Of a stretch of 64,000 nt of DNA, positions 1 through 64,000 are shown piece by piece (the stretch's first letter is position 1; each line of letters opens with the position of its first letter). The notes below the pieces were generated by a model, which was not told the DNA's origin, did not search any database, and saw nothing but the letters and a program-made list of their open reading frames with translations. The stretch is from Saccharomycopsis phalli (lineage: Eukaryota > Ascomycota > Saccharomycetes > Ascoideales > Saccharomycopsidaceae), in contig CP073217.1 in assembly GCA_020342235.1 (NCBI GenBank), positions 930,001-994,000 of the forward strand. Direction: 5' to 3'. The translations under genes were made by a program, and so were the position numbers.

Positions 1-1329
1 TCAGAATCACAGCGTCTTCGGGTCTCTGCCACTCCAACGCTTTTCCAGGCTCTTCGTTTGGGAATGGGGTTCTCCGAGACTGTCGACGAGTACAAAATCA
101 CAATTACCGGCCCACGCAAGACCGGAGCGGTGGTCTTGGATCCCTGTGGCGAAACCGCGTGGCTTGAGACCGACAAGTACGACGATTTATACGGATTCAA
201 GCGTGACCCACAATGGAAGTTGGGCACCTGTCTTTGGGCGCAGCATGGTCTCTGGGACGTTTCCCAAGGCACGGTGTTGGACGAGTCGTTTTTCTCGGTG
301 CACCGCGAGACCGGTGTCACTTTGGACATGGAGTACTTTATAAACCACAACTTTGTGGAGTTTTTTGCCAAGATCAGGGACGCCATCCGTAAAGTGAAGC
401 ACGACATGTACATCTTGTTGCATCCCCCGGTGTTGGAAAAGCCGCCAAAGCTACTTGGCACCGAGTATATCGACGGCCGGATCATATATGCGCCTCACTA
501 CTACGACGGGCTCTCTCTTATGATGAAATCGTGGAACCGCACTTACAACGTCGACACCTTGGGGATCATGCGCGGACGGTACCTTAACCCGGTGTTTGCC
601 ATTGTGTTGGGCGAGACGAATATCCGGAAATGCATTCGGAGCCAGTTCATGGAGATCAAGAAGGAAGGCAGAGAGTACTTGGGGAAGTCGGTGCCAATCA
701 TCATGACCGAAACCGGTATGCCCTTTGACATGGACGGGAAAAAGGCATACGACGATGGTGATTACGAGTCCCAAACACGGGCCTTGGATGCGCTTTCGTT
801 TGCCTTGGAGGGTGCCGATATCTCGCACACCTTCTGGTGCTACTGTGCTACAAACACGCACAAATGGGGAGACCAGTGGAACTGTGAGGATTTCAGTTTC
901 TGGTCCCATCAGGATAAGATCGGCGAGTATGGGGAAATGGACGAGAAACACTTTTCTGCGACCCATGATGGCGTGAGGGCTGCTGGTGCAGTTATACGGC
1001 CATATATTCTAAAGTCCAACGGGCCGGTGGTGTCGTGCGAGTTTGACAGAGAAAAGTGCCGGTTTGAGGTGGAAATCGACTGTCCAGAGGCAGTGCAGAT
1101 ACCCACGGTGATATACTTGCCAGACTACCATTTCCTGTCAAAGAAGACCCAGGAACATTTGCAAGTGATTGTCAGCTCGGGGAACTTTGAGTTTGACCAA
1201 GAAAAGAGTGTTTTGAACTGGTTCCATTCTACTGGGCCGCAGAAGATTGTCATTTCCAACACGCTTAAAAACCAGGCTCTGGCTGCACTGGAACTATGGT
1301 GTAATGTTTTTAGGGGTGTTTTATACTGA
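1..1329 (+). CDS. EGH1: Steryl-beta-glucosidase, GH5 family (EGH1/YIR007W-like), 5'-truncated by window edge
   Basis: The frame is open from base 1 with no start inside the first codons, so only the last 442 codons are present; the S. cerevisiae protein is about 760 residues, so roughly 40% is missing. A GH5 TIM-barrel C-terminal half is visible. The segment ending MTETG (Glu codon at 709-711) fits the GH5 nucleophile, followed by an aromatic WCY and a WGDQWNCEDFSFW stretch typical of the Egh1/EGCrP2 branch. A beta-rich tail follows the barrel. Family knowledge: these enzymes hydrolyse ergosteryl-beta-glucoside in the cytosol or vacuole. No membrane segment is seen in this part. Another GH5 member could look similar, but the tail and segment order favour Egh1. 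Confidence 0.75.
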   Translation, partial: SESQRLRVSATPTLFQALRLGMGFSETVDEYKITITGPRKTGAVVLDPCGETAWLETDKYDDLYGFKRDPQWKLGTCLWAQHGLWDVSQGTVLDESFFSVHRETGVTLDMEYFINHNFVEFFAKIRDAIRKVKHDMYILLHPPVLEKPPKLLGTEYIDGRIIYAPHYYDGLSLMMKSWNRTYNVDTLGIMRGRYLNPVFAIVLGETNIRKCIRSQFMEIKKEGREYLGKSVPIIMTETGMPFDMDGKKAYDDGDYESQTRALDALSFALEGADISHTFWCYCATNTHKWGDQWNCEDFSFWSHQDKIGEYGEMDEKHFSATHDGVRAAGAVIRPYILKSNGPVVSCEFDREKCRFEVEIDCPEAVQIPTVIYLPDYHFLSKKTQEHLQVIVSSGNFEFDQEKSVLNWFHSTGPQKIVISNTLKNQALAALELWCNVFRGVLY

Positions 1330-1911
1330 GGGATGCTGAGATGTCACTGTATACTGTAGAGTACCGTTGTCAAAGATATCAAGAGGTCACTGAAGTATAC
1401 TGAAGAGTACTGTTTTTAAGATATTAAGTGGACTATCACGTTGGTTTATGGAAGTTACTTGGGTTTAAATTGGTGGGGATGTTTTTTTAGATATAACAAA
1501 TACAAGTCATGGTAATATTTGTAAAGATGCCATTTTATGACATGCAACAACTGTAAAGATACCATTTTATACTAAATGCTCTATAAAGCAAAAACCACTT
1601 GGATTTCCTCGCAAATCAGACAATTTAAAGAACAAATGAACCGATAATAAACGAAATTGACAATGATTATGAAAACCAGTGATTTTCATATTTACGAGGT
1701 GTAATAATTGTAACGAGACGCCCCACTTCTTGATATCTACATGAACCACATCTTCCCCATTTTGTCTATTCCATCCTGTTTCCCTCCGAGTCTACTACAA
1801 AGAAAACGTTGTGACTTTATCATTGCTAGCCAGACAGAGAATCACCAGGCGAAGCTGTACCATCATACCACGTGACCAGGTTATGTCACCAAGACATTTG
1901 TATTTTAGGGC
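1330..1911. repeat. Intergenic with two short imperfect duplications
   Basis: Two 43-45 bp imperfect tandem copies, each starting GTCACTG and containing TATACTG, lie at 1343-1385 and 1386-1430. A second pair built on TGTAAAGATRCCATTTTAT lies near 1520 and 1552. No gene is seen. The rest is AT-rich and should hold the EGH1-like 3' end and the promoter of the next gene. Confidence 0.5.
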
Positions 1912-2283
1912 ATGAGCCAGTTTGTATTTAAACATCCACGAACCCTTGATGAAGAAGAGTCGATTTTCTCGTCTGACAATGGCGAATCTGTTTCTGAAAT
2001 CCACCCTGTAGAATTGGTGGCACAAAGGGTGATTGGGCCGTCGTTGGATAACTTATCAGGGAAGCTTCAAGAGTTGCAGGAAAGCCAGCTTATCTTGACG
2101 GCACGTTTGAATATATTGAGGAGTAATTTGAGGCAGATTAACGAGAACATTGCCATTACAGATCGGAAGAATCTCACGCAAAGGACGGCTGCGTTGAAGC
2201 AAAAGTTGAGGAGCATACTAGCGGTGTTGAAGGTGGTGGAAAAGCGGATCCAGAGGGTGTTGGAGAATATTGACAATTACTAG
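1912..2283 (+). CDS. SNN1: BLOC-1 complex subunit, SNAPIN-like (SNN1-like)
   Basis: This 123-residue, mostly helical coiled-coil protein has no signal peptide or membrane segment. A core beginning HPVEL, followed by a long amphipathic helix with LQELQESQLIL, resembles the Snn1 pattern (HPVEL, then ELRESQ-LL) as I recall it for the yeast Snapin homologue. Family role: Snn1 is a subunit of the endosomal BLOC-1 complex that regulates Rab5-type GTPase cycling with Msb3. The first ATG follows an in-frame-free upstream region, so the start is straightforward. The residues before HPVEL are an acidic, probably disordered lead. Small coiled coils diverge quickly, so the name rests on that short motif, the size and the helix pattern. 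Confidence 0.6.
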   Translation: MSQFVFKHPRTLDEEESIFSSDNGESVSEIHPVELVAQRVIGPSLDNLSGKLQELQESQLILTARLNILRSNLRQINENIAITDRKNLTQRTAALKQKLRSILAVLKVVEKRIQRVLENIDNY

Positions 2284-2521
2284 GAAATAAAAATGGGACA
2301 CGACTTGTAGCATGTAGTGGGGATTTTCCTGGTTCAAAGTTACTACATGTGTGAGTGCTGAGAATAAATTGATATTTACTAATCATTTGGTATTCAACAA
2401 TCTCTTGCGATTTGATGTTCATCTGTTATTCGATGCCGGTCGTCATTTCGACCGACAGTTGTCAAGTATTTTTATAATATACGACCCACGGCCGATTTCG
2501 CTACTTGCTCAAGGATAGTCG

Positions 2522-3490
2522 TTAAAAGTTAAAGAGCCGAAGAAGCCTATATGGATAACCCCAGCTCTTCTTGGCAAACACGTCAAACAAAAGACTGGAA
2601 ACAAATAAGATCAAAAAGCTCACTGCAAACGCAGCAATGGCACCGAAACGTGCATTCTGGATCTTTGGCACGCTGTTAGTCAATATCACCACGAGGATCG
2701 CCAAGATACCGTAGATGGTGCTTAGAATATTGGTTTCAATCCCAAACTGGTTCTGCTGTCCGTCCTGAAAGTACTGTGGGTGTGTAGGACTGCCTCCTGC
2801 ATACTGTGTGCCTCGAATGTTGTTGAACATGTATCCCGAAATAAACAAGAGCACAGCGAAAATCACAACCGCGCCCCAGATTTTTCGCGAGCTCAACACC
2901 TTTGAAATGCCGGATCTGAACTGGATCGTAGCAAACAAAAGTACCGCTGCCACCAAGAGCGAAAACACAAGATTGTCGTAGCGGACTGGCTTGGAAACCT
3001 TGATACTAGCTCCAGTTTCGTGGTGGATAAAGTTGTTGAGCATGTCCAAATTGTTGCCCTCGGTGAATCTGTACTCTGAGAAATCCTGTGTGAAGCTCGT
3101 GCTGTCATTGGTTGGCTTGAACAAGTACAACTTTGGCACGGCCTGGAGATCAAACTTTTGGAACACCTTGTTCAGCGCCTCGGTGAAATCTGCCCGGGCA
3201 AAGAACAACCGATCATTATTTGGATGCTCCTTGACCCAGCTGTCGGCAATTGTCGAAAAGTCCGGGTCGAATTGCGAACACAACACACATCCAATGTTTG
3301 GAGATGTGGCAGTAAGCAACACCACAAGTGAAAAGTCGCGGGGACCTTGGAGAACATCCTCGAAATTGCTGTTTTTGAGTTTCACTATGGAGCTTTTTCC
3401 TCGCAGGCGGAGCTTTCCGAGCTTCTCATGGCTAATCGCCTCAACGAACACAGCGAATAATGCTATAAGAAATACGCAATTGAGCTTCAT
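2522..3490 (-). CDS. OST3: Oligosaccharyltransferase subunit Ost3/Ost6 (thioredoxin-fold, 4 TM)
   Basis: The 322-residue protein has an N-terminal signal peptide (about residues 1-18), a lumenal thioredoxin-like domain with a CxxC redox pair (C68-V-L-C71), and four hydrophobic segments in the second half. This is the standard Ost3/Ost6/N33 architecture and length. Family role: it is a subunit of the ER oligosaccharyltransferase that forms transient mixed disulfides with acceptor proteins and helps glycosylate otherwise fast-folding sites. Which of the yeast paralogues it matches best cannot be decided; CUG-clade genomes often have one, so OST3 is used. It is convergent with the SNN1-like gene (about 240 bp apart). 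A second OST subunit (OST5) lies at 23.1 kb. Confidence 0.88.
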   Translation of the reverse strand: MKLNCVFLIALFAVFVEAISHEKLGKLRLRGKSSIVKLKNSNFEDVLQGPRDFSLVVLLTATSPNIGCVLCSQFDPDFSTIADSWVKEHPNNDRLFFARADFTEALNKVFQKFDLQAVPKLYLFKPTNDSTSFTQDFSEYRFTEGNNLDMLNNFIHHETGASIKVSKPVRYDNLVFSLLVAAVLLFATIQFRSGISKVLSSRKIWGAVVIFAVLLFISGYMFNNIRGTQYAGGSPTHPQYFQDGQQNQFGIETNILSTIYGILAILVVILTNSVPKIQNARFGAIAAFAVSFLILFVSSLLFDVFAKKSWGYPYRLLRLFNF

Positions 3491-5142
3491 TGGTGATGTT
3501 GTCTAGAGTTTTTCGTAACACGTATTGATTGTCACGCGCGCATAGTCACGTGGTATTATTATTACAAGCTGTGACACCAGTTGAATGCTTGCTTCTATAG
3601 TTTTTTTTTTTTGGTAGCACGATTATTCAATCATATGAAAGCATTTTTCCGGATGATTATGAATAAACAATCGGATCACATTTGAAAAGATAGCCCTGTC
3701 CTTCAAAAAAGAGAATAGACACCCAAGACGTGGTAACCAGTAAATATAAAGACAGCCGATAACGTGCATGATACTAAGTATCGTTTCTCATTGAGTAATT
3801 AAACAGACTTATCTACAGTATCTTTGACAATGCCACGGGACTTTCCAATGCTTACACTCAGCATCTAAGTCGTACTGGTGACGACCTGTCATTTCGCCGA
3901 GAGACGTACATCTCACACATTTAAGCTGATATCGTATTTTCATATACACCTAAATCCAGATGGTATCTATAGCCAGTTTTGTTAATGTTTAATAGGCGTA
4001 TGCGTTGCTATTCCTGCAATACTGCATTGCATGTATTCCTGGAAGGTGATGAATGACCCTTGATGACAGGGAAGAAACAAGGGGAATACCCAACTATAAA
4101 TAGAGATATTGTCGCCCTAATACAGATATAGGTTCATTCCCAAGGGAATCAAATAACACAATCGACACTACTGTTTCCGATGATTCATATCCGAGGGAAC
4201 ACGACACACGTATAATTACAGCTGGACATATCTGTAGCAATGCTCAGCAATATTGATACCTTTCTAGCAATTTAAAGACAGTTGACCAGCATTGGTATCC
4301 TGGCCGGGCCAAAAATCCACAGTTTACTCAATCAGCTCAGAAAGAATCTTGAATCAACCACCACCAAAACACAGTACCGAGCGAAATTCCATTTCAATTG
4401 CCTTCGTTTCGAAAATCACAGTACCAAGCGAAATTCCGTTTCAATTCCCTTGTTTCGAGAATCACAGTCCAGCAACCTCCTATATCCTTCTCACATTAGA
4501 CACCTTGGTTCCAGGAAATGGGCGTTTTACCAGCACAAGTGCGTCGTCGTTATACAGACATGTTTACGGTACACATGCTCGTTAAAATTCGCCCATTATG
4601 GCTGGACGACTGAATCCAGTTCTTTATAGCAACAAAACGCTGCAATACCCCATGGCTGCTTCACAGCATCCCCACAACCACCTCGAACGATTTTGTCGCC
4701 ATTCAAGGAGTCTTCTTACGACACTCGTATAGCGGCACGTTCCTAGCTTTTGACGCAAAGTACCAATCTCTTTTGCTGGAGCCTAGTATAGCCATTTACC
4801 ATAGATAAATACTGTGTATCCCGATTGGGCATCTATCTCATCAGAACAACCAATTTCGGCAACGCAAAAGGGTTCCATTCCGGCGGTACCAAGCAAGCGT
4901 CTGGTGAAATAGCAAGTGAGATCCAAGGGCAGTATTTGCGAAAATAAGCTGGTAGTAAGGAATAACCAGTAGAATTGACTAATATCGAATCAACATTGGT
5001 CTGAAATCAGTTGAGCATTAATCAAGGACCAATCAGAGATCAATTGCAGCTACAAAGAACTCCACAAACGGCAAGCTTGACAACTTTACTTGACTCTGCC
5101 CCATTTCTTGGTATAAATATCACTGCACCCCACTGAATCTCC
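3491..5142. other. Gene-free 1.65 kb interval with a 47-bp tandem repeat
   Basis: No supported gene. It includes a T-tract near 3600 and two imperfect 46-47 bp tandem copies (starting CAGTACCRAGCGAAATTCC) at 4372-4418 and 4419-4464, plus the start of a third at 4465. TATA-like words occur at 4095 and at 5112-5119, the latter close to the next start codon. Short open frames at 4282-4629 run through the repeat and look accidental. Confidence 0.5.
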
Positions 5143-6636
5143 ATGAAGGATTTAAAGCAGCTTTACCACAAGGTTTTCAAGCTGGACCAACTTCCCGTTG
5201 CCTTACCCGTGGAGCCAGGGAAACCACCTAGCAAGCGGGAAATCTACCAGGCACGACAGGATTTCGGAGTCAATTTCGGAAGCTTGTTTATTCTCGAAAA
5301 GTTCATCTACGGATCGTTTTTCATCAATGACACACAAGCAGAGTTGGAAGCCGTGACTGCCCAGGTCAAGGAGCACGGGGTCGACGACACTAGAAAGTTA
5401 CTTGAGCAGCACTGGCAGGGTTATGCTTCGGATAAGGACTGGCAATGGCTCAAGGAAGTTGGGGTGACGTCGGTACGGATCCCTGTTGGCTACTGGGCCA
5501 TTGACGGGGGGAAGTTTGCGCATGGCACGCCGTTTCATAAAATCGCACCGGTGTACGCAAATGCGTGGCGTTTCTACCGGGGGTACATTGAGAAAGCCGC
5601 GGAATACGGAATCAGCGTGTTGGTTGATCTCCATGCGCTTCCAGGAGGTGCCAACACCGGAGATCACTCGGGCCAGGTGTTGGCGCATCCGGAATTTTGG
5701 GGCTCCCTGAAGTATCAGGACATTGCTTTGGAAGTGGTAGGTTTCTTGGCACGCGACTTGGCTGGGTACGACAACGTGGCCGGGTTGCAGATCATTAACG
5801 AGAGCGTTCATGCTTCTCCAGGAGGCCACCAGTCCAAGTACTACTTGAAAGCGGTATCGGAGATCCGCAAACACAACAGCACAGTCCCAGTAGTTGTCTC
5901 TGACGGCTGGGATCCGAACCCATGGTGTAAATGGGCTGACGATTTACACTCGTGTGCCGGAGGGTCCACTGGTGTTACTCTAGACGTCCATATCTACCGG
6001 TGCTTTAGCGATGAAGACAAACAAAAGGATCCCGACGCGATCATCAGCGACTTGGATCTGACTGTAGTCAAGGACATCAACAGCCCCGACGTCATTGTGG
6101 GTGAGTTTAGCGGAGTGCTTGACACATGCTCCTGGGACAAGTTCCAGGGTAACCGAGACGAGAAGGTTAGGGAGTATCTCAACACGGAGATTCGCTTGTT
6201 CAATGAAAGAACGTCAGGATGGTATTTCTGGACCTACAAATTCGAGCACGGAGACGGGGGCGAGTGGGGGTTTGTGCCAATGATCAACAGTGGGGCGATC
6301 CCAAAACGACCAACTTCAGTGGCAGAGTTCCCTAGTGACGAGCAAAGAGACAAGACCAAGGATGAGAAACTTAAGGAGCATACTGACTACTGGAACGGTA
6401 CCGGTGACGAGCCGTTTGAACATGATCGGTTTGAAAAGGGCTTCTTGACTGGCTGGAACGATGCTGCGGAATTTGCCAAGTTGGATGGATCTACCATTGG
6501 CAGAAGACACGCCTGGAAGGATGCCAGACGGCAGGAGCATGACTCAAAGGGTGACTCCAAATACATCTGGCAATGGGACCATGGCTTCGACGCGGGGAAG
6601 GACGCCTTTGAAGAAGCTGCAGGACTCAAGTATTAG
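5143..6636 (+). CDS. Cytoplasmic/mitochondrial-type GH5 glucan 1,3-beta-glucosidase homologue (YBR056W-like)
   Basis: The 497-residue GH5 protein lacks a signal peptide, unlike the secreted exo-glucanases Exg1/Xog1. The conserved N-terminal strand FGVNFGSLFILE, the barrel motif SVRIPVGYW, the acid/base Glu in INES (E220) and the nucleophile in VGEFSG (E321) are all visible. The C-terminal tail includes a conserved helical segment around DRFEKGFLTGWNDA. Length and tail match S. cerevisiae YBR056W (about 501 residues), whose substrate is unproven. I infer an active intracellular beta-glucosidase because both catalytic carboxylates are present. It is a second GH5 gene within 4 kb of the EGH1-like gene, but the two proteins belong to different subfamilies and are not tandem duplicates. 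Confidence 0.85.
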   Translation: MKDLKQLYHKVFKLDQLPVALPVEPGKPPSKREIYQARQDFGVNFGSLFILEKFIYGSFFINDTQAELEAVTAQVKEHGVDDTRKLLEQHWQGYASDKDWQWLKEVGVTSVRIPVGYWAIDGGKFAHGTPFHKIAPVYANAWRFYRGYIEKAAEYGISVLVDLHALPGGANTGDHSGQVLAHPEFWGSLKYQDIALEVVGFLARDLAGYDNVAGLQIINESVHASPGGHQSKYYLKAVSEIRKHNSTVPVVVSDGWDPNPWCKWADDLHSCAGGSTGVTLDVHIYRCFSDEDKQKDPDAIISDLDLTVVKDINSPDVIVGEFSGVLDTCSWDKFQGNRDEKVREYLNTEIRLFNERTSGWYFWTYKFEHGDGGEWGFVPMINSGAIPKRPTSVAEFPSDEQRDKTKDEKLKEHTDYWNGTGDEPFEHDRFEKGFLTGWNDAAEFAKLDGSTIGRRHAWKDARRQEHDSKGDSKYIWQWDHGFDAGKDAFEEAAGLKY

Positions 6637-7019
6637 TTAGTTATATATGCCCGCTTTATATTATTACGCACGTGTAGACCGTTCATATCATGTGACACTT
6701 TCATTCAAAATGCATACTGGGGAAACCTGGGCTCCTGCATTTGTATGCGCGTAGATATATTGTCGTTAATAAACACACTTTAATTAGGCCAAGCAAGACA
6801 TAGGAAACATTTGATAATGATTATTCGCGTTCAATATGTTTTTACGCCTTGCGGCAGTGTAAATAGTCTCTGTAATAGAAATGTTTGAAGGCGGTTTGCA
6901 TCAAGTCCCTTTTGGCGGTTGAACGGATGCCTACATGGCAGAATTATATAATATATATTGCCCCAACTGCAAAGGCTAAAGAGAATATTAAAAAAAAAAT
7001 CAGTGAATTCAATCTTCAC
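6637..7019. other. Convergent intergenic region, AT-rich
   Basis: A 383-bp gap between two convergent 3' ends. It contains A/T tracts, including A9 near 6991, suited to polyadenylation. I see nothing else in it. Confidence 0.5.
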
Positions 7020-8330
7020 TCACTCTCTGTTGGGCTGGTCATATATATTATCACTATTTTCCTTCACATACGACTGTTGATCGGGAATCTCTAACATGCT
7101 TAGTCCGTTAAACAGTGGGTAGTACAAAGGACTGTTGCTGCTCAACTTGTTTTGCTTCAATGGTGGTAATGTCTGACCCCAGCTGCTTCCTCGTGCTTTG
7201 TTGGAATCGGATGTTGGCGCTGCTGTTGTTGAAATAGTAGGGCTGGCCGAATAATTCAAAGGCGGAAGCTTGTTTGCAGGAAGGTAGCTCTCAATGGTCT
7301 TTCCATTTGAGGCACCAGTGAACAACGATCCGTTTGCAAGAGAATTTGTTTGAAACCCGGAATCAAAGTTATAACTCAAGTGAGAGGCGTTTGGATTGCC
7401 ATAGCCAAAGAACTGGTCTTCAAAAGGATTGCCTATCATATCTGAGATCACGCCCTTCCCTGAGGTTATAATCTTGTGTAAGTAATCCAAATGTAAAGTT
7501 CTTCCGGTGATTCTGTGAGGAATTTTATTCCCGCCTGGTCCTATAAAGGCGTGTTTCACTTGACGGTTGATGGAGAAGTCCTCGGAGACGGTCCAGACAT
7601 TGGCACCAGTATACTGGTTGAAATTCTGAGTGAAATACACCGCGAAATTCGGCGGCTTGTTTAGCAGTAGTACAAGCTCGCTATTGAGAAATTTTGAGTC
7701 ATCGGGCGAATTTCCTGGTAAAGAGGTCAAGGACGAACTTTCCACCGACAGAAGCGGGTAGTGGATTCGGAATATCACCTTCTCCAGCTGGGTCACATTT
7801 GTGAAAAAATAATTGAGTTCGCGATTCTTGTGCAGAAGAATCACTGCCAAGTCTAATGGGTCTGACATGAGTTCCTCTACGGCCAAAGGCAGAAGATCAT
7901 CTAATTTCGGCGTAAACATGTAGTTTGTGGCCAGCTCTTGTTTGATTCTTTGCCATTGGCCAACGGCGATGGAATTTGAATGGATGAAGTAGTACTCTGA
8001 GTTGATGATGAGAGATATGCACTTGCCCAAATCCTTCTCGCCCAGAGTTTCGTCCAAGTTATTGTTGCGGTAGTTTTTGAGCTTCTCGTTTTTTCTGATT
8101 TTTGCTCGTCTATTCTGAAACCAAATTCGAACACTTCTTTCTGCAATATTGACTTTAGCCGCGATTAACTTACGGATTTCAGGCGAGGGATTTGGATTTT
8201 TCTGAAACTCTTCCATGAGGATTTCCAAACTTTTTCCATTGAGCCTAGCACGGCGAGTAGGGACTCGAGGAACAGAATTATAAGGAAAAGAATTCATGCT
8301 CGACAGATTGTAATGTTCCATGTGATACAT
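7020..8330 (-). CDS. PHO2: Homeodomain transcription factor, Pho2/Grf10 type
   Basis: The 436-residue protein has a homeodomain at about residues 26-85, with recognition helix VRIWFQNRRAKIRK showing invariant W, F, N and R. It is a typical (60-residue) homeodomain, not a TALE one. Downstream is a conserved-looking block containing VGQWQRIKQ, then a Ser/Asn/Pro-rich tail. Family role: Pho2 (Grf10 in Candida) pairs with Pho4, Bas1 or Swi5 to drive phosphate, purine and filamentation genes. The fungal-type homeodomain spacing and the VG-W-RI block support this group, but other fungal homeobox factors share them. The domain sits closer to the N-terminus than in S. cerevisiae Pho2. A 2.2 kb gene-free upstream region is usual for regulators of this kind. 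Confidence 0.6.
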   Translation of the reverse strand: MYHMEHYNLSSMNSFPYNSVPRVPTRRARLNGKSLEILMEEFQKNPNPSPEIRKLIAAKVNIAERSVRIWFQNRRAKIRKNEKLKNYRNNNLDETLGEKDLGKCISLIINSEYYFIHSNSIAVGQWQRIKQELATNYMFTPKLDDLLPLAVEELMSDPLDLAVILLHKNRELNYFFTNVTQLEKVIFRIHYPLLSVESSSLTSLPGNSPDDSKFLNSELVLLLNKPPNFAVYFTQNFNQYTGANVWTVSEDFSINRQVKHAFIGPGGNKIPHRITGRTLHLDYLHKIITSGKGVISDMIGNPFEDQFFGYGNPNASHLSYNFDSGFQTNSLANGSLFTGASNGKTIESYLPANKLPPLNYSASPTISTTAAPTSDSNKARGSSWGQTLPPLKQNKLSSNSPLYYPLFNGLSMLEIPDQQSYVKENSDNIYDQPNRE

Positions 8331-10574
8331 ATCAAAACGATTATGAGGATTAGAAAGCCACGGAAGTATGTGCAGACCAGGAGCAGGTGGTTAATCGAAT
8401 AGAAGTATGGAAACTGCGAGCGTGCTGAGAAAAGTACAAATATATAACACGATAAAGCCGTTTAAATCGTAAACCAGGGCTGGAAAGATGGGAAACCCAA
8501 GCTGGAGCTTGCATTGAATAACACATTTTACGTCACCAAGGGAAGCTTAGTCAGTGCTGCATGGCATGATAACGCTTGCAAGAGATCTAGGTATAGAATC
8601 ATAGGAATACCAAGAAACAGAGACATGTTTGATTGTAAGGCAGTCAGTGACCCGGGTGAGGGGCTTGCTGTAGAAGTTGTTCCGTTGATAATGCAGGTAG
8701 TAATGTCATTGTTTCATTTGAATTGAGGCAAGGAGGCAAAAGCGGATTAAAGTTTGGAAAAGTGTGTCTCGTAGTTGCAAGTAATAATGTTGATATGTAT
8801 TTTGTCACTACCAAGAAGAAATCACAGGACATATTTGGCTATGTCCATGCATGGAAGGCTAAAACTGGGAGGAGCATTTGAAGCTGGATCCTAGGCGTAA
8901 AGGAACATCTGTTTGAGGAGGTGCTACAGTAATTGAACTATCGATTCATGAATTCAAAAAAGCAAAAGTGCACCTCAATTGCCCAATACGCTGGTCTAGG
9001 TAGTGGCAGTTTGAACATGACACTGTAGTGCGGCAAAACAGTCGGCGTACTAAAGCTTTGAGACAAAAAGTAAATAGGGGCGCAGGAAGGGACATTGGCG
9101 GAGATACAGCTGGAGATTAGTGATCTGCCAATTGGCTACAAATGTCTGGGATGTAATGAAACGCTGCAACTGGCCAGGGGCCGGCGAGTGGTAGTGGCTG
9201 TGGGACTGGTGTTTTGAGCTGGTTTAGAGGGCAAGTCTACGAGGAAAGTTGTATTTTCGTATTTCGAGTGTGTGAGTGTATAGCCTAGCTACACAGATTA
9301 TGCCAGATCCATAGTAAACTTTAACGATAAACTACGGATACAAGAAACGGGTTTTAGGACGGCAGCCGGGTGATGATCGAGTACAATGGAGGGAAGATAA
9401 AACCAGTTGAAACTGGGCTGTTTTGATGCTAGATTAGGTACACTACTGGTGTGGCAGTTTGCTAGGGCCCCTTTGGAAACCCTAAATTGACAAGTTCAAA
9501 CAAGAGAAGTTTCAACAAAGGACTTTAACAACACACACTAGTAGCTTGGTGTTGGGTGTTTTTGTTGCTACAATAACCAGGGTTTTTGCCGGGTCGGTAA
9601 TATTGTCAATCTGATGCTGCTCGTATTAAGGTTTGTTTTACCCTGGGCCGCCTCAAGGCGAGTCACGTTTATTCCAGAACACAATTAGGGAGGGCCCAAC
9701 AGCCACTGCATGAAACGACATTTTCCATGGTAGCGCCGCGCCATCCCTGGTGTGTTTTTCTCCGTGGTGTGGTGCCCTAATGTCACCAAGTACCGTATTG
9801 AGCCACAGGCATGTGTGCAAATTGCTCATTTAGTGAAGCATCGCTGTGCGTTGTAGTACCCGCAGAACATGTGTCTAGGGACATTAATTAACTGATAGTA
9901 CGCTTGCCACTGTCCAGGAAGTACGCTTGCAACTTACCATTGACACAGTATGGCATGGTGAATTACGAATGTAGATCGCTGTGGATTATTGGGAAAGGGT
10001 GGAGTGGGAAATGTGGAACGAGGGAGTAGTAATGTGATGGGGTAAAGAAATGGAAATGGCACGTGGGTTGGCTCATGAATTGGCTCGTGGAATGGCTCGT
10101 GGGCTGGAAAGTCAGCAACAAAGTGCAATGGCGAGGTCCAGCATGATAGCAAGGTAAATGTAGGAGGGCAGATTGACTCGTAAGTGACGATTTCATTTCT
10201 TTTTAATCCGATTAACTCTGCAACGGGATTAGCACGTATGCAGTAATTTACTCCAGAGCTTTGGAGATGTTACATGCGTAAATTGTGATTTGCTCTAGAC
10301 ATGGTGCTGCTCATAGATTCAGAACGTATATAAGCGATATACTATGATGGAATATTGCCAATACACCAGTAGAAACACCTTGATAATAGCGTAGTTTCGT
10401 GGAATCACCATCCCAAAGCGGCGTACAATTGCATGCTGTCATATATTATATCCGTGTGTCCTCCCGCCTAGTCGTATGTAAATTACACTGGTATTTTTTT
10501 TTTTCATTTCTCCCAGCTGCCTCCTGCTTCTCCTCTCCCAGCTTCTCCTCGTTTCTCACAATCCGCCCCACGCT
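8331..10574. promoter_or_regulatory. 2.2 kb gene-free region upstream of the homeodomain factor
   Basis: No open frame of convincing length or composition is seen on either strand. The interval lies between the start of the homeodomain gene and the 3' end of DNF3, so most of it is probably the long promoter and 5' leader of the homeodomain gene. A CACGTGGG word (10060-10067), the high-affinity Pho4-type E-box, and a short run of TGGCTCRTG repeats (10070-10107) are visible. A TATATAAG word occurs at about 10327 with no gene after it. A non-coding RNA cannot be excluded. Confidence 0.4.
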
Positions 10575-13500
10575 TCAGCTCGCTCGCTCCTCCTCCGCAA
10601 CCTCTTCCCCTCGATCTGCTCGCTCGCGCTGCTTCATAATTTCCCCAATGTACCCATCCACATCCTCCTCTTCTTCAATACAGTCTCCTCCAATGCCAAG
10701 CCGCTTACCCAATTTCGTAAGATATGTGTCCTCGATTCTACGCCGGTGCAACTTCCCGCTCGGTAGCACATGGATGCGGTAGTGTGGGTTCCGCTCGTCA
10801 ATGATACTATTGTCCTCGAAAATCGACGAGTGGGTTCGCACAATTGCATTGCGGCTGTCGACATGGAAAATCTTTTTCCCGAGCTTGCTCTTGCGCAACT
10901 TCTGGAAGCTGCGGTCTTGCTGGAACTCCCATGATTGGCGGAGCTCGTTGTAGGCAAGCTGCTCGAACTTTTTGCGGAGCACGAACCGCTTTTCAAATTC
11001 CTGGTAAAAGTCCACTGCGGACGGGAAGAGCCAGTTGCGCAACACCTGGAACAAGACGTCGACCAAAAGTCCCATTACAAGAAGAAACAAAAGCGCGGCC
11101 CACCAAGTGGGATCGCGGCCGAATTCGTGGAGGAATCCCAGCTTGACAAAGTATATCTTGGACGTGGTGTCCTTGTACAAGCCTGTGATGAAGACGTTCC
11201 ACAAGAACACGCCCACGATCTCAATGGTCATGGAGAGAAAGGCGATGATATTGCGGTTGCGCATCTCGAGCATCTGGCACTTGACGTTAAGAAGCACGAC
11301 AAAGACAATGTACGTGAGCACGCCGTTTGGAAGGATTGTGTTGTCAATGAGGGCCGAGTCGCCCCATATTTTCCAGGAGACCATGGTGATCATGACACTG
11401 GAACCTGTTGCGATTGCCATCCAGTAAAGGAAGATCGGGAGGTTGAACGAGAGGTTTTCGCGGCCCTGGCGGTACAATTGCGGGTTGGCAATGAGGGTTG
11501 CTGGACGGAGGTCCTTTTCAAAGATGCCGATACACAACACCGGCAACGAGGTGAAGAGGGTATTGAACATGGACAAGGACCATGGTTCGTACAACGAGGT
11601 TCCGGTGAAGAGGGTGTTTCTCTGGAACACTGCCTGGGAGAGGTAGAACATAAACTCCTTGTAGAAGGTGAATAGAATGAACTTGGTAGTGCGCACGTAG
11701 TTGTAGCGGCCATGCACAAAGAGAAGCTTCACAAGGTAGCGGAACTGGGCGATGGAGTAATCCGAGGCCCGTGCTGCTTGGAGGCCCTCCTTGCCGGTGA
11801 TGCCAATCCCAATGTCTGCGCTCTGGATCATGGCAATGTCGTTAGCCCCGTCGCCGATTGCTAGTGTCACGCAGTTCTTGTACTTGTTCTTGACCACGGT
11901 GACAAGCTTTGCCTTTTGCGACGGCGATGCCCGGCAGCAAATCACCGCGTCGGCCATACACCCAAACTCCACAAAGATATGCATCATGCTGACGTCGTTC
12001 TCGATCGTGGTCAACGTGGCACCATCAACGACAAGCACACAGTGGGCGACGTTCTCGTTGCGGATTTCAATCACCGCGGCCTCCATCTTGGCCAACAACT
12101 GCGACTCGTCGTCCTCCGGGCTCAAGATCACCACGGTGGAGGCGTTCTTAATGAGTCCACACGAGTACCCAATGTTGATGGCTGTCTCGCGCTTGTCGCC
12201 CGTCAACATCCACATTCTGATGCCGGCCTTGTGGATCTTCTCAATTGCGGCCGGTACGCCCTCCTGTAACTTATCTTCGATTGCCGTGGCGCCACTGAGC
12301 TCCAAATCGACCTCCAAGCGCTCTCCCACCAGGTCCAACTTGTCTTGGCGTCCGACAAGCGCGGTCTTTGCCTCAGCGTAGTCGCGCGAGAAGCTGGCGT
12401 ACTCTTCCTCGGACAACCACTTGTAACCGTACAACAATGTGCGGAGGCCGTCGGTGGAAAACTCGTCAATATGCTCCAAGGTCTTCTCGGTGACGTACTG
12501 GTCGTTGCAGATGAGCGTGTCGTCCAAGAGATACTCGCTGATATCCTCGATGCCCCCGAGCTTGGGGGTGATGTGGTACCGACGCTGCTGGTCGAGGTGC
12601 AACGATTTCTTGGCGTGTTCGCCGATGCGGTCCAACTCGCTGGACACGCGGACGCTGTCGTCAAACAACATGTCGCTGACCATCTCGTCGGTGATGTTGG
12701 TCAGGGCACGGCCGCCAAACAACTCCATGCTCTTGGAGTTGCGCTCGCTAATGAGCAACGACGCCTCGGCCTGCTTGCGGATCTCGGCGGTCTTGCCAAT
12801 CTTCTCGGCGACCTCCTGGGTGCGATAGCTGGCCTTGAGCAACTGGAGAATCACGTTATCGGCGCCCTTGGTGATCACGCAGATCTTGCGGCTCGGGAAC
12901 CGCACCACCGCCGACATGCGTTTCCGCACGGAGTTGAACTCGATCACGTCGAGGATCTCGTACTCGTCGGTGCGCGGCGCTGCGTCCAATCCGTTGGGGT
13001 ACACCTTGAGCAGCAACGTGTTCTGGCGCTTTTCGTACACGACAAACCCCATGTCGCGAGCCGCAGTCACCAAAGCAAGCTCGTCGGGCGACGACGATTG
13101 GTACTCGATGTCGTCCTCGGCGGACTGCACGTGCTTTGGGAAGCACGTGTGGCAGAGTGCTAAGCTGAGGATGAAGAAGGACGCCTTTTTGCTGTAGGGC
13201 TTCTCCGGGTGGGTCTGGATATAGTTGATCAACTCGATCGACGAGCGGATCGACGAGTGCTTCGACTGGAGAAGGTCCAACTGCGGGGTGCTGAGGCCCT
13301 GGGGCGACACCAAGTTCTTCATTGGGATCTCCGCCATGGACGGCCGGCCGGTGTAGTGGCTGGTGCCGGTTCCACGGCGCACAATATCCATGGACGGGCG
13401 GACGTCAAACGACTTTGAGTGCTCGGAGTCGCTGTCCTGCTTCAACTGGCTCAAGACAAGGTCCAAGTTGTGCAACCAAGGGACTCCTGCGACCGAGAAC

Positions 13501-15434
13501 TTGCGGAACAACATCAAGTTGTCGGTCAAGGTGCCGGTCTTGTCGCTGAAGATGTAGCTCACCTGGCCAAGCTCCTCCAAGATGGTCGCGGTTTTCGCCT
13601 CGGCGGGGGTGTTGGAGACCGGATCGTACAAGTCAATGTCATACTGGAGAAGCAACAACTGGCCGATCTTGATCAACTCCATGGTCACATAGAGCGAGAG
13701 CGGGATGAGCGTGTTGTACATGATGACAAACGACATGAACGTCGGCATCGCCCCCACGTCCTTCTTGTAAATGTACCAGTGGCGGTTCTTGATGTGGTTG
13801 AAGATGAGCCGCTGCGCCGCAAACGATCCGGTCGAAAGACCCACCACCACAAGGATCATAAACAAGATGATCATGTTGATGTACCTCTGGAGATGCGGGG
13901 CCTTTGTGCGCGGGTTGCGGATGGCGTTCATGCGGATCTTGGACTCCTCGCCCGTGAATATCGTGAGCCCAACCACGCAGTTTGTGTTGCGGATCACCGA
14001 CCCGCGGTACACCATGTTGTCGTTGGTCAACGGGTGCTTCTTGCCCCCGACAATAAAGTGGCCCTGGAAGTTGTAGAGGTCCTTGTTTGGGTCCTCGGTC
14101 GTCACCAACGCCTGCACCTTGGCAAGCCGCTCCGGATCGCCACAGACCCGCGCAAGCTCCGGATGCGGCACCTTGGTCTTGAGATTCGTCTCACCGTCCA
14201 AGTCCATGGTCTCGACAAACACCTCGTCGTTGGTGTTGTCGGAACTGAGCACAAGGAAATCCGCCGGTACCGGCTCGTCCTGGCTGAGCTTGATCACCGA
14301 CCCCACTGTGAGTTTCCGCCAGAGCACCAGGGTCTCCACCAACTCCGAGCCGCTCAGTAGCGACCCACTATCGTCCTGGAGCTGAGTGACAGACGTCGCA
14401 CTCCGATCCGACATGCTGCTCGACGCCCGGCTCCGGCCACGGTCACGTGACGCGAGCACGGTGACCAGCTTATTATTCTCCTCCTTGTCCTGGGCATGTC
14501 GTCTTAGATCGTCAATGCCTTCGCGGGCGATGCTGATGCTCATGAAGATCGCCAACGGGATGATCGTGGTCGTGGTCCCGGTCGTGGACCAGTTTGGGAT
14601 CAACTGCATGATCAGAATCGTCATAAAGTAGATGTTGGCGACTTTGGAAAACTGCGCATACAACTGCTTGGGGAGAAAGTCAAACAAGTTGTACCGCGAC
14701 GACACAATCTTGTTGTCCACATACACCCGCAGCGTGCGCTCGTCCACCAACAAGTTCTGCTTCCCGTTGTAGTAGTATGCCACCGAGTTAGGCTCAATGT
14801 CGTCGCCACACGGCCCATTGTCCCGCACAAACTCGTCATAGTCAAACTCGCCAAACATCAACGGGATCTTCCGCCCGTTCTTGCTCACCCGGCTGTTGAT
14901 GTACCCCATCTGGTACTTGATTCCCTCAATGAGCCGGTTGATGCTATACGTCTTTTGCCGCTTCCCCGTCCTGCTCGACCGCGAACTCAGCAGACTCGCT
15001 CCCCGGCTCGTGGCTTTGCCAAGCGTCTCCTGCTCAACTTGCACCTCCTCAACGTGGCTGTCCAACTCAATGCTCTCGACATATTGCTCCTGATGGCCCT
15101 TTTCGTACGCAGCCCGGAGGTTTTTTTCAATCTTGCGGTTGAGCAACTGGCTGCGGAGCGACATGCCCCGGTTCCGCTTCGGCGACACCACCGGCGGCCG
15201 TGCTTGCGCCTGCTTGGTATCTAGTCTGAGCGGACTCGACTTGCTGCTAAACGGATTCACCGTCGACAGAGAAACCGCAGAGCTGAGCACCAGGTCCAAG
15301 GTGCTATCCAGTGCGTCCATCGTGCTGTCCAGTGTGTCCATTGTGTGATTTTCGCTGCCATTTGTAGCCGCGTCAAAGAACGGATTCCCCGTTCCTTTGT
15401 CCCATGTTTCCTTGCTATTCCTGCTCTCAGACAT
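10575..15434 (-). CDS. DNF3: P4-type ATPase, aminophospholipid flippase Dnf3
   Basis: The 1619-residue P4-ATPase matches the usual length of Dnf3 (about 1650). It has a long Ser-rich cytosolic N-terminus, then the P4 N-domain. The DGETNLK motif of the actuator is intact, as are the phosphorylation site DKTGTLTDN (D631), TGDKRETA, GDGANDIAMIQ of the P-domain and ten membrane segments. The segment FQRNTLFTGTSLYEPWSLSMFNTLFTS (quoted in two parts: FQRNTLFTGTSLYEP and WSLSMFNTLFTS) is very close to Dnf3 rather than Dnf1/2 or Drs2. Family role: Golgi/endosome and plasma-membrane lipid flippase needing a Cdc50-family partner (Crf1). CTG codons at 14988 and 14991 fall inside a Ser run, fitting CUG-Ser. 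It is divergent from SSH4 with 280 bp between starts. Confidence 0.93.
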   Translation of the reverse strand: MSESRNSKETWDKGTGNPFFDAATNGSENHTMDTLDSTMDALDSTLDLVLSSAVSLSTVNPFSSKSSPLRLDTKQAQARPPVVSPKRNRGMSLRSQLLNRKIEKNLRAAYEKGHQEQYVESIELDSHVEEVQVEQETLGKATSRGASLLSSRSSRTGKRQKTYSINRLIEGIKYQMGYINSRVSKNGRKIPLMFGEFDYDEFVRDNGPCGDDIEPNSVAYYYNGKQNLLVDERTLRVYVDNKIVSSRYNLFDFLPKQLYAQFSKVANIYFMTILIMQLIPNWSTTGTTTTIIPLAIFMSISIAREGIDDLRRHAQDKEENNKLVTVLASRDRGRSRASSSMSDRSATSVTQLQDDSGSLLSGSELVETLVLWRKLTVGSVIKLSQDEPVPADFLVLSSDNTNDEVFVETMDLDGETNLKTKVPHPELARVCGDPERLAKVQALVTTEDPNKDLYNFQGHFIVGGKKHPLTNDNMVYRGSVIRNTNCVVGLTIFTGEESKIRMNAIRNPRTKAPHLQRYINMIILFMILVVVGLSTGSFAAQRLIFNHIKNRHWYIYKKDVGAMPTFMSFVIMYNTLIPLSLYVTMELIKIGQLLLLQYDIDLYDPVSNTPAEAKTATILEELGQVSYIFSDKTGTLTDNLMLFRKFSVAGVPWLHNLDLVLSQLKQDSDSEHSKSFDVRPSMDIVRRGTGTSHYTGRPSMAEIPMKNLVSPQGLSTPQLDLLQSKHSSIRSSIELINYIQTHPEKPYSKKASFFILSLALCHTCFPKHVQSAEDDIEYQSSSPDELALVTAARDMGFVVYEKRQNTLLLKVYPNGLDAAPRTDEYEILDVIEFNSVRKRMSAVVRFPSRKICVITKGADNVILQLLKASYRTQEVAEKIGKTAEIRKQAEASLLISERNSKSMELFGGRALTNITDEMVSDMLFDDSVRVSSELDRIGEHAKKSLHLDQQRRYHITPKLGGIEDISEYLLDDTLICNDQYVTEKTLEHIDEFSTDGLRTLLYGYKWLSEEEYASFSRDYAEAKTALVGRQDKLDLVGERLEVDLELSGATAIEDKLQEGVPAAIEKIHKAGIRMWMLTGDKRETAINIGYSCGLIKNASTVVILSPEDDESQLLAKMEAAVIEIRNENVAHCVLVVDGATLTTIENDVSMMHIFVEFGCMADAVICCRASPSQKAKLVTVVKNKYKNCVTLAIGDGANDIAMIQSADIGIGITGKEGLQAARASDYSIAQFRYLVKLLFVHGRYNYVRTTKFILFTFYKEFMFYLSQAVFQRNTLFTGTSLYEPWSLSMFNTLFTSLPVLCIGIFEKDLRPATLIANPQLYRQGRENLSFNLPIFLYWMAIATGSSVMITMVSWKIWGDSALIDNTILPNGVLTYIVFVVLLNVKCQMLEMRNRNIIAFLSMTIEIVGVFLWNVFITGLYKDTTSKIYFVKLGFLHEFGRDPTWWAALLFLLVMGLLVDVLFQVLRNWLFPSAVDFYQEFEKRFVLRKKFEQLAYNELRQSWEFQQDRSFQKLRKSKLGKKIFHVDSRNAIVRTHSSIFEDNSIIDERNPHYRIHVLPSGKLHRRRIEDTYLTKLGKRLGIGGDCIEEEEDVDGYIGEIMKQRERADRGEEVAEEERAS

Positions 15435-15714
15435 TGGTTTCCATTCCGCTTACCCTAGTATCGCGTCCGCCAAATGTAAATCTTCCTTGATCAAGTGCTT
15501 ATCCGTTCTCGCTGTTCGCTTAGCTGTGCAATGGCTGTCCAACCTACAAGACAATGCCCATAGAATCCTCTTACACGGTAGGGTAATTGAGTGCCGGGGG
15601 GGCACGTCATAGAAAAAAGTGCCTTGCCTCGATCACGCTCCGCCGTGTCACGTGACACGCTAGCATTTTCAGTTGAAGAGCACGATTTAGCTAAACTCAC
15701 CTCAATACTTGCCC
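15435..15714. promoter_or_regulatory. Shared DNF3/SSH4 divergent promoter with a 16-bp E-box palindrome
   Basis: A perfect 16-bp palindrome, CGTGTCACGTGACACG, centred on the E-box CACGTG occupies 15644-15659, 56 bp before the SSH4 start. Such TCACGTGA sites are bound by bHLH factors such as Cbf1 in this clade; binding here is inferred. Confidence 0.5.
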
Positions 15715-17061
15715 ATGCTTCTACAACTTCTACTTTGCGGTAGTGTACGCTCTGCGCATGTGCACTCGGCAATATACGACGTCGCCGACGACGACCTGGA
15801 CTCGGTTGCGATATTTGTCATTCTTGGAGTCACCGTTAGCATATTCATGATGCTCCTGATTGTGCTCTTGGCACTCATTCTCAGGCGGCTATCTGTATCC
15901 CGCCAGCCGCTCCAGCTAACCCACAACGTGCCGGGCCAGTTTGCCGACGAGCAGGAGGAGGAGGACAACATCCAGAGCCTCGATCCAGGCGAGCAGCAGT
16001 TGTATCGGCAAGGGAAGTTGTTTCTCAAGTTCAACCAGCCCGAACTAGCCACGGACCTCACATTGGCGCAGTACATGCACATTGAGGAGAAGGGGATTAG
16101 CGCGTGGGACTTTATCCCCGACAAGGGTATCCCGCAAGGGCTTATTCGGGTGGAGAACCGCAGCGAAATCGAGTTTGCGTACTCGTCGGCCGGCTTCCCC
16201 GTGACATACCCTTGCTCGATCCAGTCGAGCCTCCCGATCCCGCGGACCAACGACGTCTACTACTTTGAGAGCAAAGTGTACGAGTTGCCGTTCCCTGAGG
16301 ACACGCAGATTGCGATTGGCTTGGCCACCAGGCCATATCCCTTCTTCCGATTGCCGGGCCGGCACCAGTTTTCCGTGTCGTACGACGCGGACGGCTCGCG
16401 GCGATTCAACAACTCGTTTCTGGTGACGGAAAAGGAGTTGAATGTGTTTCCCAAGTTGCAAAAGGGCGACGTGGTTGGCATTGGTTACCGCACGCGCACC
16501 GGCACGATTTTCTTCACCCACAATGGGAAAAAGTTGTCCGAGCGCAAGGTCGGCGGCCACATCAAGAGCCTCACGTGCTTGTTGTATCCGACGATTGGGG
16601 CCTCCAACAACTGCCAGATCCACGTGAACGTCGGCCGGGCCGGGTACGTGTTCATCGAGGCCAATGTGAAAAAGTGGGGTTTTGCCAGCATCGAAGGCAC
16701 GTTGCCGCCGCCGCCGCCATACCATAGGGCCGAGGACGACGTGTTGGTGGAGAGCGACACCGAGGAGAGCGATTTTTATAGAGAAAGCGACGACTTCCAC
16801 ACGGCAAGCGACCAGGAAGGCAGCACGTCGATTCCAAACTTCCCGCCTCCGTTTTGGGCGTCCAACGTGAGCATTGTGGACAACATCACGTTGAACTCGT
16901 TGGACTCGGTGTTGCCGCCAGTGTACTCACGTGGGCGCGACGAGCCGCAGGCCGTGGAGGAAATTGAAATTGTGCTGGACGACACTGAAGCCAAGGCCGA
17001 CCAGGGCGAGCCGTTGGAGCCGCAAAACGACGCGGACTATGAGGCAGATTGCGAGACATGA
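15715..17061 (+). CDS. SSH4: Ssh4/Ear1-type SPRY membrane adaptor for the Rsp5 ubiquitin ligase
   Basis: The 448-residue protein starts at the ATG at 15715. A short hydrophobic N-terminus is followed by one strong membrane segment (about residues 28-57). An acidic linker leads to a SPRY domain at roughly 150-330, including YYFESKVYELPF and GDVVGIGYRTRTG. The acidic tail carries two PPxY motifs, PPPY soon after the SPRY domain and PPVY near the C-terminus. Family role: Ssh4 and Ear1 sit in endosome/vacuole membranes and use PPxY to bring Rsp5 to cargo transporters for sorting into multivesicular bodies. The layout is exactly that family's; Ssh4 and Ear1 cannot be separated by eye. Confidence 0.88.
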   Translation: MLLQLLLCGSVRSAHVHSAIYDVADDDLDSVAIFVILGVTVSIFMMLLIVLLALILRRLSVSRQPLQLTHNVPGQFADEQEEEDNIQSLDPGEQQLYRQGKLFLKFNQPELATDLTLAQYMHIEEKGISAWDFIPDKGIPQGLIRVENRSEIEFAYSSAGFPVTYPCSIQSSLPIPRTNDVYYFESKVYELPFPEDTQIAIGLATRPYPFFRLPGRHQFSVSYDADGSRRFNNSFLVTEKELNVFPKLQKGDVVGIGYRTRTGTIFFTHNGKKLSERKVGGHIKSLTCLLYPTIGASNNCQIHVNVGRAGYVFIEANVKKWGFASIEGTLPPPPPYHRAEDDVLVESDTEESDFYRESDDFHTASDQEGSTSIPNFPPPFWASNVSIVDNITLNSLDSVLPPVYSRGRDEPQAVEEIEIVLDDTEAKADQGEPLEPQNDADYEADCET

Positions 17062-17970
17062 TCTTTTTTTTTTAGTTTTCAGTTAATAGTTTGGGTCTAG
17101 GATAATAATTAATACTGTCGTACATTGTCGGTGCATGGTCTGTACTTTGTTGTAGTCTGTACATGTGCTTTGGTCGTGTCTAGCAGTTGCCCTTTGTATT
17201 CTGGACTGCTGTCTTTTACATTTGTTTCCGTTTCATTACATTGTATTCCTTTACATTTGCTCCCTCTTATTACATTTGTCTTCACTTATTATATTTGTTC
17301 TCTCTTCATTATGTTTATTCCCGCTTTTCATGATATTTTGTTTTCACTTATTATATTTGTTCTCACTTTATTATATTTGTTTTCACTTATTATATTTGTT
17401 CTCTCTTCATTATATTTGTTCTCACTTTATTATATTTTGTCTGACTTTCATTATATTTGTTTTCTCTTTCATTATATCTGTTTTTTCTTTCATTACATCT
17501 GCTCTCTTTCATTATATTTGTTCTCTCTTTATTACATTTGTTCTCTCTTTATTACATTTGTTCTTTCCTTCATTAGATTTGCTCTCTTTCATTACATTTT
17601 GCGTTTCTCGTCTTTTGTTGCACTCGTTGTATCCCTCGTACTATGTGATTCTCGTACTATTTGACTCTCGTACTATTTGACTCTCGTACTATTTGACTCT
17701 CGTACTATTTGACTCTCGTACTATTTGACTCTCGTACTATTTGACTCTCGTACTATTTGACTCTCGTACTACTGTATTCCTCATTTCACTCATTCTCATC
17801 TCAACGTATTCCTCCTTGTAGTCACTCGCTATAGTCACTCGCTATGCTCCTCATTGTATTCTCACTGATTCTCACTGCCCCCTCTCGCTATATTCTCACT
17901 GATTCTCACTGATTCTCATTGCCCTCTCACCAATTCTCACTGATTCTCATTTCCCCCTCACCAATTCTCC
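17062..17970 (+). repeat. T/C-rich minisatellite tract in a convergent intergenic region
   Basis: The interval is strongly pyrimidine-biased on the + strand. From about 17215 to 17600 it is built of irregular units like TTCATTATATTTGTTCTCTC. From 17635 to 17772 a 16-bp unit, CTCGTACTATTTGACT, repeats about 8.6 times almost perfectly. From 17850 to 17965 units of GATTCTCACT(G) follow. Open frames here are products of the repeat and are not called as genes. Confidence 0.8.
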
Positions 17971-18717
17971 TCACACCAACCTTCTTCGCTTATTATTCTT
18001 AAATACTATCTTCTTGAGAATCTTCAACCGGAGATTCAACTCAAGGTTATCCTTTATATGAAACCGCGTAAACACATCCTCATTATATATCACCGACACA
18101 TCGTCCATCGCCTTCGCCTTACACACCAACTTTGCCAAATTCTCCCACTTTTTGCTCGTCCACTGTGCTTCCTCGTCCTCCCCGTCACTCAGGTACCTGC
18201 GTTTCCGTACCGGCCCGGCCTTTCGCACCTTGTGGCCCTTCTTCTTTTCCTGGCTGTCGTTCCTCACAAACTTGTTTGTCTCGTTGTAGTCGTCCAATAC
18301 TCGCACCCCGATTTTTGGCGACGAAACCTGGCTAGCTCGCGGAGTCGCCTGCCTTGACCCAAGGATATTCACCGCGGTATTTGCATTGTTGATGCCCTGG
18401 TGAATCGAGTCATAGAGCTGGCTGATGCTCGAATTCGACTGGTCCATCGAGCTGTCGTAGTTTGTAAGTCTCCGGCCATGGGGCGTCGCGATTCGCCGGA
18501 TCTGAGGGCCAGAGTCCATTTTAAGCGGAATCCGCGTGGTCTCAGAGTCCCGGGTGACGTCTGGAGTGATCATTAAGTTTGCCTTGGTGTTGTTTTCGCT
18601 GGAAGTCTCTTTTATGAACGAGTATTGGTACCGCGACTTGACGGAAGTCGCGGGCTCCAGCCGGGGTTTCTCATCAAAGAAATTGAATTTCTTGTATGGT
18701 TTCGGGTTGCTCGACAT
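17971..18717 (-). CDS. Uncharacterised basic, probably nuclear protein
   Basis: I do not recognise this 248-residue protein. It is low-complexity and Ser/Asn/Lys-rich for the first two thirds, with a basic patch (HKVRKAGPVRKRRY) that looks like a nuclear localisation signal, next to an acidic DGEDEE stretch. The last 65 residues are the only part that looks folded: a helix containing WENLAKLVCKAKAMDD, then a predicted strand/helix ending in KKIVFKNNKRRR. Threonine-proline and serine-proline sites suggest phosphorylation by a CDK-like kinase. Codon use and an unbroken frame support a real gene. A chromatin or spindle role would be consistent with this composition but is not shown. Confidence 0.75.
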   Translation of the reverse strand: MSSNPKPYKKFNFFDEKPRLEPATSVKSRYQYSFIKETSSENNTKANLMITPDVTRDSETTRIPLKMDSGPQIRRIATPHGRRLTNYDSSMDQSNSSISQLYDSIHQGINNANTAVNILGSRQATPRASQVSSPKIGVRVLDDYNETNKFVRNDSQEKKKGHKVRKAGPVRKRRYLSDGEDEEAQWTSKKWENLAKLVCKAKAMDDVSVIYNEDVFTRFHIKDNLELNLRLKILKKIVFKNNKRRRLV

Positions 18718-19207
18718 TTGGTGTTTCGCCTGGTGTTTTTGCTGGTGTTTTTGCTAGTGGGTTGGTAAATGTGTAACGCGCGAAACTGAAAAAATGTAAA
18801 CATGCAACCTGCCGGATTGCAGTGGAGTTGTCATGAATTACAGTGGAGCTGTAGTGAATCAAGTGGAATATTTTAATGAATTATGTATAATATTTTAATG
18901 AATTATGTGTAATATTTTAATGAATTATGTGTAATATTTTAATGAATTGCGTGGAAGATTTTAATGAATTACAGTAGAATTGTAGTGGACTACCATAGTA
19001 TTGTAGTGGATTACAGTAGAATTGTTTAGTTGAGCAGTATTGTTGGTGGAGCAGTATTGTAGTGGTATTGTAGTGGTATTTGTGTATAAGGTCGACTATA
19101 GACAACTATTAATTGAAGGCATATATATGAAACAAATGATAAAAAGACAATAAAAAAGTATGATATCTTGTCAATAGAGTCAAGGGAGATACGTCACTAT
19201 ACATTTT
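18718..19207. repeat. AT-rich spacer with 22-bp tandem repeats
   Basis: About five copies of a 22-bp unit (AATATTTTAATGAATTATGTGT) run from about 18868 to 18975. They are followed by shorter units like GTAGTGGATTACAGTAGAATT to about 19080. It separates two minus-strand genes and includes the promoter of the unknown basic protein. Confidence 0.7.
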
Positions 19208-19780
19208 TCAATATTCCTTGGTAATCCCTGGGATTGTTATCCGCAACCGATGGGTAAAGGCCAACTTAGGCACACAGCCAATCAAGCACAAGACGCCATT
19301 GAGGATAAAGTACGTCAAGTCGTACTTGGAGTAGTGCGTCGACACAAGAAACAAGATTATTGGCACAAGGAACAAAAACTTCTTCGTCGGGGTATACTGG
19401 TCACCATTGTCAATCTGCTCCCACATGGTCAAGTTGGCGTACACTCCGCCATTCATGTCGAAAGGCGTCCCCTTCACCTGGTGGAACATTATATAGCTTC
19501 CGATAATGTATGTTGCGTTGGTCAACGTCCACGCCAATTCCGCAGTGGACCCAGGCAAAACATTGAAAAACGCCTTCAAAAGAGCAATGATGAACCCATG
19601 GATGAGCCAGGCGCCTTTGGAATGAACCCAGTCGGCGTTTAGATTTGGCACGGAGTTCTGGTCATTGATTTCCTCGTCGCTCTCCTCCTCAACGTGCGAG
19701 ATGATCGACGAAGATCTTCTTCTAGTTTTCGGCGACGAGGGATTCGGAGGCAACGTCAACTTATTGGCAGTGGTCATCAT
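19208..19780 (-). CDS. ORM1: ORM/ORMDL family regulator of serine palmitoyltransferase
   Basis: The 190-residue protein starts at the first ATG (19780). A disordered N-terminus contains RRRSSS, the kind of phosphosite cluster used by Ypk1 in Orm1/2. The ORMDL core includes NADWVHSKGAWLIH, GTPFDMNGGVYANLTMWEQID and four membrane segments ending near the conserved ITIPGI. Family role: ER-membrane inhibitor of serine palmitoyltransferase that tunes sphingolipid synthesis. The length fits the yeast proteins (216 and 222) minus part of the N-terminus. Orm1 and Orm2 cannot be told apart; the clade commonly has a single gene. Confidence 0.95.
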   Translation of the reverse strand: MMTTANKLTLPPNPSSPKTRRRSSSIISHVEEESDEEINDQNSVPNLNADWVHSKGAWLIHGFIIALLKAFFNVLPGSTAELAWTLTNATYIIGSYIMFHQVKGTPFDMNGGVYANLTMWEQIDNGDQYTPTKKFLFLVPIILFLVSTHYSKYDLTYFILNGVLCLIGCVPKLAFTHRLRITIPGITKEY

Positions 19781-20598
19781 GGGTGGCACTAGCGGTTTCT
19801 GAGGCGCAAATCCGGTGGAAGCACAAGTATCGGGTTCTAAAATTTAAAGACTTTTGTATCAATCGGCGGTGATATATCGTTGCAAACTGCCTTTGTGAGT
19901 TTTACCTAGTTGTGTAGGATAAGTAATTTGAGGGCGCAAAAGACACTGTAGAAAAATACAATGACGGCCGTCCGGTGTCAGTGCACATAACCATATCCAT
20001 AAATGTGGAGTAGCGGAGCGGGACGGAGGGGGACGGACGGGGAATATATAAGCATTTGGATATTTATTTGTGTATCGTGGTTATTGGGGATTTTATTCTA
20101 GGCAGTGACAATTATTAGGTACGTTTGGGGTTTCCGGTGGGGAAGTCTGCTTTATTGGTGGGGGTAAAGACAAGAGATGTGAGTTTTACAGCACCATAGT
20201 TTGTCCAAAAGTAGTTTAATCTCTTTAGGTTGCCTTGGCAGTGGAGTATACAAGTAGAAAGATAGTGGAGCAAGTTGAAGATACATGAGGATCAACCTTA
20301 AGGATGAATGTGGAACAACCTAAAGGATGAATGTGGAACAAGTTGAAGGTTGAATAGAGATGGAAAAGTAATCAGATAGCTCCAAATGAGGCACGGTCAC
20401 ACTATACTTGCCTCAATTGAGATTACAATATCAAGTGAGTATTTCCGGTATACTAAATCGGAGTCCGTCAGGTGCACATTTTGTATACAAAAAAAAAAAG
20501 CATGACCAAAAACACAAAATCAGCAATTACTACACAACGTCACAACGTAACCAAACCATCCACGTAATTCTAAAAAACAAAATAAAGCTATAAATAAA
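19781..20598. promoter_or_regulatory. ORM upstream region
   Basis: An 0.8 kb gene-free stretch between ORM and the 3' end of RIM101. It has a GGACGGA-rich patch at about 20015-20040 and two to three units of AAGGATGAATGTGGAACAA at about 20290-20350. An A-tract at 20490 lies near the RIM101 3' end. Nothing else is recognised. Confidence 0.4.
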
Positions 20599-22398
20599 TC
20601 AATGTGCAGTTATCAGAGGATATAGTCTAGTAGAGCCTGTCGTGCTAGAGCTGTCGCTGGCTGGTTCCTTGGAACTCTTGATCGCACTCTCAATCCAGCG
20701 GCGCACTGCATCAACAAGTTCCTTGTGTCTCTTTAATTCGTCCACCTCGGTGGAATCTGTGTCCTTCACCTGCAAGTCGCCAAGCAACTCGCAGACGTCA
20801 TCCACCTCCTTGTTGTCTGACTCCAATTTGCTGGCGCGTTGGTTGACGCCAATGTCATAGCGTCTGACATTGTTGTACGAGAATCGCGACGCAACCTGCG
20901 GGTAGTGCATCATGTTGTTGCTGTTGGACAATGTAGGATACAACTGCCCGGCAACTGGCTGGGGCTCAGGGTGTGCTGCAGACGTCTTGTAGGACATTTG
21001 CTGGTCGATCGAGGATGACAACTGCTTGAAGAAGCGGTCGGCGTCCAACAAGTCGCTGGATTTAAGGTTTGTGGTATTGATTCCCCTACCGGACGTACTA
21101 TTGCTGCTGTTGTTACCGCCGTTGTAAATTGGCGGCAAGGAGTAGTCAGAGCTTCCTCCACGCAAATTGCCATCCAAAAAGTTCAATTTGGACGCCATCT
21201 CGGTGCTGTAGTTGGACGAGATCTTGGACCGCTTGATGTCATCGTAGAAGCCGCCAATCATTTCGCCCGTCTGCTTACGCTTCTTGTCGTTACCGTACGA
21301 GTAGTCGACCGGCAAGCTGCTGTACGAGCTGTACTCCTGCGGCTGGTTCATGTTTCTAATGCCGCCTTGGAAAAGGTAATTGTCAAACGAGTTGTTAAAC
21401 TCAAGCCCGTTGCTGCTACCATATCCCGTGTTCTGGTTCTGGTAGTAACTAGGGGTGCTTGTGCTTGCTGTGAACGCAGTGTTGTCGTCGGCATGGGTCT
21501 TCATGTGCTTCTTCAAGTCCTGTGGGCGCTTGAACTTCTTGCCGCAGCTCTGGCAGCCAAAAGGCTTTAATGGCACATGCACCCGCAAGTGCGACGTGAT
21601 GTGGTCCCGCTTGACCGTCTCCACCCGACAGGTGTCCCAGTGGCACACGAGATTCAAGTTCCGGTTACATTTGCGTCCGACATGGGCATCGCACAAGTGT
21701 GCATACAATAACTCAGCGGTATCAAACATTTTGCTACACGCGTCCCATTTGCAGGACAACGGGCCGTCTGTGCCTTTTTGTGTACCGTGAATCGACTTCA
21801 CCATTTGTGACGCCTCCGTCTGCTGCTGGATCAGCTGCGAGATTGATGGCAACAAGTTCACTGGCGGAAGCGTGGTCTTGGCTTGGAAATCAAATGGGTG
21901 CGCGAGCTTTCTGGTGTGGCTAAACGAGTCGCCAAAGAACTTGTCATTAGGCCCGTGGGTGGTGTCCAAGACTGGCATCAACGGCGCTGGAGCCAGGTTT
22001 CCGTTTGGGGCGTTGACGTCAGGAATCAACGAAGGATAGTTGACATGGGATGCGTAACCACCTTTGGAGGAGTTGGAGGAAACACTGGTTCTGTTACTGT
22101 GGTTCCGGCTGACCGGCAACTTTGGAGAAGAACCATTTGAACCAGCGGTAGAAACCGACGACACCGACTGAGGCGACACCGAGTTGGAATAGTAGGAGGA
22201 GTCGATGCTAGACTTGGACGAGTAGCCGCTTCCGCCCAAGTTTGTAGGGGTGGTGACGCCCTGGTTGTTATGGGCCATGGAGTTGTCAGTCTCTGGGTAG
22301 AAATCTGAGCGAGGAATTTCGTTTGGGTATTTGTAGCCCGTCTGTTTGTGTGCAGGAGGAGGTGCACCTGACGAGTAGTTGCTGGTTTTAATGTCCAT
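20599..22398 (-). CDS. RIM101: pH-response zinc-finger factor Rim101/PacC
   Basis: The 599-residue protein starts at ATG 22398; an open frame continues upstream for 67 codons but lacks an ATG. Three C2H2 fingers lie at about residues 216-302. The first two have the unusual PacC form ([10 protein letters not shown] and CHWDTC), then [18 protein letters not shown] links to the third finger with RPQDLKKH. The rest is Ser/Asn-rich. A C-terminal block near DDIKRSKI resembles the conserved Rim101 segment that follows the fingers. Family role: activated by Rim13 proteolysis at alkaline pH, binds CCAAGAA/GCCAAG and controls alkaline response and filamentation. The position of the fingers mid-protein is normal for the clade. 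Two CCAAGAA words lie in its own promoter. Confidence 0.88.
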
Positions 22399-23098
22399 GG
22401 TATATGAAATATGTGGGTGGGGAAAAAAACGGAAATCCTCCAAAATATATAAGAAAAATGGGAGCACAGCTCCAAAACTACCAATGTGGCAACAATTTCG
22501 AGTGCCAAGAACCACCTTGCCTGAAAGAATGAGGCCAAAGATCACTGCCGGGTACTGCGCAAAAATGGGGTTACGGGTGTAAGGCTTAATACTGTACACA
22601 GAGGATGTTATAAGCTCACCATGATGACGGTTACGTTGGGGTTTCTACGGGATGTTTCTACCGGTTGTTTTGCAGTTCTTGGACCCCTTAGCTCAAGGTG
22701 ACAGGATTTATGATCCCGGCAACTAGTGGACATTCCAAGAAAATTTTGCCGCTATTTGGGGATAAGTGCATATTACCCGGCGGTTAATATATCACGTGTA
22801 AACCTTGATTGTATGGAATGCTGCACAGCCCACATGCACTAATTACCCGCGCATCCCCACACCCGTAAAGACAAACGAAAAAGAAACGACTAGACGGTGC
22901 TGAGTGCGTGTAGCAGGGGCGAAGCAGAGTGCGTATAGTAGGTGCAAAGCAGAGTGCTCTTAGAACATACTTGTGCCGGCAGAGCTCATACCCGGTACAG
23001 GGCTCGTGGCAGAAATTCATATCGCCCGCGCTCATAGCCAGTACAGGGCTCGTGACCTGCCATGCCATGATATTTCTCAATCATAGACACGTTGTCCA
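22399..23098. promoter_or_regulatory. RIM101/OST5 divergent promoter with two CCAAGAA sites and direct repeats
   Basis: CCAAGAA, the Rim101 recognition word known from Candida, occurs at 22505-22511 and 22735-22741 on the + strand. Two sets of direct repeats follow: GCAGAGTGCGTRTAG-type units of about 25 bp at 22896-22960, and GCTCATAnCCnGTACAGGGCTCGTG at about 22983-23008 and 23030-23055. Rim101 autoregulation is an inference. Confidence 0.45.
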
Positions 23099-23425
23099 AT
23101 GTCATCTTACGGAGCTTTGTCCAAGGAATTTGAAAACGCAGTAGTTTACTCGTCGGGAGTACCTAGCTCCAACTACTCGTTTCTTGCCATTGTTCTCCTT
23201 AGCATATCTGTGTTTTTCATTTTTCTCAATTTCTTGATTCCAAAAGCCCTGACTTCGACTACAAAGGCATTGATCCACAACGTCCAGTATGTGGTGTATA
23301 GTTTAATTGCCAGTTTGACATTTGGGTAAGTAGTGCACGAGTCTTGTCTCGTGATTTGGTTACAAGTAACTAACATTAGCGTGGGCGTGGTCTATCTATC
23401 AAACTCAGTGGGAGTGTATGCTTAG
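23099..23425 (+). CDS. OST5: Oligosaccharyltransferase subunit Ost5 (TMEM258 family), one intron
   Basis: Exon 1 is 23099-23325 and exon 2 is 23380-23425, joined over a 54-bp intron with GTAAGT donor, CTAAC branch site and TAG acceptor. The product is 90 residues. It has an N-terminal SKEF motif, a first membrane segment (about 27-48), and a second that runs across the splice junction (SLIASLTFG joined to VGVVYLSNSVGVYA). The ending SNSVGVYA parallels SNSFGVYV of yeast Ost5 and VGIYV of TMEM258. Without splicing the frame stops in the middle of the second membrane segment. Family role: a small two-TM ER subunit tied to Ost1 in oligosaccharyltransferase. The size (Ost5 is 86) and both membrane segments fit. 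Confidence 0.87.
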
Positions 23426-23593
23426 TAAATTAGTGGAGTCTATGTAAATCAGTGGAGTATATGCTTAGTACAAGATGATGTAATATACAGTTTATTTTAT
23501 CGTTCGTAATGTAATTAAAGAGGCAGGGTATCATGCAACAGCAGTGCTCAGTGGCACGCTCTATATATTAGGGTTCATCCGCCAATGCTTCTT
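23426..23593. repeat. Short duplicated copies of the OST5 3' end
   Basis: The last codons of OST5 (TCAGTGGGAGTGTATGCTTAG, 23405-23425; written as TCAGTGGGAGTG plus TATGCTTAG) recur just downstream as TCAGTGGAGTATATGCTTAG (about 23449-23468). A partial copy lies between them. The spacer separates the convergent OST5 and WSC genes. Confidence 0.6.
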
Positions 23594-24868
23594 CTAATCA
23601 TTGTCCTTGTTACTCGTCTTGGAAATAAAACTGCGAAGCCCCAAGTCCGGGTTCGCCACACGCAAAAACTTCCTCGAGTAGTCGTACTCATCGCTGATAG
23701 ACTTTTTGCTCTCGTTTTCCACGCCCAAGTTGTTGTAAAACATCCGCCCAGGGTCCAACCGCTGGTCGACCTCCCCGCCAAACGGCACGGGTATTATCGT
23801 GTCGGTGTCAGAGATGAACCGCGAGTTCTTCTCGTTCATTGGTGAGTTCATGAGGGTCGAGTCGTTGACTGACCCGGCCGTGCCGGTGAGGATCCCACTG
23901 TGATTGGCTGACGAGAAGTTGTTGTTGACGTACATCCGCCGTAGGTACACAAAGATCGCAAGGGCGACCAGGATGAGAACCACAAGGCCGACTGACGCAA
24001 ACGTGCCTGCGACCTTCCCCGGAGAGTCCCAAAAGGACTTTCCTTGTGGACTTGGCGCGGCAGTGTTTGACGCACCACCTGATGCGCTATGCAGCGAAGA
24101 CGACGGATGCAGGCCGCTGGAAGCCGCCGTCTGCTGAGCGGCACCGGCGCCGCCACTGGTGGCGGAACTGCTGACCGAGCTCAACACCACCGACGTCGAC
24201 ACCCCTGCGGAGCTGTCCAAGATGGTTGACGTTCTCCGGACGGTTGTTTCCTGGATCGTCGATCCGGACCGAGTCACCAAGATCACCGAGGTTTGTGTCA
24301 GAATCCGCGCGCTGCTGACTTGCGTCAGAGTGACAAGCACAGTGGTATCATCAGGTGATGATGTGCTGGAGGACGTGTCTGTGGACAGAGACAGCGTGGA
24401 CGACGACGCTGACGTGTCTGTGGACAGGGGGGACGACGACGAGTCTGACGTGTCTGTGGACGACGAGTCTGACGTGTCTGTGGACAGCGAATCGCTGGAA
24501 GACGATGCCGTTGACGACGCAGAAGAAGAGCCTTGAGTGCCGCTAGGGGTTCCAATCTGGATATACCCAAAGAAGCCGTTCCCAGCACAACTTTCCGGCC
24601 CAAATCCCGGGCACATCGCTGAGCATTTGCTGCCATCTGCCGAGGATCCGGGCGCAAAGTTTGAGCAGAAGCAGTCGTGTCCCGAGACGATTGCATAGGC
24701 AAAGTTTTTACCTTTGCAATTGTCGATACACAAGCCATTCAGCTGGAACTCGCTTTGCATGGAAGTGACGCCGGTGTTTTGATTAGAACAAATGGCTATT
24801 GAGGCGCCTGAAGCAGCCGCGGTCCATAGCAAGAGAAGCAACAGCGTTGCAAGGATATTTGCAAACAT
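23594..24868 (-). CDS. WSC-domain cell-wall stress sensor (Slg1/Wsc family)
   Basis: The 424-residue protein has a signal peptide (ATG at 24868, then a Leu-rich core). A WSC domain at about residues 23-103 has the expected Cys pattern (CxDxCxGKxFAYA, DCFCS, CPGFGPESC). A Ser/Thr-rich rod follows, then one membrane segment (VLILVALAIFVYLRR at its centre) and a cytosolic tail of about 100 residues with Ser-rich stretches and a conserved-looking C-terminus. Family role: plasma-membrane mechanosensors that signal through Rom2-Rho1-Pkc1. The rod contains degenerate STDTSDSS repeats in which CTG codons (24386, 24392, 24425, 24485) stand where sister units have Ser codons, so they are read as Ser here. 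The exact Wsc paralogue is not assigned. Confidence 0.88.
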   Translation of the reverse strand: MFANILATLLLLLLWTAAASGASIAICSNQNTGVTSMQSEFQLNGLCIDNCKGKNFAYAIVSGHDCFCSNFAPGSSADGSKCSAMCPGFGPESCAGNGFFGYIQIGTPSGTQGSSSASSTASSSSDSLSTDTSDSSSTDTSDSSSSPLSTDTSASSSTLSLSTDTSSSTSSPDDTTVLVTLTQVSSARILTQTSVILVTRSGSTIQETTVRRTSTILDSSAGVSTSVVLSSVSSSATSGGAGAAQQTAASSGLHPSSSLHSASGGASNTAAPSPQGKSFWDSPGKVAGTFASVGLVVLILVALAIFVYLRRMYVNNNFSSANHSGILTGTAGSVNDSTLMNSPMNEKNSRFISDTDTIIPVPFGGEVDQRLDPGRMFYNNLGVENESKKSISDEYDYSRKFLRVANPDLGLRSFISKTSNKDND

Positions 24869-25397
24869 GGTGGTGGACAAAGTTTGTGCAAAACACTCTA
24901 TAATTAGAATTGAAAACAAGCTAGCGCGACTCTCTCACACCCCCTATAAAAATGAGGACTAGACAGCGAATCACGAAATGGCGACGCTCAAGAGAAGAGA
25001 AAAAACGGGGAAATAAAACACCCAATGTAAAAGAACGGGAAAAGTTTGTAGCCAATGCTTGTGTCTGGATTGAGAAAATCCTAGTACACAATTTTACAAA
25101 AGCAAACCCAACACCTGCCAAATTGGACAACTTGGCGCCGCGGGCACATAACCAGCACCGGAGATTGTGCCAGTTGTTACTCGCCCCTTTGACAACATGT
25201 TACCAGCCGGATTTCACGTTACGCGCGACATGTTATTGTAGTTTCAAGACATGCGCAACTTGTCACTTGTTTCAAACGATAAATTTTTATCAATGTGAAT
25301 TCATTAATTATTAATCAAAACTAGAAAATCAATTACAAAAAAAAATACAAAAACACCATCCAGTCACGTAAACCTGTATCAAACAAGAATTGACCCA
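24869..25397. other. WSC gene promoter region
   Basis: A 529-bp gap between two minus-strand genes, AT-rich toward 25300-25350 (3' end of the CRP1-like gene). I see no gene or structured element. Confidence 0.4.
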
Positions 25398-27092
25398 TTA
25401 GAAGATACTCTTCAACTTTGCAAACACCTGCGAACGTCTCTTCTCGTGCTTCACCAACTTCTCCTCAATGGTCTTGGCCATGTTCTTTTCCTCTGTAGCA
25501 GTAGCCTCCTCGATTGGCGCAACCTTGGCGTCTTTAATCTCCTCAGCAGCAGCAGCTCCAGTCTCCTCAGCCACTTCTGGCTTCTCCTCCTTGGCCATGG
25601 AAACTTCCTCCTTGGCCTCGGCCTCAGCCTCAGCAGCTGGGTCCAATGTCACTGGAGTCTCCTCATTGGCAACAGTGTCCTCAACCTTCTTGACTTCCTT
25701 CACCTTTGGCGCGCCCTTCTCCTTGTGAGTCACGTGGGATCCGGCGCCGAAAAGCGAGAGCCGCTTCTTGGCCTTTTTGAAGAGATCTTCCTTCTGCTTC
25801 TTTGCGTCCTTCTTGGCGTCCTCCACTGGTGCCTCAGCTGGAGTCTCAACGGCACCGGCAACTGGCTCAGCCTCCTTGACTGGTTCAGGCTCCATGGTTG
25901 GCGCAACCTCCTTGGTAGTCTCCATTTCTTCTTTGGCGACTTCTGGTACAGCCGCTGGTTCCTCGCTAACGACATCCTTGATCTCAGCAACTGGCTCTTC
26001 AACTGGAGCAACTTCTTCGGTCTTGGCGACAACTGACTCCTCCGCAGCGACTTCCTCGGTTTTGGCCTCCTCGGTCTCCATAGTGTCCTTTTTGGACTCC
26101 TCGGTCTCGACGGTCTCCTTCTTGGTCTCCTTCTTGTCCTCCTCCTTCTTGACGTCCTTGACGCCAAACACAGAGATTCTTCGCTTGATGTTGGCCAACT
26201 TGCCCTTGGCGTCAATCTTGTGCTCGGCCTTGGCCTCAGTCTTGTGTTCGGCCTTTTCTTCAGCTGGAGCAGCCTCGGTCTCTTCCTTGGCCTCGGTAAC
26301 CTCCTTAGCCTCAGACTCGGCCTTTTTCTTCTCAAGCTTCTCTCTGGCCTCCTTCTTGGCCTGTTCGGCCTTCTCCTTGGCCTCCTTCTTCACCTGCTCG
26401 GCCTTTTCTTTGGCTTCCTTCTTTGCCTTTTCAGCCTTTTCCTTGGCTTCCTTCTTGGCCTGTTCGGCCTTTTCCTTGGCCTCCTTCTTGGCTTGCTCAG
26501 CGGCAGCCTTCTTCTCGGCCTTCTCCTTGTGGGCTTTCTCCTTAGCCTCCTTCTTTGCCTTGTCAGCAGCAGCCTTCTTCTCGGCCTTTTCCTTCTCGGC
26601 CTTTTCCTTGGCTTCCTTCTTGGCTTGCTCAGCAGCAGCCTTCTTCTCAGCCTTTTCAGCCTTTTCAGCGGCAGCCTTGTCAGCAGCTACTTGTTTCTCA
26701 TCGACAGCAGCATCAGCCTGCTCAACAGCCTCCTTTGGAGTCTCGGCGGCTTCTTCCTTGACCTCCTTGGCTGGCTCAGTGGCAGCAATTAAGCCACCAG
26801 CTTCTGGAATGGCAGTGCCCTCCTTGGCGTCAGTAAAGAGATCGTCTTTTGTGTATACGTTATTGACGTTACCCTTGTCGTCGGTGTCCTTGGCGTGCTT
26901 GTCGCTAATCGCCCACTCGCCGTCTACAACGTACTTGAAGAAGTTTTTAGCGCCGCTGTCCTTGACTGGGACGGTCAAGGCAAACGAGCCGTCAGCCTGT
27001 TTCACCAACGGAAGACTCTTGGTCCACTCGTCAAAAGTACCAGTGACAATCACTTCTTTAGGTCCTGCAGGCCACTCAAATGTGTAACTCAT
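25398..27092 (-). CDS. CRP1: Crp1/Mdg1-like protein with AMPK-type glycogen-binding domain and long charged repeats
   Basis: The 564-residue protein starts at ATG 27092. The first 80 residues form an AMPK1-type carbohydrate-binding fold (SYTFEWPAGPKEVIVTGTFDEW, quoted as SYTFEWPAG and VTGTFDEW; FFKYVVDGEW; NNVY). This is the hallmark of yeast Crp1 and Mdg1. About residues 135-300 are Lys/Ala/Glu helical repeats of the KEKAEKAKKEA type, a probable single long alpha-helix. The rest is acidic and Ala/Glu/Val-rich. Two short basic motifs (KRRISVFGVK, KKRLSLFGAG) and a third (KRRSQVFAKLKSIF) at the C-terminus look like one repeated phosphosite element. Family role: Crp1 binds cruciform DNA in vitro and Mdg1 acts in pheromone signalling; the in vivo role is uncertain. 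The opposite strand is also open because of composition only. Confidence 0.8.
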   Translation of the reverse strand: MSYTFEWPAGPKEVIVTGTFDEWTKSLPLVKQADGSFALTVPVKDSGAKNFFKYVVDGEWAISDKHAKDTDDKGNVNNVYTKDDLFTDAKEGTAIPEAGGLIAATEPAKEVKEEAAETPKEAVEQADAAVDEKQVAADKAAAEKAEKAEKKAAAEQAKKEAKEKAEKEKAEKKAAADKAKKEAKEKAHKEKAEKKAAAEQAKKEAKEKAEQAKKEAKEKAEKAKKEAKEKAEQVKKEAKEKAEQAKKEAREKLEKKKAESEAKEVTEAKEETEAAPAEEKAEHKTEAKAEHKIDAKGKLANIKRRISVFGVKDVKKEEDKKETKKETVETEESKKDTMETEEAKTEEVAAEESVVAKTEEVAPVEEPVAEIKDVVSEEPAAVPEVAKEEMETTKEVAPTMEPEPVKEAEPVAGAVETPAEAPVEDAKKDAKKQKEDLFKKAKKRLSLFGAGSHVTHKEKGAPKVKEVKKVEDTVANEETPVTLDPAAEAEAEAKEEVSMAKEEKPEVAEETGAAAAEEIKDAKVAPIEEATATEEKNMAKTIEEKLVKHEKRRSQVFAKLKSIF

Positions 27093-28046
27093 GTTTGGTA
27101 TCAATGTGTGGGTAAGTTGCAATTGAGGAAAAATATCCAAAAATTAAAACGGGATTTCACAGCGTATTTATAGTCGCATACTAACTTTAACTAGTGTCCT
27201 CAGATCCTGGGTGGGTTGTCTTTTTTTTTTTTTTTTAGGACTTCAAAAGGATGATACTTCAAACTCGCCGCATTGCAGGCATGTACGCCATAATACAGCA
27301 ACTAAAACACACTTATCTTCCTAGACACGTTGAAGAGGCTGCTAGAGCACCAGTGCTCGCATTATTAGATATTCCGCCGCCTGCAAGTGGAGAGTTTGCA
27401 GGCTTTGCGAGCTTGCCCTGGGATCCTATATTGCCCACTCGGGCGCCCGGGCTAATTGCGATCCAGAGCTGTGCCTTGTTCTTTCTTTTTCAGTCACACA
27501 ATTACCGGGTCATTATCCAATTGTGCCATGACGCCTGAATATGGATAGCAGTGTGCCTCGTGGTACACACAAAAACACAACACAAAAACACACAAAAACA
27601 CACAAACACGCTCCACCAGGCACTTGTCGCTCCCGAGCTGCGCCTGTCGTCACCCCCCAGGCCCTCTTGCCTGGCAGTCTCCATAGAAATGGATAAAAAT
27701 TTTGTCGCTTTTGAGTTTGCAGGTCATGCAAGGCGCGGTGCGCGGCCCCGCAGCACTAGTTGCCAGGTATTTCCCAACTGGGCTAGTTCTAATTATACTT
27801 ACTACGAGAACGGTTGCCTGCATAAGATTCTGCCTGGCACTATTTGTGTACTACGTGGCGCCATAAATGTGGATATTCAATTAGCAAACCAAACACCAGG
27901 CATCTGGTCATTAATTCTACTATATAGCACTCTTGCAAATCACGCACACCCCCCTCCCTCGCCAGCACGTACCGTCCTCTCCATCTTGCAGTTTCTCCAC
28001 CTCCCCCAGTCACGCCTATGGTCACGTGCGAATCCATATCTGTGGA
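27093..28046. other. Gene-free 0.95 kb interval with simple sequence
   Basis: It holds a T16 run near 27221, an ACAAAAACAC repeat at about 27568-27620 and a C/T-rich patch near 27950. A 95-codon ATG frame (27251-27538) has no recognisable features and is not called. The CRP1 promoter and NCR1 3' end should both lie here. Confidence 0.4.
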
Positions 28047-31000
28047 TCAGGTCTCAGCGTCTCCGCCAATTTCCGAGAAGCGCAATCGTCCTGCAAGATC
28101 GTCGGAGACGACACTGGACTTTGACGAATATACGTAGTATCGCCCGCCGAACATCGACAACAAGATCGGAAGCAACACCAAACTGTGCAACGTGGCAATC
28201 ACCACGAGCGCAAACCACATCCGGAAGTAGTACAACTCAAAGATCTTTGACCGCGTAAACGCCAACACCGTCACGCCAATAAGCTTGGTCATGGCGATTC
28301 CTCCAAACACAGAGCCGCCGACACCTGTCAATGCGTTGAATGCGCGTTGGATTCGGGAGCCCATTGTGCGGTTATCTCGGTACTCAAACCGGTCAATCAC
28401 GGTAAATGCCTTGGCGACATGGGCGCAAAACTCCATACCAATGCCGACGATGATGACCAAATTCACCAAACTGACGGCATTCAACGACACACCCCACATT
28501 GCCATCACACCCGCGACGTTTACCACCACCGACACCACCGTGATGGTTAGGATCCCTGCGGTGTGAAGCGAGCCGAGGAGGAACCATGAGAGGCAGAATA
28601 TGGCTCCGACGGCGGTTCCAATGAGCGACAATGTCAACGCGATGATCGACTCGTACTGCACAAAGAAGATGTAAAACGGCGAGTACGCAAACACCTCGCC
28701 CTGTTGAGCAAACACGTAGTCATTGACACTCGCGGTGATGCGTCGCGACTGGTGGTACGCGTTGATCAACTCCTTTTGCGAGCGGAGCGGCGCGTGCGAC
28801 GCGCGAAATACCGAGGAAACAATCTCGCCATTCTCCACCGACACTGACGTCTTGTATGGCGCCTTTCCGCCAAGCGGACATGGGTCGCTGGGCGCGTTTA
28901 TCCACACGTCAAAGAACCGCATAAACTCCTCATTCTCGGGGAAATCGCTCATGAACGTGTCCCAGTGGCGATGCGCGTAGCACGACTCGCACATCCGCGG
29001 CGAGCCGTACCGCGGACACGTCTCGTTGGTGTTCTTCCGCACGCGACAGCACTCATCCAAGTCCGGGTTGAGCCAGAGAAACATGTCGTCGATCCACGAC
29101 GCCGCCGGCTCGATTAGCGTCGACTGCTCGGGCCGCTTGCGCTCCTGCTCGATCACATTGGCGAGCGAATACTCGCTGCACGTGCTGAACCTGCCGCAGA
29201 GTTTCTGCTGGTTCTCCCGCTTGGTGACGTCAAGGTCCTTGACCACAAAGTACACGGGCGCGCCGACGTTCAAATACGCGTAGATGTCGCTGAAGTACGG
29301 CACGAGGTACGAGTCGGACGGCACCGCGAGCCGCTGGTCGAGTCCGAGCTGGATCTTGGGGAGAAGCGCGAGCGACGCGCCGAACCACGCGACGAAGCCG
29401 GCCAAAAGCGCGTGTTTTACGTGTTTGCGCAACACCACCGGCGCGTAGTACCGGCGGAGGAACTTGGTGAATATCGACTGTCTGACTTCCCCGTCGCCCG
29501 TCACAAGGTACGCGCCCAAGAGGCGGCTGCTCTCCTGGCTTTCAAAGTGGGTCGTGGAGATTGCCGACGCCTTGACGGTGTGGAACGGCCAGATGTCGAG
29601 CCGGCGCTGCTGGATTCGGCGCTGGTCGAGGGCAAAGCACGACACGAGCACCGTCAACTGGAGCGACGCGTTGATAAACACCGCCAAGCACGAGTACATG
29701 GCAAAGTTGCGAACCGCAGGCATGCCGACGGAGATGCCGAGCGAGAACGTCACGACCTGGGTCGTGGCGGAAAGCGCGATGCTGGGCGCGACGCGTCCGA
29801 CGGCACGCGATATGCGCTCAGGCACCGACTCGTTGGGGTAGGAGCCGTTAATATGCTCGAGCTCATGGGTGAGGAGAAAGATGTTGTCGACGCCGACGGC
29901 GAGAATCAAAAACGGAATCACCTCGGCGATGATGAGCGTGGATTTCACCCCAAGGAGCGCGAAAAACCCGACGGACGTCGACACAGACACGATGACGATG
30001 GCAATCCCCGCGACGCCAATGGATATTTTCGTGGTGACGAAGCTGCTCGGGTCCGAGAAGCTCGGCAACGTGTTGCTGAGCGCAAGCGACGCGTACACGA
30101 GCATCATGAGGTACGAGAGCACCACGATGCGGACGTCGCTGTTGGTCGACCGGTTGAGTTCCTCCTCCAAGGATATTTCCGTGCTGAAACTGAGCCGGAG
30201 GCCGCGTGCCGCGGCTTGTGCTTGGAGGCTCTGGAGATGCGTCTTCAACTGCTGTTCCCAACGCGACGCGGCGGCCACGCGGTCCGATGTGCGGCTGTTG
30301 TCGTTGTTGACGAGCAACGTGACCACCAACGCCTCTGACGTCATGATGTCGTCGCCAGAGTATCCCCCAAAGAGAAGCTCCTTCTTGAGCGGCTGCTGGA
30401 ACTCCGGAAGACAGTTCACGGGGCTCTCGGCACAGTCTTGGAGCTGCGACCTCCATGTGGCTGGGTCTAGACGGCCAATGTCCCCGTGGAAGTACTGGGT
30501 GAACGACTCAATGACACACGCGTCGCCCGTTGGATTGAAGCAAATGTCCTGGTATCCGACGGATGTGCCGCTGGCATTTGCCTGGAGCGCGATCATCTGG
30601 GCTTCCTGGTCAAACCACCATGCCACGGTATCGTAGCTGAGCACCGGCCCGCTTTCGTTGACGAGAAAGAGCTGCTCGGTGCGGTAGAACGGCCCAAAGT
30701 GCTGGTCAAAGTACTGTTTCTGGTGGAACGCTGCCAGGCTGGGTGACACCCAGAGGTTCACCGGATCGGTTTCCCACTGCAAAAACACACAGCAGTATGA
30801 CACGGCGCCGCAAATGAGTAGGCTGCTGGCTATGACAAGCTTCGGGTACCACGCGCAGTAAAACGCCAACTTGCCAAACCACTGTTCCAAGATGCCATTG
30901 ACAATGTACACCTGTTTGGTGTGCACAAGCCCACGCGACAACACGCTCGAATCGTCCGACAACGTCCGGAACGACGCGTCGTCCACCACAGGGTCGCTGG

Positions 31001-31963
31001 CAAAGAGCTGGATCAGCCGCCGTTTTTTGAATCGCGCGTACGCCATGGCTCCGGTGCGGACAACCACGTACAGCACAAGCAACAACGCGTAAATCGCAAT
31101 CACTGCAAACGAAAAGCATGGCACCGTGCCCACTTTGCATTCGCCGCCATCAGATATTTCTGGCAACGTCGGACACGACTCAGGACAGTCGGCACAGGCA
31201 CATCGGAACTCCGGGTCGTTGCAGGGTCTTAACGCGCCATTTGAAGGAACAATGCCGTCTGGAACAGACTCCGGCCACCGGTAATTGATCTGGAACGGCG
31301 AGCCGCCAATTAGCGGCTTCTCATCGCCCAAAAACTTGAGAAACTCCCGGTAGTTCCGCGCCCCGCCGCCAATTAGGTCCATCGCGTATCCGTTTGTCGC
31401 CGAGAATTTGATATTCTTGCAACTGTCGTAGAATCCAGCGGCCCACGCCTCGTCCACAAACGTATCGAGCTCCTTCACCACGTTCTGGCCCGTGTTGGAC
31501 GGCGCGACTCGCGTCACATTGACAAACTGCGACTGGTCAGGTGAACATGTAAACCGGCAAAATATCTGCAAAAAGTTCTCGCGGCAAGCTGGGCACGACG
31601 AAATCAACGCCTCTGCTTTTTTCATGTTGTTTCTCAACGTCAAAACCTGGCTGTTGCTGCAGCAAACCGGTCCCTCGCGGAACGCGTCCCCGCAAATGTC
31701 GACAAGCAACTCACGGTGCTCCAATGAAGGCTCCACTGCTTTGATGTTAGACGCACACGGAAGCTCCGGCCCAAACACGCTCTGTTTCCCGCACTAACGT
31801 TAGTATATTCCAGCTCTTGCGGTACAAAACATCGGCCCTTTTGGCCCACACTTTGCTCAAAAACACTCACATCGCCATATATCGCACAATATCCTTCTCG
31901 GTGGATAGGAGTGACATCACAAAACACAATACAAACAAGTAAAAGTATAACAATATACCTCAT
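28047..31963 (-). CDS. NCR1: Niemann-Pick C1 homologue Ncr1, one 5' intron
   Basis: Exon 1 is 31871-31963 (31 codons) and exon 2 is 28047-31793. The 77-bp intron has GTGAGT donor, CTAAC branch site and GTTAG acceptor. Splicing supplies the signal peptide (MRYIVILLLVCIVF) and restores YCAIYGD joined to CGKQSVFGPELPC, the conserved start of the Cys-rich NPC1 N-terminal domain. The 1279-residue product then shows SCPACRENF, FSATNGYAMDLIGGGARNY, GSPFQINYRWP and GFFALLGVKSTLIIAEVIPF of the sterol-sensing domain, then the C-terminal RND-type half. Family role: vacuolar-membrane sterol and sphingolipid transporter. It is somewhat longer than S. cerevisiae Ncr1 (1170). The frame is intact. Confidence 0.95.
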
Positions 31964-34232
31964 TCGTTTGTTGGCTTGCTAGTGTGGGTTGGTTTGATGA
32001 GCATCAGGGACGGGGCTCGTGTGCCAAAGGGGCATGGCCTTGCGCAGCGTGACTGTACAATTGGCGTAGCTTTGACAGGGTTGGTGGTAAAATTCTAAGT
32101 TAATAATAGGTGCTGGTTAGTTTTTATATAGTGCTGCTTGTTGGACTTTGTTAAACTTGCGCGGGTTAGTCGGTGTAAAACTGCAGCTTCTCTTTGCTAT
32201 ACAGTTCCAAAACCACAAACTATTGTTGGAAACGATGGTGATTTTTATTTTCATTAAATTGATAATTTGTATAATTAGAATATTTTATAAAGTAGAAACG
32301 CCAAGTTCCTCTATTGTACAATTAAACAGTTGACTTGTACTGGTTATTTCATCAATTGGAAGCCTGCGTCTATTTCTCTGATATGGCGAAGCTTAAAATA
32401 TTATAAGATTCTACTCGTCTGTGCTGGACCAGTAGTTTCCCTTTTTTTTTTTTTTTACAGCACATTAGGAGGGCTGTCGTGCTAGTACCATGGGGAGAGG
32501 GTGGTTCTAGTCACTTCTAAAGATCTAGGCGAAAGCTCACAGCCACTCCAATATCCATTACTTTACATATTTACAAGCTCTAGTAGAAAGTTCATATCTC
32601 TGTCACAGAATTTTCTTTCGACGACTACATAGTCATCCTTAGTCGTAGATGGCAGAGTATCAATCTCCTCTGGGAGCATAGTATTGCTATAGCCTTGAAT
32701 AAATATTATTATTATTATTATCAATTGGAAGCTTTGAATGTTTGAAAATACCATTTAAACAGCAACGGCAGCATGTATTATAATTATCGCTGATTGTAAA
32801 TTTTATATCAAAATGTAAATCAGGTCTTTTAAATGGGGGACCATACAATGACGAGTACCATACAATGACGAGTACCATACAATAACGAGGTACCAATTAA
32901 TCACAGCACGGTTCATTTGCCAAAATCTCGTCACAATTTAATATACACGCTGCAAACTGCTCCTAACCCATGCTATTCAACATGTCCCTTGAGTTCTACT
33001 TGACCGAAATATATTTAGAAATTCATCTTTATGTCGCTACGGATTACCCTCAAAGTTGAATTCCATTAATTCAATGGCAACTATAGCAAAATAAATCTAC
33101 GTCTCTCGCCAACCTTAATTTCAATGTTTTTCACTGTCTCAGAAAATATTCTCAATTCGAAAATATCACACATCTTATGGTACATGTCTAACCTCGCGAA
33201 TTACCACGCACCCAAGTCACATTCTGGTACCCTACTAAATAGAAAATCGGTAATATGGCCAGGTTAAATAATATAAATGTCTCATGCCGCAGGGCTAAAC
33301 ATACAATAGTAGCTACAGCAAGGCAATTCCTTTAGGATGAAAAATCTGAAACAGCATCAAACTATATTTATTAAAATTCCTTTTAAAACGTCAAGACAAT
33401 TATGCTGGAACTAAAAAAAATCCTTCCAGAACAATCCCGACGAGACAAGCAATACAAGAGAATAAACTCTACAACAGGGTAAACTATACTGCATAATACA
33501 TTATACTACAAGGGTCTCTTTGGAACGATGGCCAATGTTCAAAAGGGCTTCTTTACAGTGTTCAGTGTGCATAATAAACAAAATAAAACCAACAACGCTA
33601 TTTCTACGTCACGGCTGAAATCTAAATATAAACGTTGGCATTAGCACCACATCGAGTGTCTCACCATTATAGACATACAGTTTACCCTGCTTCCACTAAT
33701 GCCTCGTACTTCAGCTAACTTTCCTTGAACCTTTTTGTATTGCCAAGTATCGTTGCGACTAAGACATCCATCAAAATGAGTGTCTGCATGGAACTACTGC
33801 CGTTTAGTAGATGTACAGCTCTTTCAGGAAGATACCATGTGATGTCAGGAAGATATCATGTGATATCATGAAGCTACCATGTAATGTTAGAAGGTAATTT
33901 TCTAAATCAAAGCACAATTAACCATCCGCACAAATGGACCTCGTTATTGTATTATTTTTATTTTGTTTCCCTGCCCATTCCCTCTTTCCAATTCATTATC
34001 AGGACACAATAACCAGCAAACGACATACCGCTCTGTCCTAAAGGCTACTTGTACTACATGAAATAAAGAGTTGAAAAGACAATCATATCAGGATTCTTCA
34101 TCGATTGAAAACTTGGCGGCTATATAAAACCCCTTGACTTACTCTCAATGTGATAGAACAGAGACGCATGTTGGCACACTCACGTGATAACAAATTCTCT
34201 AAGAGAAACACTCACGGTAAACATTGCAGGGC
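31964..34232. other. Gene-free 2.3 kb AT-rich interval between NCR1 and TFC8
   Basis: No supported gene. Visible are a T14 run at about 32442-32456, an ATT microsatellite at 32705-32720, and three copies of the 17-bp unit ACCATACAATGACGAGT at 32840-32890. Irregular ACCATGTGATGTCAGGAAGAT units lie at 33830-33890. TATA-like words occur near 34122. It is one of the two most AT-rich long gaps here. I found no tRNA box A/B pair or snRNA consensus. Confidence 0.45.
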
Positions 34233-36176
34233 ATGAGTAAAGAGATAATTATTAACCGGACCACGATATTCAATAGTCAAGGAGGATGCGATTGGTCTGA
34301 GGACGGAAAGATAGCACTAGCGACCGAAGATAGGCTGACGATAGTCAGTGTAAATGAGGTTTATGGGCCGGAGAATGTGTTTGACAAAAGTAACATCTTG
34401 ATCGTGTCAAGCGACGCCTTACCGAGCCCTTTGTTTATAGATGTTATTGCCAATGATGAAACTGTCTCTGGAGGATCATACTACTCGGAAAATATCGCTA
34501 CACGAGTCGTTTGGTCGCCGTATTATCGTGCAAACGGCTGTCTTCTTGCATTGCTTAGCAGCGACTACAACTGCCTTATATACGAGGAAATCCGGGGCTT
34601 TGCAGGTTCAAAGTGGATGGTGCGACTGAACTTGTTTGAGGTGTTGCTACTTAGCTGCGTGAGTCCTGACGCGACGTCTCTTAAGCAGAGTGACATGGAC
34701 CAGATGAAGGTCCATTGCATCGCATGGAGCAGAAAAAGCACGGTGCGGGGTTATGTGGTTGGTACTGAGTCTGGCGATGTTCATATTTTTGGCATTGACG
34801 ACAGTATAAAGCGATTGGGAGGCGTCAATGTTGGAGGGAGTGTTCTCAAGGTGGTGTGGCTGGATTGGGATGGGGACATGTCGTATATTGGCGTAGTCAC
34901 GAAGCAGGGCGAGGTGAAAGTGTGCCGAGTGGATTATAATGGGGATTTGAAAGTGTCCTTGCCCGAAATCGTGTGGAAAAGTAAGCGGCAGATTATGGGG
35001 ATTGACACGGAAAAAGACGTGCTAGTGATGCACACAGTCAGCCAAGTGGCGGTATGGAGCTTGTCCAGCAGAAAAGTATACGAGTATTTGCTTCCCTGCT
35101 ACGGCGAAAAGTTGTTGGTGGTGAACTACTTGCTGGAATTGGAGATTTTGCTTGTGGATAACTACGTGCTGTCACCAGACTGGTTGACGGTGTTGCGGTT
35201 TACGGGCAGCGAGTTAATTTCTGCGGAGGATCGGTATTTTGAGCTTCGGCAGTATATTGACGATACCCTTGCTGAAAAGAGTGGGTCGGTGGTGAAGATT
35301 CTAGGCGTGAGCATGAGTCCGGAAAAGCGGACGGTTGTTGTTGCGTATGAACAGGGAAAGCCCAACCGCTGTGAGTACGAGCAAATGTCCAAGAATCTGT
35401 TTACGTTGGCGTTCATCTCGTCTCTGGCTGGTATGTATGAGACGTGGCAGAAATCGATTGGAAAACGAGCCAACTGGTTTGTAGAGCATGCCGTTGGCGA
35501 GACAGAATTCACCAGCCAGGAGTTTGTCGCCGAGTTTCGCGAGAAGCTTGACCGGAAAGTGGAGGTGGAGTTTTGTGGGACGTTGGAGGAACGTTTGCTG
35601 GAGTTTGTCACGAACAAGGACTTGGATTTTCTACGGTTTGTCTACGCCATGGTGAAGCCACCTCGACGTGTAGCTGTGGGGGGTTCTTTGGATATTTCCG
35701 AGACGAAGCAGATGCAACAAGAGGCACAGGAGCAGTACGATACCAACAAAGAGGTGTACAGGAAATATCACGAGTACTGCAAGATGGAGATTTTGCGGCA
35801 ATTTGCCAATTTGGTTGGCTCTATTGCGATGGAAAACGTATATGACCTGGCGATACAATGCAACATGGCTCTAATTCTGAATAAGCCTGCTGGGGAAGTG
35901 CTGGCGGAGTTTTGTATTGGCAAGTATCCAATAAAGTTTCGTTTTGGGCTGGGGAATGGCAGCTTGGCGACGATAAAGTCGGAGGATGGGATGGAATGGC
36001 AGAGATGCGAAGTAACGTTGTTGCCGATTGTGGATAGCAAAGTGCAGGTGTGTGCGATTTGTGGGAGCAAGGTTGTTAATTATGATAGCGAGGTGTTTCT
36101 GGGGTCGAAGTTGATGGCTGAATTGTCGCGGATGGATTGTATATTCTGTGGCGGGAGGTTGATTAAAAGGATGTAG
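34233..36176 (+). CDS. TFC8: RNA polymerase III factor TFIIIC subunit, tau60-like (TFC8)
   Basis: The 647-residue protein starts at ATG 34233. Its first half reads as a degenerate WD-type propeller beginning GGCDWSEDGKIALATED, a start typical of the TFIIIC 90/tau60 N-terminal domain. Its extreme C-terminus is a small zinc-binding module, CAICG-x(26)-CIFCG, matching the putative zinc finger of the TFIIIC family. Family role: Tfc8 links TFIIIC subdomains and contacts TBP at Pol III genes. S. cerevisiae Tfc8 is 588 residues. WD domains diverge strongly, so the call rests on the combination of N-terminal opening, size and C-terminal Cys module. It has a 2.3 kb gene-free region upstream. Confidence 0.62.
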   Translation: MSKEIIINRTTIFNSQGGCDWSEDGKIALATEDRLTIVSVNEVYGPENVFDKSNILIVSSDALPSPLFIDVIANDETVSGGSYYSENIATRVVWSPYYRANGCLLALLSSDYNCLIYEEIRGFAGSKWMVRLNLFEVLLLSCVSPDATSLKQSDMDQMKVHCIAWSRKSTVRGYVVGTESGDVHIFGIDDSIKRLGGVNVGGSVLKVVWLDWDGDMSYIGVVTKQGEVKVCRVDYNGDLKVSLPEIVWKSKRQIMGIDTEKDVLVMHTVSQVAVWSLSSRKVYEYLLPCYGEKLLVVNYLLELEILLVDNYVLSPDWLTVLRFTGSELISAEDRYFELRQYIDDTLAEKSGSVVKILGVSMSPEKRTVVVAYEQGKPNRCEYEQMSKNLFTLAFISSLAGMYETWQKSIGKRANWFVEHAVGETEFTSQEFVAEFREKLDRKVEVEFCGTLEERLLEFVTNKDLDFLRFVYAMVKPPRRVAVGGSLDISETKQMQQEAQEQYDTNKEVYRKYHEYCKMEILRQFANLVGSIAMENVYDLAIQCNMALILNKPAGEVLAEFCIGKYPIKFRFGLGNGSLATIKSEDGMEWQRCEVTLLPIVDSKVQVCAICGSKVVNYDSEVFLGSKLMAELSRMDCIFCGGRLIKRM

Positions 36177-36695
36177 GGAGTGGAGTATGGATGAGAGTGT
36201 GGGGTGGAGAGAGTATTGAATGGAGGGTATTGGAACATGTAAACGAGGAATGAGAGTTGATTGAAAACATGTAATGAGCAATGAAGCTGATCGGAACCTG
36301 CAAATGAAAATGGACATCATCGACTTGAATCAAATCAAGAACAAGAAACAAACATAATATATACATACTAGCGAGATATCTTGCCATCCTCGACAACGTT
36401 GATATCGCTACATGTCAGTCATTGCTGCCTTACTGCCAAGGACCCATAACAGATGTATGTTCTAAATATCAATGAATAGTCAAGTTTATAAAAAGTAGCA
36501 TATACCAAATATAATCAATTAAACAGGCCCATTGCCAATTCCAAATATCCAACCAAAATACACAATATCGCACCACTACTCAGATATTTCTCTAGCATAC
36601 ATTGCAGATGCATACTCGAGAACGGTGTTTTCAGTTTCGCGTTTTATACAAATATCAACCAATACACCACCTACCAAAAAATACACGCCTGTGCA
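36177..36695. other. Spacer between TFC8 and a coiled-coil gene
   Basis: A 519-bp gap with a purine-rich patch just after TFC8 and AT-rich promoter-like DNA before the next start. It carries nothing else that I can name. Confidence 0.4.
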
Positions 36696-37727
36696 ATGTC
36701 GGTTTTAAAATCTCTCTCTGAGAGCAACCAGAATACTCTCAACAACATCGACAAGCTCAAGTCGCCAATCAAAAAACCCAAGAAGCTTTCGTCGGTGTTC
36801 CAGACCCCAAAAGTCCAGGACAAGACGTCGGACAGCACGATCCAGTTGGAGTTGACACAAATCGACAAGCCGGTGACATCGACACCGCTCGTGGGCCATT
36901 TCAGTGACGATTCGACGCGGATCGATGGGAATATCAGCTTGGGGTCGTTCGAAAACCTGGAGTTGGACCGGGCGAACGAAGTCATCCAGGCAGCAGAGAC
37001 ACGGCTCAAGGAGTCCTCTGGAGCAGACGACGCGCTTGTCCGGGCGCTAGTGGATAGTCTAGTAGGACTCCGGAACAGTCTCACGCACTACAAAGTAGAG
37101 GCCAAGGTACTTAGCCAAAACAGCCAAGACCAGTGTATTCGGAACGAGTTGGAGCATCGGCTCATGAAGAAGGAGTTGGAGCGATTGCGGACCGATAAGT
37201 ATACCGACGAGAAGTATGACCGGCTCAAGCAGATTGCCAAACACTCATTAGACAGCTTTGAGACTGTGTGCGACAAAACACGGTTTCTCAGCAAAAAGGC
37301 CCTCAAGTATAAGATCAAGTACACCAAGGCAAAGGAGCTCCTTCAGAAGCGGCAGATTGAGATTCAAAACTTGCGGAGTGTGCCCAAGTTTGAGCCTGGC
37401 GACAGCACGGTTTCCATGGACCACACATTCATCAACCAGAGCCCCCAGTCGGGGAATTTCGACACCCTCAACATGCTTGCGTCTCAGGCGTTGCTAGTCT
37501 CTGAAAGGGGGTCCAAATCGCGGCGGATCAGTAGCGATAATGCACAGGTGACGAAGTATCCGTTTGAGTCGTTTAGCCGCAAGATTCCCGAGTCGAACAG
37601 CAGGTCGACGCTGAAATTGCCGGGAATTAATCATTTGCTCAATACAGTGGGGTCACATTCACCGGAATACAAGGCAAAACTGGAGTTGAATTCGAACGAC
37701 ACCATTGATGAGGAGACGTCGTATTAG
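36696..37727 (+). CDS. Uncharacterised coiled-coil protein
   Basis: I do not recognise this 343-residue protein. The N-terminal 90 residues are basic then Thr/Ser-rich with SPIKKPKK and several S/T-P sites, suggesting cell-cycle kinase targets. A coiled coil spans roughly residues 85-235, with a basic central helix rich in KYKIKYTKAKELLQKRQIE. The tail contains Ser/Asn-rich sequence and a short KLPGINHLL element. There is no signal peptide or membrane segment. The size is similar to the fungal Fdo1 protein and to several spindle or septin accessory proteins, but I cannot show a match. A single intact frame with codon use like its neighbours supports a real gene. Confidence 0.8.
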   Translation: MSVLKSLSESNQNTLNNIDKLKSPIKKPKKLSSVFQTPKVQDKTSDSTIQLELTQIDKPVTSTPLVGHFSDDSTRIDGNISLGSFENLELDRANEVIQAAETRLKESSGADDALVRALVDSLVGLRNSLTHYKVEAKVLSQNSQDQCIRNELEHRLMKKELERLRTDKYTDEKYDRLKQIAKHSLDSFETVCDKTRFLSKKALKYKIKYTKAKELLQKRQIEIQNLRSVPKFEPGDSTVSMDHTFINQSPQSGNFDTLNMLASQALLVSERGSKSRRISSDNAQVTKYPFESFSRKIPESNSRSTLKLPGINHLLNTVGSHSPEYKAKLELNSNDTIDEETSY

Positions 37728-38481
37728 AAGGAGTTGAGGAGTGGTAGAAGGGTTTGAGGAGTGGTTGAAGCAGATTTTGAATTTTCAAGACGATTTCCAA
37801 GTTGCGTATGTCTTGTTCAACGTGTAGTTATTGTATGAATATGGGATTGATAATACTAATATACGAGTCATAACAGTGTACAATTTGTCACGTTGCAAAT
37901 GAATTCATGTTCAGGATGCATTGATCAGGACGGTTAAATAGGATTAAATAAAATTTAATGGTGTTGTTTTCCAGAGGAGTGGATTATAAATTTGTAGCTG
38001 ACATGTACTGAGCCAACATCTGTGGGATGGATCATACAGAAATACTGGCCATGTAAGGTTTGAAGATAATAGAAGAAGGAAATAAAAGAGGAAATAAAAG
38101 AGGAAATAAAAGAATGACAAGGAAAAGAGAAGTTAATAGATAATCAGTCAAGATAACCAGCCTCTGTTTAGCTAGCTAGATTTCAGAGTACAATGAAAAT
38201 CCACCAAATCAGCTAGTCAAATTGTTTAATCAACATCAACAACATCCATACCCAAATGGAGCCACACAAAGTCTACAATACACCAAAGAATCGCCGGTAT
38301 ATATTAAATAAAAGCAACCAATACACTCCAACAAAAACAAAAGGACAATATTCCAGGCACGCACTTTCAGCAACCCATCTACAATACCATAACTCACAAC
38401 ACACAGCACTATAACCCACCTACAATACCACAACACACAGCACTACACTATCTTAGACCATGAATTATATTATCGACATAC
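37728..38481. repeat. Convergent intergenic region with small repeats
   Basis: Three copies of AGGAAATAAAAGAG run at 38076-38114, and CATCTACAATACCATAACxC-type units recur at about 38380-38440. It holds the 3' ends of the coiled-coil gene and RPL13. No gene is supported. Confidence 0.5.
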
Positions 38482-39134
38482 TTATTTCTTCTTCTTGTCA
38501 GCCTCAGCCTCAGCCTTCTCCTTGGCTCTCTTCTCTCTAGCACCAAAGTACTTCTTGTCAGATCTAGCGGCTCTAAGGGTCTTGAATGCGGCAAATTGCT
38601 TAGCCTCCTCGGTGATGGCTCTGGTAGCAACGTCTCTGGAAACCTGCTCGACTGGGAAAGTGGCAGCAGCACTGGAAACACCGCTGACGGACTCCTTCTT
38701 ACCCTTGCTTGGGAGGACAATCAACTTAGCCTTGTAAGCCTTCAATCTGTTAACGTTCAACTCGAATCCCTCCTCAGAACGGTTTTGTCTACGGTGGTCG
38801 ACGGCAATTCCAACGGTACGGGCGTAAGCAGCGGAGAATCCAACGGCCTTGAGCTCGGCGATTGTGAAACCTCTTCCTGCACGGACCTTTCTGTTGTATT
38901 TAACGGTAGGAGCTCTGACGACTGGTCTGAGCAAATCAATTGGCTTTGGTCCAACAGATGCAGCCTTCTTGGCTCTAGCTAATCTTCTAGATGCCTTCTT
39001 TCCGGCCTGGTCAAAGTGAACCTTGACTCTTTCTTGCCAGTGCTTTCTGAAGTGGTTCTTTAAAAGTGGTAAATTCTTAGAGATGGCTGCTGTTAGTGCT
39101 GTGCATTTGCGATATCATTGTTGTACGTACCCAT
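38482..39134 (-). CDS. RPL13: 60S ribosomal protein L13 (eL13), one intron
   Basis: Exon 1 is only 4 nt (ATGG, 39131-39134). The 44-bp intron (39087-39130) has GTACGT donor and CACTAAC branch site ending 5 nt before the CAG acceptor. Exon 2 is 38482-39086. The 202-residue product reads [18 protein letters not shown], then [17 protein letters not shown] and [13 protein letters not shown], all hallmark eL13 stretches, ending in a Lys/Glu tail. It is part of the large subunit near the exit region. The position of the intron right after the start codon is common in yeast ribosomal protein genes. Three CACGTG boxes stand upstream, as at RPS16. Confidence 0.96.
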
Positions 39135-40274
39135 TCTTAATGTTCACTTTACTAAGTTGAATAATTTTTTGTTATAGTGAAAAACCACCCACAGGCGTTG
39201 ACGGGTAAGTGCCCGAAAAACACGGAAATGCTAGGTCACATGCATACACAGGTCACACTCGTATCCTGCTTCAATGCACGTGACATTCCAAATGAGGTCG
39301 GAACGATAAATAATATTTTGTTGTTTGTGCAACGTGACCAATGGTATTGATATATCCGCAACCAGGTTCTTGACATCACGTGGTAATATTTTTTAGAAAT
39401 CACGTGGCGACAGGTAAGATTGCGCGCTGGGAGCAAGCGACCACTGGCTTATGTAATTAAAATTTTGCGTAGTGCCGTTTAAATGTCACACACCACGGGA
39501 GGTGGGTGTATGTGTGATGCCGAGGTGGAATAATGCTTCGGATAAACAAGGATGAAGTTGTTGCGGGGAGAGAGGAGGGTGAACACAGGTTGGGCTACTA
39601 GTGTTGGAATTGGTGGCGATAATTGTCAGCGTATTATCGGGACTATGATTCTGCCGTCCGATGCTAGCGTTCTGCAAAAGTGCCGTATCATTATCCGGCA
39701 GTAAAACAAGCAACTGTGCCTAACCTGCCCACTTCGGCACACGTGACAGTGTGTACTTTGCACTTTGGCCAATGGAATTTGCAAGAGTCACCATAGCGAA
39801 GGTTTAGCGTGCATGATAATGCAGAAACCATAAACTTTGATGCCTCCTTGGCTCTTCATCAACAGTTGCAAAGCTCGCATTTCTTTTTTTTCTTATAGGC
39901 AAAGTTTTATCGCAGAGTGCTCCACCCTAGACAAAAAAGAAAAGAGATTATTACTTGTATTTCTAGACAAGAAATCTTGGGGAATACAAATTGCCAGTGG
40001 ACTTTTTTTCTCTGCACAGGCGCAACTACCAAGCATTTGCGTTGATATTTCAGATACCAGTTAATCGCCCAGAGACTTAAGTTGCCAGCGGCGGATTTAC
40101 GTTACCAAGGGAATTTACTCCAGGGACTTTGTGGATTTACGTGATTAGAGCCACTGTCTATTTTTTGAGATTTCAGTTTTTTCTAGTCCTACGCTGTTTC
40201 CAAATACGCTGCGTGTTTCCATTTCACTCGCCCCCCTAAAAGTTGCCACAGGTGTTATCTTGTACCAGAGAACC
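39135..40274. promoter_or_regulatory. RPL13/SOK1 divergent region with three CACGTG boxes
   Basis: CACGTG occurs at 39277-39282, 39377-39382 and 39401-39406, within 300 bp of the RPL13 start. In Candida albicans, Cbf1 with Tbf1 is known to control ribosomal protein genes through such sites; action here is inferred. The SOK1-proximal half has T- and A-tracts near 39885 and 39945 and no gene. Confidence 0.5.
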
Positions 40275-42353
40275 ATGAACAGCCAAGTCAACAACAAAAA
40301 TGAGAACCAGGAGATGATCTCAGAGGACCAGTTCCGGCCAGTGTTTTTCGACTCCGCCAAGCGGGTGTGCCAGCAGACCCCTACTGAACCAAACAAACGT
40401 GCCCGGCTCGACGTCCCCAGTGTACCTAGTCCTGACGCCTCGAGTGCGGAAAAGACCGCCCAGGACAAGCTCCAGCCTCCGGAATCCGCCACGGTGGCGC
40501 GCCCGGGCGCAATAGCCGACAATACAAAGGAAAGGGGCCGGCGGCAGACGTCGCGGCACAGCCGCCGGACCCGCTCGCAGTCGCTTCCAAACATTATCTT
40601 CTCGCACCGCCGCTACCGGACGCAGCCCGTACTCACAAACTTGTCGCTGCTTCCGGCGCCGGCAGCGTCGCTTGCCGACGCATCTGCCGCATCCGCGGGC
40701 ACCCGCTTCCAAACCCCCTCGCAGCGCGAACGTCTGCAGGAACTCGCAAAGCAGCTCGCAAAGCGCCTGCACCGCCACCACAAGCTGCACAACAGCCTCT
40801 CCTTCAGCGAGTCCGGCCCGGTGCTGTTGCCTCCGGTCAACACCCTGAGCCTCCGCGAAATCGACCTCCACGAGATCCTCAAAAACCCGCAGTTGCGCCA
40901 CGACATTCTCTTCGACCCACAGTTGCAGTTCCGCCCAAACCTCGACGGCGAGCGGGGAAAGCGCAAGCGGCAAGTCGTTGACAAGTACTGGAACGAAGTT
41001 GAAGACGAATGCCGCGAGTACATGAAGCAGGCTGCAAAGATTGCGTCGCAAACCGGCCCCAAGCACCACCTCAAGTACTCCAAGCTCCCGCGGCTCTTTA
41101 GCACTCTTCGGGACATCCTCATCACGTTGCTTCCTTCCAAGGACAGACCAGCCGTGTATGATGTCATGGACGTCGATTTGCTTGTCCAGCAGCTCCGCAA
41201 CGGTGTCGTCGACTTTGTCGCCTTGGCAAAGTGGCTTGCAGGCGTGTTCAAGTCGCATTGTGCGCCAATGCGCGACGCCTGGGTCGACGAAATGACCGAC
41301 AAGTTTGTAGCGGCCGACAAGGAAAACAGCATCAAGAAGTTGATCGATGCGCTCCGCACGATCTTCCTGATCCTCGAGGCCATGAAGTTGGACGTGGCAA
41401 ACCACCAGATCCGGGTGTTGCGCCCGGCTCTAGTCGAGACCGCCGTCGACTTTGAGCGCGACTACTTCAACCAGATGATTCAGCGCGGCAATCTCAACAT
41501 CCAGGACTCGCTCATGTGGTTTGCAGGTGCGTCCCAGGCCCAGATCAAGAAACAGGACTCCAAGAAGGTCTCTGACTTGATCAACACCCAGCCGAACTTC
41601 TTGCGCAACATCGCCATCAACGCCATCATCAAGCTCCTCTCGTGCCGCGAAATGGCGTCAGAGTTTCCATCCTCCTTGGCGTTTGACCACCTGCGCTTGA
41701 TCCTCTTGCGTGCCGACGTCAGACAGTTGGTCTGCTTGCAAATATGCTTGTACTTGTACAAGCAGCTCACCGCAACCTACAACAAGAGCCCGGCAAAGAA
41801 GGCAACGCTCCTCACAAAATCAGCCCTCAACGACGTCAAGCGCGAGATCTTGGCCGTCATCACCGACGAAAACGGAAACGTAAAGTGGACAAGAAACATC
41901 CCTTCAATCGCAGTGCAGTTGGCTAAGCGAGCAGTCTTGGACGGAGACTCCCAATCCGCACCGCCAGAGTCCGTCGTCAACTTTGCTCACTCGTGGTTGT
42001 TGAAGCAAACCCAGCCTCGCAGCGACGTCTACGGCTTGATGGAGGAGCGCATCTTCAAGCAGTTGCGCTCCCTTGTGGTGTCCCAGTTGGACGAAGACAA
42101 GTCCGGCTCTATCCTTCCGCAAAACATCCCGCAAACCGTCGCTGGTAACGCCTTGTCTTCTGGATCATCGACCCCAGCACTGACTTCGTCGTCTGCTGCT
42201 GGCCAGACTGCTACGCAAAACCAAGCGGGTCAGCTTACAGAGGAAATTGGCTCCTTGTCATCTCGTTTGGCAATCCTCACCAACTTCCATTGGTCGGTGT
42301 TTGGCTCGCACTACACTGATGCTATCAAAGATATTGAAAAACAGTTGAAATAA
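40275..42353 (+). CDS. SOK1: Sok1, T-complex-11 (TCP11) family protein
   Basis: The 692-residue protein starts at ATG 40275. The first 165 residues are disordered and rich in Arg/Ser/Pro/Ala. From about residue 165 a helical TCP11 domain runs to the end, including KHHLKYSKLPRLFSTLRDIL, AVYDVMDVDLLVQQL, FKSHCAPMRDAWVDEM and the C-terminal GSLSSRLAILTNFHWSVFG (quoted in pieces of the continuous domain). Family role: Sok1 suppresses loss of protein kinase A when overexpressed; its biochemical activity is unknown. A Ser/Thr/Gln-rich insertion near residue 635 separates the last helices. The length is shorter than S. cerevisiae Sok1 (901), mostly through a shorter disordered N-terminus. Confidence 0.88.
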   Translation: MNSQVNNKNENQEMISEDQFRPVFFDSAKRVCQQTPTEPNKRARLDVPSVPSPDASSAEKTAQDKLQPPESATVARPGAIADNTKERGRRQTSRHSRRTRSQSLPNIIFSHRRYRTQPVLTNLSLLPAPAASLADASAASAGTRFQTPSQRERLQELAKQLAKRLHRHHKLHNSLSFSESGPVLLPPVNTLSLREIDLHEILKNPQLRHDILFDPQLQFRPNLDGERGKRKRQVVDKYWNEVEDECREYMKQAAKIASQTGPKHHLKYSKLPRLFSTLRDILITLLPSKDRPAVYDVMDVDLLVQQLRNGVVDFVALAKWLAGVFKSHCAPMRDAWVDEMTDKFVAADKENSIKKLIDALRTIFLILEAMKLDVANHQIRVLRPALVETAVDFERDYFNQMIQRGNLNIQDSLMWFAGASQAQIKKQDSKKVSDLINTQPNFLRNIAINAIIKLLSCREMASEFPSSLAFDHLRLILLRADVRQLVCLQICLYLYKQLTATYNKSPAKKATLLTKSALNDVKREILAVITDENGNVKWTRNIPSIAVQLAKRAVLDGDSQSAPPESVVNFAHSWLLKQTQPRSDVYGLMEERIFKQLRSLVVSQLDEDKSGSILPQNIPQTVAGNALSSGSSTPALTSSSAAGQTATQNQAGQLTEEIGSLSSRLAILTNFHWSVFGSHYTDAIKDIEKQLK

Positions 42354-42927
42354 CAAAATCTAATCATACGGCTGCTTCTATTGGTCTCTAATTTATTCCT
42401 TTTTTTTTTTTGTCTTACTCAGGTATATGCTGGTCTGGTGTGTATTTTATGACGTGTTTTAATTTTTTTCTATTTCGAAATCATACTTGATTGCATTTCA
42501 TTTACGGAGCTAAATAGAGACTATTATTAGCATAAAAAATTACGAAAATAATGGTACACTTGTAGAAATTAAAATTGGGTCCAACCACGATCCGCAGCAA
42601 AGGAGTGACAAGTTGAGATGCAGTGATTTGCGGAGGATGCGCACGGCAAATTGACAATGCACGTGAAGACAGGTATCAGTTCAGGATTAAACGTGATGGA
42701 AGGTACCTGTGTCCATGATCACGTGAAAAACTGGTATCTGATCCATGATCGCACGTGATGACAAGCATCCGGTTAAATCGTTCACATGCCAGGCACATGC
42801 ATATATACAGGGCATGCTGTTATGTGACCGTGAAAAATTGGTTTCGAGCCATGCCACTCGGTGTGCAGTCAGTATCTCCAAAAAAATAATTGCAAAACTG
42901 TTCGTGAATATAGAGGAATAAAACACA
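42354..42927. promoter_or_regulatory. RPS16 promoter with three CACGTGA boxes
   Basis: CACGTGA occurs at 42660, 42720 and 42752, the last two inside a duplicated TCCATGATCRCACGTGA-like unit about 32 bp apart. A T10 run at about 42401 marks the SOK1 3' region. Cbf1-type control is inferred from the clade. Confidence 0.5.
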
Positions 42928-43558
42928 ATGTCTACTCCTAGTGTTCAAGTATGTTTTTAAAGCCCGTTTTTTTGACATGATATGAAAATGGATATGGCGA
43001 ATTTGGAAATATGAGTTTGGAAATATGAAATCAAAGAGGTAATACCACCGCAGTTGGAACTGAAATGGGTTTTATTGTAGCACATGTCCATTATTTCAGT
43101 CATGGTCTTTGAGACTGAAATCACCGAGGGAGACAGTTACTAACCGATAGACTTTTGGTAAAAAGAAGACCGCTACTGCCGTTGCCCACGTCAAGGCCGG
43201 TAAAGGACTCATTAAGGTCAACGGTTCTCCAATCACTATTGTTGAGCCAGAAATCTTGAGATTCAAGGTTTACGAGCCATTGTTGGTTGTCGGCTTGGAC
43301 AAGTTCTCCAACGTTGACATTCGTGTCAGAGTTACCGGAGGTGGTCACGTGTCCCAGGTCTATGCTATTAGACAGGCCATTGCCAAGGGTTTGGTTGCTT
43401 ACCACCAAAAGTATGTTGATGAACAATCCAAGAACGAATTGAAGAAGGCTTTTACTGCTTACGACAGAACCTTGTTGATTGCTGACTCCAGAAGAATGGA
43501 GCCAAAGAAATTCGGTGGTCGTGGTGCAAGAGCAAGATTCCAAAAATCTTACCGTTAA
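42928..43558 (+). CDS. RPS16: 40S ribosomal protein S16 (uS9), one intron
   Basis: Exon 1 is 42928-42948 (MSTPSVQ) and exon 2 is 43151-43558. The 202-bp intron has GTATGT donor, TTACTAAC branch site and ATAG acceptor, with the branch ending 6 nt before the exon. The 142-residue product has [37 protein letters not shown] (in pieces) and ends RFQKSYR, the invariant uS9 C-terminus that contacts P-site tRNA. This is by far the longest intron in the window. I looked for a box C/D RNA in it and did not find a convincing one. Confidence 0.97.
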
Positions 43559-44221
43559 ATATTATGTCATCTCAATCGTATTCTATTAATGTCGATTCTG
43601 TAAGCTGTGTAGGTTTGTTTTTTTAGGCGATTGGTGGAACAAATTGGGGGTAATGTATGATTTGTCTCGACGGTATAAAGTCATGGTTAGAAATGATAAA
43701 GTGATGGTTAACGATAATAAAGTGGTGGCCAGAGGCAATAAAGTGGTGGCCAAAGACGATAAAGTGCTTGGTTGGTATTTGGCAGGAACAATGACGGAAT
43801 TGGCACATTGGCTTTTTACCTTGTGCTTTTGGATGTAATGTGTGTCTGACGTTGAGTATTGCACGTGATGCTCAGCATGTAATGTATCCCATTACATGGT
43901 ATTATTCACTCTCCATATTATATTGACTGTATAGTTTACTTGTTCTTGTTTAAATTCTTTTATTATTATCCAAATTCTATTCATACTATCCAATTCTACG
44001 CTACCCAATTCTACTCTACCCAATTCTCTTCTATCCATTCTCCTTTATCCAATTCTCCCCCATCCATTGACTCCCACCCAAACTCTTTTATCCACCCTCT
44101 CCCATCCATTTATATTCCACGTCTCTACATGAACAACCTCCACATCTCCACACTGATACCTATTCACGGCACTAGCCATCCACTCTACAATCGAAGGTGT
44201 ATTATATTCACTATAAATTCC
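43559..44221. repeat. Convergent spacer with degenerate repeats
   Basis: A 21-22 bp unit of the GATAAAGTGGTGGCCAR type repeats four to five times at about 43671-43770. A C/T-rich CCCAATTCTACTCTA series lies at about 43980-44070. No gene is seen. Confidence 0.6.
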
Positions 44222-44551
44222 TTAATCAAACAATCCAAATCCCATATCGTCATCAGATTCCTCAGCCTCCTTCTCGGACTCTTGAGCCTCCTCGGCGGCG
44301 TCAGCACCACCAGCAGCAGCACCACCAGCGGCAGCGGCACCACCAGCAGCAGGAGCAGCACCGGCGCTGATTTGAGTCAACAAATCCTTGAGGTCCTTTC
44401 CGTCCAAGGCCTTTGCGTAGATGTCGGACCAGATTTTGTCGGCTGGCACGTTAGCCTTTGCGAGCAAAGTGGCCAACTTCTCGGAGGTGATGTCGGTCTC
44501 GGCGTCGGCCAAGATCAAGGCGGCGTAAGATAAAGCGGTTTCAACAGACAT
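44222..44551 (-). CDS. RPP1: 60S acidic ribosomal protein P1
   Basis: The 109-residue protein has the P1 N-terminal dimerisation helices ([36 protein letters not shown]), then an Ala/Gly-rich hinge and the acidic ending [11 protein letters not shown] that binds elongation factors. The length matches yeast P1 (106). P1 rather than P2 is chosen because the N-terminus lacks the MKYLAAYLLL start of P2. P1A and P1B cannot be separated. One CACGTG box lies upstream at 44671-44676. Confidence 0.96.
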
Positions 44552-44775
44552 TTTTTGTTACTGAACTAGACACAATCACTTTTAAGCAAATATAGCAGAC
44601 TATTTCTTAGATCAGCTGGTGAGTATTGAAGATGGTTGAATTTTTTTTTCAAGTCGTGAAAAGCGCGGTGCACGTGTGTGGGTCCAGGGCTCGCTGTGAC
44701 TGTGGAAGTACCGTGATATGTGCCGCGCGATACATACCATTGCCGTGCAGTGCATGGCTCTACAGAGGTCGTGAT

Positions 44776-46014
44776 TCATACATTTTGGCGATTGCTCTTG
44801 CTCTGCCGCTCCTCCTCTTCGAGCAAACTCAACCGTAGCGCCTGCTCAATCATCTTCTGCTCCAACTCCGCGTTGCTCTCCGGCCGCACCTGCCGGCTCT
44901 CCCCGTCGCCCGTCTCCGACATAATCAAGCTCGAGGCGTGGATCGCAGTCGCAGCCGCACTGCGCCGGGCCAACTTCATGCGTGCTCCCGTCAACTTCAG
45001 CTCCCAGTCGGGCCTTATAAAGTCGGTGGTGATCACGCTGGCGTCGTGGGGCGACAATCCGTCGCGCCGCCGCCCGTCGATGGTCTGCAACGTCGCAGTG
45101 TAGTCGCCAGTGCTTTCGGTTTTTTCGTACCCCTGGTAGTCGTAGACGCACAGGCCCCCGACCCCAAGACGGTAGCAAGGGTGTATGTAGGTGACGCCAA
45201 ACTCCGGCATGGCGCAAAAGGGGCACTTTGCCGGCTCTGAGATCAAGTCCTTTGGCACAGCCTCTTGTTCGCTGACGTCGTGAGGCGGGTGCGGGTCGAG
45301 CCGCTTAATTTGCACAAAGCACTCTGAGCAGATTGGCTGGGCGCAGCATCTAGTGAAGTTGAAGTTGTTTGGGTAGAAGAGGAAGCATATTGGGCACTCC
45401 TTTGGGTGCCGGTAGAGCAGAAGCAAGAGGTCCTTGGACGGGACGTGCTCCTTGCGGAAGCCATTGACGGCGGCGAGCTTCTTTTCGCGGACAAACTTGT
45501 TCTCGGCGTCGGTCTGCAACTGGATGCGCTTGTCGAGGAGCGACTTCTCAAACAACCGCGCAGACAAGTGCCGTTGGTAGTGCTTTGAGTTCGGGTCGAG
45601 AATGGAGTCCTGCTCGATCTCCGGCGCAATGTACGAGTGGAGCGGGAGCTTATCGAGAATCACAAGCAACTCGTGGTCGGTCCAGGTCTCGTTGAAGTCC
45701 TGGAGCGGGAGATAGAACGGCGCAATCTTCCGGTCGATTATAAGCCGGCGCACCACCTCGGTGGCGTAGTCCAAGTTCGAGTTGTACACGCCATACGGGG
45801 CCAAGAACCCGCCGTCGACGTTTTCGTCGTGCCGGACCACCAAATCCGACATGAGCTGCACGCGCGCAGCCTCCTTGTCCTTGGTCGACTTCTTCTTCCG
45901 GTAGCCCGGCGTCGGATTGAGAATCTCGTGCACCACAATCGAGTTGATGCTGTTTCCCCGTCGGCGGGTCGCAGGGTCGTCTCCCCGCACCTCTTTTCCC
46001 GGAACGTTCCCCAT
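44776..46014 (-). CDS. SIP5: Sip5 family protein (Snf1-interacting, Cys-rich)
   Basis: The 412-residue protein begins MGNVPGKE, with Gly2 suited to N-myristoylation. A central RING-like cysteine module contains ECPICFLFYP, FTRCCAQPICSECF and CPFCAMPEFGVTY. The C-terminus carries a short acidic/Leu helix (QALRLSLLEEE) that resembles a ubiquitin-interacting motif. Family role: S. cerevisiae Sip5 bridges the Snf1 kinase complex and the Reg1-Glc7 phosphatase in glucose signalling. The cysteine pattern is distinctive for Sip5 and its plant and fungal relatives. It lies about 225 bp upstream of, and on the same strand as, RPP1. Confidence 0.88.
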   Translation of the reverse strand: MGNVPGKEVRGDDPATRRRGNSINSIVVHEILNPTPGYRKKKSTKDKEAARVQLMSDLVVRHDENVDGGFLAPYGVYNSNLDYATEVVRRLIIDRKIAPFYLPLQDFNETWTDHELLVILDKLPLHSYIAPEIEQDSILDPNSKHYQRHLSARLFEKSLLDKRIQLQTDAENKFVREKKLAAVNGFRKEHVPSKDLLLLLYRHPKECPICFLFYPNNFNFTRCCAQPICSECFVQIKRLDPHPPHDVSEQEAVPKDLISEPAKCPFCAMPEFGVTYIHPCYRLGVGGLCVYDYQGYEKTESTGDYTATLQTIDGRRRDGLSPHDASVITTDFIRPDWELKLTGARMKLARRSAAATAIHASSLIMSETGDGESRQVRPESNAELEQKMIEQALRLSLLEEEERQSKSNRQNV

Positions 46015-47677
46015 GATGTGCTAGCAGTGTACAATCGGGGCTGCGGGAATGCAAAATTGGCCAGGGTGTGTTCTGGCTAGTGGTTGTGTGGATGGTTGCG
46101 TGCCGCAGAGAAGATGAGTAGGGATTTTGGGCTACATTGAAAAACTAGGGGCATGTCACATGTCACGGTGCCGATGCGAGTCAAGTATATGGGAAGTTTA
46201 GTGGTGTGAATTGTATTATTGGTGGGTTGGGGTGGGAGTTGGGTTGCGAGTTGCGAGTTGGTGAATGGTTGATGAATGGTTGATGAGTTTTGATGAGTGT
46301 TGATGAGTGGTTGACTGGATCAAGCACTAGATCGAGCAGGTGGGCTGTGGAGTGGGATATCCGTTTTTTTATCAAAGAAATTTACGGGTACAAGGGTTGT
46401 AGATTTTATCCATGTTTATTGAGATGTGTAAGATATTTACTCATATTACTCATGTGAATTGTTCATGTGAATTATTCATGTGAATTATTCATGTGGATTA
46501 CTCTGAAGTACTCATGTTAAATATCACTTATATAAAATTACACAGGTTAAATTTCTCATATAAATTACTCAGGTTAAATCACTCAGGTTAAATTACTCAT
46601 AAATTACTCATAAATTACTCAGGTTAAACATCACTCGTGTAAATCACTCATGTCAATATAATATTTCACGGATTCAAATACTTTTGCATTGCTTGCTATA
46701 TTCCATAGTCTTTACTGGGGCTTCCCAGAGGCATGCGTCTTGGCATCAATGGTTTTTCTACGCATATTCCAATGTGAATATTCAATCGACATGGCTGAAT
46801 CGGCCATCCATTGCCACTGGAATGCCACTGGAATGCCACTGTGAATCGTGTATAATGATTCTCGGGAATTCCAAGCTGGACATTTTATTCTTGGGATTCT
46901 ATCATTTGGCCATGAGGATCTGCCATTTATCGTAACCTGTTGGACTGATTTCGCCAGATTCAAATCTATGCATCCAACCACCTATAAAACAGTTATATCC
47001 TTGAGATTCCATCTTTACCGATTGTCACATTGGCAAACATGGTCCTACATTTCCGTCATGACCGTCTAAATCATTGGTATGCCATGTTCCTTACCCCACC
47101 ACTCGAGTAGTTTGGCACGATCGTATGTGGAGTTTTTCCGAGTTGGCGTTGGACTCCAAACTTAGTTGCTGTCCATGGTTGGACGTGAATATCAATCTTT
47201 ATTACAATGGGGTAGTGGATGTAGAATAATGTATAATAGTTGGCATAATAGTTGGCATAATAGTTGGAATGAGTCTCCTTTGGGAGCCTAGTATAGGTTA
47301 GCCTTGGATAAATATCATAGTTGACATGATATTGGCATGATAGTTTAAAATACTAGCTCAAGATACTAGTTTGCCGGTTTAAATACTAGTTTGCTGGTTC
47401 AAATACTAGTTCCTGGTTTAATACTGCGCCTAGCTTGATACTGCTCCTAGCTTGATACTGCTACTAGCTTAATACTGCTAGCTCAATACTGCTAGCTTAA
47501 TACTGCTAGCTTAATACTAGCCCAGTTTAAATCTAGATGCCAATTCATGCAATCATCTCCACACTCGACCGGCAAAGCAGCACAGGTACAACAACTACAT
47601 GGCAATAGCGTAATTAATGATTAGTTAAACAATGACGAGAACAAAGCTAAAAGTAAATATTATACACTCTGGCTGGG
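46015..47677. repeat. Gene-free 1.66 kb repeat-rich spacer
   Basis: Several short-period repeats follow one another: GTTGATGAATG/GTTGATGAGT at 46245-46315; TTCATGTGAATTA at 46441-46505; ACTCAGGTTAAAT at 46550-46640; TGCCACTGGAA at 46815-46845. GTTGGCATAATA lies at 47241-47265, and GCTAGCTTAATACT at 47430-47525. No gene is supported. It lies upstream of SIP5 and downstream of the Ser-rich membrane protein. Confidence 0.65.
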
Positions 47678-50002
47678 CTAAGCCACGCCGACGCCAAAGC
47701 CAACACAGATGCCCACGATACTAATGACGGTGACGAAGATAGACATTGCTGCGGCTGCGATTTTGTAGCGGCGTGGGACGCGTCCGACGGAGCTGTCGAG
47801 GAAGCCAAAGCACATGACCAAGTATAGTGGCGGCACAAACAAGCCAATGAGGAAGAGAATGAGGCACATGCCGTTGGAGCACTGGCGATAGTCGTAATAC
47901 AGGTAGTCGTCGTAGAACTTTTCCGGGTCGCGCTGCAAGGACGGCTTCAAGTGGAAGGACTTTAATCTGGTTCTGTTGCTGGAAGTGTCTGAGAAGACGT
48001 TGTCGGGGAAGACGTTGCTGGAGACGGTGTTTTCGTGGATGGATCTGGTGTTGTCGTTGATGGATTTGATGTACTTGTCGTTGTTGATGGACAACGGGGA
48101 AAACGGCGTCGACGGCGACGCAGCGTGGGACAGCTTGCTGTCGAAGCCGACACTCTGTCGCGGGAGCAACGAGCCGGTGGTGGAGCGGATTGTCTGCAGC
48201 TTCTCGTGCTGGAACGGCACCGGCTGGATCTGGAGCCGCTTGTCACTGCCCAAAAGGTTTGGCACGTCGGACTTGGCGGAAACCGCAGCCTCTGTGGCAG
48301 CAGCAAGGGTTGCGGCCTGCAAGTTGTGGTTCGATTTGGACGACTTGAAGCTCTCCTGGCCCTTGCGCAGTGACGAGAAGCTCAGGGTCTGGGTGTGCGC
48401 GGTGTTGTTGAGGTACGGCGGCACGAAGATTGAGTCTGAGTCCTTGTCGTGGGACTTGTCGTCATAGACCAGCTCCTTGAGGTCTGACAGGAGTTCCTGT
48501 AGCCGTTTGTCGTAGGTTTCGAACTTGGATTCGTCGTCAATGTCCTGTGGCCGGATCGTGTAGTCCTTGTTGTGCATCGAGTAGTCCTTGCTGTTGTAGC
48601 GGAGCTGCGGCTGTTTCTGCGGCGTCGAGTATGTAACGGTGGGCGACGTGACGTTTGTCGGAGCGTAGCTCGGCTGGTATGACGAGCGAGCAAAGCCTGA
48701 CGACACATAGGTGTTTGCGCTGCCGATTGTGTCACGCGGCTTGGAGCTTGGGGTAAACACTCCGCCAAGCAGCGGGAACTTGGTCTGGGCCCTGGAATAG
48801 GTGCTCTGGCGCAGGTCGACTGGTTGTTCGCTTTCAAAGAAGAAGCCCAGGGTGCGCTGGTCAATTGCCTTTTCCGAGGACTTGCTATCGCGTTTGCTGG
48901 GCAATGGTGAGCCCAAACTTTGACCCGATCCCAAACTTTGACCCGATCCCATACTTTGACCCGATCCCATACTTTTGGACCGCGAATGCGTCGAGCCCGT
49001 CGTCTGAGGAACAAGAGCCCCAGAAGAGTATGCAGCCAACTCCAGCGACCCCATGGAGCCACCAGACACTGCGCGCCTCTGAAGCGACAACGTGGACTGT
49101 GAGGCCATGTGCTTCGGAAGAGGCGTGGACAAGTCCGGAGACATTGTCTCGAGCAACGAGGGGGTCATTGTGTCTCTGTTTGACACGAGTGCGCTGGACG
49201 AACCCCGGTCATAGAGACTGCTGCTCCGGAAACGGGTCTCGTCTGGGTCGTTCAAGTAGGACGTGTACAAGTTCTTGAGGGTGTTTGTGCTGTTGGACGA
49301 CCCGCGCTGGTTCACGGCTGGCGCCATGAGCCCTGTAGGCTCGTCCAAGTCGCTCACAGCCGAGTGGAAACTCTCGGAGGTGGTGGTGCTGGTGCTGACA
49401 CTCACTGAGGACGAATGCTGGGACTTGCGTTTCGCGTAGGCGTGTTTCAGGCGCAACGATCCCACGTCGTCGTCGCTCGTCCGCTGCTGCTGGCTGCTGT
49501 CGGTCGACACGCTGACGACGTCGGCCTTTACGTCCGGCTCCGACTCGCGCCGCGCGTCCGGCTCGTCGCTGAGATTCTCCACAATATGCGACGTTGCGCC
49601 TTGATGCTGCTGCTGGTGCGAATTATAGTAGTACCGGTAATACTCGTAGTCGTCCTCCATCTCCATGAACGACTCGGCCGGAAGCGGCGACGAGTTGTTG
49701 AACTCGGTGCTGGTCTCGGAATTCGTGCTGGTGCTCTGCCGCTTAAACTTGTCGTCGCCCGCGGCAGTCAGGATCGTGAGATGCGTCGGTTTTGGCGGGT
49801 TTGAGTCCCGCGAATTGAGCACCTCGAAGCTCTTGCGCTTGCTGCTGAACGACCCAAACGACGTGGCGCTGCTCCGCTGGCTAGCGCGGCTGATGATGCT
49901 CTTGAACTTGTCCTTGATCGGGGTCTTACCAGACTCCAGCGACGTCGGCCTGGCGTCACCGGCCCGCGACTTTCTTGGCGACTGGAACGGAGAGGTCGAC
50001 AT
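47678..50002 (-). CDS. Large Ser-rich protein with two C-terminal membrane segments
   Basis: The family is not recognised with certainty. This 774-residue protein has a long polar N-terminal region, very rich in Ser, Thr, Gln and Asn and without a signal peptide. It includes SPRKSR and RASQRSSATS (possible kinase sites), a Tyr-rich DDYEYYRYYYN patch and an imperfect six-residue repeat GSGQSL/GSGQSM. The last 75 residues hold two membrane segments (MCLILFLIGLFVPPLYLVM and AAAAMSIFVTVISIVGICVG) joined by a short basic loop. A long polar domain plus a paired C-terminal anchor with VPPLY recalls the Bud8/Bud9 bud-site markers, but I cannot prove this. The frame is intact; CTG codons in Ser-rich parts should be read as Ser. 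Confidence 0.75.
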   Translation of the reverse strand: MSTSPFQSPRKSRAGDARPTSLESGKTPIKDKFKSIISRASQRSSATSFGSFSSKRKSFEVLNSRDSNPPKPTHLTILTAAGDDKFKRQSTSTNSETSTEFNNSSPLPAESFMEMEDDYEYYRYYYNSHQQQHQGATSHIVENLSDEPDARRESEPDVKADVVSVSTDSSQQQRTSDDDVGSLRLKHAYAKRKSQHSSSVSVSTSTTTSESFHSAVSDLDEPTGLMAPAVNQRGSSNSTNTLKNLYTSYLNDPDETRFRSSSLYDRGSSSALVSNRDTMTPSLLETMSPDLSTPLPKHMASQSTLSLQRRAVSGGSMGSLELAAYSSGALVPQTTGSTHSRSKSMGSGQSMGSGQSLGSGQSLGSPLPSKRDSKSSEKAIDQRTLGFFFESEQPVDLRQSTYSRAQTKFPLLGGVFTPSSKPRDTIGSANTYVSSGFARSSYQPSYAPTNVTSPTVTYSTPQKQPQLRYNSKDYSMHNKDYTIRPQDIDDESKFETYDKRLQELLSDLKELVYDDKSHDKDSDSIFVPPYLNNTAHTQTLSFSSLRKGQESFKSSKSNHNLQAATLAAATEAAVSAKSDVPNLLGSDKRLQIQPVPFQHEKLQTIRSTTGSLLPRQSVGFDSKLSHAASPSTPFSPLSINNDKYIKSINDNTRSIHENTVSSNVFPDNVFSDTSSNRTRLKSFHLKPSLQRDPEKFYDDYLYYDYRQCSNGMCLILFLIGLFVPPLYLVMCFGFLDSSVGRVPRRYKIAAAAMSIFVTVISIVGICVGFGVGVA
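48908..48982 (-). repeat. 18-bp coding minisatellite (GSGQSL/M)
   Basis: About four tandem 18-bp units (CCCAAACTTTGACCCGAT on the + strand) lie in frame in the Ser-rich membrane protein gene. They encode GSGQSLG or GSGQSMG; units differ by A/T changes only. Confidence 0.8.
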
Positions 50003-51119
50003 GCTCTAGGTTCGAAATGAGTGGATGTAGTGGAAACGAGTGGAATTATGGCCGTGTGGCAGTGTCTTGGTGCAGTGTTATCGAGTGGTTTCTATCCGGA
50101 GTTGTGAACAAGACAAGGGACAAATTTTGGGCAACCCACTGGAGAAGAAAATGCACACTTGGCCAATGGTGGTCCTTTCCAGACACGAAATCGCCTCTTT
50201 GGGAAAGGGAAAAGGTGGAAAATCGCAGACATTTGTACATCACCCCGCATCACAACAACAATTGTGCCCGCAATAGCGCGTCGCTCACCGCGTTCTACCT
50301 GCGCCTGCAGACCGCACCGTCCCATTTGGCAAACAAGGACATCTCTCAATCGCATATACTTCTCGCTGCTCCTCTTGGTTCGTCTGCTGAGTGTGTTGAG
50401 AGCATTTGCTTCGCTCCGTGGACAAAACTCCCTTTATGCCAGGAACAATGTCCGCAAGCACTCCTGACTAGCAACCCTGCCCAGTCGCGCACGACATTTA
50501 AACTTTGCATTGTCAACAATTCCAAATCACTACAACATCTGTCATGGCATATCCTAAAAATACGTGTAGTAATCTTCAAATATATATCCTGGAATCTTCC
50601 AGTCTTTGGTGCAACATCATTCTCGAGAATCCCTTGGCACTCCTAATTACCAACCCTGCCCAGTCACATACAAAATTAACTTTGCATTGTCAACAATTCC
50701 AAATCACTACAACATCTGTCATGCCATATCCTAAAATTAATAATACATATATAGGAATCATCAAATATACATCCTGGAATCTTCCAGTCTTGGGCGTAAC
50801 ATCATTCTCAAGAATCCCTTCCCTGAGCACACACACTTGCCAATGAAACTTTGCAGCCGTGCATTCCAGCGTCACGTGTTTGTCAACTGCCCTGTGTAAA
50901 GTACATTGCTTCTTGTCACAATTATCAGCAAAGAAACCCAGTCGCAGCATACCCAGCGCGCCACATGGTTTCGCGATAGTCCGATCCACAATGAAGCCTC
51001 GTACTCTCACAATCAGTTCAACCTTAACTGACACCAACCTGCAACAACAAAAATAATGCAACTGATTTTTTTAACTCTTCAGTAATTTTCAGATCTCCAA
51101 TCTTGAATCTCCAATCTTC
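50003..51119. repeat. Spacer containing a 177-bp imperfect tandem duplication
   Basis: Two adjacent copies, 50458-50634 and 50635-50820, both start GCACTCCT. They share long matching blocks: ACCCTGCCCAGTC, CTTTGCATTGTCAACAATTC, ACTACAACATCTGTCATG, ATCCTGGAATCTTCCAGTC and AACATCATTCTC. They differ by scattered substitutions and small indels. The unit contains no long frame. It lies between the 3' end of HAC1 and the start of the Ser-rich membrane protein. Confidence 0.85.
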
Positions 51120-52144
51120 TCATTCAAATAATACAAAGTCATCAATGTCAAAAATGGTAGCTGGCGCTGCGGGCCTAATTGCCATAACCTCAATCAAGAC
51201 ATGCCAGCTGTCTCGACGTCTAAAAAAATCTATAAATATACCACTGCTGGGTTATGCAACCGGCTACCATGAAGGACATCGTCATCGTCAAATGCGTCGC
51301 CCAAGAGATCTTGTTCAATACTCAGGCTGAAATAGTTTGGGAATTCCGATTTCACAGTAATGTTACTCTCAAATTCCGAAGAAGGCAAAAACATAGGATT
51401 CGTTAAATTCGACAAGTACTCGTCAACACGACCCACGTCCGAGTCGTCGATCGAGCTCACTGGACTCGATCTCGACTCACCACTAAACGAGTCAGAGGCC
51501 GTTGGAGTGTAGTCGTTGCTGGTAATGTCCAAAGTGTTTCCACTGTAGCCCGGCGAATTGGTCAAGCTTTTAAACGACGAAATGCTCTCTGGCTTAACCA
51601 ATGGAGTCGAAAGTGGAGACTCTGGAAGCGAGGCAATGCCCAGATTGTCGGCCGGGTTATTGTCCGTCTCCTGAGCAGGTCTGGCGACTGATTCCTTGAC
51701 GGCCTTTTTGGCTGGCTTCTTGATCTCAAGAGAGTTGGAATCAACTGCGCCTTCTGGAGTAGAGCATCGAGTGAATTTCTCATCGTCGCCGCCATCCATG
51801 GACATTGGCTGAGTCAACTCAATCTCTGGAATTGGCTCCTCGTTCAACACGGAAAGATCAACATCAGAAGGAACATCGGCGCCCATTTTCTTGATGGTCT
51901 CCAATAACTTGTCAGTCAATTTCATCAAACGACTCTCTTTGGACTTGTGCGCCTTGATGTTGTTTTCCAACTTGTGTACTGAGCTTTCTAAAAATTCAAC
52001 GTGCTTGCGCTTCTTCTCTCTAGAGGCGTGAGCTGCTCTTCTGTTTCTGAGGATTCTTTCAATGCGTCTTTGCTCCTTCTCCTCTTGGGTCTTGGCCCGT
52101 TTTCTAGGAGGCAAAGTGCTGGTGATTTGTGGCAAGTCGCTCAT
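51120..52144 (-). CDS. HAC1: Unfolded-protein-response bZIP factor Hac1 with predicted Ire1 intron
   Basis: ATG is at 52144. The bZIP basic region (residues 26-48, NRRAAHASREKKR) preceded by LPPRKRAKT is the Hac1 signature, followed by a leucine zipper and an acidic Ser/Pro-rich tail. The unspliced frame ends at 51230 (304 residues, ending NPAVVYL). Two Ire1-type sites, CAG|CAGT (cut 51247/51246) and CCG|CAGC (cut 51170/51169), sit in 7-nt loops. Joining them removes 77 nt and gives a 315-residue protein whose last residues become NPAAPATIFDIDDFVLFE, stopping at 51120. Family role: activator of ER chaperone and folding genes, made active by Ire1 cleavage and tRNA ligase. The upstream 45 open codons lack ATG. 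The upstream gap of 3.7 kb is the longest in the window. Confidence 0.9.
51170..51246 (-). other. Predicted 77-nt non-spliceosomal (Ire1) intron of HAC1
   Basis: Both borders match the CNG|CNGN loop rule known from HAC1 and XBP1. The 5' loop CAGCAGT is closed by ACC/GGT and the 3' loop CCGCAGC by GGC/GCC. The intron has no GT donor and carries the stop codon of the unspliced frame (51230-51232). Inside it, AGCTGGC (51209-51203) could pair with GCCAGCT (51165-51159) in the downstream exon. Confidence 0.78.
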
Positions 52145-55100
52145 TGAAGAATAGTAAAAGTAAATATAAATACACAAAGAAAGGTAAGAAGTGAATTGAA
52201 ACGCCCAGCGAATATAAAGACGGGTGGGATCGAAGTAAAAGTGAAAATTCGGTTGTGAGATCAATGGAAATTCAATCAATATTTATAACTCCCTCACCTA
52301 GTATCTGTCGATTCGTAGAGTGCATAGACCCACAGGCAATTAGGGGGGATATGCAATCCCAGGTACGCAACGTTTCAGGCTGGAAGACATGTGTTTTCAC
52401 ATAAATAATTTCAATTCCAAGGGGGCGACAGCCACTATGGAGTGGCGGATGGGACCACTGATGGCCATGATTTCAAATCTTAACGCGTTGCCACTGAGTG
52501 GCAATGGTACCGGCCATTTTTCCCTTGGCAAAAGGTCGCTTCTCAGCGCCACCCACGTCGTAAACCGTATCAAATACAGTCAATCTCGACCATGTCGATC
52601 AAACCTTGGTAGGTAGACACATGGTTGCAATCACAAATCAATATTCCGCTTGACGCATGAAGCTTCCTACTACTGAAAATCCTCACTCGTGTTGAAATGA
52701 TTGGCCCAATCCCAGTCACCTAATGCAGTACGGCAACCTTGCAAGGTACCTGCTAAACGGGTACTGGAGAGTGTAATTTACAGCCACCAAACGTACATTG
52801 CCCTGTTGAAGATCGCTCTTGGTCGATGGCTAGCAAGGTATAGTGTTTCATTTTTAAATCTTAACCTTGTTCCCTGGTAATTACACCGTCGTCCTTCGGT
52901 ACGGCCCTACAAAAGAAATGTGCGGGCTTCACACGAAAAATTCTCTTGTCCCTGCCCTCTGACAACCGTATTCATTCCGCAACTTTCATTGCTGCGATAT
53001 GCTGTCTGACTTGACATTACTGCACAATCACTCGGCCTTGTGCTCGCATTTCTTTTTCCCACTAGCAACAAGCACCGTGCCCAATTCGCTTAAAGTCGTG
53101 GTGCTGCGTGGCGGCAGGTTCTCGCAAAGGCTTGTATCCTCACAAAGTAATTGCAAAACGTTCACCGTTCTAGATTGACATTTATCAATGTGAAACAATC
53201 CGCAACGCTCGACTGCCGTCCATGGCAGTAAAGGGTATCAAGTACACTGACGCGTGCAGCGGCCGTTACACGCACTAAATCTTGTCTCTTGGTCTGTCAA
53301 CTAACTAAGGTTCTATCCACACTTGGGACTAAATTAGCACAAAAATAATATACACTGATAGTCGCTAAGCTCCAATAGTGTGCCTAGAAAGCTTAACCCG
53401 TCTCCTCCTCGCGCGTGTATCACTTGTTCTTCCACCATGTATGCTAACTACAGTCACATTCCGCGAGACCTAGACATGGCTGTACAAAGTGCCGGGATAA
53501 TGTAACACTGCCAAAATGGGGAATATTACTCTGTATACACACAAAGTTCACCTGCATGAACTCCAGGTGTGATATAACAATAGGTATTAATAGCCGTTGG
53601 ACTTGGCCTGCGACTATGCTGCTTGCATATAGACAAATGAAATATTTGTTTCGAAAGCTTCCCTAGATCCAGGCTAATTTCTAGAACGATCCAGCTTCAT
53701 CCTCACCGAGGCAGGCATCCCATTGTGGCTACACTCCAAAGCTTATCCGTCAATCTCAGACACTGTTCCACATCTACCTCAAATAATTGACCAACATTTC
53801 CACTGGAAACTCAACGTGAGACATTTCAATTCACGTACTTCCAAACACCACACCGGGTCTTTTGTATAGAGACTGCTAGCTGTTTCTCGCCTAAACCTAA
53901 TTCATCAACTCTAACCTCTTCAGCAGGTAGTCAGATTCCCATGCTCTGCGAGCTCGCATGATGACTTGGTATGTATTTCTGCTTTGAGAATAGCGTCCAC
54001 TGTTTGTATTCTTCTGTCTCTTTTGCTTTTTCCATTTGGGTTTTTTTTTTCTTCGGTGCAGCATCCTCCACTGTATCACTGAACATAGTCTTTCCTCTTT
54101 TGGATTTAAAGGCAAACATCACACCGTGACATCAACTATAATCTCTGTACATTCGTGAAAGTGGTACCGCTAGTCCGTTTTAGGGTCCGGGGACGGGTTC
54201 AGTTGAAGCTTCTCTCCCTGTCATACCGGTAAACCTGCCTTATTGTTTCCTCTGTCAGAATACTACAGCCTCATTCAGGTATTTAGCCGGCTCGCTTGAC
54301 AGACTTTCGCCTTAGCCTGTTTACCAGCATTATTGCCTCGAATTTCACTGTATTGTAGATTCCGGGTTGAAATGTATACACAAATTTTCTCGCTTGCCAC
54401 AAGAGATTCCGCATTTGTCACCACAGAATAAATAATTCTACATTTATGAAGTTGTTATAATTTGCTGTTGATTGGTTTGGCGAATTAGACAGACTAGTCA
54501 TACTGGACATGGTGCAAGGCTGCGTCATTGGTCTTGGTTTGAACTAGTTGTAAATACAAAAGAGACTTGAAACCTGATCTTGCGGACATGAGTCAAGACT
54601 ATACAATACATCAAGCAAGATTATACAATACATCAGGCAAGATTTATACCGATGGATCTCAGTTTGGCAGGAAACCACTTTTGACTTGGCCATTTTACAG
54701 CCTTGATTACAACTATGATTTCTACGCCTCTTGTACATGGAAATTATTAAGAAAATATTAAAAGTTGATTTACCACCTTGTGTTTTGATAAAACATTTGT
54801 GGATATTTATTTCCATGTCCCATTTGACATTCCTATCACGTTATTTCCCGCAGTAAAGATAAAACTTGCCCTCTTTTACTCAACGACAGCATTGGTAATA
54901 TCACAAATAGGTAAGCTGTCATCACTTGATTATACCGACGTGAATCATGAATTACTTCACAACAGTTGTAGTTAATGTGTAATGCGTAAGTGACTTTAGT
55001 CACATGTCGAACATTAGTGTGGAACAAGTCACCACGAGTTAATCAGTGCCAACTGAATGAATAAAATAAATATCTGAAAATAAAAGCCCAATAAGATAAG

Positions 55101-55880
55101 ATATTTATTTTTAGACTATATCTATACTAGGCTTTATAAAACAAGATTGATATTTCACCGTCTATAAAGGACGGCACCCCAAAATGGCAGTCGAGAAAAC
55201 CTTTGGATAAAACTTTTGGCCGATTCTAAAATTATTTGATTCAAGCCACGGTCCTAATTGCCGATGATCATTGTTGCTGTAATGGTTTAGCTGTCTAAAA
55301 CAACCAGTGTAATTTTATAAGCGAGTGGTCAGCTTTTGCGTCTGTAAAGAGGCGGTGAGCTTGCGCTATGATTGCAAAGTCTTTATATATTGTTTCCTAA
55401 AAATCCCAACAGGAAAATATTTCTCTCAACGTTCTTTGATCCGAGTGAGAATAACAAAGTCCGTGTAATATCATGTCTAGGATATGTGTTGGTAAATAGC
55501 TAAAATGTTTCTTGAATATTGAAAGAAATCAAAGAGGTTAAAGAGGTTAAAGAAGTAAGAAGCTAAGAAGTTAAGAAGTTAAGAAGTTAAGAAGTTAAGA
55601 AGTTAAGAAATAAGGTAGTTAAGAAGTAAAGTAGTAAAGAAGTTAAAACCAACTTTCATTTCATCCTATAACATATTGAGTACATTTCCAGTGCGTTTCA
55701 AGGACCACATTGTAGCGTAATTTAATATTTAATAAATTAAATGGGACCGGCGACTAAGGATTTGAAAGGTTACAGGAATCAGCACTACAGTCCTCATACC
55801 CATCCACTTGAAACCATATGTGCATACATGTTGGAAAGCGTATGCATAGGGCTATGAAAAAATAATCTTGAGTATAATAC
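52145..55880. other. 3.7 kb gene-free block between HAC1 and AIM36
   Basis: This is the largest interval without a supported gene. The first 2 kb (to about 54.3 kb) has moderate base composition and no repeats; the last 1.5 kb is clearly AT-richer. A 9-bp unit, GAAGTTAAG, repeats at about 55545-55645. Small frames around 53897-54122 are Lys-rich and unconvincing. It must contain the HAC1 and AIM36 promoters. A centromere, a long leader or a non-coding RNA is possible, but none is shown. Confidence 0.5.
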
Positions 55881-56552
55881 ATGTTGCGAAGCCTATTGTT
55901 TAAGAACCGAGTCATCCAGAATCAACTCCGATTCCAATCGACCAAAAACGCGCCCAAGCCCAAGTCCGGACTAAAGTTTCAATATTTTGTGGCTATTGGG
56001 GTGTTTTCGTACTTCTTGCTCAGTGAGACTGTCAAGCGACTCGATGGAAACAGACCCAAGAATAACTTCTCGGAGGAGGAGTACAAGCGGATTCAAAACG
56101 GTCTCAAGCGAAAAATGAAATTGTTTGCGGACGACTCTGTGGATGTGTTTCTTGTTCCTACAAAGGGCATTGAAATCGTCGACGCTGATTCGTCGACCAG
56201 AGTGCTCAATGTGGACCAATTGGTGAGTGCGCAGAAAGACGACATCGATTCCAAGTACGGAGCTCTTTTGAAGGAATGCGATGTTTTTGAGCGAAAGGTG
56301 CCCGTGGGAACATATACGTCGATAATCGAGGACAAGTTGAGATCGATGGAGGGTCCGATTAAGAGGGTGATTGTGGTGGGTTTCCCGGACAGTGTAAATG
56401 AGAGTATTAAATTTGAGGAGAAGATATCCACAGTGAGCCGGGTACTTAATACTACAAAGGAGAAGTCGGATCTTATAAGCTACTTTGAGACTGTTGATAA
56501 GGTGAAGGAGGTCTCGGCACGAGGGAACAAGATTGCGGCGTCGGACGTTTGA
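55881..56552 (+). CDS. AIM36: Mitochondrial inner-membrane protein Aim36 (Fmp39)
   Basis: The 223-residue protein has a basic, Ser/Gln-containing N-terminus ending RFQSTKN, a typical mitochondrial presequence. One membrane segment (FVAIGVFSYFLLSETV) is followed by the motif RPKNNFSEEEYKRIQNGLKRKMKLF, quoted in part as NNFSEEEYKRI, closely parallel to NKPKTTLSEEEF in yeast Aim36. The conserved C-terminal part contains VVGFPDSVNESIKFEE and SYFETVDK. Family role: loss alters mitochondrial DNA inheritance; the biochemical role is unknown. The length is slightly under S. cerevisiae Aim36 (255), mostly in the presequence. It is convergent with TIF34. Confidence 0.87.
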   Translation: MLRSLLFKNRVIQNQLRFQSTKNAPKPKSGLKFQYFVAIGVFSYFLLSETVKRLDGNRPKNNFSEEEYKRIQNGLKRKMKLFADDSVDVFLVPTKGIEIVDADSSTRVLNVDQLVSAQKDDIDSKYGALLKECDVFERKVPVGTYTSIIEDKLRSMEGPIKRVIVVGFPDSVNESIKFEEKISTVSRVLNTTKEKSDLISYFETVDKVKEVSARGNKIAASDV

Positions 56553-56595
56553 CCGACGCGAACATGTAAATAGTCTCATAATATTTATTACTAAA

Positions 56596-57656
56596 TCATG
56601 CTATACTCGAGCCTGCTGTAAGCTCCACGTCGTACTTAAAATCAAAATAACTCTTGTCAAAGTGGTGCACTCTGACAATTCCGTCTTCCGCACCAGAGGC
56701 ATAGGTGGTGCCGTTTGGATGGATCGCCACATAGTTCAACGGTCCGAAATGGCCGGCCACACGGCCAATCTCGTCGCCAAACACCTTGTGGAAGAACCGT
56801 GCCTCGAACTTACCCTGTCTTGCACTGGTGGTGGTGACGTCCTTGGCATCTTGACCACCTCCCAAGATCACAAAGTCCTTAACTGGGGTAATTGTAGCAC
56901 TGTTGACTGGGGCGTCGGTCTCAAAGGTCTTCAAGACGGCGAAATCGTCGACGTCCAAGATCTTGGCGGACTTATCCTTGGACGAGGTGATGAAGTACAT
57001 CTTGTCGCTGGAAAACTGCAAGTCAGTGATTTGTGCGGCATGAACGTCATCGAGCTTGGCAAGAAACTTCCCGGTGGCTCCGTCATACTTTGAGAGAGTG
57101 CCGTTCACGTGGCCCCCGATGATGTATTTGCCCAAGTACGAGTATCCGACAATCAACACCTTGTCAAAGCCTTCCATGGTAGGAATCTCAATGTTTGGGG
57201 TGGTTGTCTGGTTGCGCAAGTCCTTTCTATTTATAGGGAACGTCAATATGGTGCCCTTGTGGCCCATTACCTGGTCGGTGACCAACAAAATCTCGTCCTT
57301 GGTTGGGTGGAACTCGACTCGCCGGACCGGGGTCTTCAAGCTCCAGGTGAAGAGGCATTCTCCGGTCTGGACGTCCCACAACTTGGCACTAAAGTCCGCA
57401 GACCCAGTGACAGCCAACCGGGTGTCTGGTGAGCAGTCAATCGACCAGATTGTACCGTTGTGCCCTTGCAAAGTGCCGAGCCGTTCGCCGTTGAACGAGT
57501 ACCAGACAGAGGCGACTTTATCCTTGGAGACAGTGAAGATCAAGTCTCCCTCCCGGTTGAATTTAACCTGCGTGAGAGCACGCTCATGCCCTATACTATT
57601 TTGTCAGTATTTGTCCCGTTTGTCCCGCCTCTTACTTACAGCATAATGGGTCTCAT
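56596..57656 (-). CDS. TIF34: Translation initiation factor eIF3i (Tif34), one intron
   Basis: Exon 1 is 57640-57656 (17 nt, MRPIM plus CT) and exon 2 is 56596-57595. The 44-bp intron has GTAAGT donor, TACTGAC branch site and ATAG acceptor. The 338-residue product starts [19 protein letters not shown], as eIF3i does, and shows a seven-bladed WD propeller. Visible are [47 protein letters not shown] and [15 protein letters not shown] (partial quotes). Without splicing the conserved first blade strand is lost. Family role: core eIF3 subunit binding eIF3b and eIF3g during scanning. Its start is 89 bp from the divergent SNU23 start. Confidence 0.95.
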
Positions 57657-57745
57657 GTTGATGTGTGACTTTGCACGGCCAAAATTTTTACCTGAAAAAC
57701 TCTGCACACGTGATACAAAATCCCCAGGCTGCACTGGGGGGTTTT

Positions 57746-58348
57746 ATGGGTCTGGAGTTGAATTCCGTAAACTCGTACGGACGCAAGACATGGAATAAGG
57801 ACGAGTATATAAAAAAGGCAAACGGGCGCCGCAACGACGAGGGGCGCGGAGACACGCCCGATATTCCAACGAAGCGGGACATTGCCCTGCGGAATGTCAC
57901 CATCGACTTCACTGCCAACTTGAACCGCAAGCAGCTTGTGAGTCAGCTGGCACTGGTTTCTGTGCACCGCGGGAAGAGCTCGGGGTTCTATTGCGAGGTG
58001 TGCAACTTGACGTTCAAGGACAACTTGACGTTCTTGAACCACATCAACAGCCCACAGCATCTTGAAAAGTCCGAGTACAAGACGGCGCACTTGAATAAAC
58101 ACATTACTGTAGCGAACATACGAGACAGGCTCAAACAGGTGTACGAGCGGCAGATGAGAGACGCGGAAAAGGAGAACGAAATGAAGGTGTATGACATGAA
58201 GCAACGGGTGTTGGAACGGCAACGGTTTGACGCGGAGCAGCGGGCCAAGAAAAAGAAAAAACGGCAAGCTAAACGGGCCAAGGTCGCCGAGCTGGGCGAC
58301 GACGAATTGAGGGCGCAAATGGGGTTTAGTAGTTTCGGGACTAAGTAG
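57746..58348 (+). CDS. SNU23: U4/U6.U5 tri-snRNP zinc-finger protein Snu23
   Basis: The 200-residue protein starts at ATG 57746. YGRKTWNKDEY near the N-terminus matches the FGRRTWDREEY opening of Snu23. A matrin-type zinc finger follows, with C83, C86, H99 and H105 inside FYCEVCNLTFKDNLTFLNH. A Lys/Arg-rich coiled coil comes next, and the ending is RAQMGFSSFG, equal to the MMGFSNFATS tail of the family. Role: tri-snRNP component released at spliceosome activation with Prp38 and Spp381. Codons upstream of the ATG stay open for 27 triplets but contain no ATG. It shares an 89-bp promoter with TIF34. Confidence 0.92.
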   Translation: MGLELNSVNSYGRKTWNKDEYIKKANGRRNDEGRGDTPDIPTKRDIALRNVTIDFTANLNRKQLVSQLALVSVHRGKSSGFYCEVCNLTFKDNLTFLNHINSPQHLEKSEYKTAHLNKHITVANIRDRLKQVYERQMRDAEKENEMKVYDMKQRVLERQRFDAEQRAKKKKKRQAKRAKVAELGDDELRAQMGFSSFGTK

Positions 58349-58388
58349 ACACACGAATCATATATTACTCTGTAGTGCTACACAAAGA

Positions 58389-58623
58389 TCAGCCCGACTT
58401 GAGCTTGGCAGCAGCCTCGGCGGCCTTTCTTGCATCGGCTAGAGGTTAGTCTGGATTGGTCGTCTACGAAACAGCGATGCTTACCTGCGGCTTGCTTTTG
58501 GCGCAATTTCTCGGCGTCGTTTTCCATCCGTTTTTTGGGGTCGCCCGTTTGCTTTTTCTTCTGGGCCAGTTGCTTTTTCAAATTCTTTTCTCTCGCCTTG
58601 TCTCGTTGGTTGCCTCTTGTCAT
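58389..58623 (-). CDS. SERF/4F5 small basic protein (YDL085C-A-like), one intron
   Basis: Exon 1 is 58485-58623 and exon 2 is 58389-58438. The 46-bp intron (58439-58484) has GTAAGC donor, CTAAC branch site ending 6 nt before the CTAG acceptor. The 62-residue product reads MTRGNQRDKAREKNLKKQ, then DPKKRMENDAEKLRQKQAA and DARKAAEAAAKLKSG. This is the whole SERF family (MTRGNQRDLAR core). Family role: small, highly charged, helical protein that modifies amyloid assembly and binds RNA; in yeast it is uncharacterised. Ignoring the intron gives a wrong 81-residue protein with a foreign C-terminus. It is divergent from the BUG1-like gene with 85 bp between starts. Confidence 0.9.
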
Positions 58624-58708
58624 TTGTACCGGAGAATAAATTTGCTGGCATTAGAGGTGACTGGCACGTGATGCTGCCCGACAAACGGCGGATCGCGTTG
58701 GAGACAAC

Positions 58709-59733
58709 ATGGCTGAATCAGAGAATATTGAGAGTGAGTTGACCAAGGAGGAGAAGCTTGAGGCGGCTAGAAAGAAGGTGAGTAGGACTGGGTTTGGGCT
58801 GGCTAACGGTAGTTTGAGAAGTTGAAGAAGAAGAGCAAGAAGAAGGGCAAGAAGGAAGCCAAAGGAGATGAGGAGAAGGTGGAAGCTAAAGTAGACAAGG
58901 AGGAGGCTAAAGTAGAGGAAGAAGCCAAAGGAGAAGCCAAAGGAGAAGCCAAAGGAGAAGCCAAAGGAGAAGCCAAAGGAGAAGCCAAAGGAGAAGCCAA
59001 AGGAGAAGCCAAAGGAGAAGCCAAAGGAGAAGCCAAAGGAGAAGCCAAAGGAGAAGCCAAAGGAGAAGCCAAAGGAGAAGCCAAAGGAGAAGCCAAAGGA
59101 GAGAGCAAGACCAAAGTTGGTGAAAAGTCAACCAAGGAAATCCCCAATGCAAAAAACGTCGAGGATAAAACCACTGGTGCAAAACAGCAGATTGACGACT
59201 TGTTTGCCAATGACGAAAACAATACAGAGTTGGACTCCATCTTTGACAACTTGGACGTGAATAAAGAGCCAGAAGAGCCAATCAGCATAAATCCAAATGC
59301 CAACGCAAATCCAAGCTCCAGTACCAATCCAAGTGCCAACGAGGACCAATTGCTACGGCTCAAGAGCGAAAACGAAAAACTCCAGGCCTCATTGACGGCA
59401 CTAAAGGACGAAAACACCACCCTCAAGTTTGAGCGCATGGAATTGCAAGAAGAAATCGAAACCCTCAAGGAGACAATCGAGGAGTTGCGATTGACTGCCG
59501 GAAGCAAACGTGTCGACTTCCCAAAGGGCTCTGATGACGACGAGTCAGAAGTATCGCTTTCTCCCGGCCCACCGGTTATGCACAAGCGGACATCGATCTA
59601 CGGGGCGTACCAGCCACAGCACCAGCCATATTCGTACGAGCAGGTGAAGCAGGAGTTGGAAAAGTGGAAGAACTGGGACTTGGATATGCGCCAATGGCGG
59701 TCGGTTGGGTCCGGCCCAGTGGTACAGGTGTAG
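58709..59733 (+). CDS. BUG1: Golgin-like coiled-coil protein (Bug1-like) with EAKG minisatellite, one 35-bp intron
   Basis: Exon 1 is 58709-58777 (23 codons) and exon 2 is 58813-59733. The 35-bp intron has GTGAGT donor and GGCTAAC branch site ending 5 nt before TAG. The 329-residue product opens with an amphipathic, Lys/Glu/Ala-rich helix (EEKLEAARKKFEKLKKK), as in Bug1 and GM130-type golgins. It then has 15 identical EAKG units, an acidic linker, a coiled coil (about 205-265) and a conserved-looking C-terminus, WKNWDLDMRQWRSVGSGPVVQV (quoted as WDLDMRQWRS and GSGPVVQV). Family role: Bug1 pairs with the GRASP protein Grh1 on early Golgi and COPII membranes. The name rests on the two termini. 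Reading through the intron would stop after 16 codons. Confidence 0.6.
58921..59100 (+). repeat. Perfect 12-bp coding minisatellite, 15 copies (EAKG)
   Basis: GAAGCCAAAGGA is repeated 15 times over exactly 180 bp with no substitution, in frame, coding (EAKG)15. Degenerate KVEAKVDKEEAKVEE-like units precede it, hinting at the seed from which it expanded. Confidence 0.97.
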
Positions 59734-59757
59734 TTAAATAGTATATACATGCCTATC

Positions 59758-60234
59758 TTATCTAAATCTACAAAGAGCCATCCCCCCCAAGTTGCGGGCC
59801 GCAGTTTCCTGGAGATCCAACACCTCGTTGTTCTCCAACTTGATCAAAAACGTCTCCGCCGGCTGAACTGGCTTGATCTTCCGCACATACAACCCGCCAG
59901 CAAGAGCCTTGATCTCGGTCGGCGACAAGTTGACCCGCAAGTTTGGCTTGGAAATCAACGACATGTGCCGCAAAACCGGCTCATTGTTCCGGTACTTCAA
60001 CGACAACCACAATCGGCGCGTAGAAATATTGTCTGGCGTGGTTTCCACCGGGTTTCCTGGCTCGTCTGGCGCGCTGTCGGAGCCCTTTTGTACCGATGAA
60101 ATGAACCCCTGTTTGTACAAATTTAACGCCACATTCAAGTGCAACCGGGTCAACGGGATCTTGGCCACACTCAAGTTCGCCTTGGTGCAGTTTTGCAAAT
60201 GACTGCAAACGTTTGCTAAGTGGACCAACGACAT
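59758..60234 (-). CDS. MRPS8: Mitochondrial small-subunit ribosomal protein S8
   Basis: The 158-residue protein starts at ATG 60234 (MSLVHLANVCSHLQNCTKA). The bacterial S8 fold is visible: the N-terminal helix with LANVCSHLQN, NVALNLYKQGFISSV, LWLSLKYRNNEPVLRHM, then a C-terminal half with ISKPNLRVNLSPTEIKALA and GGMALCRF at the end in place of the bacterial GGE-L-VW. Yeast Mrps8 is 155 residues. An in-frame extension upstream has no ATG. It is divergent from TPP1, with 56 bp between start codons. Confidence 0.92.
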   Translation of the reverse strand: MSLVHLANVCSHLQNCTKANLSVAKIPLTRLHLNVALNLYKQGFISSVQKGSDSAPDEPGNPVETTPDNISTRRLWLSLKYRNNEPVLRHMSLISKPNLRVNLSPTEIKALAGGLYVRKIKPVQPAETFLIKLENNEVLDLQETAARNLGGMALCRFR

Positions 60235-60290
60235 TTGAGTGTCTGGAAATTTCAAAACTTTTTTTTCAGTCGCACGCACCCCCCAAAATC

Positions 60291-61022
60291 ATGCCCCGCG
60301 ACATTGCCAATATGATTCCCCACAAGGTCGTAAAGACGGCCCTGAAAAAAGTAGGTTCGAAAATCACGCCAGAGGCATTGGAAAAATGCGTCTCCGGCTT
60401 CAAATGGACGTTGGTGCCCCATCTTATAACCGTGCTCCCAAAGACCAGACCCCAATTAGGTCCAGACAGCATAATAACGGCATTCGACTTGGATGGCACG
60501 CTTATAAAGACCAAGTCGGGCAGAAAATTCGCCTCTGGGCCCCATGACTGGAAGTGGTTCCATGATTCCGTGCCGCAGAAGCTCCTACAGGCATCCAAGG
60601 ACAGTGACATGGTGGTGATTTTCACAAACCAGGGCGCCCTCTTGGCAAAGGATGACGCAAAATCGTACAAGAACTTTAATGCCAAGCTTTCTAATATTTT
60701 GGACGTTCTCAAAATCCCCAATATCGGGCTATATGCTGCCCCAAAGGTCCCAGCAGCCTTGAAACATGCGTACAAGAACGACAGTCCGTTTACGAAAAAC
60801 AGAAAGCCGGAGACGGGGCTCTGGCTTCGGTTTCTTGATGACTGTAAAGGGCCGGAGTCGCTGGTGGATTTTGGCCGGAGTGTGTATGTTGGCGATGCTG
60901 CCGGGAGAAAAGGTGACTTTAGTGACAGTGATTTGAAGTTTGCCGAGTCGGTAGGGCTCAAGTTCCAGACGCCCGAGGAGTATTTTACAATGGAAGATAG
61001 AGTGACTGATGAGGGTAGTTGA
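60291..61022 (+). CDS. TPP1: DNA 3'-phosphatase Tpp1 (PNK phosphatase domain)
   Basis: The 243-residue protein starts at ATG 60291. HAD-type phosphatase motifs are all present: motif I AFDLDGTLIKTKSG (D66, D68), motif II VVIFTNQGAL, the NRKPETGLW element and motif III VYVGDAAGRKGDFSDSD. There is no kinase domain, as in yeast Tpp1 (238 residues) and unlike mammalian PNKP. Role: removes 3'-phosphate from DNA strand breaks so repair synthesis can begin; nuclear. The start is supported by a short, T-rich 56-bp shared promoter with MRPS8. Confidence 0.93.
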   Translation: MPRDIANMIPHKVVKTALKKVGSKITPEALEKCVSGFKWTLVPHLITVLPKTRPQLGPDSIITAFDLDGTLIKTKSGRKFASGPHDWKWFHDSVPQKLLQASKDSDMVVIFTNQGALLAKDDAKSYKNFNAKLSNILDVLKIPNIGLYAAPKVPAALKHAYKNDSPFTKNRKPETGLWLRFLDDCKGPESLVDFGRSVYVGDAAGRKGDFSDSDLKFAESVGLKFQTPEEYFTMEDRVTDEGS

Positions 61023-61848
61023 GGGTAGTTGATGGATAAAGAATTTGGTGTAATATAATAACTAAGATATGTGGTGAAATAGCTGAAATGTATTTACTAA
61101 ACTATTCAAAAAAAACCAGGCATTTGACTATTGATGGATGGGAATAATCATGTGTGGAGTGATTTTATCAATGGTGAATATAGCTAGGCAATTTTGAATA
61201 GTTTTGTACTTGATGTAATAATTGGCATGTTAAACGTGCCAGACGGAAAGTTGGCAAACGATTAAACAGAGTCAAATGTAGATTTGTAAAATATTTTTGG
61301 AAATATAAACCTCGATAATTACATGGTGATGTTTGAAATGTGTTGATGGTCATTACAGTTGGCTGTACTGAAGATTGACAAATCCATCAAACGATAGTGT
61401 AAAGAATCAAATATTGATTGTCAGTATATGATTTAACATAGACCAGTAGAATGTTCCAAGTGATGTGTAAATGTCTTGGTACATTAATCTTAGCATTGGA
61501 ACTACTCTACGTCTGTATAACGCTACTCTATGTCTATATAGAGCAACTCTACGTCTATATAAAGCAACTCTACGTTGTATGGAGCAACACCCATCCTGCC
61601 ATTTTCCATTTCCTCCGATTTATATCCAAAAATCAGCACTTCCCCACTCATTGCAGGATAAAGATCCGGCTGGACCGTGCCATCTACACATGTATAAATA
61701 GGCCGACTTGTCTATTTCTAAGCAAATATACTCCACCCAATTCACCAACACGCATCTTACTATAGTACAATGTCAATAGACAAATCTCATCCGCACCACA
61801 ATGGAGCACACCCAATGCCTTGACCTACAGTCTGGCGCCGCCACCACA
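61023..61848. other. Convergent AT-rich spacer with TCTATATA repeats
   Basis: An 826-bp gap. Three to four irregular 21-22 bp units of the AGCAACTCTACGTCTATATA type lie at about 61500-61585. The short frame around 61451-61765 is made of them and is not called. Nothing else is recognised. Confidence 0.55.
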
Positions 61849-62862
61849 TTACTTTTTATTCAAAAAGCTGGAGGCCATGGACGCATACTTGCCAAAGTCA
61901 TTACCTCCCTGATTACCTCCCTGCTTCCCACCCGAGTTGCCCAAAAATCCCTGTGCCATGGACGCCAAGTTGCCGAAATCATTACCCTGGGACCCAGACC
62001 CGGATCCGCTCTTCTTACCACCTCCCAAAAACCCCGAAGCCATTGAAGCCAATCCCCCTGCTCCCTGGCCTCCACCTCCATGTCCTTGGCCACCTTGACC
62101 TCCCTGGCCTCCTAAATTAGAAGTAAATCCGTTAATCAAGTCACCTATGTTGCCAAAACCCCCATTCTGGCCCCCTCCATGACCTCCTCCTTGGCCTCCT
62201 CCATGGCCTCCGCCTTGGCTTCCACTGAGCGACGAGAGAAGCGACGTAACTCCACCAGCTCCGCCGCCCTGTTTTCCACCAGCTCCGCCAGCAAGAGAGG
62301 CGACCAACGGTCCAAGACTGCCAAGAGACTGCGACCCTGCGCCGCCGCTGCTTCCCTTGTTCATAAACAACTTAGAAAGCAACGAGAACTTGCTCTTTTG
62401 GGAGCCTCCGCTGTTGAGGACCTGGCTCATGATGACGCCCGAAAGGCCGCGTTCCTGGGCACCTAGAGTGCGGTCCTGGGACACAGACTCGTCCAAGATG
62501 TTCGAGAGGCCCTTCATCTTCTCATTGAGCCGTCTTTCCAAGATGTCGTCGCGGTGACGCTCGTTCAAATGCGACGCCTTCTCGTACGCCTGCACAGCAC
62601 CCTGGTAGTTCTTCTTGTGCTCCTCCATCTCGCCAATGGCAAGCTGGACGTACGGCGAGTCCGGATTCCGGTGCAAACTCTCCTGGATGTCCTTTCCAGC
62701 TTGGTCAAAGTCGCCAAGCAAGATCAGGGCCCTGGCACGGTTGGCAATGTACTTTGGGTCGCCTGTCTGCTTGAAAGCTTCCAGAAAATGCTGGTACGCG
62801 CCTTTTGCGTCTCCGGCCAAGAGCGCCGATTCTCCTTGTTCATTGTGCGATTCTGCCGACAT
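61849..62862 (-). CDS. TPR protein with Gly-rich linker and triplicated ASMA-x2-FL motif
   Basis: I do not recognise a yeast orthologue for this 337-residue protein. The first 110 residues form about three TPR helices (NEQGESALLAGDAKGAYQHF, ARALILLGDFDQAGKDIQ, SPYVQLAIGEMEEHKKNYQG). A charged linker and a hydrophobic segment GPLVASLAGGAGG follow, then Gly/Gln-rich sequence (GGGHGGGQ units). At the C-terminus a motif is repeated three times: LASMASGFLGG, DFGNLASMAQGFLGN and DFGKYASMASSFLNK. Similar DFG-x2-ASMA-x2-FL repeats occur in filamentous-fungal low-complexity proteins (DUF7721-like, from memory). I infer a chaperone-adaptor or self-assembling protein. It is divergent from FMN1 with 64 bp between starts. 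Confidence 0.85.
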   Translation of the reverse strand: MSAESHNEQGESALLAGDAKGAYQHFLEAFKQTGDPKYIANRARALILLGDFDQAGKDIQESLHRNPDSPYVQLAIGEMEEHKKNYQGAVQAYEKASHLNERHRDDILERRLNEKMKGLSNILDESVSQDRTLGAQERGLSGVIMSQVLNSGGSQKSKFSLLSKLFMNKGSSGGAGSQSLGSLGPLVASLAGGAGGKQGGGAGGVTSLLSSLSGSQGGGHGGGQGGGHGGGQNGGFGNIGDLINGFTSNLGGQGGQGGQGHGGGGQGAGGLASMASGFLGGGKKSGSGSGSQGNDFGNLASMAQGFLGNSGGKQGGNQGGNDFGKYASMASSFLNKK

Positions 62863-62926
62863 TATTTGCTGATGATGGCTTGTCAGTTGCTTGCTTTATA
62901 CCCCCCGGGGCCACAGTTACCCGGCA

Positions 62927-63502
62927 ATGTCTCTATCCGTCGAGGCTGGGACACACTTACCAATGACCAGGCCTGAAATTCCAGACCGTCCCAACGCACC
63001 GTTCCCACTCCAGGAATCGAGTCATGTTGACGCGGGGTTCGGACGCGGGTCCGCCGATTTGGGAATTCCCACTGCCAATGTGAAATTTCCGGACATGTCG
63101 CGCGAGTTCCGCGACTTGGATGCCGGAGTGTACTTTGGGTATTGTCGGTTGCTGCTGGAACATCAGGGGGAAAAACAGGTTACTGTCGGGGAGCGGCGGG
63201 TGAATTTCAACTACGGGAGTCAGCTCTCAAGCAAGGAGGAAGGCACAGTGTATCCGCATGTCATGTCGATTGGCTGGAACCCGTTTTACGGCAACCAAGA
63301 AAAGACGGCTGAGATCCACATTATCCACAAGTTTGAGGGCGACTTTTACGGGGCAGGGATCACGTTCAATGTGTTGGGCTATGTGCGGCCGGAGTTAGAC
63401 TACACCACCAAGGAGGCCTTGATTGAGGATATAAAAACCGATATTCTGAGCTCGTTGGCATGCCTTGCAAAGCCAGGGTACTTGGAGTATAGCCAGATGT
63501 AG
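62927..63502 (+). CDS. FMN1: Riboflavin kinase Fmn1
   Basis: The protein makes FMN from riboflavin and ATP. It is 191 residues from ATG 62927 or 179 from ATG 62963; the second begins MTRPEIPDRP just before the conserved domain and may be the main start. The flavokinase fold shows GFGRGSADLGIPTANVKF (PTAN with its Mg/ATP-binding Thr and Asn), DAGVYFGY, VMSIGWNPFYGNQEKTAEIHIIH with the catalytic Glu, and ELDYTTKEALIEDI near the end. The length suits the monofunctional eukaryotic enzyme. The N-terminus lacks the membrane anchor seen in S. cerevisiae Fmn1, so a cytosolic enzyme is inferred. Confidence 0.94.
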   Translation: MSLSVEAGTHLPMTRPEIPDRPNAPFPLQESSHVDAGFGRGSADLGIPTANVKFPDMSREFRDLDAGVYFGYCRLLLEHQGEKQVTVGERRVNFNYGSQLSSKEEGTVYPHVMSIGWNPFYGNQEKTAEIHIIHKFEGDFYGAGITFNVLGYVRPELDYTTKEALIEDIKTDILSSLACLAKPGYLEYSQM

Positions 63503-63506
63503 CATT

Positions 63507-63520
63507 GCGTCACGTGACGC
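63507..63520. promoter_or_regulatory. 14-bp palindromic E-box upstream of KRR1
   Basis: GCGTCACGTGACGC is a perfect palindrome, 39 bp before the KRR1 ATG and just after the FMN1 stop. It is the same TCACGTGA core as between DNF3 and SSH4. Binding by a Cbf1-like factor is inferred. Confidence 0.5.
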
Positions 63521-63523
63521 TGA

Positions 63524-64000
<477 letters not shown>

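Follow-up and report, generated by a model that had tools for sequence, protein, structure and literature searches.

A predicted 77-nt Ire1 intron in HAC1 of Saccharomycopsis phalli

Does the HAC1 gene in this window (the whole 64,000-nt stretch of DNA that was analysed) carry an intron that is removed by Ire1, and does its removal exchange the end of the encoded protein? Our analysis makes it very probable that HAC1 holds a non-spliceosomal, Ire1-excised intron of 77 nt with a swap of C-termini. This proposal was first made by a sequence-only reading, and it is supported by the likeness of the junction to that of S. cerevisiae, by complementarity between the exons, and by the presence of IRE1 and TRL1 in the genome. 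The kind of intron is already established; what is new is one more predicted HAC1 intron, of 77 nt.

The HAC1 gene and its two predicted endings

The unspliced open reading frame (Hac1u; 51230-52144, minus strand) encodes 304 aa, with a bZIP near the N-terminus (profile match to bZIP_1, E 5.7e-07) and the C-terminal end NPAVVYL. We take its basic region, STLPPRKRAKTQEEKEQRRIERILRNRRAAH, to be Hac1-like, and presumably the wider resemblance is to Hac1 too. The basic region begins PPRKRAK, the same peptide that is encoded by a HAC1 primer for C. parapsilosis listed in a survey of HAC1 introns (PMC6222058). Upstream, a TATA-like TATAAAT lies at 52281-52287 on the minus strand, as a pattern match only.

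Ire1 is described as cutting CNG/CNGN or CNG/ANGN, the slash marking the cut, in 7-nt loops (stated in PMC6037481). On the minus strand of HAC1, the heptamer CAG/CAGT at 51243-51249 (cut 51247/51246) is closed by a stem of ACC with GGU, and CCG/CAGC at 51166-51172 (cut 51170/51169) by a stem of GGC with GCC. The sequence-only reading had placed both heptamers here with 3-bp stems, and a check of letters and pairs bears this out: each has exactly 3 contiguous closing pairs. Between the cuts lies the predicted intron (51170-51246, minus strand), which starts CAGUGGU, finishes with CCG and holds the stop codon of the unspliced frame. It separates the predicted coding parts of exon 1 (51247-52144, minus strand, 898 nt) and exon 2 (51120-51169, minus strand, 50 nt including the stop), the latter encoding the new tail APATIFDIDDFVLFE.

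Excision of 51246-51170 keeps the frame, as had been claimed. Translation lengthens the product from 304 to 315 aa and replaces the ending NPA-VVYL with NPA-APATIFDIDDFVLFE. The tail has 15 residues, of which 4 are acidic, 0 basic and 3 aromatic, and its frame is open from the exon 1 stop across the whole intron. The locus combines a Hac1-type bZIP host, a CNG/CNGN heptamer in a 7-nt loop at both ends of the predicted intron, and an in-frame swap of the C-terminus on excision. We presume that FDIDDFV in the tail resembles FELNDFF in the S. cerevisiae tail; a peptide search of papers found no literature support for this resemblance. A tail motif has 2 matches in 127,996 codons, a count that is purely descriptive because the motif was composed after the tail was seen.

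In S. cerevisiae, translation is blocked by a duplex between the 5' UTR and the intron; a duplex of this type, of at least 11 bp, was not found here. There is no convincing pairing within 140 nt of the start codon, where the longest contiguous runs are 5-6 bp (70-140 nt). Within 200-260 nt of the start codon the longest pairing with the intron is 10 bp, at 52344; it starts 200 nt before the ATG, beyond the TATA-like site. Ten Watson-Crick pairs are rare in shuffled sequence (0/300 in one set, 50 and 57 of 5000 in others); with G-U allowed, 10 pairs are reached in 227/300. We rejected a translation block by 5' UTR-intron pairing, as the duplex energies equal those of shuffles (268, 226 and 111 of 500 as strong).

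Two stretches with repeats were observed in the same window. In the 3' flank of HAC1 (50458-50820), a unit of about 180 bp occurs twice in tandem and comprises three direct-repeat families, 80-97% identical, with a spacing of 177-185; no second place of the unit was reported in the genome. The repeat may be part of either the HAC1 3' UTR or the promoter that serves the gene at 50002-47678. Farther away, an ORF on the minus strand (58803-59438) holds 15 uninterrupted SPLA repeats and may be a repeat tract and not a gene.

Splicing enzymes and CTG decoding

The genome (14.15 Mb in 8 contigs) contains both an IRE1 with an RNase domain and a Trl1-type ligase. The Ire1 RNase family has one match, within a 980-aa IRE1 that aligns to the solved S. 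cerevisiae IRE1 with E 3.2e-123 and keeps RNKYHH in the RNase domain. Its linker carries the box KRKRKRGSRGGKNKKKSK with acidic stretches on both sides, nearly identical to the S. cerevisiae counterpart KKKRKRGSRGGKKGRKSR; it is a box of the type that PMC4279078 describes for HAC1 docking. The box reported there to accompany the 3' bipartite element in S. cerevisiae mRNA targeting is present here. TRL1 is complete, with RNA ligase, kinase and CPD domains.

A further frame with tRNA-ligase parts was observed on another contig (C2, L014:2418-5300, plus strand). This single open frame of 960 aa comprises a tRNA-ligase kinase, a partial CPD and a TruD/Pus7 pseudouridine synthase, and over 271 columns its kinase shares 48% identity with the TRL1 of the same genome. 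No such kinase/CPD/TruD-Pus7 fusion was found in the literature by title or start of abstract.

From these parts we infer how cutting, ligation, stress control and tail-driven activation would proceed. Under ER stress, Ire1 would cut CAG/CAGU and CCG/CAGC in their 7-nt loops, a helix between exon 1 and exon 2 would keep the exons paired, and Trl1 would join them. The ribosome could then pass the old stop and add the acidic/aromatic tail of 15 residues, so that a weak Hac1u would give way to an active Hac1i.

We also considered how CTG is read. CTG is little used in five genes for RNA polymerase subunits, which hold 15 CTG and 586 other leucine codons. Of the 15, 13 could be aligned to solved relatives, where they stand opposite Ser (4), Leu (1), Met (1) or other residues (7). 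In RPC2, 3 of 4 CTGs are covered, and all three (3/3) lie opposite Ser at conserved positions in otherwise near-identical stretches. Because of these polymerase-gene alignments we favour serine, and the sequence comparison supports a yeast of the CTG-Ser1 clade. Across 17 genes the residues near CTG codons are equally Leu-like and Ser-like, so neighbour composition did not discriminate; those CTGs in IRE1, TRL1 and a P4-ATPase that could be placed in the alignments stand opposite Ser (IRE1 602) and also opposite Leu, Val, Ala and polar residues. The CTG test covered the genes other than the glucanase-like gene of the window. In HAC1, CTG codons 168 and 274 both fall outside the switch.

The loop pair and the predicted RNA folds

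Only the two HAC1 heptamers, among 12 of the form CNG[CA]NGN between 52300 and 50700, have a stem of at least 3 bp, and they form one in-frame candidate. When a 1000-nt segment made up of the final 300 nt of the ORF and the 700 nt that follow it was dinucleotide-shuffled, a pair of CNGCNGN hairpins arose in 0/2000 shuffles and a pair of CNG[CA]NGN hairpins in 5/2000. Real sequence served as a second control: the two strands of the window together hold 606 CNGCNGN heptamers, 12 of them with a Watson-Crick stem of at least 3 bp, and same-strand pairs of such hairpins within 1 kb number two. One is the HAC1 pair. The other, 26498/26630 on the plus strand, lies antisense to a Lys/Ala/Glu-rich ORF (25398-27092) and is perhaps a product of that ORF's repeats.

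The heptamer CAGCAGT by itself is common, occurring at 2426 places in the genome, and its reversed control occurs at 2222. Passages of PMC6592678 and PMC6627864 give the S. cerevisiae 5' site as CGUAAUCCAG/CCGUGAU, and 51256-51240 is identical to it at 13/17 positions, the sole place on either window strand to reach 13. The 3' loop agrees with the S. cerevisiae 3' site at 8/12 positions, a match that is unspecific alone (327 places). Searches for a Hac1 homologue confirmed none in a viral collection (17 pattern matches) or a prokaryote collection (97), and Rfam returned one snoRNA match, at E 4.6 and with 17.8 bits, below the cut-off of 39.

The predicted fold of the region does not favour the two hairpins. 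Forcing both gives -36.7 against -43.9 kcal/mol for the best fold, a penalty of 7.2 kcal/mol, and their predicted pair probabilities are about 0.07-0.08 for the 5' hairpin and 0.18 for the 3' hairpin. As isolated 24-mers, the 3' hairpin is the best fold, and the 5' piece prefers a form with a 4-nt loop (-1.9 vs -0.8). In the favoured fold the distal intron stretch GGUUAUGGCAAUU (51177-51189, minus strand) pairs with the exon 1 arm GGUUGCAUAACC (51261-51250), which competes with the 5' hairpin and puts the 5' cut position inside a larger loop. Pairing between exon 1 and distal intron is as strong in 200/5000 shuffles, 152/3456 window stretches and 334/3118 random places. Within the intron, a hairpin with a 9-bp stem and a 7-nt loop is predicted at 51193-51217 (minus strand). 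The 191-nt region as a whole is no more folded than shuffles (80/200 as stable), and its 121-nt core is slightly more folded (12/200). In S. cerevisiae, a search rule for Ire1 stem-loops, as worded in PMC549064, asks for a closing Y-G pair plus 4 further pairs; here both sites have a closing C-G followed by just 2 further contiguous pairs.

Short stems and an unfavourable predicted fold would fit sites that are relics or too weak to be cut, with HAC1 left unspliced and Ire1 acting without it. C. glabrata offers a precedent, as its HAC1 is reported to be unspliced under stress (PMC6116095). We give this explanation a small chance. By the account in PMC6116095, C. glabrata apparently lacks consensus sites, whereas both are intact here; moreover, the frame of the tail is uninterrupted and in phase, and the Ire1 docking box is kept.

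The exon ends themselves are complementary. The exon 1 arm AUGGUAGC (51263-51270, minus strand) can pair with 51161-51154 in exon 2, where GCUACCAU (51154-51161, minus strand) forms the other half of a predicted exon-exon helix, and 7 more pairs join CGAUGUC (51281-51275) to GACAUUG (51149-51143). A run of 8 bp occurs in 33/5000 shuffles. With 35 nt per exon the duplex reaches -27.8 kcal/mol, which is matched by 0/2000 shuffles and by 11/2000 real pairs of equal spacing. At 25, 35, 44 and 60 nt per exon, dinucleotide shuffles are as strong in 2, 0, 0 and 13 of 2000 cases and real pairs of the same spacing in 23, 11, 85 and 336 of 2000; the signal is weaker against real sequence, and the region was picked after the fold was seen. 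By these in silico measures, the exon ends would associate by base pairing.

This helix bears on the suggestion that there is no intron at all, and that a -1 frameshift reaches the tail or a one-base assembly error splits a longer ORF. The exon 2 frame, which runs open from the exon 1 stop through the intron to the tail, would suit either event. Both would leave two Ire1 loops, a 13/17 junction match and an exon-exon helix unexplained, and the locus is single-copy in the assembly; we regard this suggestion as very improbable.

Known Ire1 introns and a second HAC1-like gene

The HAC1 intron of S. cerevisiae is 252 nt long, and metazoan XBP1 has a 26-nt intron and an RNA 'zipper'. The S. cerevisiae intron is given as beginning CCGUGAU and ending CG (PMC6627864). 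The predicted intron resembles it in its 5' site, in the CG at its end and in the nearly identical Ire1 linker box of the two yeasts, and differs in its 3-bp stems and in the lack of convincing pairing between 5' UTR and intron over the 140 nt next to the start codon. In S. cerevisiae 10 residues of the Hac1 tail are replaced by 18 (as reported in PMC6116095); here 4 would be replaced by 15. Metazoan XBP1 likewise has pairable exon ends, held for ligation (in part after PMC6592678), but the ligase named there is RTCB, not Trl1. Cryptococcus HXL1 has an Ire1 intron of comparable size, 56 nt, reported without 5' UTR complementarity; in the same account its bZIP is phylogenetically distant from S. 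cerevisiae Hac1 (PMC6116095).

The closest comparison is with the CTG-Ser1 clade. A survey describes HAC1 introns in 12 species, with lengths from 19 to 848 nt and each splice site in a hairpin loop, and proves stress-induced splicing in C. parapsilosis by RT-PCR (PMC6222058). Its text names introns of 19-22 nt in C. albicans, C. dubliniensis and C. tropicalis, and newly found ones of 152 to almost 850 nt. The S. phalli gene shares with these the bZIP, the predicted loop at each site, the stop in the predicted intron and a tail that splicing would swap; it differs in length, 77 nt being more than the 19-22 nt and less than the 152 nt or more that the survey text gives, which makes the description as a size intermediate a fair one. 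The size comparison first drawn left out part of the picture, since introns from 152 up to about 850 nt had already been published for the CTG clade. No further HAC1-intron survey was found in the literature by title or abstract.

The medium and long introns published for the clade (PMC6222058) raise the prospect of a real intron with a different junction, for example a farther 3' site. We think its chance very slight, since down to 50700 there is no other CNG[CA]NGN with a stem of at least 3 bp and one in-frame candidate alone. An ordinary spliceosomal intron is extremely improbable: we found no supporting points for it, the predicted intron starts CAGUGG and ends CG, and of 9 donor and branch patterns sought in 52300-50900 only GTGAGT (51480) and CTGAC (51915 and 51495) occur, all misplaced.

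A protein search of the genome with HAC1 gave 2 matches from 4 candidates, one being the window gene and the other an ORF on contig C1. This second HAC1-like bZIP gene (L016:1165-1845, minus strand; contig C1 frame 651257-651958) encodes 226 aa from its first ATG and is identical to the HAC1 basic region at 43/55 positions. Between 800 nt upstream and 1200 nt downstream of its stop there is no C.G..G. loop with a stem of at least 3 bp, and the 5-kb sense strand does not contain the tail motif. Over 55 aligned codons, 20 are identical to HAC1, 23 differ silently and 12 change the residue, a pattern that fits selection on the gene. Our guess is that this Hac1 may act independently of stress or as an antagonist. 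Among the literature matches listed, none used the phrase 'HAC1 paralog' or 'HAC1 paralogue'.

A broader proposal joins two elements, and we hold it only tentatively, as rather unlikely. In it, S. phalli would have two Hac1-type genes, one switched by Ire1 and a second, in which we found no loop pair or tail motif, that would be permanently 'on' or antagonistic at DNA sites common to both. The 77-nt intron, for its part, may have started as a C. albicans-class intron of roughly 24 nt, into whose 5' hairpin some 51 nt were inserted. The enlargement is kept as an idea only, given that the pairing of arm and distal stretch is matched by shuffles and by real places.

In size, the predicted Ire1 intron of HAC1 would stand in the gap that the survey text leaves between very short and medium introns, and it bears on how these introns shrink or grow. 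With short stems and a competing fold, it offers a natural test, and a useful one, of the extent of hairpin that Ire1 requires. The second gene, in which no Ire1 loop pair was found, raises the question of what role an Ire1-free Hac1 may have beside a controlled one.
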